Shown here in pieces: positions 1 through 64,000 of a stretch of DNA of 64,000 bases. The stretch covers positions 1 to 64,000 of the forward strand of contig JAFDYX010000025.1 in the NCBI GenBank assembly GCA_018267215.1, written 5' to 3'. The notes under the pieces were generated by a model. The model ran no database searches. It was not told the DNA's origin and saw nothing but the letters and a program-made list of their open reading frames with translations. Every line of letters begins with the position of its first letter. The stretch's first letter is position 1. The translations under genes were made by a program, and so were the position numbers. This DNA is from Bacteroidota bacterium (GTDB taxonomy: Bacteria; Bacteroidota; Bacteroidia; Cytophagales; Cyclobacteriaceae).

Positions 1-1
1 C

Positions 2-3000
2 GCAGCAGTGACGGCCGGCTCTACATCGGGATTGACATTTAGTTATTGGACAGACGCAGCCGCTACCATAGCCCTGGCCACACCCAATGCGGTGGCTACT
101 TCCGGCACATACTACATTAAAGGCACGACAGGAGCCGGATGTTCGGCTATACAGCCCGTCACGGTAACGGTGAACCCATCGCCCACGGTGGTGATCACGA
201 ACCCTGCCGCAGTTTGCAGCCCTGCCACCGTTGACCTGACAGCCGCAGCAGTAACGGCCGGCTCTACATCGGGATTGACATTTAGTTATTGGACAGACGC
301 AGCCGCTACCATAGCCCTGGCCACACCCAATGCAGTGGCAACATCCGGTACTTATTATATCATGGGAACAACTGGAGTTGGGTGTAGTGATATAAAACCG
401 GTAACTGTTATTGTAAACTTAGGTCCTACTTCTGCTGTACTTAGTGGAGATAATTCAATTTGTAAAGGAACCCCCACACCGCTAATTGTAACTATCACAG
501 ACGGTGCAAGTCCTTATAGCTTTACCATTGATAATGGTGTAGGAAATCAGGTTGGTTATGTATCGGCCAGCCCGATTAATGTCAGCCCCATTACGAATAC
601 TGTTTACTCTATTGTTGGTAATGTAACTGATGCCAATGGTTGTTCGGTGGCAGGTAGTGGTACGGCCACGATAACCGTTAACACACCTGCAACCCCCACA
701 CTAACTGGCCCGGCCAATGCTTGTCAGGGATCTACAGTAAACTATGCTACAGAAACAGGCATGTCTAACTACAACTGGGTGCTGTCGGCCGGAGGAACTA
801 TTACAAACAATAATGGCGATAATGTAGATGTGACTTGGAACGCTGCCGGAGCGCAAACCGTGAGTGTAAATTATACAGACACTAACGGATGTACTTCTAC
901 CACGTCTGTTTTAAATACAAGCGTAGCCAATTTAGTTGTTACGCCCACGATCACAGATAATACCAATTGCCCGCCCAGCTATAACGGTGCCATCAGCTTG
1001 GCTGTAAGCGGATCGGTAGGAACTTTGACTTATGCGTGGACATCCGTAGGAGGATTTACCTCGTCTTCTCAAAATATATCAAATCTTAAACCAGACAATT
1101 ATAGCCTGACAGTGACTGACCCTATTTCGGGGTGTGTAGTAACCTATTCAGGCTTAATTGTAAACGATAACCCTCCGGTAATTACTATCGCACTTACAGC
1201 AAATACTGATAACGATAAATGTGTTGCCCCCTATGATGGTTCATTGACTATTTCAACAAGTGGCTCAGTTGGGACTCCCACTTTTTCATGGTCAGGGCCT
1301 GGCGGATATTCTTCTGTAAGCCAAAATATTACTAACCTGAATAGTGGCACATACACTGTTATTGTTACAGACCCGTCATCAGGGTGCTCATCCAATGTGC
1401 CATTTAATGTAAATGATATAACTCCATCCATTATCCCTTCTACCAACCCTACGGATAATACTAACTGTGTGGCGCCTTTCAATGGATCAATTACTTCCTC
1501 GGTAAGTGGTGGAGGCCCAACTTATACTTATCTATGGAGTGGTCCATCTTCGTTTACTGCTACCACACAAAATATTTCTAACCTAGCTTCGGGATCTTAT
1601 GATTTAACGGTTACAGATGTTACCTCAGGCTGTACAGGTTTATTACCCGGAACATTAATTAATGACAGCCCTCCGACCATTACAGTTACAACGGTGGCTA
1701 CTACCAATGCAACCTGCTTGGGTGTAAATGATGGGTTGATTCAAGTTAACGGTGTTACCGGTGGTACCGGACCTTATCAATATTCAATTGATAATGGCAC
1801 TACGTTTCAAGCATCCAATACATTTTCTAGTATCGCACCTGGAAATTATCAGGTAGTTGCCAAAGCCAACGGAGGGTGCGTGTCTGCAGCTTATCCGGTA
1901 ACAATCAATTCAGGCACCACCATCACCGCAACAACAAGCTCTACTAATGCAACTTGCATTGGCTCTACCGATGGATCTATCACAGTAACATCTGTCGTAG
2001 GCGGTGCTTCGCCCTATACGTACTCAGATAACAACGGAACAACCTTTCAGGCTTCCAATAATTTTTTAAATCTGGCTTCAACCAGCTACCAGATTATAGT
2101 ACAGGATAAAAACGGTTGCCAGTCAACATCGGCCAGTGTTGCAGTGGGCACTAATACAACCATTACCTTTACGGCTACCCCCACCAATGCTTCTTGTGCG
2201 GGTATAAACGATGGACAAATTGTAGTGACTGCCCCAACAGGCGGAACAGCCCCCTACACATACTCAGATGACAATGGCACTACATTTCAGGCGTCTGCTA
2301 CTTTTAGTTCGTTGGCACCGGGTAGTTATAACATTGTGATCAAAGATGCCGGTGGTTGCTTGTCGGCATCGAGCGCCACAACAGTTGGCAGCAATACAAC
2401 GATCACTATCACGACAGTAAACCACACCGATGCTACCTGCTCAGGTTTGAATGATGGCACCATTACTGTGGCTGCAGTTACCGGAGGAGTTACACCCTAT
2501 ACCTACTCAACCGACAATGGTGTTACTTTTCAGGCAAGTAATTTATTTTCAAGTCTCGCGCCCAATACTTATCAGGTAGTAGTGAAGGATGCCAATGGTT
2601 GTACTTCGGCAGTATCGGCAGTTATTGTAGGCGCAGGCTCTACTATTACCATAGCTACTTCGAAGGTAGATGCTACATGCGGGGGCAATAGCGATGGCTC
2701 TATCACAGTTACATCGGTAGTGGGAGGCAACCCGGCATATTCCTATTCCAGCAATGGCGGAACTTCATATCAAGCTTCTAATGTTTTGTCGGGCTTGGCC
2801 GCTAATACATACAGCGTTATAGTAAAAGACAATTCAGGCTGCTTGTCAACTCCCGTTTCGGTTACGATCAACAATTCAGTATCTATTCTTCCTAATTACA
2901 CAAAAACAGATGCCAGTTGTGCGGCTAACGATGGTTCTATTGTTGTCAACTCAGTAAGTGGAGGAGCAAGCCCCTATATGTATTCCATTAACAATGGAAC

Positions 3001-5068
3001 TACGTATCAGGCTTCCACCTCTTTTACCGGTTTGGCGGTGGGTACCTATAACTTAATTGCAAAAGACAATAACGGATGTTTGTCAACCGTGATTGCCATT
3101 GTGGTAAGCAAGCCCGGGAGTTGCGGAGGAACCAACTGTGGTGTATTCACTATTTTGGCAACCGACACAAGACCCACTTGCAACAATCAAAATAACGGAA
3201 CGATTACGATCAATGTCAGTGGTGGTACGCCTAATTATATTGTAACCCTCTCGGATCCCTCCATCAGTTTTAATCAGGCGATGTCTGGTTTAGGGCCGTT
3301 TACTTTTGTTAATCTTTCGCCTTCGCTTACCTATCAATACACGGTACAGGATGCGTCAGGCAATACATGTACACTTCCTTACAGTCTGCCTATTAACTCA
3401 ACTGTGCAGGCTACTGCCGCAGGGTTTGTGGACGCACAGTGTTATGGTCAACCCGTAGGGCAAGCCACCGTTACCGTAACATCCGGAGGTACTGCGCCCT
3501 ATTCTTATTCGTTGGATAACGGCACAACATGGGTTTCATTTACATCGCCCGTTGTAATTACCAACTTAAAGCCTGCACCTGCTCCTTACAGTATTTTGGT
3601 AGCGGATGATCCGAGTGATCCTTGTCCGGCTTCGGTGATGGTAACCATCAATAATGCCAACACGCAGCTTGCCATGACTGCCCCTACGGTGAACAACGCT
3701 TCTTGTGCCAACAACGATGGCAGTATTCAGGTGGGTACTATTTCAGGTGGTGTCGCTCCTTATACCTATCGTTTTGATAGTGTGATCTATGCAGCACTGC
3801 CAACAAGTAATACATTTTCAGCATTGCCCAGTGGTGCTCATAAATTTACAGTCATAGATGCGGTGTCGTGTTCGCGGACTTTTACAATCAATGTAACATC
3901 TCCCGGCTATGTCAACTTCTTTACTACGCGTATCAACCCAAGTTGTACTGGTAATGGCAACGATGGAAAGGTGAAAGTAACTATTGTATCGTCAGGTAAT
4001 TTTGATGTGGGCATTACTACTGATTTGGTGAATCCCCCTGCTAAATTCAAGTTTACGAATATTTCCAACCTCAGTACACCGGTTACGTTCGATTCGTTGT
4101 CGCAAGGACAGTATCATATTGAAGTGAAACCAAACGGTGCGTTCTGCTCAACGGATTCAATTTTTACAATTAATGGAGGCCCTCAGGCAGTGAGTTTCAG
4201 TATGACTCCCAATAATTTTGTGTGCTTTGAAAAGAAAGGCACGCTCAATCTCTATAACATTTCCGGAGCGCCTGCTTTAATTTATAATTATAAAATTACC
4301 GATTCGCTCAGCACAACCACCATTCAGCAAGGAACGATTCCGGCCAGCGCTACGTCAGCTATTTTATCTGGCCTGAGTAATGGTAGCTATAAGATTTGGC
4401 TTTATCAAAAACAATCTGTTTGCACAGACTCTATTCCGTCAACAGTAAATAAATTTTCGATTACAGGACCTACACAAACTTCATTTGATACACTGAGTGT
4501 GAAGCGCACTCTTTCCGAATTGAGCTTAGCTACCGGGTCTATGACAATAACTCTGCAAAATACTTTTGCGCCCGATTATAAACTGAACCTGAAAATGTTG
4601 TCTTCCTATGTGCCTAATCAAACGAATAGCCACAACGTATTTGATTCGGCTTGGGTGGCGGTCAATTCCTCTGTTATTCCGGTAACTTATGTGGCTAATG
4701 ATTTGTATGCCGGTATTTACAAACTTTCAATGATTGATAAGTTTGGATGTACTCGTGTAGATACCTTGAGTATTAATGTGAGTACAAAGATCTTTATCCC
4801 CAATGTCTTTACGCCTAACAACGATGGCAAGAATGATGCGTTTGAGATTTTAAACCTGCCGGATAATAACAGTATTGTGATCTCCAACCGATGGGGCAAA
4901 CAAGTATTCAGCGGAAGTAATCTCAAGAGCACGGTACTGGCTGACGGGGTAACCTCTACGATAATTTGGAACGGTGGGGCTGAGTCAGACGGAATTTATT
5001 ACTACACACTGAATGCGGCCGGCAAAGTATATACGGGCTGGATTGAGTTGCTGCATCCTTCTTATTGA
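2..5068 (+). CDS. Giant SprB-repeat / Ig-like secreted protein with T9SS type B C-terminal domain (5' end outside window)
   Basis: The frame is open from base 2, so the true start lies left of the window; the first in-window start-like codon (GTG at 8) is inside a repeat. The product is at least 1,688 residues of Thr/Ser/Gly-rich repeats. Its layout is: an 81-residue repeat present twice at the left edge (bases 2-106 and 245-349 nearly identical), an Ig/PKD-like stretch, three units near 940-1680 starting with TDNTNC-like motifs, then about six SprB-type units of about 80 residues from 1690 to 3115 (NATC...NDG...GG..PYTYS.DNGTTFQAS pattern). The last ~90 residues (IFIPNVFTPNNDG...RWGKQVF...GWIEL) are the gliding-motility-associated C-terminal domain, the type B signal for export by T9SS. 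By family it is a surface-exposed or secreted adhesin-like protein; the ligand is unknown. Its stop overlaps the convergent acyl-CoA reductase gene by 7 bp. Confidence 0.9.
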   Translation, partial: AAVTAGSTSGLTFSYWTDAAATIALATPNAVATSGTYYIKGTTGAGCSAIQPVTVTVNPSPTVVITNPAAVCSPATVDLTAAAVTAGSTSGLTFSYWTDAAATIALATPNAVATSGTYYIMGTTGVGCSDIKPVTVIVNLGPTSAVLSGDNSICKGTPTPLIVTITDGASPYSFTIDNGVGNQVGYVSASPINVSPITNTVYSIVGNVTDANGCSVAGSGTATITVNTPATPTLTGPANACQGSTVNYATETGMSNYNWVLSAGGTITNNNGDNVDVTWNAAGAQTVSVNYTDTNGCTSTTSVLNTSVANLVVTPTITDNTNCPPSYNGAISLAVSGSVGTLTYAWTSVGGFTSSSQNISNLKPDNYSLTVTDPISGCVVTYSGLIVNDNPPVITIALTANTDNDKCVAPYDGSLTISTSGSVGTPTFSWSGPGGYSSVSQNITNLNSGTYTVIVTDPSSGCSSNVPFNVNDITPSIIPSTNPTDNTNCVAPFNGSITSSVSGGGPTYTYLWSGPSSFTATTQNISNLASGSYDLTVTDVTSGCTGLLPGTLINDSPPTITVTTVATTNATCLGVNDGLIQVNGVTGGTGPYQYSIDNGTTFQASNTFSSIAPGNYQVVAKANGGCVSAAYPVTINSGTTITATTSSTNATCIGSTDGSITVTSVVGGASPYTYSDNNGTTFQASNNFLNLASTSYQIIVQDKNGCQSTSASVAVGTNTTITFTATPTNASCAGINDGQIVVTAPTGGTAPYTYSDDNGTTFQASATFSSLAPGSYNIVIKDAGGCLSASSATTVGSNTTITITTVNHTDATCSGLNDGTITVAAVTGGVTPYTYSTDNGVTFQASNLFSSLAPNTYQVVVKDANGCTSAVSAVIVGAGSTITIATSKVDATCGGNSDGSITVTSVVGGNPAYSYSSNGGTSYQASNVLSGLAANTYSVIVKDNSGCLSTPVSVTINNSVSILPNYTKTDASCAANDGSIVVNSVSGGASPYMYSINNGTTYQASTSFTGLAVGTYNLIAKDNNGCLSTVIAIVVSKPGSCGGTNCGVFTILATDTRPTCNNQNNGTITINVSGGTPNYIVTLSDPSISFNQAMSGLGPFTFVNLSPSLTYQYTVQDASGNTCTLPYSLPINSTVQATAAGFVDAQCYGQPVGQATVTVTSGGTAPYSYSLDNGTTWVSFTSPVVITNLKPAPAPYSILVADDPSDPCPASVMVTINNANTQLAMTAPTVNNASCANNDGSIQVGTISGGVAPYTYRFDSVIYAALPTSNTFSALPSGAHKFTVIDAVSCSRTFTINVTSPGYVNFFTTRINPSCTGNGNDGKVKVTIVSSGNFDVGITTDLVNPPAKFKFTNISNLSTPVTFDSLSQGQYHIEVKPNGAFCSTDSIFTINGGPQAVSFSMTPNNFVCFEKKGTLNLYNISGAPALIYNYKITDSLSTTTIQQGTIPASATSAILSGLSNGSYKIWLYQKQSVCTDSIPSTVNKFSITGPTQTSFDTLSVKRTLSELSLATGSMTITLQNTFAPDYKLNLKMLSSYVPNQTNSHNVFDSAWVAVNSSVIPVTYVANDLYAGIYKLSMIDKFGCTRVDTLSINVSTKIFIPNVFTPNNDGKNDAFEILNLPDNNSIVISNRWGKQVFSGSNLKSTVLADGVTSTIIWNGGAESDGIYYYTLNAAGKVYTGWIELLHPSY

Positions 5069-6075
5069 AGATGCTGTAGAAAATTCATGGTATCCACGCC
5101 ATCCGCATATTGAGAAACATCAGGCAACTGAGCCTCTCCAAAAGCTACACTGTTTTCAAACCAGCCTTGGGCAGATACCATGCACTGTATTTTATCATGC
5201 TGCGCTTGCACCTTAGCCTTCAGATCGTTTTGGTCAGTATAAGTTTCATAATACAAAACAGAAATAGGCGACACCATGTTAGGATTTTCTGTGATCAGTA
5301 AAAAGCCTGAATCATAAAACGGAATTTTATTGATCAAGAAGATTGATTTTTGATAATCGTAGTTGTTGGCGTATTTGTGATGGCGAATAACAGGTTGGTA
5401 GTCCTTCCAACTCTCGATCATCAGAACGAAATCAAATTTTTCGGGCACAAAAATTTTTGATACGTTACGGCAACCCAATCCAAAGTAGCTGAAAATATCT
5501 TTGCCCAGTTCTGCCAGCTCAGAAACGGATTCCTCACCGATCAACACGGCACACGATGTTCTGTTTTTGCGGATGATGTGCGGAGTGTTGCGAAAATAAT
5601 ATTCAAAATAACGCGAGGTGTTGTCGCTGCCTGTGGCGATCAATGCATCAACTGAATTTAGTCTTTCTTCTACAGAAATTAAATTTGAAAATGCTGAGTC
5701 AATTTCGACCAGCGCTTGGATAATAAATTGCATTAACACGGTGTCGTTGGAACTGAGTTTGGCAGCCAGATGATGGCCACTCAATAAAACACAAAGCAAA
5801 TCGTGAAAGCCGACCATCGGAATATTTCCGGCCATGGCTACACCAATTTTTTTAGGAGATGTTTCTTTCATCTGATAGCCGGCAAGCCATGTTTCTAACG
5901 CCTCCCGTGCAAGAAACTTTGAAATGCCCAATAAAGACAATTCGATATTATCAGGTGTAAACCAAGGATTTTCATTGGCAGTTCTGAAAAAAAGTTGTTG
6001 TTTTTCATCTGTGGTAAGGTTGTTGATTTTTTCACCTAACTGACAAAATGAGTGAACCCTGTTTTTTATGTTCAT
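5062..6075 (-). CDS. Acyl-CoA reductase-like protein (LuxC family)
   Basis: A 337-residue soluble protein resembling the LuxC-type acyl-CoA reductases (aldehyde-dehydrogenase fold) that convert acyl-CoA or acyl groups to aldehydes. The GNIPMVGFHDLLCVLLSG segment near residue 105 and the SSNDTVL, ATGSDNTSRYF and CAVLIG segments match how this family reads across Bacteroidota. The in vivo substrate is unknown. It is divergent from a ferredoxin gene across an 84-bp gap, a neighbourhood that I recall as common in this phylum. The family call is fairly secure; the physiological role is not. Confidence 0.8.
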   Translation of the reverse strand: MNIKNRVHSFCQLGEKINNLTTDEKQQLFFRTANENPWFTPDNIELSLLGISKFLAREALETWLAGYQMKETSPKKIGVAMAGNIPMVGFHDLLCVLLSGHHLAAKLSSNDTVLMQFIIQALVEIDSAFSNLISVEERLNSVDALIATGSDNTSRYFEYYFRNTPHIIRKNRTSCAVLIGEESVSELAELGKDIFSYFGLGCRNVSKIFVPEKFDFVLMIESWKDYQPVIRHHKYANNYDYQKSIFLINKIPFYDSGFLLITENPNMVSPISVLYYETYTDQNDLKAKVQAQHDKIQCMVSAQGWFENSVAFGEAQLPDVSQYADGVDTMNFLQHLQ

Positions 6076-6103
6076 AATTGAACCTTTGCGTGATTATGTT
6101 GTT

Positions 6104-6134
6104 TTTGAACTATAACGCGTAGTGCTTATTTTTG
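6104..6134 (+). promoter_or_regulatory. Bacteroidota-type promoter for the ferredoxin gene
   Basis: TTTG at 6104-6107 and TATTTTTG at 6127-6134 are separated by 19 nt, an exact fit to the TTTG-N19-TAnnTTTG consensus of the primary Bacteroidota sigma factor. The ferredoxin ATG follows 25 nt later. Confidence 0.7.
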
Positions 6135-6159
6135 CTGAAATTTACCGAAAACATAGGCC

Positions 6160-6519
6160 ATGGCCATCAAAATAACTGACGAATGTATTAACTGCGGGGC
6201 TTGCGAGCCCGAATGCCCTAACACAGCCATTTATGAAGGTGGCCGTGAGTGGGCTTGGGCAGATGGTACACAACTAACTGAAATTAAATCGGAAAACGGT
6301 TCTTTGCAAAACGCAAAAGAATTGCAACCGCCCGTATCAAACGAATTTTATTATATCGTATCCGGCAAATGCACCGAGTGTACGGGGTTTCATGAAGAAC
6401 CTCAATGTGCGGCTGTTTGCCCTGTAGATTGCTGCGTGCCAGACCCCGACCATGTTGAAACGAAAGAAGTACTGATGGCACGGAAAGCATATCTTCACAA
6501 CGAAGAACTCCAGGCTTGA
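6160..6519 (+). CDS. Dicluster 4Fe-4S ferredoxin
   Basis: A 119-residue small electron carrier. The first cluster ligands are C9, C12, C15 and C19 ([12 protein letters not shown]). The second set is C71, C74, C83 and C87, with the longer C-x2-C-x8-C-x3-C spacing typical of the Chromatium/YfhL-type 2[4Fe-4S] ferredoxins. It is cytoplasmic and its redox partner is not evident. It is divergent to the acyl-CoA reductase and has its own strong promoter just upstream. Confidence 0.92.
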
Positions 6520-6557
6520 GGTAACGTTATCTACGCTCAAAGATTTTTCTGAGATGG

Positions 6558-7463
6558 CTACCTCATCTTCGCCCGCTTAATCAAATAAGCTTGCAACACT
6601 TCAAAATAATTTTTTCTGCTATCGGCCGAAATAAAATCTATTTTTAATTGATCGCATTTTATTTTTAGCCGGGTGTGCAACTCGTGCAGTTCGCTGGTAA
6701 ATTTTTCTTTGATTTCAACCGGATTCAATTTTAGTTTTTCACCCGACTCCAAGTCTATAAACTCATACGGGCGTTCTTCAAAATTAAAAGCTAATTCAGT
6801 TTCGTGGTCGGCAATATGAAACAGTAGCACCTCATGCTTGTTGTGTTTAAGATGTTGCAGTGATTTAAAAATATCCTCTTCATTTCCGTCATCGAACATG
6901 TCGGTAAAGAGAATCACCAACGATCGTTTATGGATTTTTTCTGCCAGTATGTGAAGCACGTCAGCCATGTGGGTTGGACGCGGTGCAGGTGCTGCATGAA
7001 GTTGCTTGTTGAGCAGGTTAAAGAGTTTGTCTATATGGGCAGGGGTAGATTTTACTTCGGTCAGCATATCAAGCTGGTCAGAAAACAAGGCTAGGCCAAC
7101 GGCATCGCGCTGGCGGCTGAGCAAGTAACATAGAGCCGCGGCAGCATACACACTAAATTTTATTTTCTGCATTTCTGGCCGTGGGTAATACATCGAGGGC
7201 GAGCAATCGAGAGCAATTAAACACCGCAGGTTGGTTTCTTCTTCGTACTGCTTGGTGTAAAGCCGGTCGGTACGGGCAAAGACTTTCCAGTCTATGTGCC
7301 GCGTGCTCTGACCTTCATTGTAAAGCCTGTGTTCTGCAAATTCTACCGAAAAACCATGGTAAGGCGACTTATGCAAGCCTGTAATAAAACCCTCCACCAT
7401 CTGCCTGGCCAGCAATTCTAACCCGCCCGCTTGCCTCACCTCATTAAAGTTTTGTGATAACAT
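6558..7463 (-). CDS. DUF58 domain protein with vWA-like fold
   Basis: A 301-residue soluble protein. The N-terminal half carries the DUF58 signature (GxS..RxIDWKVFARTDRLY at about 52-69). It is followed by a von Willebrand A-like domain with a MIDAS-type D-x-S-x-S at D86-S88-S90 (LDCSPS) and a later FTDMFDDG segment. In Bacteroidota such proteins are usually encoded with a MoxR AAA+ ATPase and BatA/BatB-type proteins; none of these is adjacent here, so it appears detached from that cluster. The exact function of the family is not settled (stress tolerance or chaperone-like assembly has been proposed). Confidence 0.88.
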   Translation of the reverse strand: MLSQNFNEVRQAGGLELLARQMVEGFITGLHKSPYHGFSVEFAEHRLYNEGQSTRHIDWKVFARTDRLYTKQYEEETNLRCLIALDCSPSMYYPRPEMQKIKFSVYAAAALCYLLSRQRDAVGLALFSDQLDMLTEVKSTPAHIDKLFNLLNKQLHAAPAPRPTHMADVLHILAEKIHKRSLVILFTDMFDDGNEEDIFKSLQHLKHNKHEVLLFHIADHETELAFNFEERPYEFIDLESGEKLKLNPVEIKEKFTSELHELHTRLKIKCDQLKIDFISADSRKNYFEVLQAYLIKRAKMR

Positions 7464-7493
7464 TTGTAAAAAATAATTAAAATAGTACCTTCG
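7463..7493 (+). promoter_or_regulatory. Promoter for the DUF3276 gene
   Basis: TTTG at 7463-7466, a 19-nt spacer, then TACCTTCG at 7486-7493, one mismatch from TAnnTTTG. The GTG start is 42 nt downstream of the -7 element. The -33 element overlaps the start of the divergent DUF58 gene. Confidence 0.55.
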
Positions 7494-7535
7494 AAATACC
7501 TAAAAACAAAATTTAATAATTAAACCTAACGAACC

Positions 7536-7898
7536 GTGGAAGAGAATAAGCCTAACGGCCGCGATGAAATTTACTCAGAAAAGGTGAAAGCCGGCAAGCG
7601 CACCTACTTTTTTGATGTAAAATCTACTCGTGCCAATGATTTTTACGTAACCATCACCGAGAGCAAAAAACGTTTTAATAAAGAAGGGGAAGGATTTACG
7701 TACGAAAAGCACAAAATTTTTCTCTACAAAGAAGATTTCCATAAGTTTATGGAAGCGTTGAACAATACGTTGAACCATGTAAAAAATGAGTTGATGCCAG
7801 GGGTTGACTTCTCTACGTTTGAGCATACACGCGAGGAAAAGGAGATGGCCGAATCGAGCGGGAAGCCATCAACTGACACAGAATTGCGCTGGGACTAA
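7536..7898 (+). CDS. DUF3276 / PUR-alpha-like single-strand nucleic acid binding protein
   Basis: A 120-residue protein with a GTG start (no closer ATG preserves the conserved N-terminus). The core YFFDVKSTRANDFYVTI...KIFLYKEDFHKFMEAL matches the small Bacteroidota and Borrelia PUR-domain family, which binds single-stranded DNA/RNA as a dimer. The C-terminal tail (EKEMAESSGKPSTDTELRWD) looks disordered. It is monocistronic: it has its own promoter and a clear terminator 30 bp after the stop. Confidence 0.85.
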   Translation: MEENKPNGRDEIYSEKVKAGKRTYFFDVKSTRANDFYVTITESKKRFNKEGEGFTYEKHKIFLYKEDFHKFMEALNNTLNHVKNELMPGVDFSTFEHTREEKEMAESSGKPSTDTELRWD

Positions 7899-7928
7899 AA
7901 ATTTTCTTTTACCTAACCTAACCTGATT

Positions 7929-7956
7929 AATCCCGCACCCCAGCGGGATTTTTCTT
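7929..7956 (+). terminator. Rho-independent terminator after DUF3276
   Basis: An 8-bp stem AATCCCGC/GCGGGATT (7929-7936 and 7943-7950) with a 6-nt loop, followed by a T-rich run (TTTCTTTT). Confidence 0.8.
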
Positions 7957-7958
7957 TT

Positions 7959-7986
7959 ACCCTCCGTAGCTTCAGCGAAGGAGGGT
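7959..7986. repeat. Short inverted repeat
   Basis: ACCCTCC at 7959-7965 pairs with GGAGGGT at 7980-7986, enclosing a 14-nt GTAGCTTCAGCGAA segment. It lies directly after the terminator. It may be a genome-wide interspersed hairpin; only one copy was noticed in this window. Confidence 0.4.
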
Positions 7987-8180
7987 TTGGTTTTAGTGTG
8001 GGGAATATTCAGTTTGGCTTTATCGAAGAAGAGTTGGGCTTATTTGTGCAAATAATTTTTACACAATACTTATGCAAACAGTTTATATTTTGAAATGCTG
8101 CGATAGATCGTTTTACACTGGATGCACCTATGATATAGATATAGATAGCACCACACGATGCGTTTGCTTGTGACAAATAG

Positions 8181-8211
8181 TTTTTTTAAACCGACAGTCG
8201 GCCTATCTTTG
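8181..8211 (+). promoter_or_regulatory. Probable ychF promoter
   Basis: TATCTTTG at 8204-8211 is an exact TAnnTTTG -7 element. The matching -33 position (8181-8184) is TTTT, not TTTG. The ATG is 22 nt downstream. Confidence 0.5.
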
Positions 8212-8232
8212 CGCCCTCAAAAAAATTAATAC

Positions 8233-9330
8233 ATGGCGCTCAAATGTGGAATTGTAGGCTTGCCCAACGTGGGCAAATCAACTCTTTTTAATGCAATATC
8301 AAATAATAAGGCAGAAGCGGCCAATTTTCCATTTTGCACGATCGAACCCAATGTGGGGGTTATCTCTGTTCCCGATCAGCGCCTGACTGCCCTCAAAGAA
8401 TTGGTCAACCCTCAGAAAGTCATACCTACTACATTTGAGTTTGTAGATATTGCCGGCTTGGTAAAAGGCGCCAGCAAAGGTGAAGGGCTGGGCAATCAGT
8501 TTTTGGCAAACATCCGGGAGGTGGATGCCATCGCCCATGTTGTACGTTGTTTCGATAATGACAACATCATCCACGTGGGCGGGCGCGTTGATCCCGTTGG
8601 CGATAAGGAAATCATTGATACCGAACTGCAGTTAAAAGACTTGGAGTCAGTCGAAAAAAAAATCAACAAAGTAGAACGTACTGCCAAAAGTGGTGATGCC
8701 AAAGCTAAAAAAGAATTAGCCGCACTCCTTGAATTTAAAGAAGCACTGTCGGCCGGCAAAAATGCCCGCTCTGTTGTCATGGAAGCCGAAGACCGGAAAG
8801 CCATAGAAGATTTGCAGTTGCTTACCGACAAGCCTGTGATTTATGTTGCCAATGTGGACGAAAAATCCATTCATACCGGCAACCAATATGTAGAGGTGTT
8901 GAAGAACTTAGTAAAACAAGAACAGGCCGAAGTAGTGGTGGTATGTGCAGCTATTGAAGCGCAGATTGCCGAATTAGAAAGCATAGAAGATAGGGAAGTT
9001 TTTTTGCAGGAATACGGACTGAAAGAATCGGGGCTGGATCGGCTGATACGGGCGGCTTACCATTTACTCAATCTCATTACCTACTTCACGGCCGGAGAAA
9101 AAGAAGTACGCGCCTGGACTATTCACCGTGGATGGAAAGCCCCACAAGCGGCAGGCGTAATCCATACTGATTTTGAGAAGGGATTTATCCGGGCAGAAGT
9201 GATTAAAATACCTGATTATCAGAAGTATAAAACTGAGGTAGGCTGCCGCGAAGCCGGTAAAATGGCTGTGGAAGGGAAAGATTATGTGGTGGAAGACGGA
9301 GATGTGATGCACTTCCGTTTCAACGTTTAA
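8233..9330 (+). CDS. ychF: Redox-regulated P-loop ATPase YchF (OLA1 family)
   Basis: A 365-residue TRAFAC-class NTPase of the Obg-related family that binds the ribosome and prefers ATP over GTP. The P-loop is GLPNVGKS (residues 9-16), the G3 motif is [13 protein letters not shown] (71-83), and the G4 motif is NVDE (207-210) instead of NKxD, the change that explains ATP preference. H114 lies at the position of the family's catalytic histidine. The C-terminal TGS domain covers about 280-365. Length is normal for the family (about 363). It has its own promoter and an unrelated cas6-like gene downstream. Confidence 0.97.
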
Positions 9331-9457
9331 TGACCAATTTAAAATAATACTTACACCAAAGGCCTCAATTCAATTGATATTTAGTACTTTAGCTATCCTT
9401 TTATAGAGCATTTTTTACAGAAGGAATAGAGCTATTTTTTAACCGTAAGAATCAATT

Positions 9458-10255
9458 GTGAGGATCCGGATTGTTTTTTCCTTGAAAAACCGTGGGGCTT
9501 ATGTACCGTTTCACCATCAGTTTTTGCTGGCACAAACGGTAAAAGGCATTGTTATGCTAGGTGCAAACCCTCGTTATTATTCGTTCCACCAATACAATTT
9601 TTCGGGACTGAAGGGTCAGACCAAAGTGAGCCGCAAAGGCTTACACTTTTATTCGTCTAAGGTTACGCTGGTTTTTTCTTCACCCAACAGGGAGTTTGTA
9701 GATTACTTTCTTTCCACCTTGTTTTCTCAAAAAGAACTGATGATAGGCAATCTGCAACTTGTGCCCGAGTCGCACGATGTGGAGCACCCGATACTCTTTG
9801 CCGACACTATGAAGTTTCTATGTATTTCGCCTGTTGTGCTATTATCCGCCTCTTTTAATGATGAGCAGGGCAAGCGGTTTATTTCTCCTGAAAGTGATGA
9901 GTTTTCAGATTTTCTGTACGACAACACCATGGAGCGCATGGAGGCCAGCATGGAGTTTGCGGCCGAAAAAATTTCTGATTTTTATAAATTTCAGTTATTG
10001 GCCGACCACGACTATCTGCAGAAAATCCAATCTACCCACAAAAAATTTGCGCGCATCTATCCGCTTTACGATGCCGATGTAAAATATGAGGTGCGGGGCT
10101 ACACCTTTCCGTTTACTCTTTATGCACCGCAGCCCGTGCAGCAGTTTATCTACGAAAACGGATTAGGCTGCTATTCACACAAGGGGTTTGGTATGTTGGA
10201 TGTGGCTCATGCTAATTCCATTTCGCGCGAAGAGAGCATGGCGATGTATGCCTGA
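9458..10255 (+). CDS. cas6: Cas6-like CRISPR RNA endoribonuclease, solitary
   Basis: A 265-residue protein with a GTG start. The N-terminus (MRIRIVFSLKN...VPFHHQ...LAQTVKGIV) is a RAMP/ferredoxin-like strand-helix start as in Cas6. FHQYNFSGLKG (43-53) aligns in style with the HxxxxFTFSxL segment that includes the catalytic histidine of archaeal Cas6 (H44 here). The C-terminus has the family glycine-rich loop, GLGCYSHKGFGMLDV. Cas6 enzymes cut pre-crRNA within repeats. No other cas gene and no repeat array lie in the window, so it would act on arrays elsewhere, or is a relic or a re-purposed RNase. The family call rests on motif reading. It runs convergent to the T9SS plug gene with a 12-bp gap. 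Confidence 0.72.
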   Translation: MRIRIVFSLKNRGAYVPFHHQFLLAQTVKGIVMLGANPRYYSFHQYNFSGLKGQTKVSRKGLHFYSSKVTLVFSSPNREFVDYFLSTLFSQKELMIGNLQLVPESHDVEHPILFADTMKFLCISPVVLLSASFNDEQGKRFISPESDEFSDFLYDNTMERMEASMEFAAEKISDFYKFQLLADHDYLQKIQSTHKKFARIYPLYDADVKYEVRGYTFPFTLYAPQPVQQFIYENGLGCYSHKGFGMLDVAHANSISREESMAMYA

Positions 10256-10267
10256 GGTATTCGGCAA

Positions 10268-11524
10268 CTACCGCGGATTGATCTGAATTAAAGCATAGCC
10301 AATCAGCAAGTCGGCATTGGGGCGAAACGGACGATTGTAAACAGCCACTTCATATACGTTTTGGGTTTCGAAGTGAGAGCCTTCTATAGTGTAAGGCTTC
10401 AGTGTTTTAGATTCAATCACGTATTGATATTCATAATATCCCTGCTTTAAATATTGGCGCGACTCATACAGCCCTGTGGCAGCTTTGTAGGTCATTTTGT
10501 TTTCTTGGCTCCGCTGGTAGTTATTAAACTTGCCCACCAGATACACATCGCCATCATAAGGGGCATCGGCCTTCAACGAAAAGTTGACGTATAAATAATT
10601 TCCGTTGGTATCGGGTTCGCCATAGTCGAGATTGTCAATAATAAAATTGCCATCATTGTCTTTGGTTTGAGAATAGACATCTATGCCGCGCGATACATCG
10701 GTGAGCACATAAAGTTCATACGGTTTCAGTTTCCTGATCATCATGCCGGTATTAACCCCGGGCGCATTTAAAGAACGGAAATCAACAAAACGAAATTCGC
10801 TTCCACCGTAAAACTGCTTGGAGTCGTCTAAGTTTTTGTACTCCAGTTGGCTTTGGTCATCGCGCACAAAAGAAGGCTGCACGTTTACCTTTACGTTGTC
10901 CCACCGTTGGTTTTGCCGGATGTTTACATGGACGGATTCGGTGGGGTTGAGGATTTCTACATCGTTGTAATTGATGATAAAGTTGAGCGGCTGCAGTTGC
11001 CAGTTTAAAGCGCCCGTGCCGATCTGCTGATTGTCTTTGGTGATGCTGATTTGGGTATCGAAAATCATCATGCGCTTGGAAAGGATTATGCTTTTGATGT
11101 CATCACGATAGACGATCAAAAGATAATTGCCCGGATATTTTACGGCCGGTACCTGAAACCGATAATGGATATAGTGTTCGTGCGTGTTGCCCGACAGGGC
11201 GTAATCGTTAATAGGAAATTCGTTGTAGCTATCTAAGAACTCTAAGTCAGCCAAGTTAGATTTGGTCCAGTCGTAGTTACAGTGAATCAGCTTGGCGTAG
11301 TAGTTGTTTCTTTGTTCCTGAAAGTCGTCAAATGCCAGCAGCAGGTTTTGCTGTTGCACGGGCGTGGATGAAGGCTGCAAAAAATCCTGCGCCCCACCCA
11401 AGTTGGGGTACAGTTGTACGGTTCTGATTTGAGTTTCGTAAATTTTGTCATCGAATGATATTGCTGGTTGGGCGTATATGGAGGGGAAAGAAAGAAACGC
11501 AAGCGCAATGGCAAAATATTTCAT
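10268..11524 (-). CDS. Type IX secretion system plug protein (DUF5103)
   Basis: A 418-residue periplasmic or outer-membrane-associated protein with a Sec signal peptide (MKYFAIALAFLSFPSIYAQ). The N-terminal half (IYETQIRTVQLYPN...LLAFDD...YYAKLIHCNYDW...) and the C-terminal Ig-like half match DUF5103, the family whose Flavobacterium member plugs the SprA translocon of T9SS on the periplasmic side. It is full length for the family. It is transcribed alone and is divergent to an ECF sigma gene. Presence of this gene plus PorX and type B cargo indicates a working T9SS in the organism. Confidence 0.85.
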   Translation of the reverse strand: MKYFAIALAFLSFPSIYAQPAISFDDKIYETQIRTVQLYPNLGGAQDFLQPSSTPVQQQNLLLAFDDFQEQRNNYYAKLIHCNYDWTKSNLADLEFLDSYNEFPINDYALSGNTHEHYIHYRFQVPAVKYPGNYLLIVYRDDIKSIILSKRMMIFDTQISITKDNQQIGTGALNWQLQPLNFIINYNDVEILNPTESVHVNIRQNQRWDNVKVNVQPSFVRDDQSQLEYKNLDDSKQFYGGSEFRFVDFRSLNAPGVNTGMMIRKLKPYELYVLTDVSRGIDVYSQTKDNDGNFIIDNLDYGEPDTNGNYLYVNFSLKADAPYDGDVYLVGKFNNYQRSQENKMTYKAATGLYESRQYLKQGYYEYQYVIESKTLKPYTIEGSHFETQNVYEVAVYNRPFRPNADLLIGYALIQINPR

Positions 11525-11621
11525 ACGATGTTAAATTGGCTCTAAAGCTAATAGAAAAATAAAAAAATATAATATTCCAACCTTTTTGAGGCAAAGAGGT
11601 ACTAAGTAATGAACTGGGCAA

Positions 11622-12176
11622 ATGCTTGATGAAAAGCAACTGATTACAGATTGTGTCAACGAAAAACGCGAGGCTCAACGCATACTCTACGATAGATATT
11701 CTCGCAGACTGATGGCTATTTGCTTGCGCTATTGCCGTACACGTGCCGAAGCTGAAGATGTGCTTCAAGAAACGTTTTTGAAAATTTTTGCCAGTTTAAG
11801 AACATTTCGTTTTGAATCTAAACTGGAAACGTGGATGACACGCATAACTATTAACACAGCCTTGAACTTTCAGCGACAGCGGCTCTACTTGCTACCGATG
11901 GTTGATGTAACAGAAATCCAGTTGATGGAGGACGAGAATGTAAGCCTTGCAGATTTTCACTTTTCCGAATTAATAAAAATAGTGCAGGCGCTACCCGATG
12001 GTTGTCGTATCGTGTTCAATTTATTTGCCATCGAGGGATATGTCCATAGCGAAATTGCCTCCATGTTGAACATTAGTGAAGGCACGTCTAAATCGCAGTT
12101 ATTCAGGGCAAGAACTTTGTTGCGCGAAAAAATTGATCAAGCATCAATGAAATATGAAGAAGGAAAGAATATTTGA
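11622..12176 (+). CDS. ECF-type RNA polymerase sigma factor (sigma-70 family)
   Basis: A 184-residue protein with two helical regions. Region 2 is at about 22-63 (YDRYSRRLMAICLRYCRT, then EDVLQETFLKIF) and region 4 at about 124-172 (LPDGCRIVFNLFAIEGY, then HSEIASMLNISEGTSKSQ). The linker lacks region 3, as in ECF factors. The stop overlaps the next gene by 23 bp, so the pair is translationally coupled. The overlapping partner carries a membrane helix and is the natural candidate for the anti-sigma role. The regulon is unknown; the downstream genes of the same operon are plausible targets. Confidence 0.93.
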   Translation: MLDEKQLITDCVNEKREAQRILYDRYSRRLMAICLRYCRTRAEAEDVLQETFLKIFASLRTFRFESKLETWMTRITINTALNFQRQRLYLLPMVDVTEIQLMEDENVSLADFHFSELIKIVQALPDGCRIVFNLFAIEGYVHSEIASMLNISEGTSKSQLFRARTLLREKIDQASMKYEEGKNI

Positions 12177-13488
12177 CAAGAACTGGAAAAATGCTATTGA
12201 CGGAGCAGAGGCAACACCATCACCTTCGGTGTGGAACAATATTCTGCGCGAGTTAGTTATTCAAGAAGGGAATAGCATTAGACAGAGGCTAACTTTTTAT
12301 CAACGACTGGCAGTCGCTTCAGTGTTGGTCGCTATAATACTGAGCGGATGGATTGGATATCGTTGGCTGCAATCCGATGAGGTTACTCCCCATACCAAAT
12401 TCGCAACTCAACACAACCCCCCCAAGCCCAAGACAACTACTGATAGTATTCCTAATGCCACACAAAAGAACCTATTATTACCTGCTAAAAAGGATCGAAA
12501 TCAACCGCCCTCCTCTACTGAGGTAAAACCCTTGAGCGATGTTAATAACTTAGCAAAGGCTCAGTCATTTCTTAAGAATGATAATAGTTATGATCTGACT
12601 GTTGCTGCGTTTACAGATAAAAAAAGACATGAACAAAACGAAGACGATTTGTCAACCAGTGAAATTGATTATACAAAAAATTTAAATCATTCAAAGACAT
12701 TGGAAGGTTTTGATTCTGGTGAGTATCGATTGCCAGTAGTTGCTATTACATCGCAGCCCAAGTACGTAGAGATTGTTCGTGTATTACCTGCTATCCCTGC
12801 ATCTTTTATGGCTCCACGAAAAAGCGAGGCAGAGAGTGAAAAAATCTGGGCCGCAGTGACGGCTACCTCCGGGAATACTATTGCCAGTTCCAACCCATAT
12901 TCATACACGTCAACGAGTTCGCAAGGCAACTCATACTCGGTTGGTGCGCTGGGCGGTATTCTCATTGCAACGCATTGGGTAGTACAGTCTGGCCTTTTAT
13001 ATGTCAACCAAGTAGCTAACCCTTTCTCGATTATAGCTGGCAACAATTCGTTATCATCTGTGGCAAGCTATGCCTTGGTAAAACAGCCCTCAACAACAGC
13101 GACCAATTATTCATCTGCTTATGCCATCGTGAGCACGAATGAGTTTGTTTCATTGCCTGTCATGGTTGGCTATGTATTGACAAAGAAAAAATTTGCGTGG
13201 CAGATAAACTCAGGTATATCTACCGATCTTTTTTTGAGAAATACCTTAACAGACCCTAACGGACAGATGCAAAGCTATTCGCAAAGCGCTGGAGCAGATT
13301 CGCCCTATCGTACCACTATTGTGGCTGGTCTGTTTAACAATGAAGTAAGTTATCGGTTAGGGAAAAATTACCGTTTGGCGATAGTGCCAGGTGTAAAATA
13401 TTCGCTCAGCCCTTTATTGAAATCGCAAAGCTCAAGCAATCTGTTGTTATTGGATATTGGCTTTCGCTTCCGATATATTTTCCGATAG
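12154..13488 (+). CDS. Membrane-anchored protein with barrel-like C-terminus, putative sigma-factor partner
   Basis: I do not recognise a named family for this 444-residue protein. An N-terminal cytoplasmic segment of about 45 residues (DKNWKNAIDGAEATPSPSVWNNI) resembles the start of many Bacteroidota proteins encoded directly after ECF sigma factors. It is followed by one hydrophobic helix (about 50-68, VASVLVAIILSGWIGYRWL), a Ser/Pro/Lys-rich linker to about residue 240, and a C-terminal ~180 residues with alternating beta-strand character (GALGGILIATHWVVQSGLLY, VSYRLGKNYRLAIVPGVKYS, ending FRFRYIFR) as in small outer-membrane barrels. An inner-membrane anchor ahead of a barrel-like domain is odd. 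Anti-sigma function is inferred from context only. Confidence 0.6.
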   Translation: MKKERIFDKNWKNAIDGAEATPSPSVWNNILRELVIQEGNSIRQRLTFYQRLAVASVLVAIILSGWIGYRWLQSDEVTPHTKFATQHNPPKPKTTTDSIPNATQKNLLLPAKKDRNQPPSSTEVKPLSDVNNLAKAQSFLKNDNSYDLTVAAFTDKKRHEQNEDDLSTSEIDYTKNLNHSKTLEGFDSGEYRLPVVAITSQPKYVEIVRVLPAIPASFMAPRKSEAESEKIWAAVTATSGNTIASSNPYSYTSTSSQGNSYSVGALGGILIATHWVVQSGLLYVNQVANPFSIIAGNNSLSSVASYALVKQPSTTATNYSSAYAIVSTNEFVSLPVMVGYVLTKKKFAWQINSGISTDLFLRNTLTDPNGQMQSYSQSAGADSPYRTTIVAGLFNNEVSYRLGKNYRLAIVPGVKYSLSPLLKSQSSSNLLLLDIGFRFRYIFR

Positions 13489-13536
13489 TTCCAACCGGGA
13501 AGAAGAAGGTAGTGTCAAATAAAGAAATCCAAGACC

Positions 13537-14841
13537 ATGAAAGAAAATTTAACCTCGAGTATCCGAGTTCTGCTTACTGCGTTATGCATCATAGGGATTT
13601 CCATCCAATGCTCAGACAAGTGCGTGGTTAAGACTACGTATGTATATTTTGAGCCAGTTTATACCACTTCTCAACAGATTAAAGCAGCTACAGGAATAAT
13701 ACCCGCTCAACCTTTGAGCAACCCTGGAAAAATTTATTTAAAGGACAACCGCCTCTATGTGAATGAAACAGGAAAAGGAATCCATTTAATTGATAACACA
13801 AACCCAGCCTCACCTCAGCGAGTATCGTTTTTAAACATTCCCGGCAATTATGATTTAGCTATACAAGACAACATCCTTTATGCAGACAGTTATGTTGACT
13901 TGGTTATGTTTGATATTACGGATTGGTCAAATGTCAAAGAAGTGAATAGACTGTATTCCTTTTTTAAGAATTATAATTCCATGGGGTTTTATGCAGACTC
14001 AGTGAAGGGAGTTGTTACTACGTGGGCTAAGAAGAGTGCTGTTTCTATTCAAGAAGATGATTGTGGGCCATCACAAATCTATAACTGGGGAGGAATATAC
14101 TACCAAAAAGGAATAGCTGTACCCTTGGCGTATGCCGGCACAATATCAACTGCTGCCCTGCCTACCAATTCTTCCACCGGTATCAGCGGATCAATGGCTC
14201 GCTTCACGATTATTCATAATTATTTGTATGCTATTGATGGTTCAATATTGGCTGTGGCCGACATCAGCAACGCCAGTACGCCACAACGAAAAGCTAATCA
14301 GCAATTGCTAACATGGCCTGAAACACTTTTCCACTCAGGGCAAAACTTGTTTGTGGGATCGCGTGCTGGTATGGCTATTTTCGATTTGTCATTGCCCGAC
14401 CAACCACAGTTGGTGAGCACCTACGAACACATTTATAGCTGCGACCCCGTGGTGGTGCAGGGCAATTATGCGTATGTTACACTATACAATGGCGACATCT
14501 GCCACAATAACACAAACCAATTGCAAGTGATTGATATCACCAATTTAAAGAATCCAGTATTGCACAGCCAATATAATTTGTCCAATCCGCACGGGTTGGG
14601 TATAGATCAAAACCTGCTTTTCATTTGCGATGGAAATGACGGACTGAAAATTTATGATGCATCCTCGCCTGATGGGATTGACACGCGCCAGCTGGCACAT
14701 TATTCAGGCATCAATGCTACAGACATTATCCCGTTCGATAATAAAGCCATTGTGATTGGTACGGATGGATTGTACCAATACGATTATTCCACCATTTCAA
14801 ACGTAAAGTTGCTCAGCAAGATTCAAATCACTAAACCATGA
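13537..14841 (+). CDS. LVIVD-repeat lipoprotein
   Basis: A 434-residue predicted lipoprotein: a signal peptide followed by a lipobox-like ISIQC with C25. The body holds repeated beta-propeller-type blades with the LVIVD pattern (LYVNETGKGIHLIDNTNPASPQRVS, LYAIDG..LAVADISNASTPQ, NLFVGSRAGMAIFDLSLPDQPQ, LQVIDITNLKNPV). These repeats occur in secreted or surface proteins of unknown activity. It lies 48 bp after the barrel protein and overlaps the next gene by 4 bp (ATGA), so it is part of the sigma operon. Confidence 0.8.
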   Translation: MKENLTSSIRVLLTALCIIGISIQCSDKCVVKTTYVYFEPVYTTSQQIKAATGIIPAQPLSNPGKIYLKDNRLYVNETGKGIHLIDNTNPASPQRVSFLNIPGNYDLAIQDNILYADSYVDLVMFDITDWSNVKEVNRLYSFFKNYNSMGFYADSVKGVVTTWAKKSAVSIQEDDCGPSQIYNWGGIYYQKGIAVPLAYAGTISTAALPTNSSTGISGSMARFTIIHNYLYAIDGSILAVADISNASTPQRKANQQLLTWPETLFHSGQNLFVGSRAGMAIFDLSLPDQPQLVSTYEHIYSCDPVVVQGNYAYVTLYNGDICHNNTNQLQVIDITNLKNPVLHSQYNLSNPHGLGIDQNLLFICDGNDGLKIYDASSPDGIDTRQLAHYSGINATDIIPFDNKAIVIGTDGLYQYDYSTISNVKLLSKIQITKP

Positions 14842-15506
14842 AAAGAATAATTATTTTTTTGTTTTCCTCTCTTTCTATGGCGGGGTATGCACAACGGATA
14901 AATACAGATACGATAAACAATAGACACACTGAGTCAACGAAGTCAGTAAAGAAAATGTTAGTAACGCCAAACGAATATTTCTTTAATGTGCAATCAGGCG
15001 CATTGATCGGCTGCAACGATTGTAACAATGGAAAAGATGTAACATTTTCATTTGTAACAACGCACGGCATCACACTTGGAAAAAAAGCGAGAGTAGGTTT
15101 ATCCGTTGGGCTTGATTCCTATCAAAACTGGCAAACAATACCGATTGCAGCCATAGCAAGTTGGGACTTGGTTGGCAATAAAAATAGTAATGCTTTGTTT
15201 TTGCAATTAAGTTATGGATGGGCGCACCCATGGTTTGTGCGCGATGGCGCGTATGCAAATTATAATAGCGACCCATTCTCAAACCAAAAAGGCGGTCGAA
15301 TGTTCAATCCACAAATAGGTTACCGATTGAAATACCACGATTTAAAATTGGCATTCCTAGTTGGATATAAATATCAATCCATTTCATACAGTAAAATACA
15401 ATACTACTATCCGTGGTATTCAATGATGCAGCAACCCGGCATTACACAAGATGTAACTCAGGATATGAACCGTGTTCAGTTCATGATGTCGGTAGGTTGG
15501 AAATGA
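14838..15506 (+). CDS. Small predicted outer-membrane beta-barrel protein
   Basis: A 222-residue protein, not matched to a named family. It has a clear signal peptide (about residues 1-19, ending GYAQ) and then beta-rich sequence with Gly/aromatic alternation (GITLGKKARVGLSVGLDSY, ALFLQLSYGWAHPW, MFNPQIGYRLKY, LKLAFLVGYKYQSISY) and a terminal strand ending VGWK, typical of eight- to ten-strand outer-membrane barrels. A CNDC motif follows the signal region. It is translationally coupled to the LVIVD lipoprotein and is the last gene of the ECF operon, suggesting a surface lipoprotein/barrel pair under common control. Confidence 0.65.
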   Translation: MKRIIIFLFSSLSMAGYAQRINTDTINNRHTESTKSVKKMLVTPNEYFFNVQSGALIGCNDCNNGKDVTFSFVTTHGITLGKKARVGLSVGLDSYQNWQTIPIAAIASWDLVGNKNSNALFLQLSYGWAHPWFVRDGAYANYNSDPFSNQKGGRMFNPQIGYRLKYHDLKLAFLVGYKYQSISYSKIQYYYPWYSMMQQPGITQDVTQDMNRVQFMMSVGWK

Positions 15507-15507
15507 T

Positions 15508-17421
15508 TTACCCTCTCTCCACTTCCTCAATCTCCAGCGCCACCGACTCCCACTTTTTATTCTCTTCTTCCAGCCGGGTATCTGTTTTTTCAAACAGTTG
15601 TTGCTGGGCTAAAAGTTTGTCGGTATCGGTATAGACCTCCGGCTTGGCCAACTCTATTTCTATTTTCTCTTTTTCCGCCACCAGTTGCTGAATAGCTTCT
15701 TCTATTTTTTTTAGATCCTTGTTGAGTGCTTTTAGCTTGCTTTCGTTAGAAGGATTGGCCGCTTTCTTTTCTTCTTTTTTGGGTACTTCCTTTTTAGGCT
15801 GATGAACAACAGGTACTTTGTTTGCCTCATTTTTCTTGCGCCAGTATTCGTACTCTTCGTAAGTACCCGGATATTCTTTGATCTGATGGTTTTCGATGTA
15901 CCAAATTTTGTTGGCTACCTGACTAACAAAGTGGCGGTTGTGGCTTACTACTACAAAACTTCCCTGAAATTGTTGCAGTGCTTGGATTAAAATATTTTCC
16001 GAAATAAAATCTAAGTGGTTGGTGGGCTCATCGAGCAATAAAAAATTAGCTTCAGAGATTAAGGTCTTCGCTAAAGCCACACGCGATTTCTCTCCGCCCG
16101 ACAGCACTTTTATTTTTTTGAAAACATCCTCATCAGAAAATAAAAAGCAGCCGAGCACATTGCGAAGTTCTAATTCTGTTTTACCACTGCCGGCTTGTTT
16201 TAGTTCATCTAAAATTTCATTGTCAACGTGGAGCGACTCCAACTGGTGCTGCGCGTAAAATCCATAGATAACATTGTAGCCGATAGTCCGCTCGCCTTCC
16301 ACCGGCTCTGAGTCGGCAATGATGCGCAGCAAAGTTGATTTGCCTTTTCCGTTCGCACCGATCAGGGCGATTTTGTCGCCCCGCTCAATACCTGCACTTG
16401 TTTTTTGTAAGATGTCCAGCGAGCCATACGATTTAGAAACATCTTTGAGCGTAACCACATGCCGGCCGGATGGCTGCTTGAACATAAATTTGAAATTGAT
16501 CTCGGCCACATCGTTTACCACTTCGTCAATTTTATCCATGCGGTCAATGGCTTTGATGCGCGACTGCACCTGGCGCGCCTTGGATGCTTTAGCTTTGAAC
16601 CGCTCGATGAATCGCTCTGCCTGCCTGATCTTTGCCTGTTGGTTTTCGAATGCGTTCTGCTGTATCTCTTCGCGCATTTCTTTTTCCTGCAGGTAAAAAG
16701 AATAATTTCCTTCGTAGGTTACTAACTGCTGGTTGGTAACGTCAACGGTTTTATTGATGACATTGTCCAAAAAAGTACGGTCGTGCGATACGATGACGAC
16801 AGCCCCTTCGTAGTTGCGCAAATAATTTTCCACCCACTCGATGGAGGGTAGGTCTAAGTGGTTGGTGGGCTCATCCAACATTAGGCACGAGGGTTTTTCT
16901 AACAACAACTTCGCCAGCATCACGCGCATGCGCCAGCCTCCGGAAAACTCGCGCAAGGGGCGGTGCAAGTCTTGCGTAGAAAAACCGATCCCTTCCAGAA
17001 TTTCTTCTGCTTTGGCCTGCATGGTGTAGCCATCGAGGTGTTCAAACTTTTCCTGCAGCTTGGTGAGTTTATCTACCAACTCATCGGTGTATTCGGTTTC
17101 CAGCTTGTGAAGTATTTTTTCGATCTGCCGTTGGGTTTCTACGGCTTCTTTAAAAGCTTCCATGGCCACCGTCAGGATGGCGTCATCGGTTTGGTAGGAG
17201 AGAAGATCCTGATTTAAAAAACCGATGGTAACATCTTTGGCTTTGCTGATAGAGCCGGCATTGACATTCAGCTCTCCGGTGATAATTTTCAGTAAAGTAG
17301 ATTTGCCGCGGCCATTGAGGCCGATGAGCCCGATTTTATCGTTGGGGCGGATGAACATGGAGGCGTTTTCGTAGAGCGCCCGGCCACCGATGTAATACGA
17401 AATGTTGGTAACTGAAATCAT
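15508..17421 (-). CDS. ABC-F family ATPase
   Basis: A 637-residue protein with two ABC domains in one chain and no membrane segments. The Walker A motifs are GLNGRGKST and GANGKGKST, the signatures FSGGWRMR and LSGGEKSR, and the Walker B motifs CLMLDEPTNHLD and FLLLDEPTNHLD. The inter-domain linker is Lys/Arg/Gln-rich and carries the P-site-reaching helices. The C-terminus (about 540-637) is a charged coiled coil. ABC-F proteins act on ribosomes (translation factor or antibiotic protection); the sequence looks like the housekeeping EttA/Uup-like group, not a dedicated resistance protein. It has its own promoter element and converges on the small barrel gene. Confidence 0.93.
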   Translation of the reverse strand: MISVTNISYYIGGRALYENASMFIRPNDKIGLIGLNGRGKSTLLKIITGELNVNAGSISKAKDVTIGFLNQDLLSYQTDDAILTVAMEAFKEAVETQRQIEKILHKLETEYTDELVDKLTKLQEKFEHLDGYTMQAKAEEILEGIGFSTQDLHRPLREFSGGWRMRVMLAKLLLEKPSCLMLDEPTNHLDLPSIEWVENYLRNYEGAVVIVSHDRTFLDNVINKTVDVTNQQLVTYEGNYSFYLQEKEMREEIQQNAFENQQAKIRQAERFIERFKAKASKARQVQSRIKAIDRMDKIDEVVNDVAEINFKFMFKQPSGRHVVTLKDVSKSYGSLDILQKTSAGIERGDKIALIGANGKGKSTLLRIIADSEPVEGERTIGYNVIYGFYAQHQLESLHVDNEILDELKQAGSGKTELELRNVLGCFLFSDEDVFKKIKVLSGGEKSRVALAKTLISEANFLLLDEPTNHLDFISENILIQALQQFQGSFVVVSHNRHFVSQVANKIWYIENHQIKEYPGTYEEYEYWRKKNEANKVPVVHQPKKEVPKKEEKKAANPSNESKLKALNKDLKKIEEAIQQLVAEKEKIEIELAKPEVYTDTDKLLAQQQLFEKTDTRLEEENKKWESVALEIEEVERG

Positions 17422-17438
17422 AGTAAGAAAAAATCGCG

Positions 17439-17446
17439 CAAAGATA
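17439..17446 (-). promoter_or_regulatory. -7 element upstream of the ABC-F gene
   Basis: On the minus strand this reads TATCTTTG, an exact TAnnTTTG, 17 nt before the ATG. No TTTG was found at the expected -33 spacing. Confidence 0.4.
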
Positions 17447-17558
17447 ACGCTTTGGTTGTTTTTAACTTATTTTTATTTAAAGTCAATCTCCTGTCATCAA
17501 ACAAATCTTGACACACTATTGTTTTTTGTTGTAGGTTTAAAATCTAAACATATTTTGT

Positions 17559-18716
17559 ATGCGAATCCGTCCTGTTCATATCGTTTTCAGTTGTTTGATA
17601 GCCGCAGGCTTCACGCAATCTGCCTTTGTAGTGCGCCCGGCTTGGACGCCCGCCATCACGGGCATCAGTGCTTCCTTGCCGTTAGAAAAAATAAAACTAC
17701 CAACCGGGTTTTCCATTTCAGTATTTGCTGAAGTGCAAAATGCCCGCTCGCTGGCCATGAGCGCTAACGGAACCATCTTTGTGGGCAACCGCGATGGCGA
17801 CAAAGTGTATGCCGTGAAAGATGAAAATGGAGATGGCAAAGCGGATAAAAAATGGGTGATAGCCTCCGGGCTCAACATGCCTAACGGGGTGGCTGTCCGC
17901 AATGGCGATCTGTATGTGGCCGAAGTAAACCGCATCCATAAATTTTCGAACATCGAAAGCAAGTTGGATAACCCCGGCAAATCGGAAATCATTTACGACA
18001 AATACCCTACCGATGCCCACCATGGATGGAAATATATTGCGTTTGGCCCCGATGGAAAACTCTATGTGCCCGTTGGCGCTCCGTGTAATATTTGCGAACC
18101 GGAAAATCCGGTTTACGCCACCATCACACGCATGAATGCCGATGGCACAAATATGGAAATTTTTGCCAAGGGAGTGCGCAATTCCGTGGGCTTTACCTGG
18201 CATCCGGTTACAAAAAATTTATGGTTTACCGATAATGGGCGCGATTTACTGGGCGATGACGTGCCTCCTTGCGAGCTGAATACGGCTCCGCAGGCAGGTT
18301 TGCATTTCGGCTATCCTTATTGCCATGGCGGTTTTGTGAAAGACGAAAAATATGGCGACAAACATCCGTGCAGCGACTTTGTAAAGCCCGCACAAAACTT
18401 AGGTGCACACGTTGCCCCGCTCGGATTGAAATTTTACACAGGAAAAATGTTCCCGGCTGAATATCACAATCAAATTATTTTGGCCGAGCACGGATCATGG
18501 AACCGCTCGAAAAAAAGCGGCTATAAATTAAGCCTTGTAAAAGTAGATGCCGCCAGCAAAGCAACCAGCTACACACCTTTTGCTTCCGGCTGGCTGAACG
18601 AGGCAACACAAGATGTATGGGGCAGACCGGTGGATGTACTGCTACTGCCCGATGGATCTATGCTGGTGAGTGATGACAAAGCCGATGTGATTTACCGGAT
18701 AGTGTACAAACCCTGA
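17559..18716 (+). CDS. Sorbosone dehydrogenase-like PQQ-type beta-propeller protein
   Basis: A 385-residue exported protein (N-terminal hydrophobic segment VHIVFSCLIAAGFTQSAF). It belongs to the glucose/sorbosone dehydrogenase family: LPTGFSISVFAEVQNARSLA, GTIFVGNRDGDKVYAV, HHGWKYIAFGPDGKLYVPVG, the family CNICEPENPVYATITRM segment, WFTDNGRDLLGDDVPP, ILAEHGSWNRSKK and PVDVLLLPDGSMLVSDD. Relatives use PQQ to oxidise sugars in the periplasm, but many Bacteroidota members have no proven cofactor or substrate. It is monocistronic and convergent with lpxD. Confidence 0.85.
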   Translation: MRIRPVHIVFSCLIAAGFTQSAFVVRPAWTPAITGISASLPLEKIKLPTGFSISVFAEVQNARSLAMSANGTIFVGNRDGDKVYAVKDENGDGKADKKWVIASGLNMPNGVAVRNGDLYVAEVNRIHKFSNIESKLDNPGKSEIIYDKYPTDAHHGWKYIAFGPDGKLYVPVGAPCNICEPENPVYATITRMNADGTNMEIFAKGVRNSVGFTWHPVTKNLWFTDNGRDLLGDDVPPCELNTAPQAGLHFGYPYCHGGFVKDEKYGDKHPCSDFVKPAQNLGAHVAPLGLKFYTGKMFPAEYHNQIILAEHGSWNRSKKSGYKLSLVKVDAASKATSYTPFASGWLNEATQDVWGRPVDVLLLPDGSMLVSDDKADVIYRIVYKP

Positions 18717-18774
18717 AAAGAATAACTGATATTGTGTGTACTGAAAGATGGGCGAGTGGAAAGAGTGATGGACT

Positions 18775-19848
18775 TTATTCGTCACCTTCTACTTCCTCTT
18801 GAACGATGCTGTTATTTTGGTGAACTTTTTTCTCCAGTTCGCGCAGGCGGTCATTCAGGTCGGGCAGACGTTTGAAGACAGCATACGATTTAAAATAATC
18901 TTTCACATCAAAAGCAGGGTAGCCAATAATGCGCTGCCCTTCTTCTTTAATGGACTTGCTGATGCCTGCCTGCGCACCAATGCTAGTGTTGTTGGCAATT
19001 ACCAAATGCCCGGCTATGCCCACCTGTCCTGCTATGATATTGCTTTCGCCTACTTTGGTTGAGCCTGAGATACCGGCCTGTGCGGCAATCACTGTGTTCT
19101 TTCCGATTTCCACATTGTGAGCAATCTGAATTAGGTTATCTAATTTCACACCCTTGTGAATAATAGTGGCATCGCCATAGAGTGTGGCACAATCAATGAC
19201 GGTGTTGGCACCAATAGACACATGGTCTTCAATAATGACATTGCCCAACTGAGGAATGGCTTTGTACGAGCCGTCTTCTTGCGGAGCAAAACCAAATCCA
19301 TCGCTGCCGATTACCGTGCCGGAGTGCAACTCGCAGTGGCTTCCAATTTTGGCGCCTGCATAAACGGTTACATTGGAATGTAAGATAGTATTGTTTCCAA
19401 TGGATACGCCATCGCCCACATATACATGCGGATAGATTTTTACGTTGTCGCCAATGGTTACGTTGTTGCCGATGTATGAAAATGCACCACGGTAACAATT
19501 ACCCCCCACAGAAGTATTCTTACCGATGAAACTCGGTTCTTCAATTCCTGTTTTTTGAAAGTTGATTGCGCGGTGGTATTCTTCCAACAGCAGGGTAAAA
19601 CTGCTGTAAGGGTCTTCCACCAAAATGAGCGTTGTTGAGATTTCTTTGCGCGGCAAAAAATCTTTTTTCACAATTACTGCGCTGGCCTGTGTAGTGTAAA
19701 TGTATTGCTCGTACTTAGGGTTGGCCAAAAACGCAATTTGTCCTTTTTTGGCATCTTGGATTTTGCCGAGCATGTTGATTTTTTCCAGGCCGTTGCCCTG
19801 AATTTCTCCCTTCAACATACCCGCTATCTGATTGATGGTAAATTCCAT
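18775..19848 (-). CDS. lpxD: UDP-3-O-acylglucosamine N-acyltransferase LpxD
   Basis: This is the third lipid A enzyme, transferring a 3-hydroxyacyl chain from ACP to the 2-amino group of UDP-3-O-acyl-GlcN. The N-terminal LpxD domain ([17 protein letters not shown]...) precedes a long left-handed beta-helix of hexapeptide repeats (about 105-320, e.g. [20 protein letters not shown]), including the [11 protein letters not shown] segment with the family's catalytic-type histidine. The ATG at 19848 (MEFTINQ) was chosen over an in-frame TTG at 19857 because it matches the family N-terminus. Length is 357 residues. It follows the HD gene by 5 bp. The lpxC/fabZ and lpxA genes often found next are missing here. 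Confidence 0.94.
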
Positions 19849-19853
19849 ACAGT

Positions 19854-21095
19854 TCAATCGAGGTTAGGCAAAGGTAAGTTTTTAGGCCAGCATAAATAAT
19901 TTTTTTTCACGATTTTACTCATGGCCTGAATGGTGGGTAAATCGCTGGCATGTGCAATATCAAGTATTCTGCCACTTTTCATTAAAATATTAATAGGCTG
20001 GGCGTTGGATAGGTAAGCCTCGTTCGTAACAGACCCGTGCGAAAAATAATAACCGGTATCTTTTTTCAGTAACTTAAATTTTGATTGGATGGATTTTTTT
20101 ACTGCTTCAATTTTTGCTCTTTTTACCGGAGAGAGCGATAGCTCAATTTGGAAAATATGGCGGTGCAAAACCCGCTGGCACAAGTCGCTTAAAATTTCAT
20201 CAGGATGGGTGCTCCATAGTTTAAGGGCGCCCCACAGGTCGTTGTCATCCAGCCGGCCAAAAGCGTGGAGTAGTTTAGGCTGCTGGCTCAAATCGAGTGA
20301 GCTATATTTCCCTGTTAGAAAAAGGAGCAAGGCTTCGCTGCCCGGTATCTGTTCGCCTGCAGCCACCAAATATTGCGCTCGTTTAACAATATTAACAATC
20401 ATCCGCTCGGCACTGACAACCGTTTTGTGCAGGTAAACTTGCCAGTACATGAGCCTGCGGGCATGCAGAAAATTTTCAATACTGAAAATACCCTTTTCTT
20501 CTACCACCAGTTGATCGCGGTGTACGTGCAGCATCTCAATGATGCGATCAACGCTTACGGTACCTTCGGCCACACCGGTAAAAAAACTGTCGCGGTTGAG
20601 ATAGTCCAGCCGGTCAACATCCAGTTGGCTGCTGATCAGTTGATGAAAAAATTTACGCCCATAACTGTTTCTGAATATCCGCAAAGCTAAATCCAGTTTT
20701 CCGCCAAACTGATCGTTGAGCGATTTCATAAACAAGTAGGAAATACTTTCGTGCTTGATGCCGGGGAGCAATGTTTCTTCTAATGAGTGCGAGAGGGGGC
20801 CGTGCCCGATGTCGTGCAGTAAAATGGCAACTTGGGCTGCCTCCATTTCCTGATCGCTGATTTCTATTTTTTTATTGCGCAGCGATTCTAGCGCACGCTT
20901 CATTAAGTGCATGGCCCCGAGGGCGTGATGAAACCGTGTGTGCACGGCACCCGGATAAACTAACCCGCTTATGCCAAGTTGGTTGATGAAACGAAGGCGC
21001 TGAAAGAAAGGGTGTGCGATGAGATCAAAAATCAACGGGCTGGGGATGGAAACAAATCCATAAACCGGGTCGTTGATGATTTTGGTTTTATTCAA
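19854..21095 (-). CDS. HD-domain phosphohydrolase (dGTPase/YwfO-like)
   Basis: A 413-residue cytoplasmic metal-dependent phosphohydrolase. It has [13 protein letters not shown] (H52-H57), the HD pair H94-D95 in [14 protein letters not shown], and the downstream [19 protein letters not shown] segment that supplies the last metal-binding aspartate. This layout is that of the COG1078 HD family, which includes nucleotide triphosphohydrolases. The substrate here is unknown. It is co-transcribed with lpxD (5-bp gap), an arrangement I recall from other Bacteroidota, and is divergent from porX. Confidence 0.9.
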
Positions 21096-21102
21096 CCTGA
21101 TC

Positions 21103-21132
21103 TTGGTTTAAAAATCGTAAATTGTATTTTTA
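21103..21132 (+). promoter_or_regulatory. porX promoter
   Basis: TTG at 21103-21105, 19 nt, then TATTTTTA at 21125-21132 (one mismatch to TAnnTTTG). Transcription would start at about 21138-21140, after an in-frame TTG at 21122, so translation should begin at the ATG at 21140 with a very short or absent leader. Confidence 0.5.
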
Positions 21133-21139
21133 TTTCCTT

Positions 21140-22699
21140 ATGCAAAGGTACACCATTCTTTGGGCTGACGATGAGATTGACTTGCTGAAGCCTCATATTT
21201 TGTTTTTGCAGCAACGCGGTTACGACATTACACCTGTTAATAACGGAGCTGAAGCAGTAGAGCTTTCGGAATCTAAACACTTTGATGTTGTCTTTTTAGA
21301 TGAGCACATGCCCGGCACGAGTGGGCTGGAGGCGCTCACCCAAATAAAAAACAGCAAACCCAATCTGCCCGTGGTGATGATCACCAAAAATGAAGAAGAG
21401 CGCATTATGGAAGAAGCCATCGGGGCAAAGATTGAAGACTACCTGATCAAGCCGATCAACCCCAGCCAGATTCTGCTTTCAGTCAAAAAAATTCTGGATA
21501 ACAAGCGGCTGGTAATGGAGAAAACCAATCTGGGCTATCAACAAGAATTTGGAAAGATTGGCATGGCCTTATTAGACAACATGAACCACGAGCAGTGGGC
21601 CGACATTTATAAAAAACTGATCTTTTGGGAACTGCAGATGGATGAAGCCGATAATCACGACATGGCCGATGTGTTGGAAAGCCAGAAGGTAGAAGCGAAC
21701 ACTAACTTTTGCAGGTTTATAAAAAAGAATTACGAAGGCTGGCTTAATAACCCCAACATCGAACGCCCGTTGCTATCTCACCAGCTTATCAAAAAGAAAG
21801 TTTTTCCGGAGTTGCAAAACAACGCTTGCACTTTTTTGATTGTGATAGACAATCTTCGCTACGATCAATGGAAAACTCTTGAACCGATAATTGGAGAGTT
21901 TTACAACATTGATCAGGAAGAAACTTACTATTCCATTCTGCCTACCACCACAGCGTATGCGCGCAATGCCATCTTCTCCGGCATGCTGCCTTCCGAAATG
22001 GAACGCACGCACCCCGACCTGTGGAAGGGCGAAGACGATGATGAAGGAAAAAATAATTTTGAAGAAGAATTTTTGGCGCGCCAGCTCAAACGGAATAACC
22101 TTAACATCAAGTTCTCCTATCACAAAATCAAACAACTGGAAGAAGGAAGGAACTTGGCCGATTCTGTAAATAATTTGTTTGGCAACAAACTGAATGTGAT
22201 CGTTTACAATTTTGTAGATATGCTCTCGCACGCCCGCACAGACATGGCGATGATTCGCGAGCTGGCACCTGACGAGGCCGCCTATCGGTCTATTACCAAA
22301 TCCTGGTTCATTCATTCTCCGTTGTTGGAAATCATCAAAAAAATTGCAGAGAAAAAAATCAAATTGATCATCACAACCGACCACGGCACCATTCGCGTGA
22401 AGCGGCCTTTTAAGATTGTGGGCGACAAGAGTGTTAATACTAACCTGCGTTACAAACAAGGAAAAAATTTGGGATATGAAGGCGATAAAGTGATGGAAGC
22501 GCTGAAGCCCGAACGGTATTTTCTGCCCAAGCAAAATGTGTCAACTTCTTATGTCTTTGCTATTGAAGACCAGTTTTTTGCCTACCCTAATAACTACAAT
22601 TACTACGTTAATTTTTACAAAGACACCTTTCAGCATGGCGGGGTAAGTTTGGAAGAGATGATAATACCCGTAATTTCGCTAACTTCGAAAAATGGATAA
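21140..22699 (+). CDS. porX: PorX: T9SS response regulator with PglZ phosphatase-like domain
   Basis: A 519-residue two-domain regulator. The receiver domain (1-120) carries the acidic pair D10/D11, phospho-acceptor D54 (VVFLDEHMPG) and K105-region (DYLIKPINPS). The C-terminal PglZ/alkaline-phosphatase-like domain (about 210-515) has VIDNLRYDQW, TTTAYARNAIFSG and TTDHGTIR, consistent with a zinc phosphodiesterase site. In Porphyromonas, PorX works with the kinase PorY and sigma factor SigP to control T9SS genes. The ATG at 21140 (MQRYTILWADDE) is preferred over the TTG at 21122. It overlaps tsaE by 8 bp. Confidence 0.95.
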   Translation: MQRYTILWADDEIDLLKPHILFLQQRGYDITPVNNGAEAVELSESKHFDVVFLDEHMPGTSGLEALTQIKNSKPNLPVVMITKNEEERIMEEAIGAKIEDYLIKPINPSQILLSVKKILDNKRLVMEKTNLGYQQEFGKIGMALLDNMNHEQWADIYKKLIFWELQMDEADNHDMADVLESQKVEANTNFCRFIKKNYEGWLNNPNIERPLLSHQLIKKKVFPELQNNACTFLIVIDNLRYDQWKTLEPIIGEFYNIDQEETYYSILPTTTAYARNAIFSGMLPSEMERTHPDLWKGEDDDEGKNNFEEEFLARQLKRNNLNIKFSYHKIKQLEEGRNLADSVNNLFGNKLNVIVYNFVDMLSHARTDMAMIRELAPDEAAYRSITKSWFIHSPLLEIIKKIAEKKIKLIITTDHGTIRVKRPFKIVGDKSVNTNLRYKQGKNLGYEGDKVMEALKPERYFLPKQNVSTSYVFAIEDQFFAYPNNYNYYVNFYKDTFQHGGVSLEEMIIPVISLTSKNG

Positions 22700-23135
22700 C
22701 GTCATTGAGGAAACGAAGAAGATAACCTATCCATTAACAGAAATTGCATCTGTGGCCAAAACTTTACTTACAGAATGTGGCGTCAGGCAAGTGTGGACAT
22801 TGCAAGGCGCTATGGGCTCCGGAAAAACTACATTAGTAAAAGCTATTATGCACGAGCTTGGCGCTAAAGAAAATGTAACAAGCCCTACCTTTTCACTTAT
22901 CAATGAATACCAAACAAAAAATGGAGAGCCGGTTTATCATTTTGATTTTTACCGCCTCAACAATGAAATGGAGGCATTCGATATCGGCACAGATGAGTAC
23001 TTTGATTCAGGTCATCTGTGTTTGATAGAGTGGCCCGAAAAAATTCCAATGTTGATTCCACCTTTTCATTTTAATGTTTCGATCTCTCTGGTGGACGAGC
23101 AAACAAGAACTTTATACTACCGCAAACATGGCTGA
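22692..23135 (+). CDS. tsaE: tRNA threonylcarbamoyladenosine biosynthesis ATPase TsaE
   Basis: A 147-residue P-loop ATPase of the TsaB/TsaD/TsaE complex that makes t6A37 in ANN-decoding tRNAs. The Walker A motif is GAMGSGKTTLVKAI. It is followed by SPTFSLINEYQ, then VYHFDFYRL and LCLIEWPEKIP, all family hallmarks. Size is normal. The gene overlaps porX by 8 bp and the next gene by 8 bp, indicating tight translational coupling of the three. Confidence 0.95.
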   Translation: MDNVIEETKKITYPLTEIASVAKTLLTECGVRQVWTLQGAMGSGKTTLVKAIMHELGAKENVTSPTFSLINEYQTKNGEPVYHFDFYRLNNEMEAFDIGTDEYFDSGHLCLIEWPEKIPMLIPPFHFNVSISLVDEQTRTLYYRKHG

Positions 23136-24351
23136 TAAAAAAAATACCGGATTCGAAGCGTTGGCAAAAACGAGCTTATCTCCGCAAGAAGAATTAGTGA
23201 AAGTAAAAAAAGGCAAACAGTCTTTTTTTATCGGCTTGCCCAAAGAAATTGCCTTGCAGGAAAACAGAATCAGTCTGACACCCGATGCAGTAGCCTTGCT
23301 GGTAAACAATGGTAATGAAGTGTGGGTAGAAAGCAATGCCGGTGCCGGCAGCAAATTTACCGACCGCGCCTACAGCGAGGCAGGCGCCAAAATTGTGTAC
23401 TCGCCACAAGAAGTTTACAAAGCAGATTTTATTTTGAAGATCGAACCGCCAACGCTGGAAGAGATGGAGTACTTCCGCCCCGGCCAGACTTTGATCTCCG
23501 CCCTTCAGTTGGGGTATCTGAATGAAGAGCGTGTGCATGCCTTGTTACGAAAAAAAATTACCGCGTTAGCTTATGAATTTATTGAAGATAAGGTAGGCAG
23601 TATGCCTATCATCCGGGCGATGAGTGAGATTGCCGGCAGCACGGTGATGTCTATTGCAGCCGAGTACCTGAGCACCATCAAAAACGGGAGAGGGATTATT
23701 TTGGGAGGAATTACCGGGGTGCCACCAACAAAAGTGGTTATTATCGGGGCGGGTACAGTAGCCGAATATGCGGCACGTGCAGCCCTGAGCCTCGGCTCGG
23801 AAATTCAGGTATTCGACAACCATCTTTATAAGTTGAGAAGAATTAAACACACTTTAGGTCAGCAGTTTTATACCTCTACCATCGACACGGTAACGCTGAG
23901 CGAGAGTCTGAAAAGCGCTGACGTAGTGATTGGCGCGTTACGCGCTGAGAAGGGACGCACCCGCCATGTGGTGAGCGAGGAAATGGTGAAAAACATGAAA
24001 CCTGATTCGCTGATTGTTGACTTGAGTATTGACCAGGGGGGCTGTGTGGCCACATCAGAAATTACTTCGCATGCCAACCCGGTATTCCGAAGGTTTGATG
24101 TCATTCATTATTGCGTACCCAATGTAGCCTCGCGGGTAGCCAACACGGCCACCACTGCGCTGAGCAATATTTTTACGCCCACAATTTTACGGGCAGCAGA
24201 AGAAGGAGGCATTGAGGAAATGATCTTTGCGCACAAGTGGTTTATGAAAGGCGTGTACACCTATAAAGGAAATTTAGTCAATGAATCCATTGCCCGGAAA
24301 TTTAAAATGAAGTTTAAAAATATCGAGCTGTTGCTGGCTGTGCGGGTTTAG
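23128..24351 (+). CDS. ald: Alanine dehydrogenase family protein
   Basis: A 407-residue NAD-dependent alanine dehydrogenase / transhydrogenase-alpha fold. The N-terminal catalytic domain contains FIGLPKEIALQENRISLTP, ILKIEPPT and AMSEIAGS. The Rossmann domain has VVIIGAGTVAEYAARAALS (about 203-221), and a C-terminal segment IDQGGC precedes the family tail. It would interconvert L-alanine and pyruvate plus ammonia. The ATG at 23128 (MADKKNTG) was chosen; an upstream in-frame start at 23074 would overlap tsaE by 62 bp and lacks similarity to the family. Last gene of the porX-tsaE-ald operon. Confidence 0.88.
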   Translation: MADKKNTGFEALAKTSLSPQEELVKVKKGKQSFFIGLPKEIALQENRISLTPDAVALLVNNGNEVWVESNAGAGSKFTDRAYSEAGAKIVYSPQEVYKADFILKIEPPTLEEMEYFRPGQTLISALQLGYLNEERVHALLRKKITALAYEFIEDKVGSMPIIRAMSEIAGSTVMSIAAEYLSTIKNGRGIILGGITGVPPTKVVIIGAGTVAEYAARAALSLGSEIQVFDNHLYKLRRIKHTLGQQFYTSTIDTVTLSESLKSADVVIGALRAEKGRTRHVVSEEMVKNMKPDSLIVDLSIDQGGCVATSEITSHANPVFRRFDVIHYCVPNVASRVANTATTALSNIFTPTILRAAEEGGIEEMIFAHKWFMKGVYTYKGNLVNESIARKFKMKFKNIELLLAVRV

Positions 24352-24437
24352 CACACAACCTGATTTTGATATGTGGGCTCAATTCAATTACTGTGGGCAA
24401 CAAAATTCAGGTACGCTCGGGTTAAATAGAAATTAAA

Positions 24438-24445
24438 TATCTTTG
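24438..24445 (+). promoter_or_regulatory. -7 element before the small unknown gene
   Basis: An exact TATCTTTG ends 8 nt before the ATG at 24454, so the transcript would be leaderless or nearly so. No TTTG was seen at the expected -33 position. Confidence 0.35.
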
Positions 24446-24453
24446 CAGTAGAA

Positions 24454-24819
24454 ATGAAGAACACAGGCAACGTATTGTCAAACAGGCTGCAAACTATTGC
24501 AATTTTTCTCTTTGCAGCTTATGCCTCTTTTTTAGCGCTTACCTTTTTAATATACCAAGAGGAACCCTTGCCGCTTGTGGCCGGGTATGAATGTTTGATA
24601 GGCGATGAGGCTGTAGATCAAGCTACTCACATTGAAGTGATCCGCCACTGCCAGCCCAAGGCTCGCTCTCTATACCGCCCTTTGCCCAATACTCTTGTTA
24701 AGAACATTTCCTCGTTGCAGATTTTATTGCGCGTACTTGCACGTATAACGAAACCACAACTTTTCGCGCACTACACACAGGGCGACCAGCTCATTTTATT
24801 GCGTATTTTTAAAATCTGA
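24454..24819 (+). CDS. Small unknown membrane-anchored protein
   Basis: I do not recognise this 121-residue protein. It has one N-terminal hydrophobic helix (about 12-33, QTIAIFLFAAYASFLALTFL) and a mixed, basic C-terminus (pI likely high) with two cysteines. It lies between ald and the metal efflux operon with gaps over 100 bp on each side and has its own -7 element. A weak hairpin (TGAGCC/GGCTCA, 24830-24847) follows but has no good T-tract. It could be a lineage-specific protein. Confidence 0.5.
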   Translation: MKNTGNVLSNRLQTIAIFLFAAYASFLALTFLIYQEEPLPLVAGYECLIGDEAVDQATHIEVIRHCQPKARSLYRPLPNTLVKNISSLQILLRVLARITKPQLFAHYTQGDQLILLRIFKI

Positions 24820-24928
24820 TATTCTTAACTGAGCCTTTCTTGGCTCATACTATTTCCTTGTTGTAATTTTTTATTTCTTCTGAAGCTGCTCGGCTTTTAG
24901 GAAGTCTATAATATAATTTTTAAAAAAA

Positions 24929-27900
24929 ATGATTGATAAACTTATCTTTTTTTCTGTTAAAAATAAGCTGTTGATTGCCACGTTGGTATTGGCCATGAGC
25001 ATCGGGGGAGGCTTATCCTTATTGCGTTTGCCGATAGATGCCGTACCGGATGTAACGGGCAATCAGGTGGATGTAATCACTAGCAGCCAAAGTTTGGCGG
25101 CTCTTGAAATCGAACGTTTTATTACCGCCCCTCTGGAAATGGCGATGTCAAATATTCCGGGTCTTGTTGAAATTCGCTCTACATCAAAGTTTGGACTTTC
25201 GGTCGCCAGGTTAGTTTTTGATGATGACACCGATGTGTACTGGGCCCGGCAGCAAGTGTTTGAAAGGCTTGAAGCTGTTAAATCAGAAATTCCACAAGAG
25301 TTAGGCAAGCCCTTCATGGGGCCGGTATCAACCGGGTTGGGCGAAGTTTTTCAGTATGTCATCCGGCCGCAAGATCCTAACGACAAATCGTATTCGCTGA
25401 TGGAGATACGCACGTTGCAAGACTGGACGATCCGAAAGCAGTTATTGGGAGTAAAAGGAGTGGCAGAAGTAAGTGGCTTTGGCGGGTTTAAAAAAGAATA
25501 TCAGGCCACACTCATCCCCGATCGTATGCGTGCTTTGGGCGTAACCATTGATGAACTCTTCAATGCACTCAGTACAGGCAATAGTAACACGGGTGGGGCC
25601 TACATTGAAAAAGAAAACAAAGCATTTACCATTCGTGGAATAGGGTTGGCAACTTCATTAGCTGAAATAGGCAACACCGTTATCAAAGTAAATAACCGGA
25701 TTCCTATTTTGGTAAAAGATGTGGCCGACATAAACCTGGGGCACAGCATTCGCTACGGAGCAATGACTGTGGACGGAACAGGCGAGACCGTGGGCGGTGT
25801 CATTATGATGGTGAAAGGCGAGAACGGCAGCCGGGTAATTGCGCGGATCAAAGACAAGATGAAAGAAATTCAAGCTGCGCTGCCCGAAGGGCTGATTATC
25901 GAACCGTTTATTGACCGCGCTAAAATTGTTAAGAACTCAATCACCACCGTTGCCACCAATCTGGTAGAGGGAGCTTTAATTGTTGTGCTGGTAATTCTGG
26001 TGTTTCTCGGCAACTGGCGCGCCAGTTTGCTAGCCGCTTCAGTCATCCCGCTTTCTATGTTGTTTGCTTTCATTTTAATGAAGCAATTTAACGTAGCCGG
26101 AAACCTGATGAGCTTGGGCGCGATAGACTTTGGTTTGTTGGTAGATCCATCCATCATTGTGGTAGAGTCGGCTGTGTTTTTTCTTGCTTATGAAATGAAA
26201 AAGCGCATGACAGGAGAAGCCTATTCACAAACAGAAAAAGAAAAAATTGTAATCGAGGCAACGCAGGCTGTGAAGAAATCGGTGGTGTATGGCGGGCTGA
26301 TCATTCTGATTGTTTACTTCCCCATCTTGACCCTCAGCGGCATAGAAGGAAAAATGTTCGGGCCGATGGCCAAGACAGTTAGCTTCGCTATTTTAGGAGC
26401 AATCATACTATCGCTTACCTACGTGCCGATGATGGCCGCACTTATTTTGAAACCATCGGCTCACCACGGCCACGGTATCTCCGAAAGAATTGTCCGTTTT
26501 ATTTTTTCTTGGTACAAACCCATTATTCAGGCCAGCTTGAATAACCGAAAATCAATCTTAATTATTTCCGCAGTGATTTTACTCAGCGGAATGATTGGCT
26601 TCAAATTTATCGGTGGCGAGTTTATCCCCAAGTTGGCAGAAGGCGATTTGGTGATTGAAACAAACCTGCCCGTAGGAACTTCTATGACTGAAACAATCAA
26701 TTTCAGCAACCGCATGCAAAAACTACTGCTCGAAACCTACCCAGACGAAATCCATCGCGTAGTTTCTAAAATTGGAACTTCCGAAGTTCCGATAGACCCC
26801 GTGCCGATGGAGTCGCAAGACATCGTGATCACCCTGACTGACAGAAAGCAATGGACAAAAGCCAAAGATCAGGAAGAGTTGATGGCACAAATAGGGAAAC
26901 TTTTTCAGCGATACCCGGGCATCCTCTATTCGATTCAACAGCCCATAGAAAACCGTGTGAATGAACTGATGAGCGGGGCGCGTACCGATGTAGTGGTAAA
27001 ACTTTTCGGCCCTCATCTTGATTCGCTCGTCTCTAAAGGGAATCAGATCATCAAAATAATTAAGACCATTCCCGGGGCAACGGAGGTGCAGGAAAAAAAG
27101 ATTTTTGGCTTGCCACAGATCAATATCAAATACGATCGCAGGGCAATGGCCACCTATGGTGTTACGGTGGCTCAGGTCAATCGGGCTATCCAAACCACCT
27201 TTGCCGGATCGGTAGCAGGAATTATTTATGAAAATGATAAACGCTTTGATCTCACCCTTCGCCTGGCCGGTGATGAGCGCGCTAAAGCAGAGAACATCCG
27301 TAACTTAACTATCAACGACAAAGATGACGACCCGATTCCTTTAAAAGAGTTGGCCGATATTTCGGAAGAAATAGGACCGTCTGAAATCAGCCACGAAAAC
27401 CTGCAACGCAAATTGAACATCGGGTTTAATGTGCGCGGGCGCGATTTGGAATCAGTGGTAAATGATGCCATCAAAAAAATTGAAGCAGAAGTAATTTTGC
27501 CCAGCGGCTACTCCATTGATTTTGGTGGCGAGTTTGAAAATTTCAGAAGAGCCAAGGATAGATTGGCCATTGTGGTGCCCGTTTCATTGGTGGTGATCTT
27601 CGGCTTGCTCTTCGCAACATTTGGCAACACAAAAGATAGCTTGTTGATATACTCGGTTGTGCCGCTGTCGGCAGTGGGCGGTGTGTTTTCATTGCTGCTA
27701 CGCGGAATGAATTTCAGTATCTCTGCCGGGGTGGGGTTTATTGCCTTATTCGGCATTGCGGTTTTAAACGGAATACTGATCATCAGTCGTTTTAACGAGT
27801 TAGAAAAAAATAGCGTGAACGACATTCACGAAAGAGTAATCCAAGGATTAAACGATCGCTTTCGCCCCGTGTTGATGACATCGGCCGTGGCTGCACTGGG

Positions 27901-29266
27901 TTTTTTGCCGATGGCATTATCATCAAGCACAGGCGCTGAAGTTCAAAAACCGCTGGCTACTGTGGTAATCGGTGGCTTATTTTCTGCCACCATCCTCACA
28001 CTGATCGTGTTGCCTGTTATCTATACATACTTTGCCAAAAGACCAAAAATTAATATTGGAAGTGGAGTAACGCTAACCATTGTTTTGTTTTTTCTTAGCT
28101 CGTTTGCACAAGCGCAACAATCATATAGGCACAAACCTGTGTCGTTAGACAGTGCGGTAAAGATTGCCAAATTTAAAAATCCTGAAATGACGTTGGCACA
28201 GAAACGAATTGACCAGCAGGTTTCTTTAAAACCCGCATCATTCAGTTTGCAGCATCCTGATCTTTTGTTTGAAGCTCCGACCGGCCAAGAACTGAGACCC
28301 GGCATTTTACAAGTGATTGACTACCCGGGTGTATTTGTGGCACAAAGTAGGGCACAAAAAAATAAAATTGAGATGACTGAAGCCGAGAAATCAATAGCCA
28401 CCAACAGTTTGGTGTACCGTGTGCAGACATCCTACAACCTATTGCAATACCTGATCATGAAAACAAAAATCCTTCAAAATCAGGATTCTGTTTTTGATGA
28501 TATCAATCAAGTAAATGAAATACGTTACCGTGTGGGGCAAATTTCGGCTTTAGAAAAATTGAATGGCGAATCGCAGTATAAACGTATTCTATACAACTGG
28601 AAAATTTCAAAAGCAGAGCTGCGCAACGCAAAATATCAATTTAACCTGTTGCTGGGAAATCCAAACGACACGTTGTATGTGCCCAACGAAGAGATGAAGA
28701 AAAACATGCACTTGTTGGCAGCCTCTCCGGTTGACACCACTCATATTGCTGGCAACCCCATGTTGAAGTATAGCCACCTGCAAGAAACCTATAGTTTAAA
28801 CTATCTAAAAATTGAACGCAGGAAAAGAATACCGGGAAGCTTTATCGGTTTTTTAAATCAAGGTACTCCTGAGGCAGCCTTGATGCCACGAATCAGATTT
28901 GGATTTACATTACCTATTTGGCAATGGACTTTTCAGGCGAATATCAATGCAGCAAAAAAAGGTGTTGAAATAGCTCGTGCACAAAAGCAACTTACCCGCT
29001 ACCAACTGAATACCGAGTATGCCAAAGCACAGACTGAGTTTAGACAACATCAAGACAACTTGCATTATTTTGAGACGATCGGCTTGGCAGAGGCTAATGA
29101 AATATTTAGAGCTTCGAGAGAGAGTTTCCGCTTAGGCAGCATCAACTATTATCAGTTTATACAAAATCTGGAGTTATCGTATTCGCTGCGACAGGATTAC
29201 ATAGAGACATTAAAAAACTACAATCAAGCCATCATCAACTTAATTTATCTGAAAGGAGAATATTAA
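24929..29266 (+). CDS. CusA/CzcA-type heavy-metal RND pump fused to a TolC-like outer-membrane factor
   Basis: A 1,445-residue fusion. Residues 1-1040 are a full HME-RND pump: TM1, a large periplasmic loop, TM2-TM6, a second loop, TM8-TM12. The proton-relay/metal residues D400, D406 and E413 are kept in TM4 (DFGLLVDPSIIVVES). Residues 1041-1062 (after FAKRPK) form a typical signal peptide, VTLTIVLFFLSSFAQA, with a predicted cut before Q1063. Residues 1063-1445 are a TolC-family coiled-coil/barrel component (VSLDSAVKIAKFKNPEMTLA, QTSYNLLQYLI, FRLGSINYYQF). Exports divalent or monovalent metal cations with the adaptor encoded 14 bp downstream. The metal specificity cannot be told from sequence. 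Confidence 0.95.
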   Translation: MIDKLIFFSVKNKLLIATLVLAMSIGGGLSLLRLPIDAVPDVTGNQVDVITSSQSLAALEIERFITAPLEMAMSNIPGLVEIRSTSKFGLSVARLVFDDDTDVYWARQQVFERLEAVKSEIPQELGKPFMGPVSTGLGEVFQYVIRPQDPNDKSYSLMEIRTLQDWTIRKQLLGVKGVAEVSGFGGFKKEYQATLIPDRMRALGVTIDELFNALSTGNSNTGGAYIEKENKAFTIRGIGLATSLAEIGNTVIKVNNRIPILVKDVADINLGHSIRYGAMTVDGTGETVGGVIMMVKGENGSRVIARIKDKMKEIQAALPEGLIIEPFIDRAKIVKNSITTVATNLVEGALIVVLVILVFLGNWRASLLAASVIPLSMLFAFILMKQFNVAGNLMSLGAIDFGLLVDPSIIVVESAVFFLAYEMKKRMTGEAYSQTEKEKIVIEATQAVKKSVVYGGLIILIVYFPILTLSGIEGKMFGPMAKTVSFAILGAIILSLTYVPMMAALILKPSAHHGHGISERIVRFIFSWYKPIIQASLNNRKSILIISAVILLSGMIGFKFIGGEFIPKLAEGDLVIETNLPVGTSMTETINFSNRMQKLLLETYPDEIHRVVSKIGTSEVPIDPVPMESQDIVITLTDRKQWTKAKDQEELMAQIGKLFQRYPGILYSIQQPIENRVNELMSGARTDVVVKLFGPHLDSLVSKGNQIIKIIKTIPGATEVQEKKIFGLPQINIKYDRRAMATYGVTVAQVNRAIQTTFAGSVAGIIYENDKRFDLTLRLAGDERAKAENIRNLTINDKDDDPIPLKELADISEEIGPSEISHENLQRKLNIGFNVRGRDLESVVNDAIKKIEAEVILPSGYSIDFGGEFENFRRAKDRLAIVVPVSLVVIFGLLFATFGNTKDSLLIYSVVPLSAVGGVFSLLLRGMNFSISAGVGFIALFGIAVLNGILIISRFNELEKNSVNDIHERVIQGLNDRFRPVLMTSAVAALGFLPMALSSSTGAEVQKPLATVVIGGLFSATILTLIVLPVIYTYFAKRPKINIGSGVTLTIVLFFLSSFAQAQQSYRHKPVSLDSAVKIAKFKNPEMTLAQKRIDQQVSLKPASFSLQHPDLLFEAPTGQELRPGILQVIDYPGVFVAQSRAQKNKIEMTEAEKSIATNSLVYRVQTSYNLLQYLIMKTKILQNQDSVFDDINQVNEIRYRVGQISALEKLNGESQYKRILYNWKISKAELRNAKYQFNLLLGNPNDTLYVPNEEMKKNMHLLAASPVDTTHIAGNPMLKYSHLQETYSLNYLKIERRKRIPGSFIGFLNQGTPEAALMPRIRFGFTLPIWQWTFQANINAAKKGVEIARAQKQLTRYQLNTEYAKAQTEFRQHQDNLHYFETIGLAEANEIFRASRESFRLGSINYYQFIQNLELSYSLRQDYIETLKNYNQAIINLIYLKGEY

Positions 29267-29280
29267 AACAGAAATCATTT

Positions 29281-30429
29281 ATGAACTATACAATTAATTT
29301 TATCAGCTTGTCTGCCATCCTTTTGGCAATGTCTTGCACTCAACCAAGCAAAAAAAACATAGTGCAGCAGGATGCGAATACTGTCATGATTGATAAAGAA
29401 TCATTAACCATGATGGATATTCAGTTAGTAAAACCTCAAATGCTTTTGATGGAATCAAACATTTACTTGGCCGGAAAAGTAGTGTCTATTCCTAATAATC
29501 GTGCGTCTGTCAGTAGCGACATAGAGGGAAAGGTGGAGAAAATCTTTGTGATGGAAGGAAACTATGTTAAGAAGGGAACTCCACTGATGTCGCTACGAAG
29601 TATGGCGCTGATTGAGTTGCAGAATCAATTCTTTGAAGCCAAAAGCCAACTTGATTTCCTTAAACTTGAACATGAGCGACAAGCTGAACTCATAAAAAGC
29701 AATATTGGCGCACTGATGGATTTTCAAAATGTTGATGCCAGATATAAAGCAGCCATAGCCAAAGTAAAGGCTTTGAAAGCCAAGCTGCACTCACTCGGCT
29801 TAACCACAGAGTTTATCAACAGCCCCGAAGTGGTAACAAGCTTAACCATCAGCTCACCCATTGATGGTTATGTATTTTTGCTGCCCGTTCAGTTAGGTGT
29901 GCTGGCCACAACAGAGATGACGCTGGCCGAAATCGTAAACAATTCAGAACTCATGGCAGATGTTTTTGTCTATGACAAAGACCTCGATAATATTGTGGAA
30001 GGGCAAAAAGTAGAAATAGATTTTATTACGCACTCGTATCCTTCGGTTGTTGGCACTGTTAGCCATATTTCAAGAGCCATTGATACGCAAACGAAGGCAG
30101 TAACTGCACATGTAAAGTTTCAGGCACCACCCGGAAAAATGGTATTGCCCGAGATGAGTATAAGATGTGTGGCGCTTAAAAAGGAAAGTCAGGTTCCTCA
30201 ATTATCTGTTCCTCTATCATCTGTTCTGGAGGAGGGAGATTATTCTTATGTGTACCTTATAACCGATGCAGACACAACCAAGGCTTTGCATAAACACAGA
30301 GTTCATAAAGGAAATAAAAACGAGCAATGGGTACAAATTACTTTTGCCAATGAGCCGAATGGAGCGTACAAAGTAGTCTCAAAAAATGTGATGGTTGTGG
30401 AAAACGAACGAATTAAAAAAAGAGAATAA
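29281..30429 (+). CDS. RND efflux periplasmic adaptor lipoprotein (CusB/CzcB-like)
   Basis: A 382-residue membrane-fusion protein with a lipobox at C19 (LLAMSC). It has a barrel-sandwich lipoyl-like half (SSDIEGKVEKIFVMEGNYVKKG), an alpha-helical hairpin (about 110-165, LIELQNQFFEAKSQLDFLKLEHERQAE), a second lipoyl half (ISSPIDGYVFLLPV) and beta-barrel/membrane-proximal domains. It links the inner-membrane pump to the outer-membrane factor. Encoded directly after the RND-TolC fusion, so pump, channel and adaptor come from two genes only. No metal-sensing regulator is adjacent. Confidence 0.92.
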   Translation: MNYTINFISLSAILLAMSCTQPSKKNIVQQDANTVMIDKESLTMMDIQLVKPQMLLMESNIYLAGKVVSIPNNRASVSSDIEGKVEKIFVMEGNYVKKGTPLMSLRSMALIELQNQFFEAKSQLDFLKLEHERQAELIKSNIGALMDFQNVDARYKAAIAKVKALKAKLHSLGLTTEFINSPEVVTSLTISSPIDGYVFLLPVQLGVLATTEMTLAEIVNNSELMADVFVYDKDLDNIVEGQKVEIDFITHSYPSVVGTVSHISRAIDTQTKAVTAHVKFQAPPGKMVLPEMSIRCVALKKESQVPQLSVPLSSVLEEGDYSYVYLITDADTTKALHKHRVHKGNKNEQWVQITFANEPNGAYKVVSKNVMVVENERIKKRE

Positions 30430-30432
30430 AAA

Positions 30433-30464
30433 AACAGAGGGCAGCATTTTTGTACGCCCTGTTT
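30433..30464. terminator. Bidirectional terminator between the adaptor gene and valS
   Basis: An imperfect hairpin, AACA(GA)GGGC paired with GCCCTGTT around a 13-nt loop, sits between two convergent genes with A-rich sequence on the left and T-rich sequence on the right, so it can serve both strands. Confidence 0.5.
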
Positions 30465-33137
30465 CTATTCCAGCGAAGCCAACCGCTCTTCTAATGTTTT
30501 AATTTTTGATTCGGCATCGGCCTGCTTTTTATGCTCGTTCTCAATCACACTAAGGGGTGCGCCATTCACAAATTTTTCATTACTGAGTTTCCTTAGTACT
30601 GATGCCAGAAATCCTTTTTGATACTCGAGGTCTTTAAGGATTTCTTCTCTTTCTTTGGCCACATCTATCTTTCCTTCCAGCGGAATGAAAAACTCTTGCG
30701 TGCCAATCAGGAATGAAGTAGCAGATTGGATTTTTGTTTCTGTTGAACTGACCTCTTTTACATTGGCTAATTTTTTTACAAATGAATCAAAAGCAATTGA
30801 GGTTTTAGATGAGCAGAAAACACTCACTGCTTCTTTGGGCGACATGCCTTTTGAACTGCGCACATTTCTGATTTGCGTTACGGCATCAAAAGCTGTTTGC
30901 GCTTCTGCCAACAAGGTGGAATTGAAAGCATTGGCAACAGGCCAGGAGGCAACAATAATATTTTCCTTCTCACCACGAGGTTTTAGCTCGCTCCAAAGCT
31001 CTTCTGTAATAAAGGGAATAAAAGGATGAAGCACTTTTAAAATGTTTTCAAAGAATGTAATAGTTTGGTTGTAGGTTTTTTGATCTACCGGTTTTCCAAA
31101 TTCTGGTTTAATGATTTCCAAGTACCACGAACAAAAGTCATCCCACACCAATTTATAAACACACATCAGCGCATCCGATAAGCGATACTTGCTGAAGTGG
31201 TCATTCAATTCCGTTAATGACTGGTTGAACTTCGCTTCAAACCATTCTGTAGCAATTTTATTTTCTTCCGGCTGCACATGCGGTGCGGTCTCCCAACCTT
31301 TTACCAAGCGAAAGGCATTCCATATTTTGTTGTTGAAGTTCCTCCCTTGCTCACAGAGTTTTTCATCGAACAACAAATCGTTGCCGGCAGGCGAGCTGAA
31401 TAGCATACCGGTGCGCACGCCATCGGCACCATATTTTCCCATTAGCTCGATCGGATCGGGAGAATTGCCTAAGCTTTTGCTCATCTTTCTTCCCTGCTTG
31501 TCGCGAACGATACCGGTTAAATACACATCGCTGAATGGTTTCTTATCCATGTATTCATAACCTGCGATAATCATTCGCGCCACCCAAAAAAATAAAATTT
31601 CCGGTGCAGTTACCAATACGCTGGTAGGGTAGAAGTAGGAGAGGTCTGCATTTTTTGTAGCATCAATTTTTCCGTTATGAAAATCAGTTTTCCTAAAACC
31701 TTTAAATACTTCTATCGGCCACAGCCACGAAGAAGCCCACGTGTCTAACACATCCGGATCTTGCGTTAACCTGTTGACTGTTGGCTGTTGACCGTTGACT
31801 GCAAACTTATCTTTATAAAGTTTGAGTGCTTCTTCTTCGTTTTCTGCCACTACAAAATTTCCCTGTCCATCGTACCAGGCCGGAATGCGGTGCCCCCACC
31901 AAAGCTGGCGCGAGATGCACCAATCGCGCACGTTCTCCATCCAATGGCGATAGGTGTTTTTAAATTTGGCGGGATAGAGTTTTACCTCATCATTTTCTAC
32001 GGCCTCTTTCGCACGAACTGAAATTTCTTTCATCTTGATAAACCACTGTAGCGAGAGTTTGGGTTCTACTACCGTGTTAGTTCGCTCGGAGCGGCCGATG
32101 CGTGTGATAAATTCTTCTTCTTTGATCAGATGCCCGGCTTCGCGCAGGTCTTTAATGATTTCTTTGCGCACGGCAAAACGATCTTTGCCATAGAATTTGG
32201 GTAGCTCACATTTTTCGTTTAGCGTGCCATCATCGTTGATGGTGTCAATAACCGGAAGTTTGTGGCGCAGGCCTATTTCATAGTCGTTTACATCGTGTGC
32301 CGGGGTTACCTTCAGGCAACCGGTACCAAATGATTTGTCAACGTAGTCATCGGCAATGATGGGTATTTCGCGGTTGATAAACGGAACCAATACCTTTTTG
32401 CCGATTAAATTTTTGTAGCGTTCATCGGTCGGGTTAACGGCAATGGCCACATCGCCCATAATGGTTTCCGGACGCTGGGTAGCGATGATGATGTCGCTCT
32501 GATCTCCTTCATCTTTTATTTTGTAACGAATGGAATAGAGGATGGATTTTTCACCTTCTTCTTTGTAGAGCACTTCTTCGTTGCTCAGCGCAGTCTTGGC
32601 TTCGCAGTCCCAGTTGATCATGCGCAGGCCGCGGTAGATATATCCTTTGTTATACAGATCTATGAACACACGGATCACGGCCTGATAGTAATCCGGATCC
32701 ATCGTGAAACTGGTGCGCTCCCAATCGCAGGAGGCGCCCAGTTTTTTAAGCTGCTCGAGAATGATACCGCCATATTTTTCCTTCCACTCCCACGCATATT
32801 TTAAAAATTCATCACGCGAAAGCGAAGATTTTTTTATGCCCTTCTCGCGCAGCATGCCCACCACCTTGGCTTCGGTGGCAATGGAGGCGTGGTCTGTACC
32901 CGGCACCCAGCAAGCTTCTTTGCCTTCCATGCGTGCCTTGCGGATAAGCACATCCTGAATGGTGTTGTTCATCATGTGGCCCATGTGCAGCACCCCGGTA
33001 ACATTGGGTGGCGGAATGACGATGCAATACGGTTCTTTGTCTTTGTGGGGGGTAGCATGGAAATATCCGTTCGCCATCCAATAGCGATACCATTTGTCTT
33101 CCACTTCGGCCGGGTTGTATTTAGTTGCTAACTGCAT
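30465..33137 (-). CDS. valS: Valine-tRNA ligase
   Basis: An 890-residue class I aminoacyl-tRNA synthetase. The HIGH motif is HMGH within PPPNVTGVLHMGHMMNN, and the KMSKS motif is intact in GRKMSKSLGNSPDP. The editing domain (CP1) contains the TQRPETIMGDVAIAVNP segment. The anticodon-binding domain and a C-terminal coiled-coil arm (last ~65 residues, Glu/Lys-rich) complete the chain. The ATG at 33137 (MQLATKYNPAEVEDKW) is chosen over the TTG at 33158 because a -7 promoter element (33156-33163) lies on top of that upstream codon. Confidence 0.97.
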   Translation of the reverse strand: MQLATKYNPAEVEDKWYRYWMANGYFHATPHKDKEPYCIVIPPPNVTGVLHMGHMMNNTIQDVLIRKARMEGKEACWVPGTDHASIATEAKVVGMLREKGIKKSSLSRDEFLKYAWEWKEKYGGIILEQLKKLGASCDWERTSFTMDPDYYQAVIRVFIDLYNKGYIYRGLRMINWDCEAKTALSNEEVLYKEEGEKSILYSIRYKIKDEGDQSDIIIATQRPETIMGDVAIAVNPTDERYKNLIGKKVLVPFINREIPIIADDYVDKSFGTGCLKVTPAHDVNDYEIGLRHKLPVIDTINDDGTLNEKCELPKFYGKDRFAVRKEIIKDLREAGHLIKEEEFITRIGRSERTNTVVEPKLSLQWFIKMKEISVRAKEAVENDEVKLYPAKFKNTYRHWMENVRDWCISRQLWWGHRIPAWYDGQGNFVVAENEEEALKLYKDKFAVNGQQPTVNRLTQDPDVLDTWASSWLWPIEVFKGFRKTDFHNGKIDATKNADLSYFYPTSVLVTAPEILFFWVARMIIAGYEYMDKKPFSDVYLTGIVRDKQGRKMSKSLGNSPDPIELMGKYGADGVRTGMLFSSPAGNDLLFDEKLCEQGRNFNNKIWNAFRLVKGWETAPHVQPEENKIATEWFEAKFNQSLTELNDHFSKYRLSDALMCVYKLVWDDFCSWYLEIIKPEFGKPVDQKTYNQTITFFENILKVLHPFIPFITEELWSELKPRGEKENIIVASWPVANAFNSTLLAEAQTAFDAVTQIRNVRSSKGMSPKEAVSVFCSSKTSIAFDSFVKKLANVKEVSSTETKIQSATSFLIGTQEFFIPLEGKIDVAKEREEILKDLEYQKGFLASVLRKLSNEKFVNGAPLSVIENEHKKQADAESKIKTLEERLASLE

Positions 33138-33155
33138 AGTAAAATATGAAGACCG

Positions 33156-33163
33156 CAAAAATA
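33156..33163 (-). promoter_or_regulatory. -7 element for valS
   Basis: The minus strand reads TATTTTTG, an exact TAnnTTTG, 18 nt before the valS ATG. No TTTG is present at the expected -33 spacing. Confidence 0.4.
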
Positions 33164-33248
33164 GGAATATAATAGTCCTTTCTTAAGACTGCTGCCCAGT
33201 TTGAAGAAGAAAACTAAACAGCTGCTCCGGTTTTTATTTGCTAAAAAT

Positions 33249-33279
33249 AAACAGGCTGCCTTTTGGGAGCAGCCTGTTT
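33249..33279 (-). terminator. Rho-independent terminator after the OmpA-family gene
   Basis: An 11-bp stem AAACAGGCTGC/GCAGCCTGTTT (33249-33259 and 33269-33279) with a 9-nt loop. On the minus strand it is followed by a T-rich tract (TATTTTTAG). It lies 18 bp after the stop. Confidence 0.85.
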
Positions 33280-33296
33280 TAGAAAGCGATAAATCG

Positions 33297-34514
33297 TTAG
33301 TCTTCTAAGATTTCTATTTCGACTCGCACATTAGATTGAGCCATCTGCGAGTCAACCTCATAGATCGGTTTTTTTCCGCCCCAAGCGCGTATCTCCATGC
33401 GGCTGTGGTTGATGCCTTGGGCGATCAAATACTTTTGAATTACCTTGGCACGCTCTTCTGACAGCCTTTTGGCCGAGCCGTGTCCTTGTTTGGTATTATT
33501 GAGAGCAAAAAATGTTTTGGGGTCTGTGGAATAAATAATTTTGCCTGCGTCATTTCCGTTGGTGTGCCCATGAATCCGGATTTTGTATTTTGGATTTTCT
33601 TTCAGCATCTCCAGCAAACTATTTACCTCATAGCGCGACTCAGGCCGCATAATGGCAGCATCTTTAAAAAAGTAAACATTGTACATTATAGCAATGTCGC
33701 CTTTCTTCAGGCGCACTAAATCAAAAGGCACCGTCACTTTCCCTCCTTCTGCCGATATGCCCTCCGTAGCGGCTGGATCGTTGAAGTTGAGTTGTTGTTG
33801 AATTTTGCGGTAGCCGAACACCTCACAGACCAACTGAATATTGCCCGATTTGTTCACCGGCTTGATATTGACAGTTTCGTTGCCCCGGTACGAGGCTGTT
33901 TTGTAGGGTCTGGATTTGTCGAGATCCATCACATCTACATCTCCGCTCACTTCTTTGTCGCCAGTATAAATTTTAAAGAAAAAGGCTTTACTCCCTTCGG
34001 GCACTTCTTCCAAAACCGGCTGAATGGTGGGGGCTTGTTCCTTATTGCTTACGGCCACTATGGGTGTGGCTGGCACAGTAGTCTTTTCGGTAACTGTATT
34101 CTCTGCTATCTTGGTATTGTCTGTGGGGGCAATGGTTTCAATTTTTTTCTCTGTTACCGGATTGATATCGTTTCCATTTTGGTTCTCCTCGCCAAGTCTT
34201 CCAGAAAATACCCAAGCATCAGAGTAGGGTGTTTCCTTCCGTAATTTCTTGGCTTGCTCAAAGGCAGTAGGGAGGTCGCCTGTTTGCATTACATAGACAT
34301 AGAAGAGTTTGCGCACCGGGTTGATGGAGTACTGGGCTTCTATGTTGTTTTTCTTGGCAATCTCCGTAAACTCAATAGCATTTTTGGGCACGGAGAATGC
34401 ACCGATCACTACGTAGTTAGAACTGGGCGTAATATCTTGCCCTCCGCTGGCCGATAACTTGAAACAGGCAAGCGAAAAAGTAAGGACGCTTAATAAAGCC
34501 AATCTCATTTTCAT
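33297..34514 (-). CDS. OmpA-family outer-membrane protein
   Basis: A 405-residue exported protein. It has a signal peptide, an N-terminal SPOR-like region (about 30-95, YVVIGAFSVPKNAIEFTEIAKKN...YVYVMQTGDL), a low-complexity Thr/Glu linker, a beta-rich middle, and a C-terminal OmpA peptidoglycan-binding domain (about 290-405) with IRIHGHTNGNDAGK, SAKRLSEERAKVIQKYL and IRAWGGKKP. By family it tethers the outer membrane to peptidoglycan. The ATG at 34514 (MKMRLALLS) is chosen over an in-frame TTG at 34550 because it begins a normal signal peptide. It ends at a strong terminator. Confidence 0.88.
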   Translation of the reverse strand: MKMRLALLSVLTFSLACFKLSASGGQDITPSSNYVVIGAFSVPKNAIEFTEIAKKNNIEAQYSINPVRKLFYVYVMQTGDLPTAFEQAKKLRKETPYSDAWVFSGRLGEENQNGNDINPVTEKKIETIAPTDNTKIAENTVTEKTTVPATPIVAVSNKEQAPTIQPVLEEVPEGSKAFFFKIYTGDKEVSGDVDVMDLDKSRPYKTASYRGNETVNIKPVNKSGNIQLVCEVFGYRKIQQQLNFNDPAATEGISAEGGKVTVPFDLVRLKKGDIAIMYNVYFFKDAAIMRPESRYEVNSLLEMLKENPKYKIRIHGHTNGNDAGKIIYSTDPKTFFALNNTKQGHGSAKRLSEERAKVIQKYLIAQGINHSRMEIRAWGGKKPIYEVDSQMAQSNVRVEIEILED

Positions 34515-34848
34515 AAAAATTCGTGTTTGTGTGGTACAAAAGTGGCACAATATGTTTTAAAGATTTAACAAATTAATATCAAAATATTACATATCAAATA
34601 GTTATGATATAAAATTATTGTTCCAGATGTTAATAAACCGCTTAAAATGCAATGAATGAGGTTTTTTAAGTTTGGCTTAGACTAAATAATACACTGACAA
34701 GGGCTAATGTTTGAGCATGATTTGAACATTTTGGAAGCCGGAAGGCAACGTTGTTCTCAAAACAAGGGCAAAGGCAGGGCATGAGGGGTAAGCAAAAAAC
34801 ACCTTGCAATGATTCAACGATTTCCAATCTTTGCCGGATTTTATCCTC
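34515..34848. other. Divergent intergenic region
   Basis: A 334-bp AT-rich spacer between the OmpA-family gene (left, minus) and the EamA gene (right, plus). No coding frame or structured RNA was recognised. The right end holds a promoter-like pair (34804-34833). Confidence 0.5.
34804..34833 (+). promoter_or_regulatory. Promoter for the EamA transporter gene
   Basis: TTG at 34804-34806, 19 nt, then AATCTTTG at 34826-34833 (one mismatch to TAnnTTTG). It overlaps an in-frame TTG at 34831, so the ATG at 34849 is the likely start. Confidence 0.5.
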
Positions 34849-35727
34849 ATGCCAGAGTCAAACCGGTTTGCTGCCATCACCCTGTTTCTTGTTCTTTCAC
34901 TCATTTGGGGAACTTCGTTCATCCTCATCAAACAAGGTCTGAAAGTATTTTCTCCCGATGAGGTGGGCGCGCTGCGGGTGGCCACCGCTTTTCTTTTTCT
35001 CTTGCCGGTTGCCGTAGTGCGGATCAAAGAAATTCAGCGAGCAGATTATTGGAAGTTGTTTGTATCGGGTATGCTGGCAGTTTTTTTGCCTGCCTTTTTG
35101 TTTGCAACAGCCCAAACCCACATCAGCAGTTCAGTGGCGGGAATATTAAACACGCTGTCGCCAATCTGGACAGTCATTATCGGGGTCTTGTTTTTTTCGC
35201 AACGATTTCGTGGGTGGGCTTTGGCAGGTATTGTGATAAGTTTTATGGGCTGTATTGTGCTGGCCATGGCGCGCCACGAAGGAACTTTCGGTGGGTTTAA
35301 TGTTTGGGCTCTGCTCATCATGATTGCATGTGCCTGTTATGGTTTGAACCTCAACTTCATCAAATTTAAAATGATCGGCATAAACCCGATGACGCTGATC
35401 AGCGTGTCGCTGCTGTTCATAGCCCCGCTGGCCTATGTTTATCTTTTTGGGTTTACAGATGTGGTGTCTAAACTTTCAGGCACAACAGACGCCTGGAAGG
35501 CATTTGGTTTTATCATCATCTTGGCGCTGATGAGCACGGCCGTAGCCAACTTGTTGTTTTATAAACTGCTGCGTATCTCTTCGCCACTTTTTGCCAGCTC
35601 AGTTACCTACGCCATGCCGGTTGTTTCAGTTATGTGGGGCGTGATTGATGGCGAAATTCTTTTGTGGGAGCACTTTGCCGGCATGGCACTGATCATAGGC
35701 GGTGTATTGATGGCCAATAAAAAATAA
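34849..35727 (+). CDS. EamA/DMT-family transporter
   Basis: A 292-residue integral membrane protein with about ten hydrophobic segments arranged as two EamA halves. The first begins LFLVLSLIWGTSFILIKQGLK and the second is near FNVWALLIMIACACYGLNLN; the last helices are VTYAMPVVSVMWGVIDGE and FAGMALIIGGVLMANK. Members export or take up amino acids and other metabolites; the substrate cannot be told. The ATG at 34849 is preferred over the TTG at 34831, which lies within the -7 element. It converges on the SBBP-repeat gene. Confidence 0.88.
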   Translation: MPESNRFAAITLFLVLSLIWGTSFILIKQGLKVFSPDEVGALRVATAFLFLLPVAVVRIKEIQRADYWKLFVSGMLAVFLPAFLFATAQTHISSSVAGILNTLSPIWTVIIGVLFFSQRFRGWALAGIVISFMGCIVLAMARHEGTFGGFNVWALLIMIACACYGLNLNFIKFKMIGINPMTLISVSLLFIAPLAYVYLFGFTDVVSKLSGTTDAWKAFGFIIILALMSTAVANLLFYKLLRISSPLFASSVTYAMPVVSVMWGVIDGEILLWEHFAGMALIIGGVLMANKK

Positions 35728-35736
35728 CGGCCAGTC

Positions 35737-38700
35737 TTATTTGATTACTTGCAGCCATCCTTTGCACGTGGTTTCGTCTTGGATGACAGCTTCAAAAAAA
35801 TAATAACCACCGTTTACGTTTTTGGCTGTCCAGTCGTTTTGGTAATTACTGTTTTGATACACCCACTTACCCCACCGGTCAACCACCGTAAGCGAGACGC
35901 GCACCAGCGGCTGAACACCGGCCGCAGGTTTATTGGAGCCATATTGTAACATGAAGGCATCATTAAGCCCGGGCGATTCTTCGGGTGTAATCACATTAGG
36001 TACAAAGCGATAGTAGAATGGAAGCGTAACAGATTTTTCGTACACACAAAATTCTTTTTTGCCGATTAGTCTGATGGTGTAGCTGCCGTCTGTGGCATAG
36101 TCATGTGTAATCTGCGGCTGATCGGACGTAGTGCCATCGCCAAGATCAAAAAATACTTCTTCCGCAGGATCGGTCAGATTTTCCAATTTCAAAGGTGGCC
36201 TGCCATCGCATCCAAAAATAGCATTGGCTTTAAACTTCAGGTCTATGCCCGGCACTACCGTAACGGCCAACGTATCTTTGCTGATGCACCCGTGAAGGTC
36301 TTGGATCGTCACAAAATAGTCGGTGCTCTTCACGGGGCTCACCTGTGGGTTTTGATTGGATGATGTAAATGATTTATCGGAGGTTGCCCATTGGTAGCTT
36401 GTGCCACCGGATGCTTCCAGTGTAGCCTGTGTGCCGAAACACATAGAAAAATTTTTGCCGGCCGAACCAATCGGAGCATAAACGGTAACACTTGTTGCGG
36501 TCGAGTCTTTGCCCATGCAAGTACCGTTGTCCACTACTTTTAGCCGGATAGGGTAAGTGCCCGGTTTTGCATATTGATAGATGACCATGCCGGTATCGGG
36601 CTTTACCAGTTGGTTGCTATTGCCAAAACTCCAGGTGAAAGATTGCCCTCCGATACTCAGGTTTTGAAACACAATTTTATCGCCCAAACAAATCTGATTG
36701 ATGCCGGGTTGATTGAGATGCACGGAGTTGGTTTGAATAATCGCCCTGAGCGAAGCCAGATCGAATTTGAAAGCGGCATTGTTGCAATTCATACTTCTGT
36801 TAACCCGGCTCCAGGCATTGGGTGTGGTGGGGAAGTCGGACGTTGGTTTGTCTAAGGCATTCAAAGCCTGGCAGCCCGAGCAGACAACATGGTACACCAC
36901 ACCTTTCTTATCAAAACGGCAGGTGCCGCCATCTACATGTGTGCGCGAGTCGGGCCCGCCCAGATAGGTGGAATAAAGCAACTGCTTGCCGTCTTGCGAA
37001 AGCACCATAAAATAAAAATCCGAACCGCTGGTATTTTTTTGTAAGGCCGTAGATGTGATGGGCATATTGAACGTGGAACTGTTCCAATAACCAAACCGGC
37101 TGTTGATCAAACCGCCCCATCCGGAGAGGAAAATATTGTTGCAATCATTGACCAGAAAAGCCGTAGGCGAAATATTGGGGATGCCTATGCCCGAACCAAA
37201 TACAGTAGAAAACAATAAGGTGCTGAGGGTGCTGTCAAATTTCTGTACAAACTGCCCGCTGGCGGGGTTGTTGTAGGCACCGGTAGTTACAGGAAAAACA
37301 CCTACCGTTTGCCCATACACATAGACATTTTTATTTTTATCAATATCGAGGAAATACACTTGGTTAAACAGGCTGGTGCCGGTAAACGTACATTGAAGGA
37401 TGGCGGAGCCATCGGCTTTTATTTTGGCCATCCAGCCATCAACATCTCCGGCCTGCGTAGTTTGATAGGCTCCGGCCGTTACCGGAAAATCTATGCTGGA
37501 AGTACCACCGCCCACAAATAAATTGCCTTTATTGTCTAACTGAATAGTGTGCGAGGCATCGGTGGCGCTGCCACCCATGAAGGTGCTCCAAACCAGTTGC
37601 GATAAATCGCTGTTCATTTTCAAGATCACCGCATCGGTCAGGCCTCCTTTGTACGTCTGGTTAAAACTGTTAGCGGTCGGGAAATCGGAAGAAGATGTTA
37701 CCGTGCTGACATAAATGTTTCCTTGCGTATCGCCAATGATATCGCCCCGCATCTGGTCGCCATAATTTTTTACCAGCAGACTGCTGTTGGGGTTCAACCC
37801 ATCGTTATTTGTGCCGCCCAGATAGGTGCTGGCCAACAATTGCTTGCCATCTTTAGATATTTTGGTGATAAAAATATCTGATCCGTTTTCGTATGGAATG
37901 GGAATTTCCTTGCCATCCGAATTTTCAGGGATGGGCACTCCTCCACTAAATGTTTTTTTATAGGCGTTGGAACTGGTGGGAAAATCATACGAACTGGTGG
38001 TGCCCAGCACTAACAGATTCTGGTCTTTATCAATTACCAAACTGTGAGGCGACTCTGAAAACGAGCCGCCCAAATAAGAGGCATAGAGCAACTGATGGCC
38101 GGTAGAATCATATTTTAAAATAGCCACGTCAAAGATGCCGCCATAATGTGTTTGAAACGCTCCGGCTGTAGCCGGAAACGTACCTCCTATGTAGAGGTTT
38201 GTTATCCCGGATGAGTACAGCGTTCCTTTTTCACCGGGTGTAGCCGTGCTGCCCCAATTGTCGGCCGTGGAGCCAGAGTAAGTGGAGAAGATCAACATCG
38301 GATCAATGACGAGTGGATAGCAAGTGTCGTAATGCCCCAGCCGGAACCCGATGCGGCTGCCTGTTACATGATAAGATGCGTCTATAAATATTTTAGAATT
38401 GTTGATGAGTTGATAGGCCACAGGCTTCTGCTCATGGATGCTGCCGAGCGGGGTTTTTACTGTCAGGTTTCCGTCTGCCGTTAAAATACTTTCGGCTCCT
38501 TCGTAGCGCCATTGTATTTCGCCCGGATCTGCACCCGGAGCCACGATGAAATCGTATTTGATGTTGCTGCTCTCCGAATAAACTTTCAGGTCTATGCCGC
38601 AATAGAAGTCGGCATAAATGGCTCCGTCAAATCCGCCCACATCCGACCGCCATTGTTCAGGAGATTTTAAAAAAAAATTGAAATAAGAAGAGTGTTTGCC

Positions 38701-39012
38701 AAATGGATTTGGCAGCGCTTGGGCATTGTAGTTTAGAAAATGTGTGTTAAGCGAGTAGCCATTGATGATTGTATGCTGCGAAGGCTCTTCGTGGTATGAT
38801 GCCAAACCGTAGTGGCGGTCGAGTTGTGCGGAGTTGATCAGCACATAAGAAAACTTACCTGTTTCGATGCCAAAAAAAACGCCATTGGTTTTTGCGCCAA
38901 AATGAAAAGGAGTACACCACTGTCCTTTGTTTTCTATAAAGGTTACGCCCGGTTCGGCAAAAAGATGAAGAGAGAGAAAACAGAATAGAGCAAATAAAAA
39001 AAACTGCTTCAT
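35737..39012 (-). CDS. SBBP beta-propeller/PKD secreted protein with T9SS type B C-terminal domain
   Basis: A 1,091-residue secreted protein. It has a signal peptide (MKQFFLFALFCFLSLHLFAEP), a DUF7948-like N-terminal domain (about 22-225, VTFIENKGQW...), then several SBBP repeats (about 230-690) with the YLGGS...D...NLLVLGTTSSYDFPTS pattern. A PKD-like domain follows (about 790-850, FTWSFGNSNQL), an Ig-like segment, a second PKD-like piece, and a C-terminal gliding-motility/type B sorting domain (RFVPNVITPEES..., VDRWGKWVYQ, GYYFFEAVIQD). It is T9SS cargo of unknown ligand. The ATG at 39012 is chosen over a TTG at 39018. Confidence 0.9.
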   Translation of the reverse strand: MKQFFLFALFCFLSLHLFAEPGVTFIENKGQWCTPFHFGAKTNGVFFGIETGKFSYVLINSAQLDRHYGLASYHEEPSQHTIINGYSLNTHFLNYNAQALPNPFGKHSSYFNFFLKSPEQWRSDVGGFDGAIYADFYCGIDLKVYSESSNIKYDFIVAPGADPGEIQWRYEGAESILTADGNLTVKTPLGSIHEQKPVAYQLINNSKIFIDASYHVTGSRIGFRLGHYDTCYPLVIDPMLIFSTYSGSTADNWGSTATPGEKGTLYSSGITNLYIGGTFPATAGAFQTHYGGIFDVAILKYDSTGHQLLYASYLGGSFSESPHSLVIDKDQNLLVLGTTSSYDFPTSSNAYKKTFSGGVPIPENSDGKEIPIPYENGSDIFITKISKDGKQLLASTYLGGTNNDGLNPNSSLLVKNYGDQMRGDIIGDTQGNIYVSTVTSSSDFPTANSFNQTYKGGLTDAVILKMNSDLSQLVWSTFMGGSATDASHTIQLDNKGNLFVGGGTSSIDFPVTAGAYQTTQAGDVDGWMAKIKADGSAILQCTFTGTSLFNQVYFLDIDKNKNVYVYGQTVGVFPVTTGAYNNPASGQFVQKFDSTLSTLLFSTVFGSGIGIPNISPTAFLVNDCNNIFLSGWGGLINSRFGYWNSSTFNMPITSTALQKNTSGSDFYFMVLSQDGKQLLYSTYLGGPDSRTHVDGGTCRFDKKGVVYHVVCSGCQALNALDKPTSDFPTTPNAWSRVNRSMNCNNAAFKFDLASLRAIIQTNSVHLNQPGINQICLGDKIVFQNLSIGGQSFTWSFGNSNQLVKPDTGMVIYQYAKPGTYPIRLKVVDNGTCMGKDSTATSVTVYAPIGSAGKNFSMCFGTQATLEASGGTSYQWATSDKSFTSSNQNPQVSPVKSTDYFVTIQDLHGCISKDTLAVTVVPGIDLKFKANAIFGCDGRPPLKLENLTDPAEEVFFDLGDGTTSDQPQITHDYATDGSYTIRLIGKKEFCVYEKSVTLPFYYRFVPNVITPEESPGLNDAFMLQYGSNKPAAGVQPLVRVSLTVVDRWGKWVYQNSNYQNDWTAKNVNGGYYFFEAVIQDETTCKGWLQVIK

Positions 39013-39021
39013 ACGCAACTT

Positions 39022-39441
39022 CTATCTTGTGCGTATCCAATCGTACGCATCGGCCTCATCGGTGAATACGGCTAGTTGTACGCCATCTTGCACGAATTTT
39101 TTTTCGGCATCCATCTTAAATTTTTCCATGGGGTATTCGGCAAAAAGATCTTCACCCAAAATCACAGCATGGTATTTTACTTTTGCCTGATGGAAGAGCA
39201 TATCGTCCCACACGCTGGTAAACCACTGTTCGGTTTCGTAGTCCACTTCGCCCAAAAGTTGCGTGTCGGCCAGCCACGCCAGCCGGGGGTATTTCTTTTG
39301 CAGGTCGCGATATTTTTCGAGCAACTCCATCAGGGTTCTTCTAAATACTTCGCCCGGAGCCGGTTCTTTCCATTTGTGCTTGAGCACCGGAAGGGAAGCA
39401 TCTAATTCGCAGACAACATAATCGTTTTCTAAAATGATCAT
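39022..39441 (-). CDS. Conserved hypothetical protein, STAS/SpoIIAA-like
   Basis: A 139-residue soluble protein without signal peptide. The order is beta strand, long helix (RRTLMELLEKYRDLQKKYP), strand (LAWLADTQLLGEV), helix and strand (YHAVILGEDLF), ending FTDEADAYDWIRTR. This resembles SpoIIAA-like/STAS-fold proteins frequent in Bacteroidota, but there is no motif that proves it. It lies 9 bp upstream of the SBBP-repeat gene on the same strand and may be co-transcribed with it. Confidence 0.55.
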   Translation of the reverse strand: MIILENDYVVCELDASLPVLKHKWKEPAPGEVFRRTLMELLEKYRDLQKKYPRLAWLADTQLLGEVDYETEQWFTSVWDDMLFHQAKVKYHAVILGEDLFAEYPMEKFKMDAEKKFVQDGVQLAVFTDEADAYDWIRTR

Positions 39442-39515
39442 GCGGGTTGTGGCAAGTGACAGACAATCACTCTAAATATACGAGATCGAAAGGAAATAAG
39501 AAAAGCAGATTGATG

Positions 39516-40094
39516 CTATCGGGCAAGGGCTTCTACCTCGTCCACTTCTTCGGGCATCATCCGCTTAAACAGGTTTTCAATGCCTGCTTTCAATGTGATG
39601 GTTGACGAGGGGCATCCGCTGCAGGAGCCTTGCAGGGTTACACATATTTTTTTGTTTTCGTAAGAGTGAAAAGTAATGGCCCCGCCATCTTGCTCTACTG
39701 CCGGGCGGATGTATTCGTCCAGAATTGTTTTTATTTTTTTGATGGTTTCAGTTTCTTCCTGAGCCGGTGCCTCCGGGAATTTTTTGTCGAGGATTAATTT
39801 GCCGGACTCCAAAAAATTTTTGATGTGGTTTTTGAGGGTATCCTGAATTTCAAGCCACTCCACATCTTCCTTTTTGGTAACTGTAATGAAATTGCTCATG
39901 TAAAACACCCGATCTACAAATGGATACATAAACAACTCCTGCGCCAGCGGAGCTTCTTCCGCTTCTACCGGACTGGGGAAATCAAAACTCATCCCTTCGG
40001 GTACGAGCATTTCATTTACCACAAATTTCAATGAATTGGGGTTGGGGTTGCTTTCGAGGTAGAGATGTATGTTTTTGGGGACGGCTGTCAACAT
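39516..40094 (-). CDS. Nfu-type iron-sulfur scaffold/carrier (NifU C-terminal domain)
   Basis: A 192-residue two-domain protein: an N-terminal Nfu_N domain (LYLESNPNPNSLKFV at 11-25) and a C-terminal NifU domain whose C158-S-G-C161 pair (GSCSGCPSSTITL) holds a bridging [4Fe-4S] cluster between two monomers. It delivers clusters to target apoproteins in the cytoplasm. Length and domain order match bacterial and mitochondrial Nfu proteins. It is monocistronic and divergent from the symporter gene. Confidence 0.93.
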   Translation of the reverse strand: MLTAVPKNIHLYLESNPNPNSLKFVVNEMLVPEGMSFDFPSPVEAEEAPLAQELFMYPFVDRVFYMSNFITVTKKEDVEWLEIQDTLKNHIKNFLESGKLILDKKFPEAPAQEETETIKKIKTILDEYIRPAVEQDGGAITFHSYENKKICVTLQGSCSGCPSSTITLKAGIENLFKRMMPEEVDEVEALAR

Positions 40095-40160
40095 GGCTTA
40101 TAGATAGTTCAGATTGTACAACAAAGGTAAATGAAATTAGTTCATCCACTTCGTTAAAAA

Positions 40161-40191
40161 TTGATTCAATGGGTTCTAACCATTAACTTTC
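40161..40191 (+). promoter_or_regulatory. Promoter for the dicarboxylate/amino acid symporter gene
   Basis: TTG at 40161-40163, 20 nt, then TAACTTTC at 40184-40191 (one mismatch to TAnnTTTG). The GTG start is 15 nt downstream. Confidence 0.45.
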
Positions 40192-40206
40192 AAAAAAAAT
40201 AATTGC

Positions 40207-41559
40207 GTGAAAATAAAATCAGGCTTGTTAGTGTTTATTCTGACGACTGTAGCGCTACTATTGGCAGTGGTTGACCACTATGCTGTGCCGGTGCATGTCG
40301 GGTTGCTGTCGTTTACCCGGTGGCTGGTGTGGTTGTCTATGATCTACTGGGCGTACCAGCGCAGGTCGCTCACCAGTTGGATTGTAGTGAGCATGTTTTT
40401 GGGCTGCGAAATAGGATTTTCATTTCCCACAGTAGCACTACATCTGAACACACTGAGCAGTATTTTTTTACGGTTGATCAAAACCATTATAGCCCCTCTT
40501 ATTTTTTCTACGCTGGTGGTGGGCATAGCAGCACACTCTAACCTGAAACAGGTAGGAAGAATGGGTTTAAAGGCCATCATTTATTTTGAGGTAGTTACTT
40601 CATTGGCATTGTTTATCGGCTTGGCCGCCATCAACATCACGAAAGCCGGAGAAGGGGCGGAGATTGCCGTACAACAGGCGCAAGAACAACGGGCTGAAAA
40701 ACTACTGGCACAACGGGGTACCCACGATGTGATACTCGATATTTTTCCTGAAAACATTGCCAAGTCAATAGCCGAAGGGCAGGTACTGCAGGTGGTGGTA
40801 TTCAGTATTTTGTTTGCCATGGGATTGGCGATGGTAAGCGACCAAAAGCGCAAACCGATGCTGGAATTTTGTGAGAGCCTGTCGGAAGTGATGTTTAAGT
40901 TTACCAACATCGTGATGTACTTTGCACCGTTTGCCGTGTTGGGAGCGCTGGCCTACTCCATCGCTTCTTTTGGTTTTGAAGTATTGAAAAACCTGGCCAT
41001 GCTGGTGGCCACATTGTATGCCGCTTTATTGGTTTTTATATTATTTGTTTTAGTGCCGATCGGGTTGATCATCAAACTGAATTTCCGAAAATTTATCAAT
41101 GCCATTACCGAGCCTGTTACGATTGCCTTCTCTACGGCTACCAGCGAGTCGGCTTTGCCCAAGGCGATGGAAAACTTAGAGGCCATGGGCATACCGCGCA
41201 AAGTGGTTTCGTTTGTGTTGCCCACGGGCTATAGCTTTAATTTAGATGGCAGTACGCTTTATCTTTCGCTTGCCTCTGTGTTTGTAGCCCAGATGGCCGG
41301 TGTAGATCTGTCTTTAGGCGAGCAAATAAAAATGGTACTTATACTCATGCTTACCAGCAAAGGCGTGGCGGGTGTACGCGGTGCTACATTTCTGATCTTG
41401 GTGGCCACCGTGGGCGACATGGGCATTGACCCGCACAAAGCATTTGTGGTGCTGGGCGTGGACGCCATCATGGATATGGCGCGCACCGGCACAAACGTAT
41501 TGGGCAATTGTTTGGCTACGGTAGTGGTAGCCAAGTGGGAGGGAGAATATAAAGATTGA
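40207..41559 (+). CDS. Dicarboxylate/amino acid:cation symporter (DAACS family)
   Basis: A 450-residue inner-membrane secondary transporter of the GltP/DctA/GltPh fold, with a GTG start. Hallmarks are the first re-entrant hairpin with serine-rich AFSTATSESALPKAM (HP1), the unwound TM7-type segment GYSFNLDGSTLYLS (family NMDGT-like) and the second hairpin near LTSKGVAGVRGATFLIL. TM8 contains DAIMDMARTGTNVLGN, with the aspartate and arginine that set acidic amino acid or dicarboxylate binding. Likely imports glutamate, aspartate or C4-dicarboxylates with H+ or Na+. Monocistronic. Confidence 0.92.
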   Translation: MKIKSGLLVFILTTVALLLAVVDHYAVPVHVGLLSFTRWLVWLSMIYWAYQRRSLTSWIVVSMFLGCEIGFSFPTVALHLNTLSSIFLRLIKTIIAPLIFSTLVVGIAAHSNLKQVGRMGLKAIIYFEVVTSLALFIGLAAINITKAGEGAEIAVQQAQEQRAEKLLAQRGTHDVILDIFPENIAKSIAEGQVLQVVVFSILFAMGLAMVSDQKRKPMLEFCESLSEVMFKFTNIVMYFAPFAVLGALAYSIASFGFEVLKNLAMLVATLYAALLVFILFVLVPIGLIIKLNFRKFINAITEPVTIAFSTATSESALPKAMENLEAMGIPRKVVSFVLPTGYSFNLDGSTLYLSLASVFVAQMAGVDLSLGEQIKMVLILMLTSKGVAGVRGATFLILVATVGDMGIDPHKAFVVLGVDAIMDMARTGTNVLGNCLATVVVAKWEGEYKD

Positions 41560-41571
41560 TAGAAAGGACTT

Positions 41572-44088
41572 CTATAACTTAAACTGTACGGTAAACAAAA
41601 TACCAAACTTGCGGGCGTATTTGTTGTCTAAATAAGTGAGACGGTGCACAAAATCTATGCGGAGCAGTTTAAGAATGTTTTCAACACCATAGCCCAACTC
41701 AACATAAGGTATCCCATTCGTAAAATAACCGGTCTTTAATGCCGGCTCACCCGAAGGTGTATAATTGGAAATCAACAACTGGTTGGAGGGACGCATAGAT
41801 CCATAGATAAGGTTGGCTGTCCCCACGAGGCGCCATTTTAACCGGTTCATCAATGGTATGCGGTTAAATAATAATCCTTCAAAATATTGACGATAGTGCA
41901 TCGAGACGGAGCGGTCGCTGGCAAATTCTCCGTAATTCATCAGATTGAATGTATAAGGCGTGTAGGTGTGGGCACGGTTTCCCAAATGAACGGTCAGGAG
42001 CGGATAGGGCAGGTCATCAAAAATATATTCACTCCTCACAGACAGAACTCCGTTTCCTAAAACTCCCATGTTTACGCGCTGGTCTATGTTCAGCATGAGC
42101 TTGTCATAATCAAAATCACTTCCAAACACACCTTCAAAGCCGTGGGTGTAGCGCAGGGTGAAAGCGGGCTTGCGGCCTCTCCCTATCCGGACGAGTTCAT
42201 TTCCATTTTGAAAAATTGTTTCGGAAGGCGCATAACGAGCCTCCAGAAAAACTTCAGTGGTTTTAAACCGGTTCAGCACAGGGGCGGTGCTGTCGTACGG
42301 AAAACCAATTTTATAAGTAGGGTTAAATGACCAACTGCGCAAGGCAACTCTTCCGGAAAACCCACGAATAAACTCACGGCTGGCGAAGGCAAACATCTCA
42401 TCATAATAATAAGCACGGATGAACTTGCCCCAGCGCGCTGCCGCCAAGTACAGTGGGCTGTTGGAAACAACCTCCGGGTCGAGGCCAAGCCGTGTGATGT
42501 CGTGCGTAAAACGCACACCCACGGTAGTCCAGTGTTTGCGCGAAATAATCCTACGCACCCCTAGAGAATATTTAAAGCGGTCATCTCCAAAGCCGTAGGC
42601 GCCCATGGCGTTATACACCATTTTCTTGCTGAAGTTATAGTTGGTTCTGAACCCCAACTGTGCACGCACTCCTTCTACTCCGTTTTGGGCAATACTATTG
42701 ATGTAAGGTCCTGCTTCAATGCTTCCAAAATTGTAGTAGCCCTGCACCAACACTTTAAAAATATCAACATAGGTTCGCACAATAGGCAGGTTCTTCACCG
42801 TGTCTATCATCCGATAGACATTTTTTTCGGTACGTGTCAGCGGCTCGTTGCGCAACGAATCCCAAAACCTGTCATCATGATGGTTGCTGGCGTTTTCTTC
42901 TACCAGCACACGCTTATCGTAAAATGAAAGCGGATGGGGTTGGTTGGTGATAACATTTTTGTTGCTGGAATAGAATTTGGCAATCATGCCGGCCGATTTT
43001 TTACTGAGGGGGCTTACATTAATAAGTACGCGATTTTTCTTGGGCAACCAAGCGCCAACTGGCGTGGGCATCAACTCTTGCTGGATTTGAATTTTGTCTA
43101 TGAAGTTAATGTTGGCACGCTTGTCCATAGCAGCGTCTATTTGCTTCAGGGCATATTCTTTTTTAGTGATCCATATCGTGCCTTTGAAGGCCAACTCTGC
43201 CGGGCTTCTGGGAAAATAATCTATCCGATAACAAAAATCTGTGCCCACGTACAGGCTGTCGGTCAGGTCATATTCATAGTAAAGCCTGCCGCCATCGGCA
43301 ATGGGTGACACAAAATTTTTACTCAGTATAGGCAGCCAGTTCTGATAAAAATTATATTCCTGAAAAGAAGACCCGACCAACTGGTTTACCGAGCCTCCGT
43401 CATTTAATCCGATTCCATTAATACGCGTATTGATAATATTTTCTGATTTTAACATGGGATTGGTGCGGTAATACAACCGCGAATAGCTTTCGGTGATTGC
43501 CAACGGAAGGATGGGCTTGCCGTCTTCGCCCACTACGCGGTCAATGCTGTCCAGCACCTGCGCGATTTTTTTCATTACCTTTTTTTTGCGCAGCTTTTCT
43601 GAAATCTGGCTGATATCAATTTCAGTTTTGGTATATATATCGCTCTCGTAAGCCGAGAGGTTGCGCTTGTCGTGCAGTGGTTTGTTTTGAATTACTTTTC
43701 GTAAGATGGCATAAGCCGGGTTTTCTCCTGATTTGATGACCAACTCTTTCAGGCTGGTAACGGCTTCGTTCAATTGAAAATTGATGACTTGCCGCCCCGG
43801 GTTTACCCGCTTGGTGCGCGGGTTGTAGCCAATAGATGTGGCCATGATGGAATCTACCTGCTCGGTGGTGCGCAGCGTAAAGTTGCCTTCAAAATCTGTT
43901 GTTACGCCCGTGGTAGTATTTTTAAAAACTACGTTGGCAAACGGAATAGCCTCGCCCGTCAGCGCGTCTGTTACTTTTCCCTTCACTTCAATTTCCTGGC
44001 AGAAGGTAATTAACGGAAAAAACCAAGCCACTAATGACAGCAGTTTCTTTTGGCCGGCTATACCGGCTCTCATCGCTTGCGCCTTCAT
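41572..44088 (-). CDS. DUF5686 protein with carboxypeptidase-like regulatory domain (outer membrane)
   Basis: An 838-residue predicted outer-membrane protein. A signal peptide (LLSLVAWFFPLITFCQ) is followed by a carboxypeptidase-like regulatory domain (about 33-115, VKGKVTDALTGEAIPFANVVF), then the DUF5686 region (NPAYAILRKVIQNK..., FKGTIWITKKEYALKQIDA) and a long beta-rich barrel ending VHRLTYLDNKYARKFGILFTVQFKL. Such barrels resemble TonB receptors without a plug and have no proven substrate. The ATG at 44088 (MKAQAMRAG) is chosen over an upstream start at 44163, which lies inside the promoter. Confidence 0.85.
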   Translation of the reverse strand: MKAQAMRAGIAGQKKLLSLVAWFFPLITFCQEIEVKGKVTDALTGEAIPFANVVFKNTTTGVTTDFEGNFTLRTTEQVDSIMATSIGYNPRTKRVNPGRQVINFQLNEAVTSLKELVIKSGENPAYAILRKVIQNKPLHDKRNLSAYESDIYTKTEIDISQISEKLRKKKVMKKIAQVLDSIDRVVGEDGKPILPLAITESYSRLYYRTNPMLKSENIINTRINGIGLNDGGSVNQLVGSSFQEYNFYQNWLPILSKNFVSPIADGGRLYYEYDLTDSLYVGTDFCYRIDYFPRSPAELAFKGTIWITKKEYALKQIDAAMDKRANINFIDKIQIQQELMPTPVGAWLPKKNRVLINVSPLSKKSAGMIAKFYSSNKNVITNQPHPLSFYDKRVLVEENASNHHDDRFWDSLRNEPLTRTEKNVYRMIDTVKNLPIVRTYVDIFKVLVQGYYNFGSIEAGPYINSIAQNGVEGVRAQLGFRTNYNFSKKMVYNAMGAYGFGDDRFKYSLGVRRIISRKHWTTVGVRFTHDITRLGLDPEVVSNSPLYLAAARWGKFIRAYYYDEMFAFASREFIRGFSGRVALRSWSFNPTYKIGFPYDSTAPVLNRFKTTEVFLEARYAPSETIFQNGNELVRIGRGRKPAFTLRYTHGFEGVFGSDFDYDKLMLNIDQRVNMGVLGNGVLSVRSEYIFDDLPYPLLTVHLGNRAHTYTPYTFNLMNYGEFASDRSVSMHYRQYFEGLLFNRIPLMNRLKWRLVGTANLIYGSMRPSNQLLISNYTPSGEPALKTGYFTNGIPYVELGYGVENILKLLRIDFVHRLTYLDNKYARKFGILFTVQFKL

Positions 44089-44132
44089 CCTAAAAATTTC
44101 GGAAAGAGAACAACTGACTTTATTTAAAACGA

Positions 44133-44164
44133 TAAAGGTAATGCGCAGAAGAACACTGACCAAA
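44133..44164 (-). promoter_or_regulatory. Promoter for the DUF5686 gene
   Basis: On the minus strand TTTG (44164-44161), 20 nt, then TACCTTTA (44140-44133, one mismatch to TAnnTTTG). It lies about 45 nt before the chosen ATG and overlaps the longest possible frame, arguing against the longer start. Confidence 0.55.
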
Positions 44165-44184
44165 AAAGGAATATGAAGTTTTTG

Positions 44185-45357
44185 TTACATGATGACACCC
44201 GACCCGATCAATTCATCACCTTCATACCAGGCAGCAAACTGCCCGGGTGTAATGCCGCGTTGTGGCTTGTCGAAAATAATAGACAAACCGTTTTCCTTTA
44301 GGTGCAGGGTGCAAGCCTCCAACGGTTGGCGATAGCGAATTCGGGCCAAATATTTTTTTGAGTCACCGACTGCTAATTTCAAATCAGGACGCACCCAATG
44401 CACATCGGCAGATGGGATAAACAACCCTTTCCGGAATAAGCCCGGATGATCTTCGCCCATGCCGGTATAGAGGATATTTTTTTTTGTGTCGGTGCCGATC
44501 ACAAACAGGGGCTTTTCAAAACCTCCCAAATTTAAACCTCTGCGCTGGCCAATGGTATAAAAATGTGCGCCCTGATGCTCGCCTACTACTTGCCCCGAGT
44601 CGGGCAGAAAATGGTATGGCTCGGTGGCTGCTTCCCAATTGTTTTGATCTGGCTTGTCTTTAAACAGCGGAGATGAGGCAGGTACCTCAATCACTTGTCC
44701 TTTCTTGGGTTCAAGCTGTTGCTGTAAAAAATCCGGCAAGTGCACTTTGCCGATAAAGCATAAACCCTGCGAGTCTTTTTTCTCGGCCGTAGCCAAGCCT
44801 GCTTTTTTTGCGATGGCCCGCACCTCGGGTTTTAACAATTCGCCTACCGGAAAGAGCGCTTTCGCCAACTGCTCTTGTGTTAGTTGGCACAGAAAGTAGC
44901 TCTGGTCTTTGTTAGGGTCTTTGCCGGCCAGCAGGCGGTATATTTTTTCTCCGTTCGCTTGTGTTTCGTCTTTGCGTGCATAGTGGCCGGTGGCCACAAA
45001 GTCGGCACCCAGTTTCACGGCTGCCTTTAAAAAGATATCGAATTTAATTTCGCGGTTGCACAGTACGTCCGGGTTGGGCGTGCGCCCTGCTTCGTACTCA
45101 GCAAACATATAATCTACAATACGCTCTTTGTATTCTTTGCTGAGGTCAATGGTTTGAAACGGAATGCCGAGATGTTGAGCCACGATCATGGCATCGTTGC
45201 TGTCGTCCAGCCAAGGGCACTCGGTGCTGAGGGTAACGGAGTCGTCATGCCAGTTTTTCATAAACATGCCGATCACTTCGTAGCCCTGCTCTTTCAACAG
45301 ATAAGCGGCTACGCTGGAATCAACACCTCCCGACAGGCCTACGACAACGCGTTTCAT
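44185..45357 (-). CDS. mnmA: tRNA-specific 2-thiouridylase MnmA
   Basis: A 390-residue PP-loop ATPase that thiolates U34 of tRNA-Lys, -Glu and -Gln. It has SGGVDS at residues 9-14, nucleophile C100 ([13 protein letters not shown]) and persulfide partner C200 ([10 protein letters not shown]), the usual catalytic pair. The C-terminal beta domains ([30 protein letters not shown]) are complete. Length is normal. It lies 7 bp downstream of the HEPN gene on the same strand and could be transcribed with it. Confidence 0.97.
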
Positions 45358-45364
45358 GAAAGAA

Positions 45365-45748
45365 TCAGATAAGCTGTTTTATAGTTTTGATAAAATTTCC
45401 AACAGGTGTTATCAACTCATCAATGGCTTCTTTGTCGAAATCATACATATCTCCATAATCTCCTTTTTGGCGGGAATCGAAAAGATCGCTGTATAATTTT
45501 CCAAACTCAATTGAAACTTTACCTGTTTTTACAAAATGAAGATTGAATTGACTTTTAAGCCCCGAATATGTTTGTGTAATGATGTTTTCCTTTAGGGCTA
45601 AAGCAGATACTATGTAATAGATAGAATAGTACAATCTGTTAACACAAGCATTCCATCGTTCATTTTGAGCGAGCAACTTTGCGTCAGCATAGGCTTGCTC
45701 ACTTTTTTCAATTCTATAATTAATAAACTCATGAAGTGGACTGTTCAT
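45365..45748 (-). CDS. HEPN domain protein of a HEPN/MNT pair
   Basis: A 127-residue all-helical protein with the HEPN helix pattern ([19 protein letters not shown], then [20 protein letters not shown]). It overlaps the upstream nucleotidyltransferase gene by 4 bp (ATGA), the usual HEPN/MNT toxin-antitoxin layout. The RNase motif R-x4-6-H expected in toxic HEPN proteins is not seen: the segment reads R38-LYYSIY-Y45, with tyrosine where histidine is often found. It may be an inactive or non-RNase HEPN. The ATG at 45748 was chosen because of the overlap and the family N-terminus; a longer frame reaches 45811. Confidence 0.78.
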
Positions 45749-46062
45749 AAAAAAATACCTTCCCTGATTACATTTCGATGCAGTGGGGTGACACTCAATC
45801 GGGTATTCCAATCGTTTAATGAATAAACAAAAGTTGAAATTGATTGCCCTGTCTCTAATTCAATAGGATAAAGCTTGTGCCTGATTTTTTGTTCCTCTTT
45901 AAAGTTTACTGTGGCTTGGTCGAGCAACACTAAGATATCCCAATCAGATTCTTTTTTGTAATCACCTCTTGCCCGCGAGCCATAGAGAATCACCTTCGCT
46001 TCAGGGTAATCCTGATGAACAACGTTTTTTATTTTTTTTGTAAAAGGTGAGTGGAGCGACAT
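45745..46062 (-). CDS. Minimal nucleotidyltransferase (MNT) of a HEPN/MNT pair
   Basis: A 105-residue minimal nucleotidyltransferase of the pol-beta superfamily. The catalytic motif G28-S29-x10-D40-x-D42 (YGSRARGDYKKESDWDILV) is intact. In known HEPN/MNT systems the MNT protein neutralises HEPN by AMPylating it near the active site. The chosen ATG at 46062 (MSLHSPFTKK) removes an overlap with the upstream thioredoxin-like gene that the longer frame (46125) would create. Confidence 0.82.
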   Translation of the reverse strand: MSLHSPFTKKIKNVVHQDYPEAKVILYGSRARGDYKKESDWDILVLLDQATVNFKEEQKIRHKLYPIELETGQSISTFVYSLNDWNTRLSVTPLHRNVIREGIFL

Positions 46063-46084
46063 ACAACATGCAAATTTATGAACT

Positions 46085-47311
46085 TTATCGGTCTTTAGGG
46101 GAGACAGGCTCTGCCAGCAATTCATTCACCACTTGGTTAAACCGTTCTTTGTACTGCTCAAAATAGATGCCGGTGCCGGGGCCTTCAAAACCGGTGTGTA
46201 TATTTTTTACTTTACCGTCTTTGCCGATGATAATAGTAGTAGGAAAGCCGATGATTTTGTTAAGCATCGGCAATGTTTGCGAGGCTTTCTCGGTGTTGTC
46301 GGTGCCGGCTATGACGAGCTCGTAGGGTATTTTCAGTTTCTCTTTCATTTTCTTCACCCGCTCGCTGGCATAAATAAAATCGTCTTTTCGTTCGTAAGCC
46401 AAGCCAATAATTTCAACACCACGTTTTTTATTGGCATTGTACCAAGGCACTAAAAATTTGGTTTCATCCAAACAGTTGGGGCACCATGTTCCCAAAATTT
46501 GAAGGATCAACACTTTCCCCTTGTAGCGATCGTCTGATGGGCTGATCATTTTTTTGTTGAGATTAGGAAAATGAAAATCAATTTTTTCATAGCCGGGTTT
46601 TAAATACGTGAGCGATTCGGGGTTGGGCAACTGGGCATTGGCATTTTTTATTCCTCTTACCAATTCGTGTGTCAGCTTGCCGGCATAGTAATCGCCCTTG
46701 AGCGAGTCGCCATGTTGTGCCAGCATAAAAACATACGCATGGTTGCCGTCAAAAGTGCTCAGCATCAAACGGTCGTTCACCACATTTCCTTCCAGGTAAC
46801 GGTAGTCGCCCGTGGTGGTAAGGAAACTGCCTGTTACGTGGTTTCCGTTCTGAGAAAAAATCCCGACAGAAGGTATCGCCCTTCCGTTGGCCGTGATAAA
46901 CTCCACCTGATATTTGCCGCTGTAGTCGGTAGTTTTTTCAGATGAATTTTTAGTAAACCGAAAATCTTGCCCGTACGTTGCCCGGAAGGGCTGGTTGGCA
47001 AACGGGGCGTAATATTTAACAAAGGTGCCGTGAAGTTGGTCGCCCACAATTTTGGCGCGCAAGGCGGCATCAAAAATATGCAGCACCATATTGACAGAGT
47101 CGCCAAAGATGGTTACCTCGTTCAATTCAATTTTCTCTTCTCCGTTTTTGAGGTAAACCAGCAGGCGGTTATTTTTTTTTACTACATCAAACGTAAAAGG
47201 CAAGTCGTGCCCTTGGCAATCAATAACTCCGCGCCACGTGCCGGTTTTTAGTTCCTGGGCTGCTGCACCCGAAAAAATGACAACGACCAAGAAGAAAATG
47301 GAAAAACGCAT
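46085..47311 (-). CDS. TlpA-like periplasmic thioredoxin-fold protein with long N-terminal domain
   Basis: A 408-residue exported protein (signal peptide MRFSIFFLVVVIFSGAAAQ). The first ~230 residues are beta-rich (GTWRGVIDCQGHDLPFTFDV..., GKYQVEFITANGRAIPSVG), of no named domain. The C-terminal ~170 residues are a TlpA/redoxin domain with the C277-P-N-C280 redox pair (LGTWCPNCLDE) and the cis-proline region IGFPTTIIIGKDGKV. It probably reduces or exchanges disulfides in the periplasm. It is divergent from the CoA-transferase gene; the MNT gene starts 22 bp after its stop. Confidence 0.85.
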   Translation of the reverse strand: MRFSIFFLVVVIFSGAAAQELKTGTWRGVIDCQGHDLPFTFDVVKKNNRLLVYLKNGEEKIELNEVTIFGDSVNMVLHIFDAALRAKIVGDQLHGTFVKYYAPFANQPFRATYGQDFRFTKNSSEKTTDYSGKYQVEFITANGRAIPSVGIFSQNGNHVTGSFLTTTGDYRYLEGNVVNDRLMLSTFDGNHAYVFMLAQHGDSLKGDYYAGKLTHELVRGIKNANAQLPNPESLTYLKPGYEKIDFHFPNLNKKMISPSDDRYKGKVLILQILGTWCPNCLDETKFLVPWYNANKKRGVEIIGLAYERKDDFIYASERVKKMKEKLKIPYELVIAGTDNTEKASQTLPMLNKIIGFPTTIIIGKDGKVKNIHTGFEGPGTGIYFEQYKERFNQVVNELLAEPVSPKDR

Positions 47312-47354
47312 TACATTTAAGTTTAAAGAGTTTACAACGTTGCAAAATAAAGAA

Positions 47355-48500
47355 ATGTTCGCAGGACTTCGAGTTTTAGAGTTGGCCTCTGTTTTAGCCG
47401 GCCCCAGTGTAGGGCAGTTTTTTGCAGAACTGGGCGCAGAAGTAATTAAAATTGAAAACCCCCAAACCGGTGGCGATGTTACGCGCAGTTGGAAAACCCC
47501 GGGCGAGCCTACCGATGACCGCTCGGCTTATTTTTGCTCGTGCAACTGGGGAAAAAAATCGGTGGCGTTAGATTTAACAAAGCCGACCGATCTGGAAGTT
47601 GTTAAAAAATTGTCAACAAAATCTGATGTGATCATTGCCAGCTACAAACCGGGCGATGCCGAAAAATTAGGTGTGGACTACACTTCATTGAAAAAAATAA
47701 ATCCAAAAATAATTTATGGTCAGATCACCGGTTATGGATCGGATGACGGCCGCGTGGGGTACGATGCGGTGATCCAAGCTGAGGCGGGTTTTATGGATCT
47801 GAATGGAGAGAAAGACGGAGCACCCGTAAAAATGCCTGTGGCGCTGATTGATGTATTGGCGGCACATCATCTGAAAGAGGGATTGTTGCTTGCTTTGCTG
47901 AAGCGCGACCGTCAAGGTGAAGGATCGTTGGTGGAAGTCAGTCTATTGCAGGCAGCCATTTCCTCGCTTGCAAACCAAGCTACCAATTGGCTGGTGGGCA
48001 AAAAACTACCGGCACGGCAGGGTTCTGCCCATCCCAACATTGCTCCCTATGGCGATTCGTTTTTAACACGCGATGGCAAACGCCTTTTGTTGGCGGTGGG
48101 CAGCGATAAACAGTTTGATGAATTGATGAAAATACTTGCTGCCGACCGGAACGAACAATTTTCTTCAAACCAAAAACGGGTAGCTAACCGAAATGAGTTG
48201 AACCTGTTTCTTTCTTCCAAAATCAGCGAGCGAGGTGCAGAAGAATTGATGCGACAACTACAAACAAAAAAAATTCCGGCAGGGTTTATTCAAAATTTAA
48301 AAGAGACGTTTGAGCTACCACAGGCAAAAGAAATTTTAATGGAAGCAAACGGAGTGACCGGAGTAAAAAATTTTATTGCCAAAAATACAGAGCACAAATC
48401 AGCGGCAAATGGATTGCTCCCTCCACCTCATTTAGGCGAGCATACGCACGAAGTTATTTTGAGTTTGGATGCCCAGCATAATGACAAGACTGCCGGATAA
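47355..48500 (+). CDS. CaiB/BaiF (class III) CoA-transferase
   Basis: A 381-residue class III CoA-transferase. The N-terminus, MFAGLRVLELASVLAGPSVGQFFAELGAEVIKIE, is diagnostic. The catalytic aspartate lies in YDAVIQAEAGFMDLNG, and SAHPNIAPYG is the conserved later segment. Members move CoA between carboxylic acids (for example in carnitine, bile acid or oxalate metabolism); the substrate is not predictable here. The ATG at 47355 matches the family start; a longer frame would overlap the divergent TlpA gene. The methyltransferase gene follows after 20 bp. Confidence 0.92.
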   Translation: MFAGLRVLELASVLAGPSVGQFFAELGAEVIKIENPQTGGDVTRSWKTPGEPTDDRSAYFCSCNWGKKSVALDLTKPTDLEVVKKLSTKSDVIIASYKPGDAEKLGVDYTSLKKINPKIIYGQITGYGSDDGRVGYDAVIQAEAGFMDLNGEKDGAPVKMPVALIDVLAAHHLKEGLLLALLKRDRQGEGSLVEVSLLQAAISSLANQATNWLVGKKLPARQGSAHPNIAPYGDSFLTRDGKRLLLAVGSDKQFDELMKILAADRNEQFSSNQKRVANRNELNLFLSSKISERGAEELMRQLQTKKIPAGFIQNLKETFELPQAKEILMEANGVTGVKNFIAKNTEHKSAANGLLPPPHLGEHTHEVILSLDAQHNDKTAG

Positions 48501-48520
48501 TCCTTTTATCTTTGCCGCGT

Positions 48521-49291
48521 ATGAAAAAAATTATTTCGTGGCTGGTTAGGTATGTGCCGCGCAGGTATTTACAATTGTTTACCGGTGTAGGGTTAAAATT
48601 TATAGGATTCTTTTATTGGGGCAATCAGGTGCTATGTCCTATCTGTGATCATCACTACAAAAAATTTTTACCATACGGCCGCCTGCGTGCCAGAGAAAAC
48701 GCCTTGTGCCCGCACTGCCTCAGCTTAGAGCGTCACCGGCTGATGTGGCTATACCTGAAAAGCCAAACGAATTTTTTTTCTGCTTCTTTAAAAATTTTGC
48801 ACATAGCACCCGAGCCTTGTTTTATTTCATCTTTTGAAAAACAACACCAGGAAGGATACATTACTGCCGACATCGAATCACCGTTGGCTAAAGTGAAAAT
48901 GGACATACATCATATTCCGTATGCTGATAACTATTTTGATGTGGTGCTGTGCAACCACGTGCTGGAACATGTGCGCGATGATATTCAGGTGATGAAAGAA
49001 TTTAACCGTGTGCTTAGACCCGGTGGCTGGGCAATCCTTCAGGTGCCATTCTTTGCGCCCATACCCGAAACTACATTTGAAGACAACTCGATTGCAGATC
49101 CACGCGAACGCGAAAAATTATTTGGGCAAGATGATCATGTCAGAAAATATGGACACGATTATACCCAGCGCATCGCTGCCAGCGGATTGATTCCTTCCAA
49201 AGAGAATTTCAGCGAATCTTTTTCTGGATCAGAGGCTTTTCATTTTGGTATCAGCCGGGGCGAAATAATTTACAAGGCTGCTAAGGGCTGA
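48521..49291 (+). CDS. Class I SAM-dependent methyltransferase with N-terminal zinc ribbon
   Basis: A 256-residue protein. The N-terminal part has a Cys4 zinc ribbon, C39-x2-C42 and C63-x2-C66 (VLCPICDHH, ALCPHCLSLERHR). The rest is a Rossmann methyltransferase: KILHIAPEPC as motif I region, MDIHHIPYADNYFDVVLCNHVLEHV, and VLRPGGWAILQVPF. This combination is common in proteins near polysaccharide or lipid genes; the acceptor is unknown. The ATG at 48521 is chosen over a TTG at 48512. It is probably co-transcribed with the CoA-transferase. Confidence 0.87.
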   Translation: MKKIISWLVRYVPRRYLQLFTGVGLKFIGFFYWGNQVLCPICDHHYKKFLPYGRLRARENALCPHCLSLERHRLMWLYLKSQTNFFSASLKILHIAPEPCFISSFEKQHQEGYITADIESPLAKVKMDIHHIPYADNYFDVVLCNHVLEHVRDDIQVMKEFNRVLRPGGWAILQVPFFAPIPETTFEDNSIADPREREKLFGQDDHVRKYGHDYTQRIAASGLIPSKENFSESFSGSEAFHFGISRGEIIYKAAKG

Positions 49292-49293
49292 TT

Positions 49294-49842
49294 TTATTTG
49301 TACAAATCGAAATCGAGATAGCCTTCAGCCGCTCTTCTCGGCCCACGCTCCACATAAATATTTCTGTCTTGCGGTGCCCATGTAGCCAGTCCATCCACAT
49401 AGCGATTGAACATACAGAATGCGGCAGCGATTAACACCGTATCGTGGATTTCAATATCTGTTGCACCTAATGATTTAGCTTTTTCAATTTGCTCAGGCTT
49501 TACATGCTTGCCGCTTTTCTGAACACTTGCCGCGATTGACAACAATGCTTTCAGCTTGTCGGAGAGATCTGTTGATTCAAAATTTTTCTTTACCGAATCA
49601 ATATAATCTATGCTACACTGCAAATAATGCTGGGCAATTCCTCCATGTGTATTTTGGCAGTAGAAACAATCGTTGAGCGATGATACATAAGTTGCAATCA
49701 ACTCCCGCTCTCCGCGGGAAAGAGAGTTTTCACTTCGCAGTAGAACTTCGGCTAACTCATTCAGTGGCTTAGCTGTCTCCGGTCTGAAAGCCATCGGCCC
49801 GCGAATACCGGGAAGCCCTTCAGGTAAATTGATGTGTGCCAT
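49294..49842 (-). CDS. AhpD-like peroxidase-related protein, paralogue 1
   Basis: A 182-residue protein of the carboxymuconolactone decarboxylase/AhpD fold. All four residues of the AhpD catalytic network are present with AhpD spacing: E47, C59, C62 and H66 (GERELIA, CFYCQNTH). By family it would reduce peroxides or similar substrates through the C-x2-C dithiol. It is the last gene of a five-gene minus-strand operon with two paralogues, a TonB receptor and an MFS transporter. The three paralogues share the N-terminal PGI motif (LPGIRG in this copy). Confidence 0.88.
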   Translation of the reverse strand: MAHINLPEGLPGIRGPMAFRPETAKPLNELAEVLLRSENSLSRGERELIATYVSSLNDCFYCQNTHGGIAQHYLQCSIDYIDSVKKNFESTDLSDKLKALLSIAASVQKSGKHVKPEQIEKAKSLGATDIEIHDTVLIAAAFCMFNRYVDGLATWAPQDRNIYVERGPRRAAEGYLDFDLYK

Positions 49843-49862
49843 TTTGATTTTTGATTTAAGGT

Positions 49863-50408
49863 TTATGATTTTGTTGGGAGAACATATCCATTTTCTCCCA
49901 TTCGTACGCCCATTTCTTCGTATGCTTTGGGGTCTGTGGGTGTGAAACTGGCGAGGCCATCTACATAACGGTTGAACATACTAAAGGTAGCTGCGATCAG
50001 AACTGTATCATGAATGTCGCGATCGCCAGCTCCGTGTTTGCGAGCCTCTTCCACATCTTGTGGCAACACGTTCTTTCCGTTGATCTGAACTTTGCCGGCA
50101 ATAGTAAGCAATGCTTTCAACTTGTTGCTGATGGGTGCTGACTGGTAATCATCCAGTACAATATCAACAACATGCTTTTTGTCTTTAAAAAGATAGCGGG
50201 CGGCAGCAGCATGGCTGCTCATGCAAAACATACATTCGTTGCGGGAGGAAACATACGCGGCAATCAATTCGCGCTCGGCTTCGCTGAGGGGCGAATCGCC
50301 CCGCAACAAAACCTGCGCGAGTTCATATAAATATTGTCCGGATTCCGGACGAAACATTACCAGGCTTCTGATGCCGGGAATCCCTTCGGTAACTTGAATA
50401 TGAGCCAT
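49863..50408 (-). CDS. AhpD-like peroxidase-related protein, paralogue 2
   Basis: A 181-residue paralogue of the gene that follows it 20 bp later. E47, C59, C62 and H66 are conserved (AERELIA, CMFCMSSH). A C-terminal half with EEARKHGAGDRDIHDTVLIA and FNRYVDGLAS is shared by all three copies. It follows the MFS gene by 14 bp. Different residues between the two cysteines (MF here, FY and TF in the others) hint at distinct substrates or partners. Confidence 0.88.
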   Translation of the reverse strand: MAHIQVTEGIPGIRSLVMFRPESGQYLYELAQVLLRGDSPLSEAERELIAAYVSSRNECMFCMSSHAAAARYLFKDKKHVVDIVLDDYQSAPISNKLKALLTIAGKVQINGKNVLPQDVEEARKHGAGDRDIHDTVLIAATFSMFNRYVDGLASFTPTDPKAYEEMGVRMGENGYVLPTKS

Positions 50409-50422
50409 AGCAGATGATGGTT

Positions 50423-51658
50423 TTAGATTGATGGTTTACGATTAGCTATTATGATAAAAATGAACCCGATAAGAAATACAAACGAAAACAAAAAAAGCGA
50501 ACGTCCATACCCGCCCAAGGTTGTTACCAATGCCCCGACAAAAAAGACGGCAACTACTGTAAAGATTCTGCCGATATTAAAACACAAGCCTGTGGCGGTA
50601 GCTCGGATGGCAACAGGGAAAAGAAGGGGGATGTAAACCGAAAGCGTACCTTGGCTGATGCCAAACAAAAATGCCAGCAGCGCGATTTCTATCAGCGTGA
50701 AAACAGAGAATGAGGTGTTACCAATAAACAACACAAATGAAAAAATAAAACATCCGGCAAAGCAAATGAGCATGGTCTTGCGCATGCCAAGTACATTGCT
50801 TACCCATCCGGACGCAAAGCCTCCGCTCAAGCCTCCGATGCCAAGCAGCATCATACCTAAGCTGCGTTCTCTTTGCCCGTCTGAGTTTGTAACAATACTT
50901 TGTACCCATGTGGGCAGCCATGAAAAGATAGCCCATAGCCCAATCAACATAGAACCGAAGATGATGATACCGCTGACAAGCGGAGCTTTGTAATCGCTCA
51001 ACACGACTTGCTCTTTGTTAGAATGAATACGGGTTTCTTTCCATTTTTCAGATTCCTTTAAAATCCAAAATAAAATAATGCCAAGCAGGAAGGGCACGGC
51101 TCCAATCATAAACCCCTGTCGCCAATCGGATATAATAAAATTGACAACACCCGAAGAAAAAACTCCGATGGGGAAACCGGTAGATAACAAGCCGATAAAT
51201 ACAGCACGTGTAGCGTGTGGCCAAACCTCTGATAGCAACGTTGTATTGACAACGAGCACACCGCCCACACCAAAGCCACAGAAGAATTGGAATACAAAAA
51301 TCAACTCCAAGGAAGGCGCTATGCTTTTTAGAAAAGTGAAGAGCCCATACATACTTACAGCCAGTGCCAATGCTACGGCTCTTCCGATCCTGTCACTGAT
51401 CAACCCCCACATCAAACCGCCCATGGCCCATCCGGCAAAATACAGCGCATTGATGTAGGCACTCATTTTGCCAAGCCCATCACCTGATACTGATCCTTGC
51501 AAGTCTTTTACGACCACCGGAAGATAAACTGACATTAAAGTGGAAGCCATGCCGGCCAGCACATTGCCCAAGAAACAAACGGCAAATAAAAGCCACAAGT
51601 AGCTGCTGATTTTTTTGGAATCGGAATCTGTTAGTGTAATGCCAATGGTGTTGTTCAT
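50423..51658 (-). CDS. MFS transporter
   Basis: A 411-residue major facilitator with twelve predicted helices. The motif-A-like loop is GLMWGLISDRIGRAVALALA between TM2 and TM3, and the central cytoplasmic loop is short and charged (KESEKWKETRIHSNKE). General resemblance is to the aromatic acid/sugar-phosphate-type uptake groups, but the substrate is unknown. It sits between the TonB receptor and paralogue 2 with gaps of 28 and 14 bp, suggesting that it carries the receptor's substrate across the inner membrane. Confidence 0.88.
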   Translation of the reverse strand: MNNTIGITLTDSDSKKISSYLWLLFAVCFLGNVLAGMASTLMSVYLPVVVKDLQGSVSGDGLGKMSAYINALYFAGWAMGGLMWGLISDRIGRAVALALAVSMYGLFTFLKSIAPSLELIFVFQFFCGFGVGGVLVVNTTLLSEVWPHATRAVFIGLLSTGFPIGVFSSGVVNFIISDWRQGFMIGAVPFLLGIILFWILKESEKWKETRIHSNKEQVVLSDYKAPLVSGIIIFGSMLIGLWAIFSWLPTWVQSIVTNSDGQRERSLGMMLLGIGGLSGGFASGWVSNVLGMRKTMLICFAGCFIFSFVLFIGNTSFSVFTLIEIALLAFLFGISQGTLSVYIPLLFPVAIRATATGLCFNIGRIFTVVAVFFVGALVTTLGGYGRSLFLFSFVFLIGFIFIIIANRKPSI

Positions 51659-51686
51659 CCTGCTAATAATTACTGTACATAAAACA

Positions 51687-54455
51687 CTATCTCAGCAAAT
51701 CGTCAAATGTGATACTTAAATAATAGATTGCGCCAATTGATGGCGAGCCGTAAGCCTGATAAACCTGATTGTTGAGCAAGTTGTTTGCTCCGAGCTTAAC
51801 CACCGATTTGACGGAGGCAAGTTTATAACTTAGTTGGGCATCTATCATCGAGTAAGCATTAATTCTTCCCGGCATTAACTGGTTGAATGAAGATGTCCAG
51901 TCAAAGGCATCTTGCCAGCGCCAAGCTACATTAAACCCAATTTGTTTAGTGACATGGCTGTTTCCAAAAGTAAGTGTGGTTCTGTATTTCGGAGTGTTGA
52001 ATGCCGGTATGTCGTTGGGGTTGGCATTGAGTAAATTGAAATCAGCCCAAGTGGCATTTGCGCCCAACGAATAATTTTTGGGCAACAAATAAGTAAGACC
52101 AACGGTAGCACCTTGCGAAGTTACGCGGTCGCCTGCGTTAGTGTAGAGTTGGTACAAATGGGTATTTCCGTTGAGTAAGTCATTGGCTGCTGCCGGATTG
52201 ATTTTACCATCACTTCCCAGTACGGGGCTTTGTGGCTGCATAACCACACGGTTTAAAATAAAATCATTATAGCTGCTGAAATAGTAGTTTACATCAACCA
52301 ATAATTTCTCGGCAAACAAACCTTTATAGCCAACCTCAAAAGTTTGCACTCGTTCAGGTTTAATGTAGGGAACGTTTGATTTTACAAGTAAGTCTTTTGT
52401 TTGGTTGATGGCATCTGAAGGAGTAGCACCACCGGCCACGGCCGCCTGAAATGCTCCGAAGAACGGACCGAGCGAGGTAGAAGTAAACGAATTTTCATAT
52501 ACATTCATGCCTTTGCTGTTATCGGGCACCCCACCTAAGATAGTAATCACACCGGCATTGAGTTTGATATATTGGTCAGTAGGCGTTGGATTGCGAAAAC
52601 CGGTTTGAAAAGAAGTTCGAAAATAATGATTAGCGCCTACGGTATAGATGGCTGCTACCCGTGGTGTAAACCTGCCGTTGAAATTTTGGTTTTTATCAAA
52701 ACGGATAGAACCCATCAACTTCAATTTATCTTGAAGCAAACGCTTGGAAGCTTGCACGAAAGCCCCACCTTCTTTAATGGTGATGGGGTGGGTAGCATCG
52801 TCCAGCAGGGTGCCCATGGTATTCATATCATACATTCTAAAATTACCACCAGCCAATAAGTCAATTACTTTTACCTGTCGGCTGAAGTCGTACTGACCCT
52901 CCACGTGGTAAAGTTTACTTTTACTGATAATGCCCGCACCGTTTAAACCTGTAGTAGCGATCAGTCTGTTTTTTTGAGCTTCAAAATCTGCCGTTCCCGG
53001 CAAAAAGCGTCCCTGATCTGCAAAAGCACGAGCTGCGTTATTATCGGCAGCTGTTACACCGCTGATGCTTCCGTTATAGGCATCGGCATATCGGGTGAAC
53101 CACATGTTGTCTGCTTGGCTGGCACTTACTACGTTTCCGCTGAGGTCTTGTACCCAAGTGCGGTTAATCAATTGACCCAAACTCCGTGCGTTATACGATT
53201 GCCCCGTGCTCTCTAAGTTGGCATAGGCACGAACGAAGTAATTGCTGCCGCGCGCTTCAAGACGATGCTGCTCGAAAATAAAATTATTTAGTTGAAAGCG
53301 ATTGCTGCCGGTATATGCAGCCCGTCCTTGGTTGTAGTTGTATTGATAGATCAACTCCATGTTGCTGCTCACTTTGTAGTGGAGGGCTCCATTTAATTTT
53401 AAACTGTAGGAGTTGTAGTTCATCAAGTCGCGTTCTTCATACCCCGTTCTAGACACATTACCGATACCACTGAGGTTGCGCACGATTTCATCGCCATAAA
53501 TATTAAGCGCATCGCGCCCCGGATTGTTATCACCTCGTTGTGCAGGTGGCGTTCCGGCAGCAACGTCCGTATAGTTGGTGGCATACCAATCCAAACCCGA
53601 AAAATAGGAAGCATTTATTTTGAAAGCGAAGCGGTTGTTCACGGCTTTCGCATAGCGGATCGCCATATCATACAGCGGTGTGGGGCTGGCATATTTTTCA
53701 TTGAAATGGTTCATGCCCGATTTTATCTGTGCACTCAGCCCTTGGTATTCAAACGGATTTTTGGTGCGCATCATCAAGACACCGTTGAATGCCACCGGGC
53801 CATATAATGCAGATGCTGAGCCTGGAATTAACTCAGCGCTTTCCATATCTAAGTCAGACGAGCCAAATAAATTTCCGGGAGCAAAGTTTAAACCGGGTGT
53901 TTGGTTGTCCACCCCATCTACTAATTGAAGGAAGCGCTGATTGCCGGTGCTGTTAAAACCACGTGTGTTGATTTGTTTAAAAGTTAAACCACTGGTTACC
54001 ATCTCTACTGATTTAATGTTTTGCAAGCCCTCATAAAAATTGATCGAAGGCGTTTCGCGCATGGCTTTTGAGTCCATCTTTTCAATGCTCACGGGAGATT
54101 GCAAAACATTTTCCTCCACACGCGAAGCAGACACCACCATTTCATCCAGCAACTGGCTTTGTTGAACAAGAGAAATTGTAACAGACTGGTTGGCACTTGT
54201 TATTTCTATTTCTTGTTTTTGAAAACCGATAGATGAGATGACAATAATAAATTGCGGCTGGATGGATGTTGTTAAGGTAAACTTGCCGGCAGCACCCGAG
54301 GTTGTGCCAATCATCTTTCCTTTAACGGCAATAGTGGCACCGGCAATAGGTTCATTAGTTTTAGAATCGATAATAGTTCCTGTAACAGAGGTTAGCTGCG
54401 CAAGAGATAAAAACGTAGTCGAAAGAAAAATGCAGAGGAGTAAAATTTTTTTCAT
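51687..54455 (-). CDS. TonB-dependent receptor with carboxypeptidase-like regulatory domain
   Basis: A 922-residue outer-membrane receptor. It has a signal peptide (KKILLLCIFLSTTFLSLAQ), an N-terminal CarboxypepD_reg-like domain (about 22-105, VTGTIIDSKTNEPIAGATIAV), a plug domain (about 115-235, KQINTRGFNSTGNQRFLQLV, ALYGPVAFNGVLMM) and a 22-strand barrel ending in the usual terminal strand (GAIYYLSITFDDLLR). There is no SusD partner, so it is more like vitamin, siderophore or small-organic receptors than a polysaccharide SusC. It lies 21 bp after paralogue 3 and 28 bp before the MFS gene in the same operon. Confidence 0.93.
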   Translation of the reverse strand: MKKILLLCIFLSTTFLSLAQLTSVTGTIIDSKTNEPIAGATIAVKGKMIGTTSGAAGKFTLTTSIQPQFIIVISSIGFQKQEIEITSANQSVTISLVQQSQLLDEMVVSASRVEENVLQSPVSIEKMDSKAMRETPSINFYEGLQNIKSVEMVTSGLTFKQINTRGFNSTGNQRFLQLVDGVDNQTPGLNFAPGNLFGSSDLDMESAELIPGSASALYGPVAFNGVLMMRTKNPFEYQGLSAQIKSGMNHFNEKYASPTPLYDMAIRYAKAVNNRFAFKINASYFSGLDWYATNYTDVAAGTPPAQRGDNNPGRDALNIYGDEIVRNLSGIGNVSRTGYEERDLMNYNSYSLKLNGALHYKVSSNMELIYQYNYNQGRAAYTGSNRFQLNNFIFEQHRLEARGSNYFVRAYANLESTGQSYNARSLGQLINRTWVQDLSGNVVSASQADNMWFTRYADAYNGSISGVTAADNNAARAFADQGRFLPGTADFEAQKNRLIATTGLNGAGIISKSKLYHVEGQYDFSRQVKVIDLLAGGNFRMYDMNTMGTLLDDATHPITIKEGGAFVQASKRLLQDKLKLMGSIRFDKNQNFNGRFTPRVAAIYTVGANHYFRTSFQTGFRNPTPTDQYIKLNAGVITILGGVPDNSKGMNVYENSFTSTSLGPFFGAFQAAVAGGATPSDAINQTKDLLVKSNVPYIKPERVQTFEVGYKGLFAEKLLVDVNYYFSSYNDFILNRVVMQPQSPVLGSDGKINPAAANDLLNGNTHLYQLYTNAGDRVTSQGATVGLTYLLPKNYSLGANATWADFNLLNANPNDIPAFNTPKYRTTLTFGNSHVTKQIGFNVAWRWQDAFDWTSSFNQLMPGRINAYSMIDAQLSYKLASVKSVVKLGANNLLNNQVYQAYGSPSIGAIYYLSITFDDLLR

Positions 54456-54476
54456 GAGGTATTGTTTGGGGGATTA

Positions 54477-55034
54477 TTACTTTTTTAAATGATCGTAGCC
54501 TTGGGGCAATCGCATGTAGCCTTTGGAAATCCGCTCGGCTAACCCTTTGTAAAATGCAGGATCGGCAGGCGCTACAGTCGAGAGCCCGTCAACATAGCGA
54601 TTGTATAATGCGAAGAGTGCAGCAATCAAAACGGTGTCGTGTATTTCAATATCAGTAGCACCTTCTTCTTTCGCTTTTTGGATAGATTGTGCTGTAACCG
54701 CCTTACCGCTTTTCTGTACCTGCGAGGCAATAGTTAATAGAGCTTTCATCTTTTCGCTTACCGGTGCGGTAGCAATATTTTTTTTCACTGCCTGAGAGGT
54801 GTCGCATTCACCTAACAATTTGTCGGCTGCTGCCGTATGAGCGTTGGTACAGAATGTACACTCGTTGCCATTAGAAACAACGGTGGCAATCAATTCACGC
54901 TCGCCAGCTGTTAATGTAGAAGGCCCGCGAAGGAGAAATTGAGTGAGTTTGCGTATGGGCTCGGCTGTATCTTTTTTGTATTCGAGCAGACCGGTGATGC
55001 CGGGCAAATGCTCTTCCAATGGTATGTGTGGCAT
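54477..55034 (-). CDS. AhpD-like peroxidase-related protein, paralogue 3 (first gene of operon)
   Basis: A 185-residue protein, the first gene of the operon. E47, C59, C62 and H66 match the AhpD network (GERELIA, CTFCTNAH). It shares the LPGI N-terminus and the DIEHDTVLIAALF-type C-terminal half (here DIEIHDTVLIA) with its two paralogues. It is preceded by a leader with two tandem conserved hairpins (55056-55170), ending 21 nt before this ATG, so the whole operon may be controlled by that RNA. Confidence 0.88.
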   Translation of the reverse strand: MPHIPLEEHLPGITGLLEYKKDTAEPIRKLTQFLLRGPSTLTAGERELIATVVSNGNECTFCTNAHTAAADKLLGECDTSQAVKKNIATAPVSEKMKALLTIASQVQKSGKAVTAQSIQKAKEEGATDIEIHDTVLIAALFALYNRYVDGLSTVAPADPAFYKGLAERISKGYMRLPQGYDHLKK

Positions 55035-55055
55035 GTGATGGTGCTTTGGATTAAA

Positions 55056-55170
55056 GAAGCAGCGCCCGTCCCGAACCCTAATAACGAGAGCAGGCTGCCT
55101 GCTTCTTTTTACATCAACTGTCAGAGATCATGAGATGAGCCGATCCGAACCCTAATACGGATACTGGCTC
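55056..55170 (-). ncRNA. Tandem structured leader RNA, candidate riboswitch-like element
   Basis: Two hairpins on the minus strand share one plan: GCC, three unpaired nt, a 5-bp stem, loop (U)UAUUAGGGUU, the stem's partner, one unpaired C, then GGC. The distal copy is 55137-55170 (outer stem GAGCC/GGCTC, inner ATCCG/CGGAT). The proximal copy is 55056-55105 (outermost stem GAAGCAG/CTGCTTC, inner UCUCG/CGGGA). In the proximal inner stem one pair is G-U on this strand but would be A-C on the other, which supports minus-strand transcription. The loop sequence is conserved while both stems differ yet still pair. The 3' hairpin ends 21 nt before the AhpD-like ATG. I know no described class with this loop. 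Confidence 0.6.
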
Positions 55171-55286
55171 GTCATGTCGCTTTAGCTAACTTATATTGAT
55201 TTGAATTTGAAATTTGTTTGTATCATTCTACTAAAACCTCAGCCTTATTTTTATAAAGACTGAAAAGAGAATTTACAGCAGACGTG

Positions 55287-55308
55287 TTCTATCAGTACGT
55301 TGATAGAA
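55287..55308. promoter_or_regulatory. 22-bp dyad, possible operator
   Basis: TTCTATCA (55287-55294), six bases, TGATAGAA (55301-55308): a perfect 8-bp inverted repeat. A T-run precedes it on the minus strand, so it does not look like a terminator for the upstream gene. It could be a repressor or activator site for the operon. Confidence 0.4.
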
Positions 55309-55344
55309 TAAAAAAAACAAAAATTAATTCGTTACTGCCGTAAA

Positions 55345-55890
55345 TCAGCAGTGGTTATTAGGAGGAGGAGTAAGAACAGGATAATCGTGATTGAGCGTTT
55401 TTGAAGCATTGGCTTCAAATGATTGGTTGATACTGATGATTGTCCGCGCAGATAACTCTATTTCTTCGATCACCGGATTGTAATCTTTTAATAGACCTGT
55501 TAATGTTTTTGCGTTTGAGTTGGTGGCCGGAGATTGACTGGTAGATTGCTTCACTAAGTCAGAGAGAATTTTTACGGCTTTTTTCTGGCCATCGTTGCGC
55601 AGGCAGACTACATACACCGTATCATTTTCATATTTCTGCTGCACCAGCTTATAGAATTCACCATTATATTGAAAGTCGCCCGATACACGTTCAAAGCCTT
55701 TTTCAATTGGATAGGGTAGTGTAAGCGGAATTTTAATAGTAACAGTTTCAGATTGATCGTAGGCATCATTTTCGATTGCCCGATTAACTTTGTTGTTGGC
55801 GCTGTGCATCATCCCTACATAAATTCCATAGTATCCTATTACATTAAACAGGAAAACCCAAACGAGAAACAAGGAGATAATTTTTTTCAC
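55345..55890 (-). CDS. Unknown membrane-anchored protein
   Basis: I do not recognise this 181-residue protein. It has one N-terminal hydrophobic helix (about 4-27, IISLFLVWVFLFNVIGYYGIYVG) and then a beta/alpha periplasmic-type region (ETVTIKIPLTLPYPIEKGFERV..., YKLVQQKYENDTVYVVCL). A Ser/Asn-rich linker and a C-terminal helix (IEEIELSARTIISINQSF) follow, and the chain ends in PPPNNHC with a terminal cysteine. It is on the same strand as the AhpD/TonB operon and upstream of the leader RNA; whether it belongs to the same transcription unit is unclear. Confidence 0.6.
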   Translation of the reverse strand: MKKIISLFLVWVFLFNVIGYYGIYVGMMHSANNKVNRAIENDAYDQSETVTIKIPLTLPYPIEKGFERVSGDFQYNGEFYKLVQQKYENDTVYVVCLRNDGQKKAVKILSDLVKQSTSQSPATNSNAKTLTGLLKDYNPVIEEIELSARTIISINQSFEANASKTLNHDYPVLTPPPNNHC

Positions 55891-55982
55891 GGCATGGCAT
55901 AGATAAAATAAAATTTCGAAAAATCAAAAAAATAGCTTCTAAACAGAAGAATCAAATGCAATGGTCTTCAGCTGGCTTCTTT

Positions 55983-57125
55983 TTAAAATCTTTCCGTGGC
56001 GGGGTGAAAGGTGCGCCAGCTATGCCAAAACTCCTGAGAGGCTTTGATGCGCTTCAGTTTTTGTGTGGTGTCTTTAAAGCTAAGTCCTGAAAAATCATAA
56101 TCGCCAAGAGCCGACACAAGCGAATCGCCCCGGGCAGAATAGGTTTCAGCATCGGGGCGCTCAAAGGCTGTAAAACTTTGGCCGTCTTTAGAAAGAAACA
56201 GCACGATGGCCTGCTGCCCAATTTGGTCGTTGATGATCCGCACTTTTTTTAGCTGGTTCCAGTCGTATGCTTTGCTTTTGCCGTTGATGTCAATGCCGAT
56301 TACCCACGACTTGTCTTGCCACGACCGGCTGTCGGTGCGGGTCAGGCTGCTTTTACTTTTTCCTTTTTCAAATTTGCCGAGTGTATCGTATCGGGAGTTC
56401 GATGCCTGATCGCCCTGCATTACGATTGCGTGGGGGTACAAGTCAAAAAGTTTTTTTACCGTCATCTGCGTGGATTCTATTTCGGGCAGCACTTCGCCTT
56501 TCAGCAATCCGGCAATGGCCTCGCCATTCACTTGCCGCCACCAGCTTTTAGTAGTAGCATCTTCAAACATGGCATTGAAATGATCCATCCCCACCAACCT
56601 GAATTTTTCAGATTTTCCGTTTACCATGGGTTCATACACACGCCCGGTATGGCATACATTGCAATAGGTAACTATCACAGGTTTACCACCGATGGTATCT
56701 TGTACCTGATGGTGATAGAGAATAAAGCGGATAGGGTATGCCTTTACCTGTCCGTTGTTTTCGATGCTGACCACCAGTGTGCTGTCGCTTAACTGATTGG
56801 TGCTTTTATCTCTAAACAAAACATGTTGGGGTTGCAAAAACATGTGGTCGGCACTCATGACAAAGTTAAAGAAGTAGATGATGGCAACGGAAGCTATCAG
56901 CACTACTGCCGGAATCCATTTGGGCTTCTGTGCAAATGCTGGCTTGGCTCCGGCCAGAAAAAACAAGCCGAATGAAATGCGGAACAGCCAACGATACGAG
57001 TAGAGAAAATAAGCGAGGCTGATACTATTCATACGCTGGCTGCCGGGCATGGGCATAATGAAGTACACATTGAAAAACTCAAAGAGCGCCAGACTAATGA
57101 CACCCAAGTAGAACAGCTTTTTCAT
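55983..57125 (-). CDS. DUF3179 domain membrane protein
   Basis: A 380-residue protein. The first ~95 residues hold three hydrophobic helices (FYLGVISLALFEFFNVYFIM, YRWLFRISFGLFFLAGA, IPAVVLIASVAIIYFFNFVM). A DUF3179 domain follows (about 105-355), with VKAYPIRFILYHHQVQDT and the conserved cysteine motif, here C155-N-V-C158-H159 (VTYCNVCHTGRVYEP). Later GIDINGKSKAYDWNQLKK repeats the family pattern. Function of DUF3179 is unknown; some family members are annotated as selenoproteins, but a normal cysteine codon is used here. Monocistronic. Confidence 0.85.
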   Translation of the reverse strand: MKKLFYLGVISLALFEFFNVYFIMPMPGSQRMNSISLAYFLYSYRWLFRISFGLFFLAGAKPAFAQKPKWIPAVVLIASVAIIYFFNFVMSADHMFLQPQHVLFRDKSTNQLSDSTLVVSIENNGQVKAYPIRFILYHHQVQDTIGGKPVIVTYCNVCHTGRVYEPMVNGKSEKFRLVGMDHFNAMFEDATTKSWWRQVNGEAIAGLLKGEVLPEIESTQMTVKKLFDLYPHAIVMQGDQASNSRYDTLGKFEKGKSKSSLTRTDSRSWQDKSWVIGIDINGKSKAYDWNQLKKVRIINDQIGQQAIVLFLSKDGQSFTAFERPDAETYSARGDSLVSALGDYDFSGLSFKDTTQKLKRIKASQEFWHSWRTFHPATERF

Positions 57126-57160
57126 GAGGCTGAAATTAACGGTAATCTGACAAAAACAAA

Positions 57161-57187
57161 AAACGCCAAGTTCATCACCTGGCGTTT
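57161..57187 (-). terminator. Rho-independent terminator after mdh
   Basis: AAACGCCA (57161-57168) and TGGCGTTT (57180-57187) form an 8-bp stem around an 11-nt loop. On the minus strand it is followed by TTTGTTTTTG. It begins 18 bp after the mdh stop. Confidence 0.8.
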
Positions 57188-57204
57188 CTGTTGCTGCAGA
57201 AAAA

Positions 57205-58137
57205 TTATTTAGGCAATTTATCCAGCACCTCCATCACTTCTTTCACATGTTTGCGGCTGGTTTCAAGCAGTTCTTTTTCCTGGCTGTTGAGTTGCAATTC
57301 AATGACTTGTTCGATACCGTTTTTTCCTAAGATGGCCGGCACGCCTAAATAGCAGTCTTTAATACCGTACTCGCCATCTAAGCGGATACAAACCGGCAAC
57401 ACCCTGCGTTGGTCTTTTACAATGGCTTCTACCATTTGTGCTGCAGCCGAGCCCGGAGCGTACCACGCGGAGGTGCCCATCAGTTTTACCAGCTCGCCAC
57501 CGCCTACTTTGGTGCGCTCGATGATGGCATCCAGTTTGTCTTTGGCAATCAGTTCTGTTACCGGTATTCCACCTACGGTAGTGTAGCGCGGCAGCGGCAC
57601 CATAGTGTCGCCATGGCCGCCCAGCAGCATAGCCTGAATATCTTTGGGCGAAACATGTAAAGCTTCGGCCAAAAAGGCGCGATAACGGGCGGTATCTAAA
57701 ATGCCGGCCATACCCATCACGCGTGTGCGGGGAAATTTGGAAACCAAGTGTGCCTGGTAGGTCATGACATCGAGCGGGTTGCTCACCACAATGATGATGG
57801 CGTTGGGCGAGTGCTTCACCACATTTTCGGTTACGGTTTTAACGATGCCGGCATTGGTGCTGATCAGGTCATCGCGTGTCATACCCGGTTTGCGCGGAAG
57901 CCCCGAGGTGATGACCACCACATCCGAATTGGCACTTTTGCTGTAATCATTGGTAGAGCCGATCGTGCGGCTGTCGTATAAATTGATAGGGGCTTTCTGC
58001 CAAATGTCAAGCGCCTTGCCTTCGGCCAGCCCTTCTTTGATATCAACTAAAACGATTTCGTTGGCTACTTCGCGGTAAGCCAGCACATCGGCACACGTAG
58101 CGCCTACATTACCAGCGCCAACAACAGTTATTTTCAT
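57205..58137 (-). CDS. mdh: Malate dehydrogenase (LDH-like)
   Basis: A 310-residue NAD-dependent malate dehydrogenase of the LDH-like subgroup, TCA cycle. The NAD fold is VGAGNVGATCADVLA (6-20) with acidic D32. R82 in the active-site loop (GLPRKPGMTRDD) marks malate rather than lactate. R88, the ISTNAG and VSNPLDVMTY segments and catalytic H175 (LLGGHGDTMVPL) are intact. Length is standard. It ends at a strong terminator and is divergent from aspartate kinase. Confidence 0.97.
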   Translation of the reverse strand: MKITVVGAGNVGATCADVLAYREVANEIVLVDIKEGLAEGKALDIWQKAPINLYDSRTIGSTNDYSKSANSDVVVITSGLPRKPGMTRDDLISTNAGIVKTVTENVVKHSPNAIIIVVSNPLDVMTYQAHLVSKFPRTRVMGMAGILDTARYRAFLAEALHVSPKDIQAMLLGGHGDTMVPLPRYTTVGGIPVTELIAKDKLDAIIERTKVGGGELVKLMGTSAWYAPGSAAAQMVEAIVKDQRRVLPVCIRLDGEYGIKDCYLGVPAILGKNGIEQVIELQLNSQEKELLETSRKHVKEVMEVLDKLPK

Positions 58138-58234
58138 GGGATTAATTTTTACAGGTTAATAAACGGGCGGCAATTTATCATTCGGGAACTTTAAAAAGAA
58201 AGAGAATTATCATTTAAATATTGAACTGCGGCAA

Positions 58235-58242
58235 TATCTTTG
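58235..58242 (+). promoter_or_regulatory. -7 element for aspartate kinase
   Basis: An exact TATCTTTG 24 nt before the ATG; the -33 region (58212-58216) reads ATTTA and is only a weak match. Confidence 0.4.
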
Positions 58243-58266
58243 CCCGCTTAAATAATTTGAATCATT

Positions 58267-59586
58267 ATGCTGGTAGTAAAGTTTGGTGGCACCTCGGTAG
58301 GTAAGCCCGATAGAATGAAAAAAATTGCCCATCTGGTAACTGAAATGCCCGGGCGAAAGATTGTGGTGCTGTCGGCATTAAGTGGAACGACCAATACGCT
58401 GGTTAAAATAGGAGAAGCCTTGCTGGCTATCCAACCTGCTACGGCCGAGAACGAGATAGCATCGCTGGAAAAACATTATCAGTCTTTTATTCATGAGCTT
58501 TTTGAATCAACCGCTTATCGTGCCATCGGGGAAGAGATCGTCAGCCGCTACTTTAGTTTATTCAGGCTGCTGGCTGCCGGAAAATTTGACGACCGCAGTT
58601 ACCGCGAGTTGCTCGCGCAAGGCGAGTTGATTTCCACCGAGTTGTTTTATCACCACTGTCAGGAACAAAAAATCAATGCCCGCCTGCTGCCCGCCCTGCA
58701 TTTTATGTCAATAGACGAAAACCACGAGCCGGAGTTGGAAAAAATTGCCGAGCGGCTGAAGCCGATTTTGGAGACCATGAGTTCTGCCAGCCTGCTCATC
58801 ACCCAAGGATATATTTGCCGCAACCACAGAAATGAAATTGATAATTTGAAACGGGGAGGCAGCGACTACACCGCCTCGCTGATCGGGGCGGCTGTGCGTG
58901 CCGATGAAATACAAATCTGGACAGACATAGATGGCATGCACAACAACGACCCGCGCGTGGTGAAAAAAACTATTCCCATTGCCGAGCTTACATTTGATGA
59001 AGCCTCGGAGTTGGCTTACTTCGGTGCGAAAATTTTACATCCCTCCACCATTGTGCCGGCACAAAAATACAATGTGCCCGTGCGGCTGAAAAACACCATG
59101 GATGAAAAAGCCTTCGGCACGCTCATCAGCGAGAAAGGTACCAGCGGCCAGTTTAAAGCCATCGCGGCCAAAGACGGCATTACCGCCATCAACATCAAAT
59201 CATCGCGCATGTTGCTGGCTTATGGTTTTTTAAGAAGAGTATTTGAAGTGTTCGAAAAACACAAAACGTCCATTGATATGATTTCAACATCGGAAGTAGC
59301 TGTTTCCATCACCATAGACGATAGCAAACATTTGGACTCCATTGTCAGCGACTTAAAAACATTTGGCACTATTGAGGTAGATAAAAACCAAACTATTATT
59401 TGTATTGTCGGCAACAAGCTGGAAGAAAAAGAAGGTGTATTGAAAGCCGTGTTCCAGTCGCTGGCGCAAGTGCCCGTACGGATGGTGAGCTATGGCGGCA
59501 GCAGCAACAACATTTCTCTGTTGGTAGATACTTCACAAAAAGAAAAAGCACTCAATCTGCTGAACGAAGGATTGTTTGGGCTCTGA
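58267..59586 (+). CDS. Aspartate kinase
   Basis: A 439-residue monofunctional aspartokinase, the first step of lysine, threonine and methionine synthesis. KFGGTSVG is at residues 5-12, followed by the ELISTELFYHH segment and the RGGSDYTASLIGAAV and WTDIDGMHNNDPRVV motifs. Two C-terminal ACT domains (about 300-439, ITAINIKSSRM and IICIVGNKLEEKEGVLKAVF) suggest feedback control by an amino acid end product. It lacks the homoserine dehydrogenase half of ThrA-type fusions. Monocistronic with its own -7 element. Confidence 0.95.
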   Translation: MLVVKFGGTSVGKPDRMKKIAHLVTEMPGRKIVVLSALSGTTNTLVKIGEALLAIQPATAENEIASLEKHYQSFIHELFESTAYRAIGEEIVSRYFSLFRLLAAGKFDDRSYRELLAQGELISTELFYHHCQEQKINARLLPALHFMSIDENHEPELEKIAERLKPILETMSSASLLITQGYICRNHRNEIDNLKRGGSDYTASLIGAAVRADEIQIWTDIDGMHNNDPRVVKKTIPIAELTFDEASELAYFGAKILHPSTIVPAQKYNVPVRLKNTMDEKAFGTLISEKGTSGQFKAIAAKDGITAINIKSSRMLLAYGFLRRVFEVFEKHKTSIDMISTSEVAVSITIDDSKHLDSIVSDLKTFGTIEVDKNQTIICIVGNKLEEKEGVLKAVFQSLAQVPVRMVSYGGSSNNISLLVDTSQKEKALNLLNEGLFGL

Positions 59587-59734
59587 CCAAATGAAGAACA
59601 AAAATTCATTGCCTTAAAAAGACGGGATTCTCTTAATAGACCGGTCTTGGCTACGGGCTTGTCGCTCATGTAATTTTGTTTCTTTGTTACACCTTCAGTG
59701 ATTATTTTTAGGTTGATCATTTAAAATTAACCTC

Positions 59735-61279
59735 ATGAAGAAAATTCATATTTTGTTTGTAGCGGTCGTGCTGAGCAGTTCAGTTTTTGCACAATCGCAA
59801 GATCCGGTAATAGATGCCATCGTTAAAGAAGCGACTGAAAACTCGCAGTTAGAAAAACTGGCGCACGAGTTGTTCGATAAAATCGGCCCGCGGCTGGTGG
59901 GTACTCCGCAAATGCAGCAAGCACACGACTGGGCAGTAGCAAAATATGCAGGCTGGGGCATTGCAGCAAAAAATGAAAAGTGGGGCGAATGGCGCGGATG
60001 GGAGCGCGGCATCTCGCATATAGATATGGTGTCTCCACGCTCGAAAACTTTGGAAGGAACGCAACTTGCCTGGTGCCCGAGCACCAACGGAAAAACCATA
60101 ACAGCAGAAGTTGTCATTCTGCCCGATCTGGCCGACTCCCTCGCGTTTCAAAAATGGCTGCCTTCCGCGAAAGGAAAATTTGTGCTGATCTCCATGAACC
60201 AACCCACCGGCAGGCCTGACTACAACTGGGAAGAATTTGGAACGAAAGAATCTGTTGATAAGATGAAAAAAGACCGTGCCGGCCAAATAGAGGCATGGAT
60301 GAATAGAATCAAAAAAACAGGAAAGACAAACCAGACCTTACCCGTGGCATTAGAAAAAGCCGGGGCAGCAGGCATTGTAACCTGCAACTGGTCGCGTGGG
60401 TTTGGCGTGAATAAAATATTCGGAGCCCATACCAAAAAAATCCCGACTGTTGATATTGCCCTGGAAGACTATGGGCTCTTGTATCGCTTGGCGGAGAATG
60501 GAACTATTCCGAAAATAAGCGTACTCACCGACTCGAAAGAAAAAGGAATGGTACCAACTTACAACACAGTGGCGGAGATCAAAGGCTCAGAAAAAGCAAA
60601 TGAGTATGTGATGCTCTCGGCTCACTTCGACTCGTGGGATGGCGGAACAGGCGCCACCGACAACGGCACGGGCACCCTGACGATGATGGAAGCCATGCGC
60701 ATTTTGAAAAAAGTTTACCCTAACCCGAAGCGTACCATTTTAGTAGGGCATTGGGGAAGCGAAGAGCAAGGTTTAAATGGCTCGCGCGCTTTTGTGGAAG
60801 ATCACCCCGAGATCGTGCAAAATTTGCAAGTGCTCTTCAATCAGGATAACGGCACAGGCCGCGTGGTAAACATTTCGGGGCAGGGTTACTTACATTCTTA
60901 TGAATTTATCAGCCGGTGGCTGAGCAAAGTGCCCGAGAAATATAAAGACAAATTAGAGACACGCTTCCCCGGCTCGCCCGGAGGCGGAGGCTCTGACTTT
61001 GCTTCTTTTGTAGCAGTGGGCGCTCCCGGATTTTCGCTCAGTTCAAACAGTTGGTTGTACGGCAGCTACACCTGGCATACCAACCGCGATACATACGACA
61101 AAGTGGTGTTCGATGATGTGCGAAACAATGCCATCCTCACCGCCATCTTAATTTATCAGGCAAGCGAAGACGCAGCCAAAACACAGCGCGACAAAAGTGT
61201 GATGCCCTTCAACTCAAAAGGCGAGCAGGGCAAGTGGCCCGAACAAAAGAAGGCTACCCGTAAAGGTGGGGCAGATTAA
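59735..61279 (+). CDS. Secreted M28-family metallopeptidase
   Basis: A 514-residue exported zinc aminopeptidase-type enzyme with a signal peptide (MKKIHILFVAVVLSSSVFAQ). A PA-type insert covers about 120-270. The zinc/catalytic residues are H297 (SAHFDSW), D309 (GATDNGTG), E343-E344 (GSEEQGLNGSRAF) and a late histidine in YTWHTNRDTYDK. No T9SS C-terminal domain is visible, so it is probably periplasmic. The C-terminal tail is Lys-rich (KWPEQKKATRKGGAD). Monocistronic. Confidence 0.92.
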   Translation: MKKIHILFVAVVLSSSVFAQSQDPVIDAIVKEATENSQLEKLAHELFDKIGPRLVGTPQMQQAHDWAVAKYAGWGIAAKNEKWGEWRGWERGISHIDMVSPRSKTLEGTQLAWCPSTNGKTITAEVVILPDLADSLAFQKWLPSAKGKFVLISMNQPTGRPDYNWEEFGTKESVDKMKKDRAGQIEAWMNRIKKTGKTNQTLPVALEKAGAAGIVTCNWSRGFGVNKIFGAHTKKIPTVDIALEDYGLLYRLAENGTIPKISVLTDSKEKGMVPTYNTVAEIKGSEKANEYVMLSAHFDSWDGGTGATDNGTGTLTMMEAMRILKKVYPNPKRTILVGHWGSEEQGLNGSRAFVEDHPEIVQNLQVLFNQDNGTGRVVNISGQGYLHSYEFISRWLSKVPEKYKDKLETRFPGSPGGGGSDFASFVAVGAPGFSLSSNSWLYGSYTWHTNRDTYDKVVFDDVRNNAILTAILIYQASEDAAKTQRDKSVMPFNSKGEQGKWPEQKKATRKGGAD

Positions 61280-61377
61280 GGCGGTCAGTTAAACTGATTG
61301 GTCTATCAGGATTTGACGGGCGTGTCATTTTGAAATTCGTTCCGGTATCAGAATCCGATTTGGTATGCAAACGGATG

Positions 61378-61409
61378 TTGGCAATCAGATTGAAAATCAC
61401 CTAACTTTA
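61378..61409 (+). promoter_or_regulatory. Possible promoter for the E2 gene
   Basis: TTG at 61378-61380, 21 nt, then TAACTTTA at 61402-61409 (one mismatch to TAnnTTTG), 22 nt before the ATG. Confidence 0.35.
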
Positions 61410-61431
61410 CCACTTAAAATAATTTTCTACC

Positions 61432-62718
61432 ATGGCACAAGCAGAGTTGATCATGCCCAAAATGGGCGAGAGCATCATGGAGGCAACCATTTTGAAATGG
61501 CTTAAAAAACCCGGTGATAAAATCGAACAAGATGAGTCTGTACTCGAAGTAGCTACCGATAAGGTAGATACCGAAGTGCCTTCCACCTATGCAGGTGTGT
61601 TAAAAGAAATTCTGGCAAAAGAAGGAGAGGTAGTGAAGGTGGGCAAAGCCATTGCTATAATTACGACAGAGGCAGGAGCAACGAAAGAAACGCCCACTCC
61701 CGAACCTGTGATGGCTGCCAAGCCGGCCGCTACTGAATCGAAAGCCACAGCGCCAGTTGCTACCAATGGCCATGCTTCGGCAAATGATTATAAATCGTCT
61801 TCACGGTTTTATTCGCCATTGGTAAAAAATATTGCAAAGGAAGAAGGCGTTGCTGTGGCTGAGCTGGAAACCATTGCAGGCACGGGTGCAGAAGGTCGTG
61901 TTACCAAAAAAGATATTTTAAGTTATGTACAGACCCGCAAACTGGGGCAATCAGTTGTTTCAACTCGCGCAGTAAGTGCTGCCCCACTAGTGCCGGCTTC
62001 TATCAGTGCCGGAGATGAAATCATCCAGATGGATCGCATGCGCAAAATGATTGCCGAACGGATGGTGGACAGCAAACGGATTTCGCCTCACGTTACCTCT
62101 TTTGTAGAAGCAGATGTAACAGGCGTAGTGTATTGGCGCAACAAAGTAAAAAACGAATTTCAAAAACAAACAGGCGATACACTTACCTTCACACCTCTTT
62201 TTATAGAGGCAGTTGTGCAGGCCATCAAAGACTACCCGATGATCAACGTGCAGGTAGATGGCGACAAGATCATCAAGAAGAAAGAAATTAATGTGGGCAT
62301 GGCCGTAGCGCTGCCTTCCGGAAACCTGATCGTACCGGTTATCCGCAATGCCGATCAATATAGCCTGAGCGGGCTGGCCAAAGTAGTAAACGATCTAGCC
62401 AAACGTGCGCGCGATAACAAACTGAAACCCGATGAGTTGGCGGGCGGTACATTTACGGTATCAAACGTAGGCTCTTTCGGTAATGTAATGGGCACGCCCA
62501 TTATCATGCAACCGCAGGTAGCCATTCTAGCGCTGGGTGCCGTGCAAAAAAAACCGGCTGTTATTGAAACTCCGTATGGAGATTCCATCGCCATCCGCCA
62601 CAAAATGTTTTTATCACATTCGTACGATCACCGCGTGGTAGATGGCGCACTGGGCGGAAGTTTTGTAAGAAGGGTAGCCGATCACCTCGAAAAATTTGAT
62701 ATCAACCGTTCGATCTGA
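61432..62718 (+). CDS. 2-oxoacid dehydrogenase complex E2 (dihydrolipoamide acyltransferase)
   Basis: A 428-residue E2 subunit. The N-terminal lipoyl domain (1-80) carries lipoylated K44 (EVATDKVDTEVPS). A flexible Ala/Pro/Thr linker follows, then a peripheral-subunit-binding domain (about 122-168, YSPLVKNIAKEEGV...GRVTKKDILSYV), and the catalytic CAT-like domain (about 195-428) ends with HRVVDG (catalytic His and Asp in SHSYDHRVVDGALGG). It is an E2 of a branched-chain, pyruvate or related complex; the E1 and E3 genes are not adjacent. Its 3' end overlaps the convergent histidine kinase gene by 37 bp. Confidence 0.93.
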   Translation: MAQAELIMPKMGESIMEATILKWLKKPGDKIEQDESVLEVATDKVDTEVPSTYAGVLKEILAKEGEVVKVGKAIAIITTEAGATKETPTPEPVMAAKPAATESKATAPVATNGHASANDYKSSSRFYSPLVKNIAKEEGVAVAELETIAGTGAEGRVTKKDILSYVQTRKLGQSVVSTRAVSAAPLVPASISAGDEIIQMDRMRKMIAERMVDSKRISPHVTSFVEADVTGVVYWRNKVKNEFQKQTGDTLTFTPLFIEAVVQAIKDYPMINVQVDGDKIIKKKEINVGMAVALPSGNLIVPVIRNADQYSLSGLAKVVNDLAKRARDNKLKPDELAGGTFTVSNVGSFGNVMGTPIIMQPQVAILALGAVQKKPAVIETPYGDSIAIRHKMFLSHSYDHRVVDGALGGSFVRRVADHLEKFDINRSI

Positions 62719-64000
62719 ATGGCCTGAGGCTCTGCATAGGCTGTGGGTAATTCTATTCTGAATTTGGTTAGTCCGGGTTCATTAGCTGACTCGAGAAAAA
62801 TATCCCCGTTATTAAATTTTATAAAGAAGGAGGCCATCACCAAGCCAAGACCTGCGCCTTGCTCTCCGTTTGTTCCTTCGGCAGCCGGCAGTTGGTAGGT
62901 AAATAATTTTCGTTGAAGTTCGAGTGGGATGAGGATGCCGTGATTGGCAATGGTGATGACAACTTTTGAGGGATCAGCCAAAAATGCTTCCACCCGTACA
63001 ACTGTGCTCACGTTGGCAAACTTCACCGCATTAGAGATAACATTGCGCACGGCAATACGGATCATCTCTTCATCGCCATAAAACTTTATTTCCGAATTAA
63101 TTTGAATATCAAGTGTAAGCGATTTTTCGGCTGCCGTAGCTTTAAAATGCCCCACAATATTTTGAAGGAAAGCCGGAAGCATCACCGATTTTTTTTCAGA
63201 CACAAATCCATCCATCTGCGCACGCGACCATCGCACTAACCCATACAGCAAACCCGTTACGTTTTTCAGTTCATCACCAACTTGGGTAAGTAAGTTTTGA
63301 CGCTCGTTCTCTATATTCTGTTTTTTTCCGTGCAGGTGCACTAAACTGGTAAGCGAGTTAAGCGGGTCGGCTATGTCGTGCGATAGGATAGAGATGATTT
63401 TGTTCTTTTGCTGGTTGAGGTTTTCCACTAATTTTTTCTGCTCCGTCAGCTCGCTGAACTGTAGAAAACTTTTTCTTCTGCGATACTCCAACACTACGCT
63501 TACAAAAACGAAGTAGATAAACGAAACAAACAAATGTGGATATTGACTGAAATAGAATGGATCGCGGTGAACCTGTTGAGAGAAAAAGATAAATACAGCC
63601 AACAATGCCAGGTTCAGCAACAGCACATAGCGCAGGTTAAGCCCACTGACAGCAGCCACTAGTATCCAAATGAGAAAGAGGAGATTGGTGATATAGTAAC
63701 CCGGCATGCGGGCAAAGGCGGCTGTTACCATGGCTGCACTGAAGTTGATAAAAGCAATTGAAACGATAGCCCAGATAACAAACCGGGAACTGGGTTTAGC
63801 TTTAAAAGTGTAAAACATCAGTAGGGATGCATAACTGAGTACCACCACACGCGATTGAAGCACGATATTAAAATTTACATCGCGGAAAGCGTCAATAATC
63901 AGAAATGTGGTCATGCCAAATAATGTGATGAACGTAACCAAACGCAGTGCCAGCAGGTTCGATGGATAAACGAATTCATCGTAAGCTTTTTCCTGTTCTT
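62682..64000 (-). CDS. Membrane sensor histidine kinase (5' end outside window)
   Basis: The frame stays open to the right edge (residues EQEKAYDEFVYPSNLLALRL precede the first in-window TTG at 63941), so the N-terminus is cut off and at least 438 residues are present. About six hydrophobic helices lead into the kinase core. The H-box is SILSHDIADPLNSLTSLVHL with a histidine followed by D-I, and the N-box is RNVISNAVKFANVSTVVRV. The ATP-lid G-box is GEQGAGLGLVMASFFIKFNNGDIFLES. A coiled-coil-like linker (FSELTEQKKLVENLNQQKNK) precedes the H-box. The signal is unknown; no response regulator gene is in view. Confidence 0.9.
   Translation of the reverse strand, partial: EQEKAYDEFVYPSNLLALRLVTFITLFGMTTFLIIDAFRDVNFNIVLQSRVVVLSYASLLMFYTFKAKPSSRFVIWAIVSIAFINFSAAMVTAAFARMPGYYITNLLFLIWILVAAVSGLNLRYVLLLNLALLAVFIFFSQQVHRDPFYFSQYPHLFVSFIYFVFVSVVLEYRRRKSFLQFSELTEQKKLVENLNQQKNKIISILSHDIADPLNSLTSLVHLHGKKQNIENERQNLLTQVGDELKNVTGLLYGLVRWSRAQMDGFVSEKKSVMLPAFLQNIVGHFKATAAEKSLTLDIQINSEIKFYGDEEMIRIAVRNVISNAVKFANVSTVVRVEAFLADPSKVVITIANHGILIPLELQRKLFTYQLPAAEGTNGEQGAGLGLVMASFFIKFNNGDIFLESANEPGLTKFRIELPTAYAEPQAIQIERLISNFSR

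Follow-up and report, generated by a model that had tools for sequence, protein, structure and literature searches.

A candidate tandem-hairpin leader RNA with a repeated loop octamer upstream of an AhpD-TonB-MFS operon in Cyclobacteriaceae

In the targets of the Csr/Rsm system, several leader hairpins present a short purine-rich loop motif, GGA, to a protein. Repeated leader hairpins with a short purine-rich loop motif were also found in the window analyzed here, the whole stretch of 64,000 nucleotides from a Bacteroidota bacterium of the Cyclobacteriaceae family, where they precede an operon for AhpD-like and transport proteins. Their loops carry UUWGGGU(U), unlike the GGA of Csr/Rsm targets, and CsrA was found in none of the nine motif-bearing genomes searched, with a positive control (3 of 14 genomes).

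ANTAR-target RNAs are described as dual-hairpin antiterminators with hexanucleotide loops that have A at position 1 and G at position 4 (PMC3369931). As in that description, the window has two small leader hairpins with conserved terminal loop residues; the ANTAR targets are read by a protein and have a terminator just downstream. Unlike the ANTAR targets described there, the window loops measure 10 and 11 nt (7 to about 17 nt elsewhere), carry UUWGGGU(U) and occur in one to five copies per leader. An ANTAR protein was found in none of the nine motif genomes and likewise in none of the 14 control genomes. The guanidine-II (mini-ykkC) riboswitch, according to PMC9300104, also combines two GC-rich hairpins that have the same short conserved loop with a downstream transporter gene; its ACGR loops touch each other through two GC pairs, whereas UUWGGGU(U) is not self-complementary and its copy number is variable. 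The pan motif, as presented in PMC2864571, consists of simple, mostly tandem hairpins ahead of one kind of operon and is thought to bind a dimeric protein, but its conserved feature is a pair of bulged A residues in the stem upstream of pantothenate genes, whereas here it is the loop. Finally, for the RbpB-type RRM protein of Bacteroides thetaiotaomicron, the 41-nt motif reported in PMC11697453 sits in the FopS small RNAs. The motif genomes do encode RRM proteins, but the motif of that report is not located in repeated leader hairpins and no link to UUWGGGU(U) is shown there. In the open-licence literature we found no paper on a regulatory RNA of Chryseolinea, on a UUAGGG hairpin-loop riboswitch, or on a tandem hairpin-loop TonB riboswitch in Bacteroidetes. 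The window leader looks like an undescribed RNA control element, a tandem-hairpin leader RNA.

Two hairpins upstream of the first AhpD-like gene

As the initial annotation had proposed, the leader belongs to an AhpD/TonB/MFS operon, which is located on the minus strand and has the gene order AhpD-TonB-MFS-AhpD-AhpD. The operon starts with an AhpD-like gene (CMD family, peroxidase-related; 54477..55034), followed by a TonB-dependent outer-membrane receptor (51687..54455), for which the Pfam barrel and plug models scored above cut-off and no NCBIfam model scored above its own. The next gene encodes an MFS transporter (50423..51658) that is closest to an aromatic-acid symporter subfamily, under the cut-off of that subfamily, and has SLC22 organic-ion transporters as its best solved relatives. 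The second (49863..50408) and third (49294..49842) AhpD-like genes complete the operon. Judging from ORF translations, the operon of Chryseolinea sp. H1M3-3 (L049) is identical in order. The upstream neighbor in the window is a gene for a short protein (55345..55890, minus strand) without a Pfam or NCBIfam match, which by eye resembles the product of an ORF at the equivalent position in L049 (7907-8449). The first AhpD-like protein also has seven matches on contigs of its own genome (G000:C16, C17 and C26). The closest one outside the operon, G000:C16:238679-239218, demonstrates 62% identity, and TATTAGGG is absent from its locus; no motif was found in front of five paralogous AhpD loci (L244-L248).

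Both hairpins are located 19-136 nt upstream of the first operon gene (start at 55034). On the minus strand, hairpin 1 (55137..55170) reads GAGCC-AGU-AUCCG-UAUUAGGGUU-CGGAU-C-GGCUC from 55170 to 55137, so that GAGCC-AGU-AUCCG faces CGGAU-C-GGCUC across a 10-nt loop. Hairpin 2 (55053..55108, minus strand) is bipartite, with a lower stem AAAGAAGCAG/CUGCUUCUUU, a GCCUG/CGGGC helix, a one-base bulge, a UCUCG/CGGGA helix and an 11-nt loop UUAUUAGGGUU. The final eight loop bases are TTAGGGTT in both hairpins (55148..55155 in hairpin 1 and 55074..55081 in hairpin 2, minus strand), and the conservation of this octamer is evident from the sequence itself, from heptamer enrichment and from the leaders of relatives. 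The linker between the hairpins (55109..55136, minus strand) ends with GTTGATGTAAAAAG, which by eye is similar to the sequence preceding the last hairpin in genomes G178, G094 and G312.

Sequence and folding confirmed the two tandem minus-strand hairpins with a shared loop: folding of the region (-49.3 kcal/mol, z -2.95) predicts both of them, and 2 of 200 shuffles were equally stable. The common layout GCC-N3-stem...C-GGC that had been assigned to both copies applies to copy 1 and fails in copy 2, where the 3' side is C-GGGC; the pairing of copy 2 was corrected to GCCUG-C-UCUCG / CGGGA-CGGGC with a one-base bulge, which pairs better. An alternative GCAGG/CCTGC hairpin, put forward at first as a possible switch fold, was rejected: it is disfavored in the window (-15.5 versus -27.6 kcal/mol) and, by eye, seems weaker in relatives too. 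The initial annotation had recognized no known class in these hairpins, and no Rfam family matches them: Rfam release 15 gave no gathering-score match in the whole window, and the four matches obtained for 401 bases of the region at E up to 10 (best E 0.18) were all far under gathering scores. The 13-mer TATTAGGGTTCGG occurs twice in its own genome, both times within the window leader. Among 148 genomes it was found in nine, and outside the window it occurs once in each, by eye with no comparable hairpin. The window hairpins are very probably a conserved RNA feature of this leader.

The loop octamer in related leaders

Orthologs of the first AhpD gene (E at most 1e-60) were identified in 32 of 390 genomes of the family, and all 32 leaders were searched for TTNGGGT. 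The motif was found in 12 leaders, with one to five loops each at an equivalent position upstream of the gene, and is absent from the other 20. Five genomes have the TTAGGGT variant (G000, which is the genome of the window, G178, G094, G359 and G312), and seven have the TTTGGGTT variant (G395, G093, G015, G219, G238, G136 and G132). Within a leader, all clear hairpins have the same A/U variant, and the fixed octamer sits in loops of 7 to about 17 nt. Leaders of the same sequence belong to several Bacteroidetes MAGs, a Chryseolinea MAG (L046), Chryseolinea sp. H1M3-3 (L049), Chryseolinea serpens (L071), Chryseolinea lacunae (L085) and Chryseosolibacter indicus (L105).

The largest array, with five hairpins and TTTGGGTT in every loop, is that of L049, where the successive stems are CAACTGACA(..)TGTCAGTTG, GTAGTGAG(..)CTCATTGC, GTCCATCAGCA(..)TGCTGATGGAC, CCGCTGG(..)CCAGTGG and GGTCCGCTGG(..)CCAGCGGATC. 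The L043 leader (genome G359) has four hairpins and a fifth TTAGGGT without a hairpin; two of its hairpins, GGCACCAG..CUGGUGUC and GGCGCCAG..CUGGCGUC, are near-identical and differ by A-U versus G-C. There are three octamers in L105, two of them in clear hairpins, and three in L046 together with a variant loop TTTGGGC, while several leaders possess one clear hairpin only. The L071 and L085 leaders have an extra hairpin, GCG-UUUGGUU-GCGC, about 60 nt before the main octamer, with a loop that is one G shorter; it is perhaps a decayed copy. In the motif-less leader of G355 (L045), the start codon closely follows a stretch that by eye resembles the one preceding the hairpins in G178 and G312, which suggests that the promoter would lie upstream of the hairpins.

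The 7-nt loop UU(A/U)GGGU on a 5-bp stem in L043 has what we take to be a resemblance to the anticodon arm of tRNA-Pro. Mimicry of this arm was considered and rejected in view of the longer loops in other leaders (8 to about 17 nt), and a scan of six loci revealed no tRNA gene.

We ranked all heptamers by Poisson probability in the 500-nt regions upstream of 80 AhpD homologs (39,638 bases; L042 was dropped as near-identical to L041). TTAGGGT came first (11 occurrences, 1.16 expected) and TTTGGGT second (17 occurrences, 3.38 expected); two of the former (L063, L097) and two of the latter (L106, L117) are located outside motif leaders, and one occurrence (L044) overlaps a stem. Taken together as TTNGGGT, there were 34 sense versus 7 antisense occurrences, with 9.9 expected. 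TTWGGGT is present in 14 of the 80 regions, ten with hairpins and four without (L063, L097, L106, L117). The TTTGGGT hairpins of L063 were rejected as motif copies, being antisense within a gene.

In an unselected pairing test we took every TT(A/T)GGGT, paired or not, from ten non-redundant leaders (last 420 nt of each), G094 and G219 being left out as near-duplicates both here and in the G-U count. A stem score of at least 14 was reached around 15 of 26 occurrences, versus 3.2% of 2204 control positions and 3.7% of shuffled flanks; with the line drawn at 12, the figures were 17 of 26 and 6.9% of control positions. The two copies of the window itself score 13 and 11.8, under the line of 14, and seven of the 26 occurrences score under 11, one each in G178, G359, G312, G093, G015, G132 and G395. 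The 19 non-redundant hairpins contain 22 G-U pairs versus 8 A-C oppositions (p 0.008), an excess that fits an RNA of the minus strand, as had been proposed from a single pair. The stems were likewise said to differ and still pair, and homologs with compensatory changes do exist according to the pairing test and the G-U excess. A lack of such homologs and a match to an Rfam family had been named in advance as refuting outcomes, and neither was observed.

Alignment A3 of 14 hairpins, in which all seven pairs change on both sides, is illustrative only since the hairpins were hand-picked and their loops padded with N; 129 of 500 shuffles reach seven pairs, and the covariation score is reached by none. 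When only the four leaders easiest to align are considered, hairpin 2 demonstrates weak covariation (62 of 500 shuffles reach its score); 95% of the cells pair, which is matched by 29 of 500 shuffles, and two of the four leaders have a mismatch in the upper stem. The homologous leaders do have covarying stems with conserved unpaired positions, as a structured cis-regulatory RNA would, and comparison of their sequences bears out the hairpins, the fixed loop, the sense-strand RNA signature and the leader position.

Search for further targets and a second array in Chitinophagales

A covariance model of the hairpin (R1) was applied to 58 relatives, with strict filters and 136 candidates scored per genome, and to the best 150 first-look candidates in each of the 12 motif genomes. 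In the motif genomes it gave 52 matches, nine of them in AhpD leaders; the known leader was recovered in seven of the 12 genomes and missed in G178, G094, G359, G132 and G395. We inspected 24 of the 43 non-leader matches in these genomes: 22 fall in ORFs, and the other two, L133 and L177, are flanked by convergent genes. From the run on 58 relatives we inspected 20 loci, 14 in ORFs and six outside (L121, L128, L133, L134, L137, L140). Two of the latter, L134 and L140, precede a same-strand ORF as single AT-rich copies; among L121, L128, L133, L134 and L137, a second nearby TTWGGGT was found in L137 only, at -281. It should be noted that the ORF test, which accepted any open frame of at least 70-90 codons regardless of its strand, is lenient, since it placed the true leader match L173 inside a 102-codon opposite-strand frame. 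The best R1 match in the genome of the window, L133 (G000:C25:51033-51060), is a terminator-like hairpin CCGCAAAC-TTTTTAGGG-TTTGCGG between convergent genes.

Pairs of the form TTTGGGTT-N66..96-TTTGGGTT matched in 185 of 390 genomes, and among the matches listed they resemble the reversed control except for the AhpD leaders of G015 and G132. Overlapping matches at G143:C7:8364-8665 form tandem-like units of about 100 bp beginning with TTTGGGTTAAT, with no relation to the AhpD operon seen. Within the poor reach of the R1 search of 58 relatives and 12 motif genomes, no second target was recognized; this is weak evidence, because the best 150 candidates were scored per genome and the known leaders were missed in five of 12.

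A chance repeat or a mobile element of the REP/MITE type that happens to be located here would account for a copy number varying from one to five and for the duplicated hairpin pair of the L043 leader. However, in 12 genomes the hairpins occupy the leader of this one operon, their stems are mostly unrelated between copies, the TTNGGGT heptamer is biased to the sense strand, and no dispersed copies were recognized within the weak reach of R1. This explanation is already disfavored, and we regard it as very improbable.

We further screened the intergenic sequence in the 4.5 kb upstream of the 80 AhpD genes for words repeated in hairpins. Twelve loci were returned, three by the window motif (L044, L049, L105), one by a neighboring word (L046), four by unrelated words (L043, L068, L079, L094) and four by a different hairpin (L050, L051, L053, L090). 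This different hairpin is GGCGUUGUAAUUCUUUACNGACGCC-like with the apex UAAUUCUUUA and is located in the leader of the same operon; all 15 pattern matches are on the sense strand. It is carried by eight Chitinophagales/Chitinophagaceae records with one to four copies per leader, at plus-strand positions 6189-6707 in L050, 6468-6618 in L051, 109-133 and 2586-2740 in L052, 8811-8960 in L053, 8950 in L055, 8931 in L073, 8715-8827 in L090 and 6092 in L101. A sixteenth, variant copy, for which the sense strand alone was searched, was found in L052. The shorter word TAATTCNTTA by itself is found in other places of the 80 loci too, with overall totals of 25 on the plus and 10 on the minus strand.

The stems of this second hairpin change on both sides, for example GGCGUUGUAAUUCUUUACAAUGCC versus GGCGUCAUAAUUCUUUAUGAUGCC. 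In L050 and L051 the array precedes an ORF of 729 or 739 codons ahead of AhpD, which by eye is TonB-receptor-like in L050; of the L052 copies, one is followed by a long open frame that is TonB-like by eye, and others by AhpD. With up to one mismatch allowed, the pattern gave 18 matches in seven of the eight genomes (that of L090 was not included) and none in the reversed control; 13 of the 18 are operon leaders and five by eye are not hairpins of that kind.

At least seven T were found in the 14 bases counted after 12 of the 15 Chitinophagales hairpins, so these hairpins may also terminate transcription. This touches on the explanation that all of these structures are hairpins of a terminator or attenuator, or belong to the terminator of the gene upstream, and have no specific partner. 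In the window, CTTCTTTAATCC follows hairpin 2, and CTTTTTTAATA ends hairpin 2 in G178 and G094. The combination of a GC-rich hairpin and a direct T run is partly present in hairpin 2 and missing from hairpin 1, and relatives vary (by eye and T count). As hairpin 1 and most other copies by eye have no T run, and termination does not call for an invariant loop sequence, we consider termination alone a rather improbable explanation.

Possible partners of the loop

The reading that we prefer, tentatively, is a cis-acting leader RNA whose repeated loops are bound by a trans-acting factor, probably a protein. The 5' leader RNA of the AhpD-TonB-MFS-AhpD-AhpD operon would fold into an array of hairpins, two in the window and one to five in relatives, with stems that may serve solely to expose a fixed, unpaired octamer, UUAGGGUU or UUUGGGUU (or UUAGGGU), which occupies the 3' end of the loop or lies close to it. 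The octamer would be recognized in trans, most likely by an RNA-binding protein, multiple copies would give avidity, and binding near the start codon would alter translation of the operon or early termination. We infer the transcription of the leader and its regulatory role, the protein partner and the dedication of this partner to the operon, as well as the level and direction of control.

As the clear hairpins of a leader share one A/U variant, while loop length is free and the octamer fixed, a single partner may read all copies of a leader. Recognition of the protein type is suggested by stems that need only pair, by a fixed octamer that adjoins the 3' strand or is a few bases away from it, and by the free loop length. 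RRM-type RNA-binding proteins were identified in all nine motif genomes searched, but also in six of seven genomes without the motif. The presence of another repeated hairpin before the same operon in Chitinophagales speaks for the preferred reading, while the 20 of 32 leaders without the motif, the stem scores of the window copies and of the seven occurrences under 11, and the weak covariation of hairpin 2 in four leaders speak against it.

The main rival is a tandem mini-riboswitch, in which each hairpin is a tiny aptamer whose loop binds a substrate or product of the operon directly. Guanidine-II, as described in PMC9300104, is a precedent for a riboswitch made of two plain hairpins whose short loop is conserved. 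The operon holds two transport genes, and no second target of the window-type hairpin was seen within the reach of the search. In the seven genomes searched, the Chitinophagales hairpin was found nowhere but before the AhpD operon, and two different repeated hairpins at one operon in two orders make up the pattern of different riboswitch classes for one ligand. On the other hand, loops of variable length, copy numbers from one to five with some leaders having a single clear hairpin, and the lack of any conserved internal loop or junction that we noticed argue against an aptamer. Variable loop length and copy number are no less compatible with recognition by a protein or an RNA than with a small-molecule aptamer. 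We consider the mini-riboswitch unlikely, though a serious competitor.

Recognition by RNA would take the form of a trans-encoded small RNA that base-pairs with the loops. The loop sequence is unpaired and fixed, its A/U variant agrees between clear copies, and it starts with what we take to be a YUNR-type U-turn, presumably common in antisense target loops. UACCC, which could pair with the GGGU of the loop, is present by eye downstream of the last hairpin and ahead of the start codon in five of ten non-redundant motif leaders (L044/G312, L046/G093, L071/G238, L085/G136 and L105/G132), and ACCC occurs within 60 nt of the start in five of 70 other homologs. However, ACCC is also found in four of 17 motif-less family leaders, so the excess is small in a comparison that was made post hoc (five of nine without G395), and UACCC is absent from the window, G178, G359, G015 and G395. 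A small RNA partner is rather improbable in our view.

The two arrays can also be considered together as modular leader arrays, in which a single short hairpin makes up the entire sensor and the number of copies adjusts the response. The UUWGGGUU class and the unrelated Chitinophagales class with the apex UAAUUCUUUA would then have arisen separately for the same operon and signal, either as two new mini-riboswitch classes for one ligand or as targets of an operon-encoded AhpD-like oligomer that reads its own leader. We offer this broader scenario as a speculation, and a somewhat unlikely one.

With its fixed 8-nt loop, free stems and one to five copies at one operon, the leader described here is a compact, testable candidate in a little-charted part of the Bacteroidota. 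Identifying the partner would, in the favored protein reading, reveal a novel case of RNA recognition by a protein; in the main rival, it would define a novel class of mini-riboswitch and with it the substrate of the uptake operon. Since another order has a second, different array at this operon, convergence can be tested directly.
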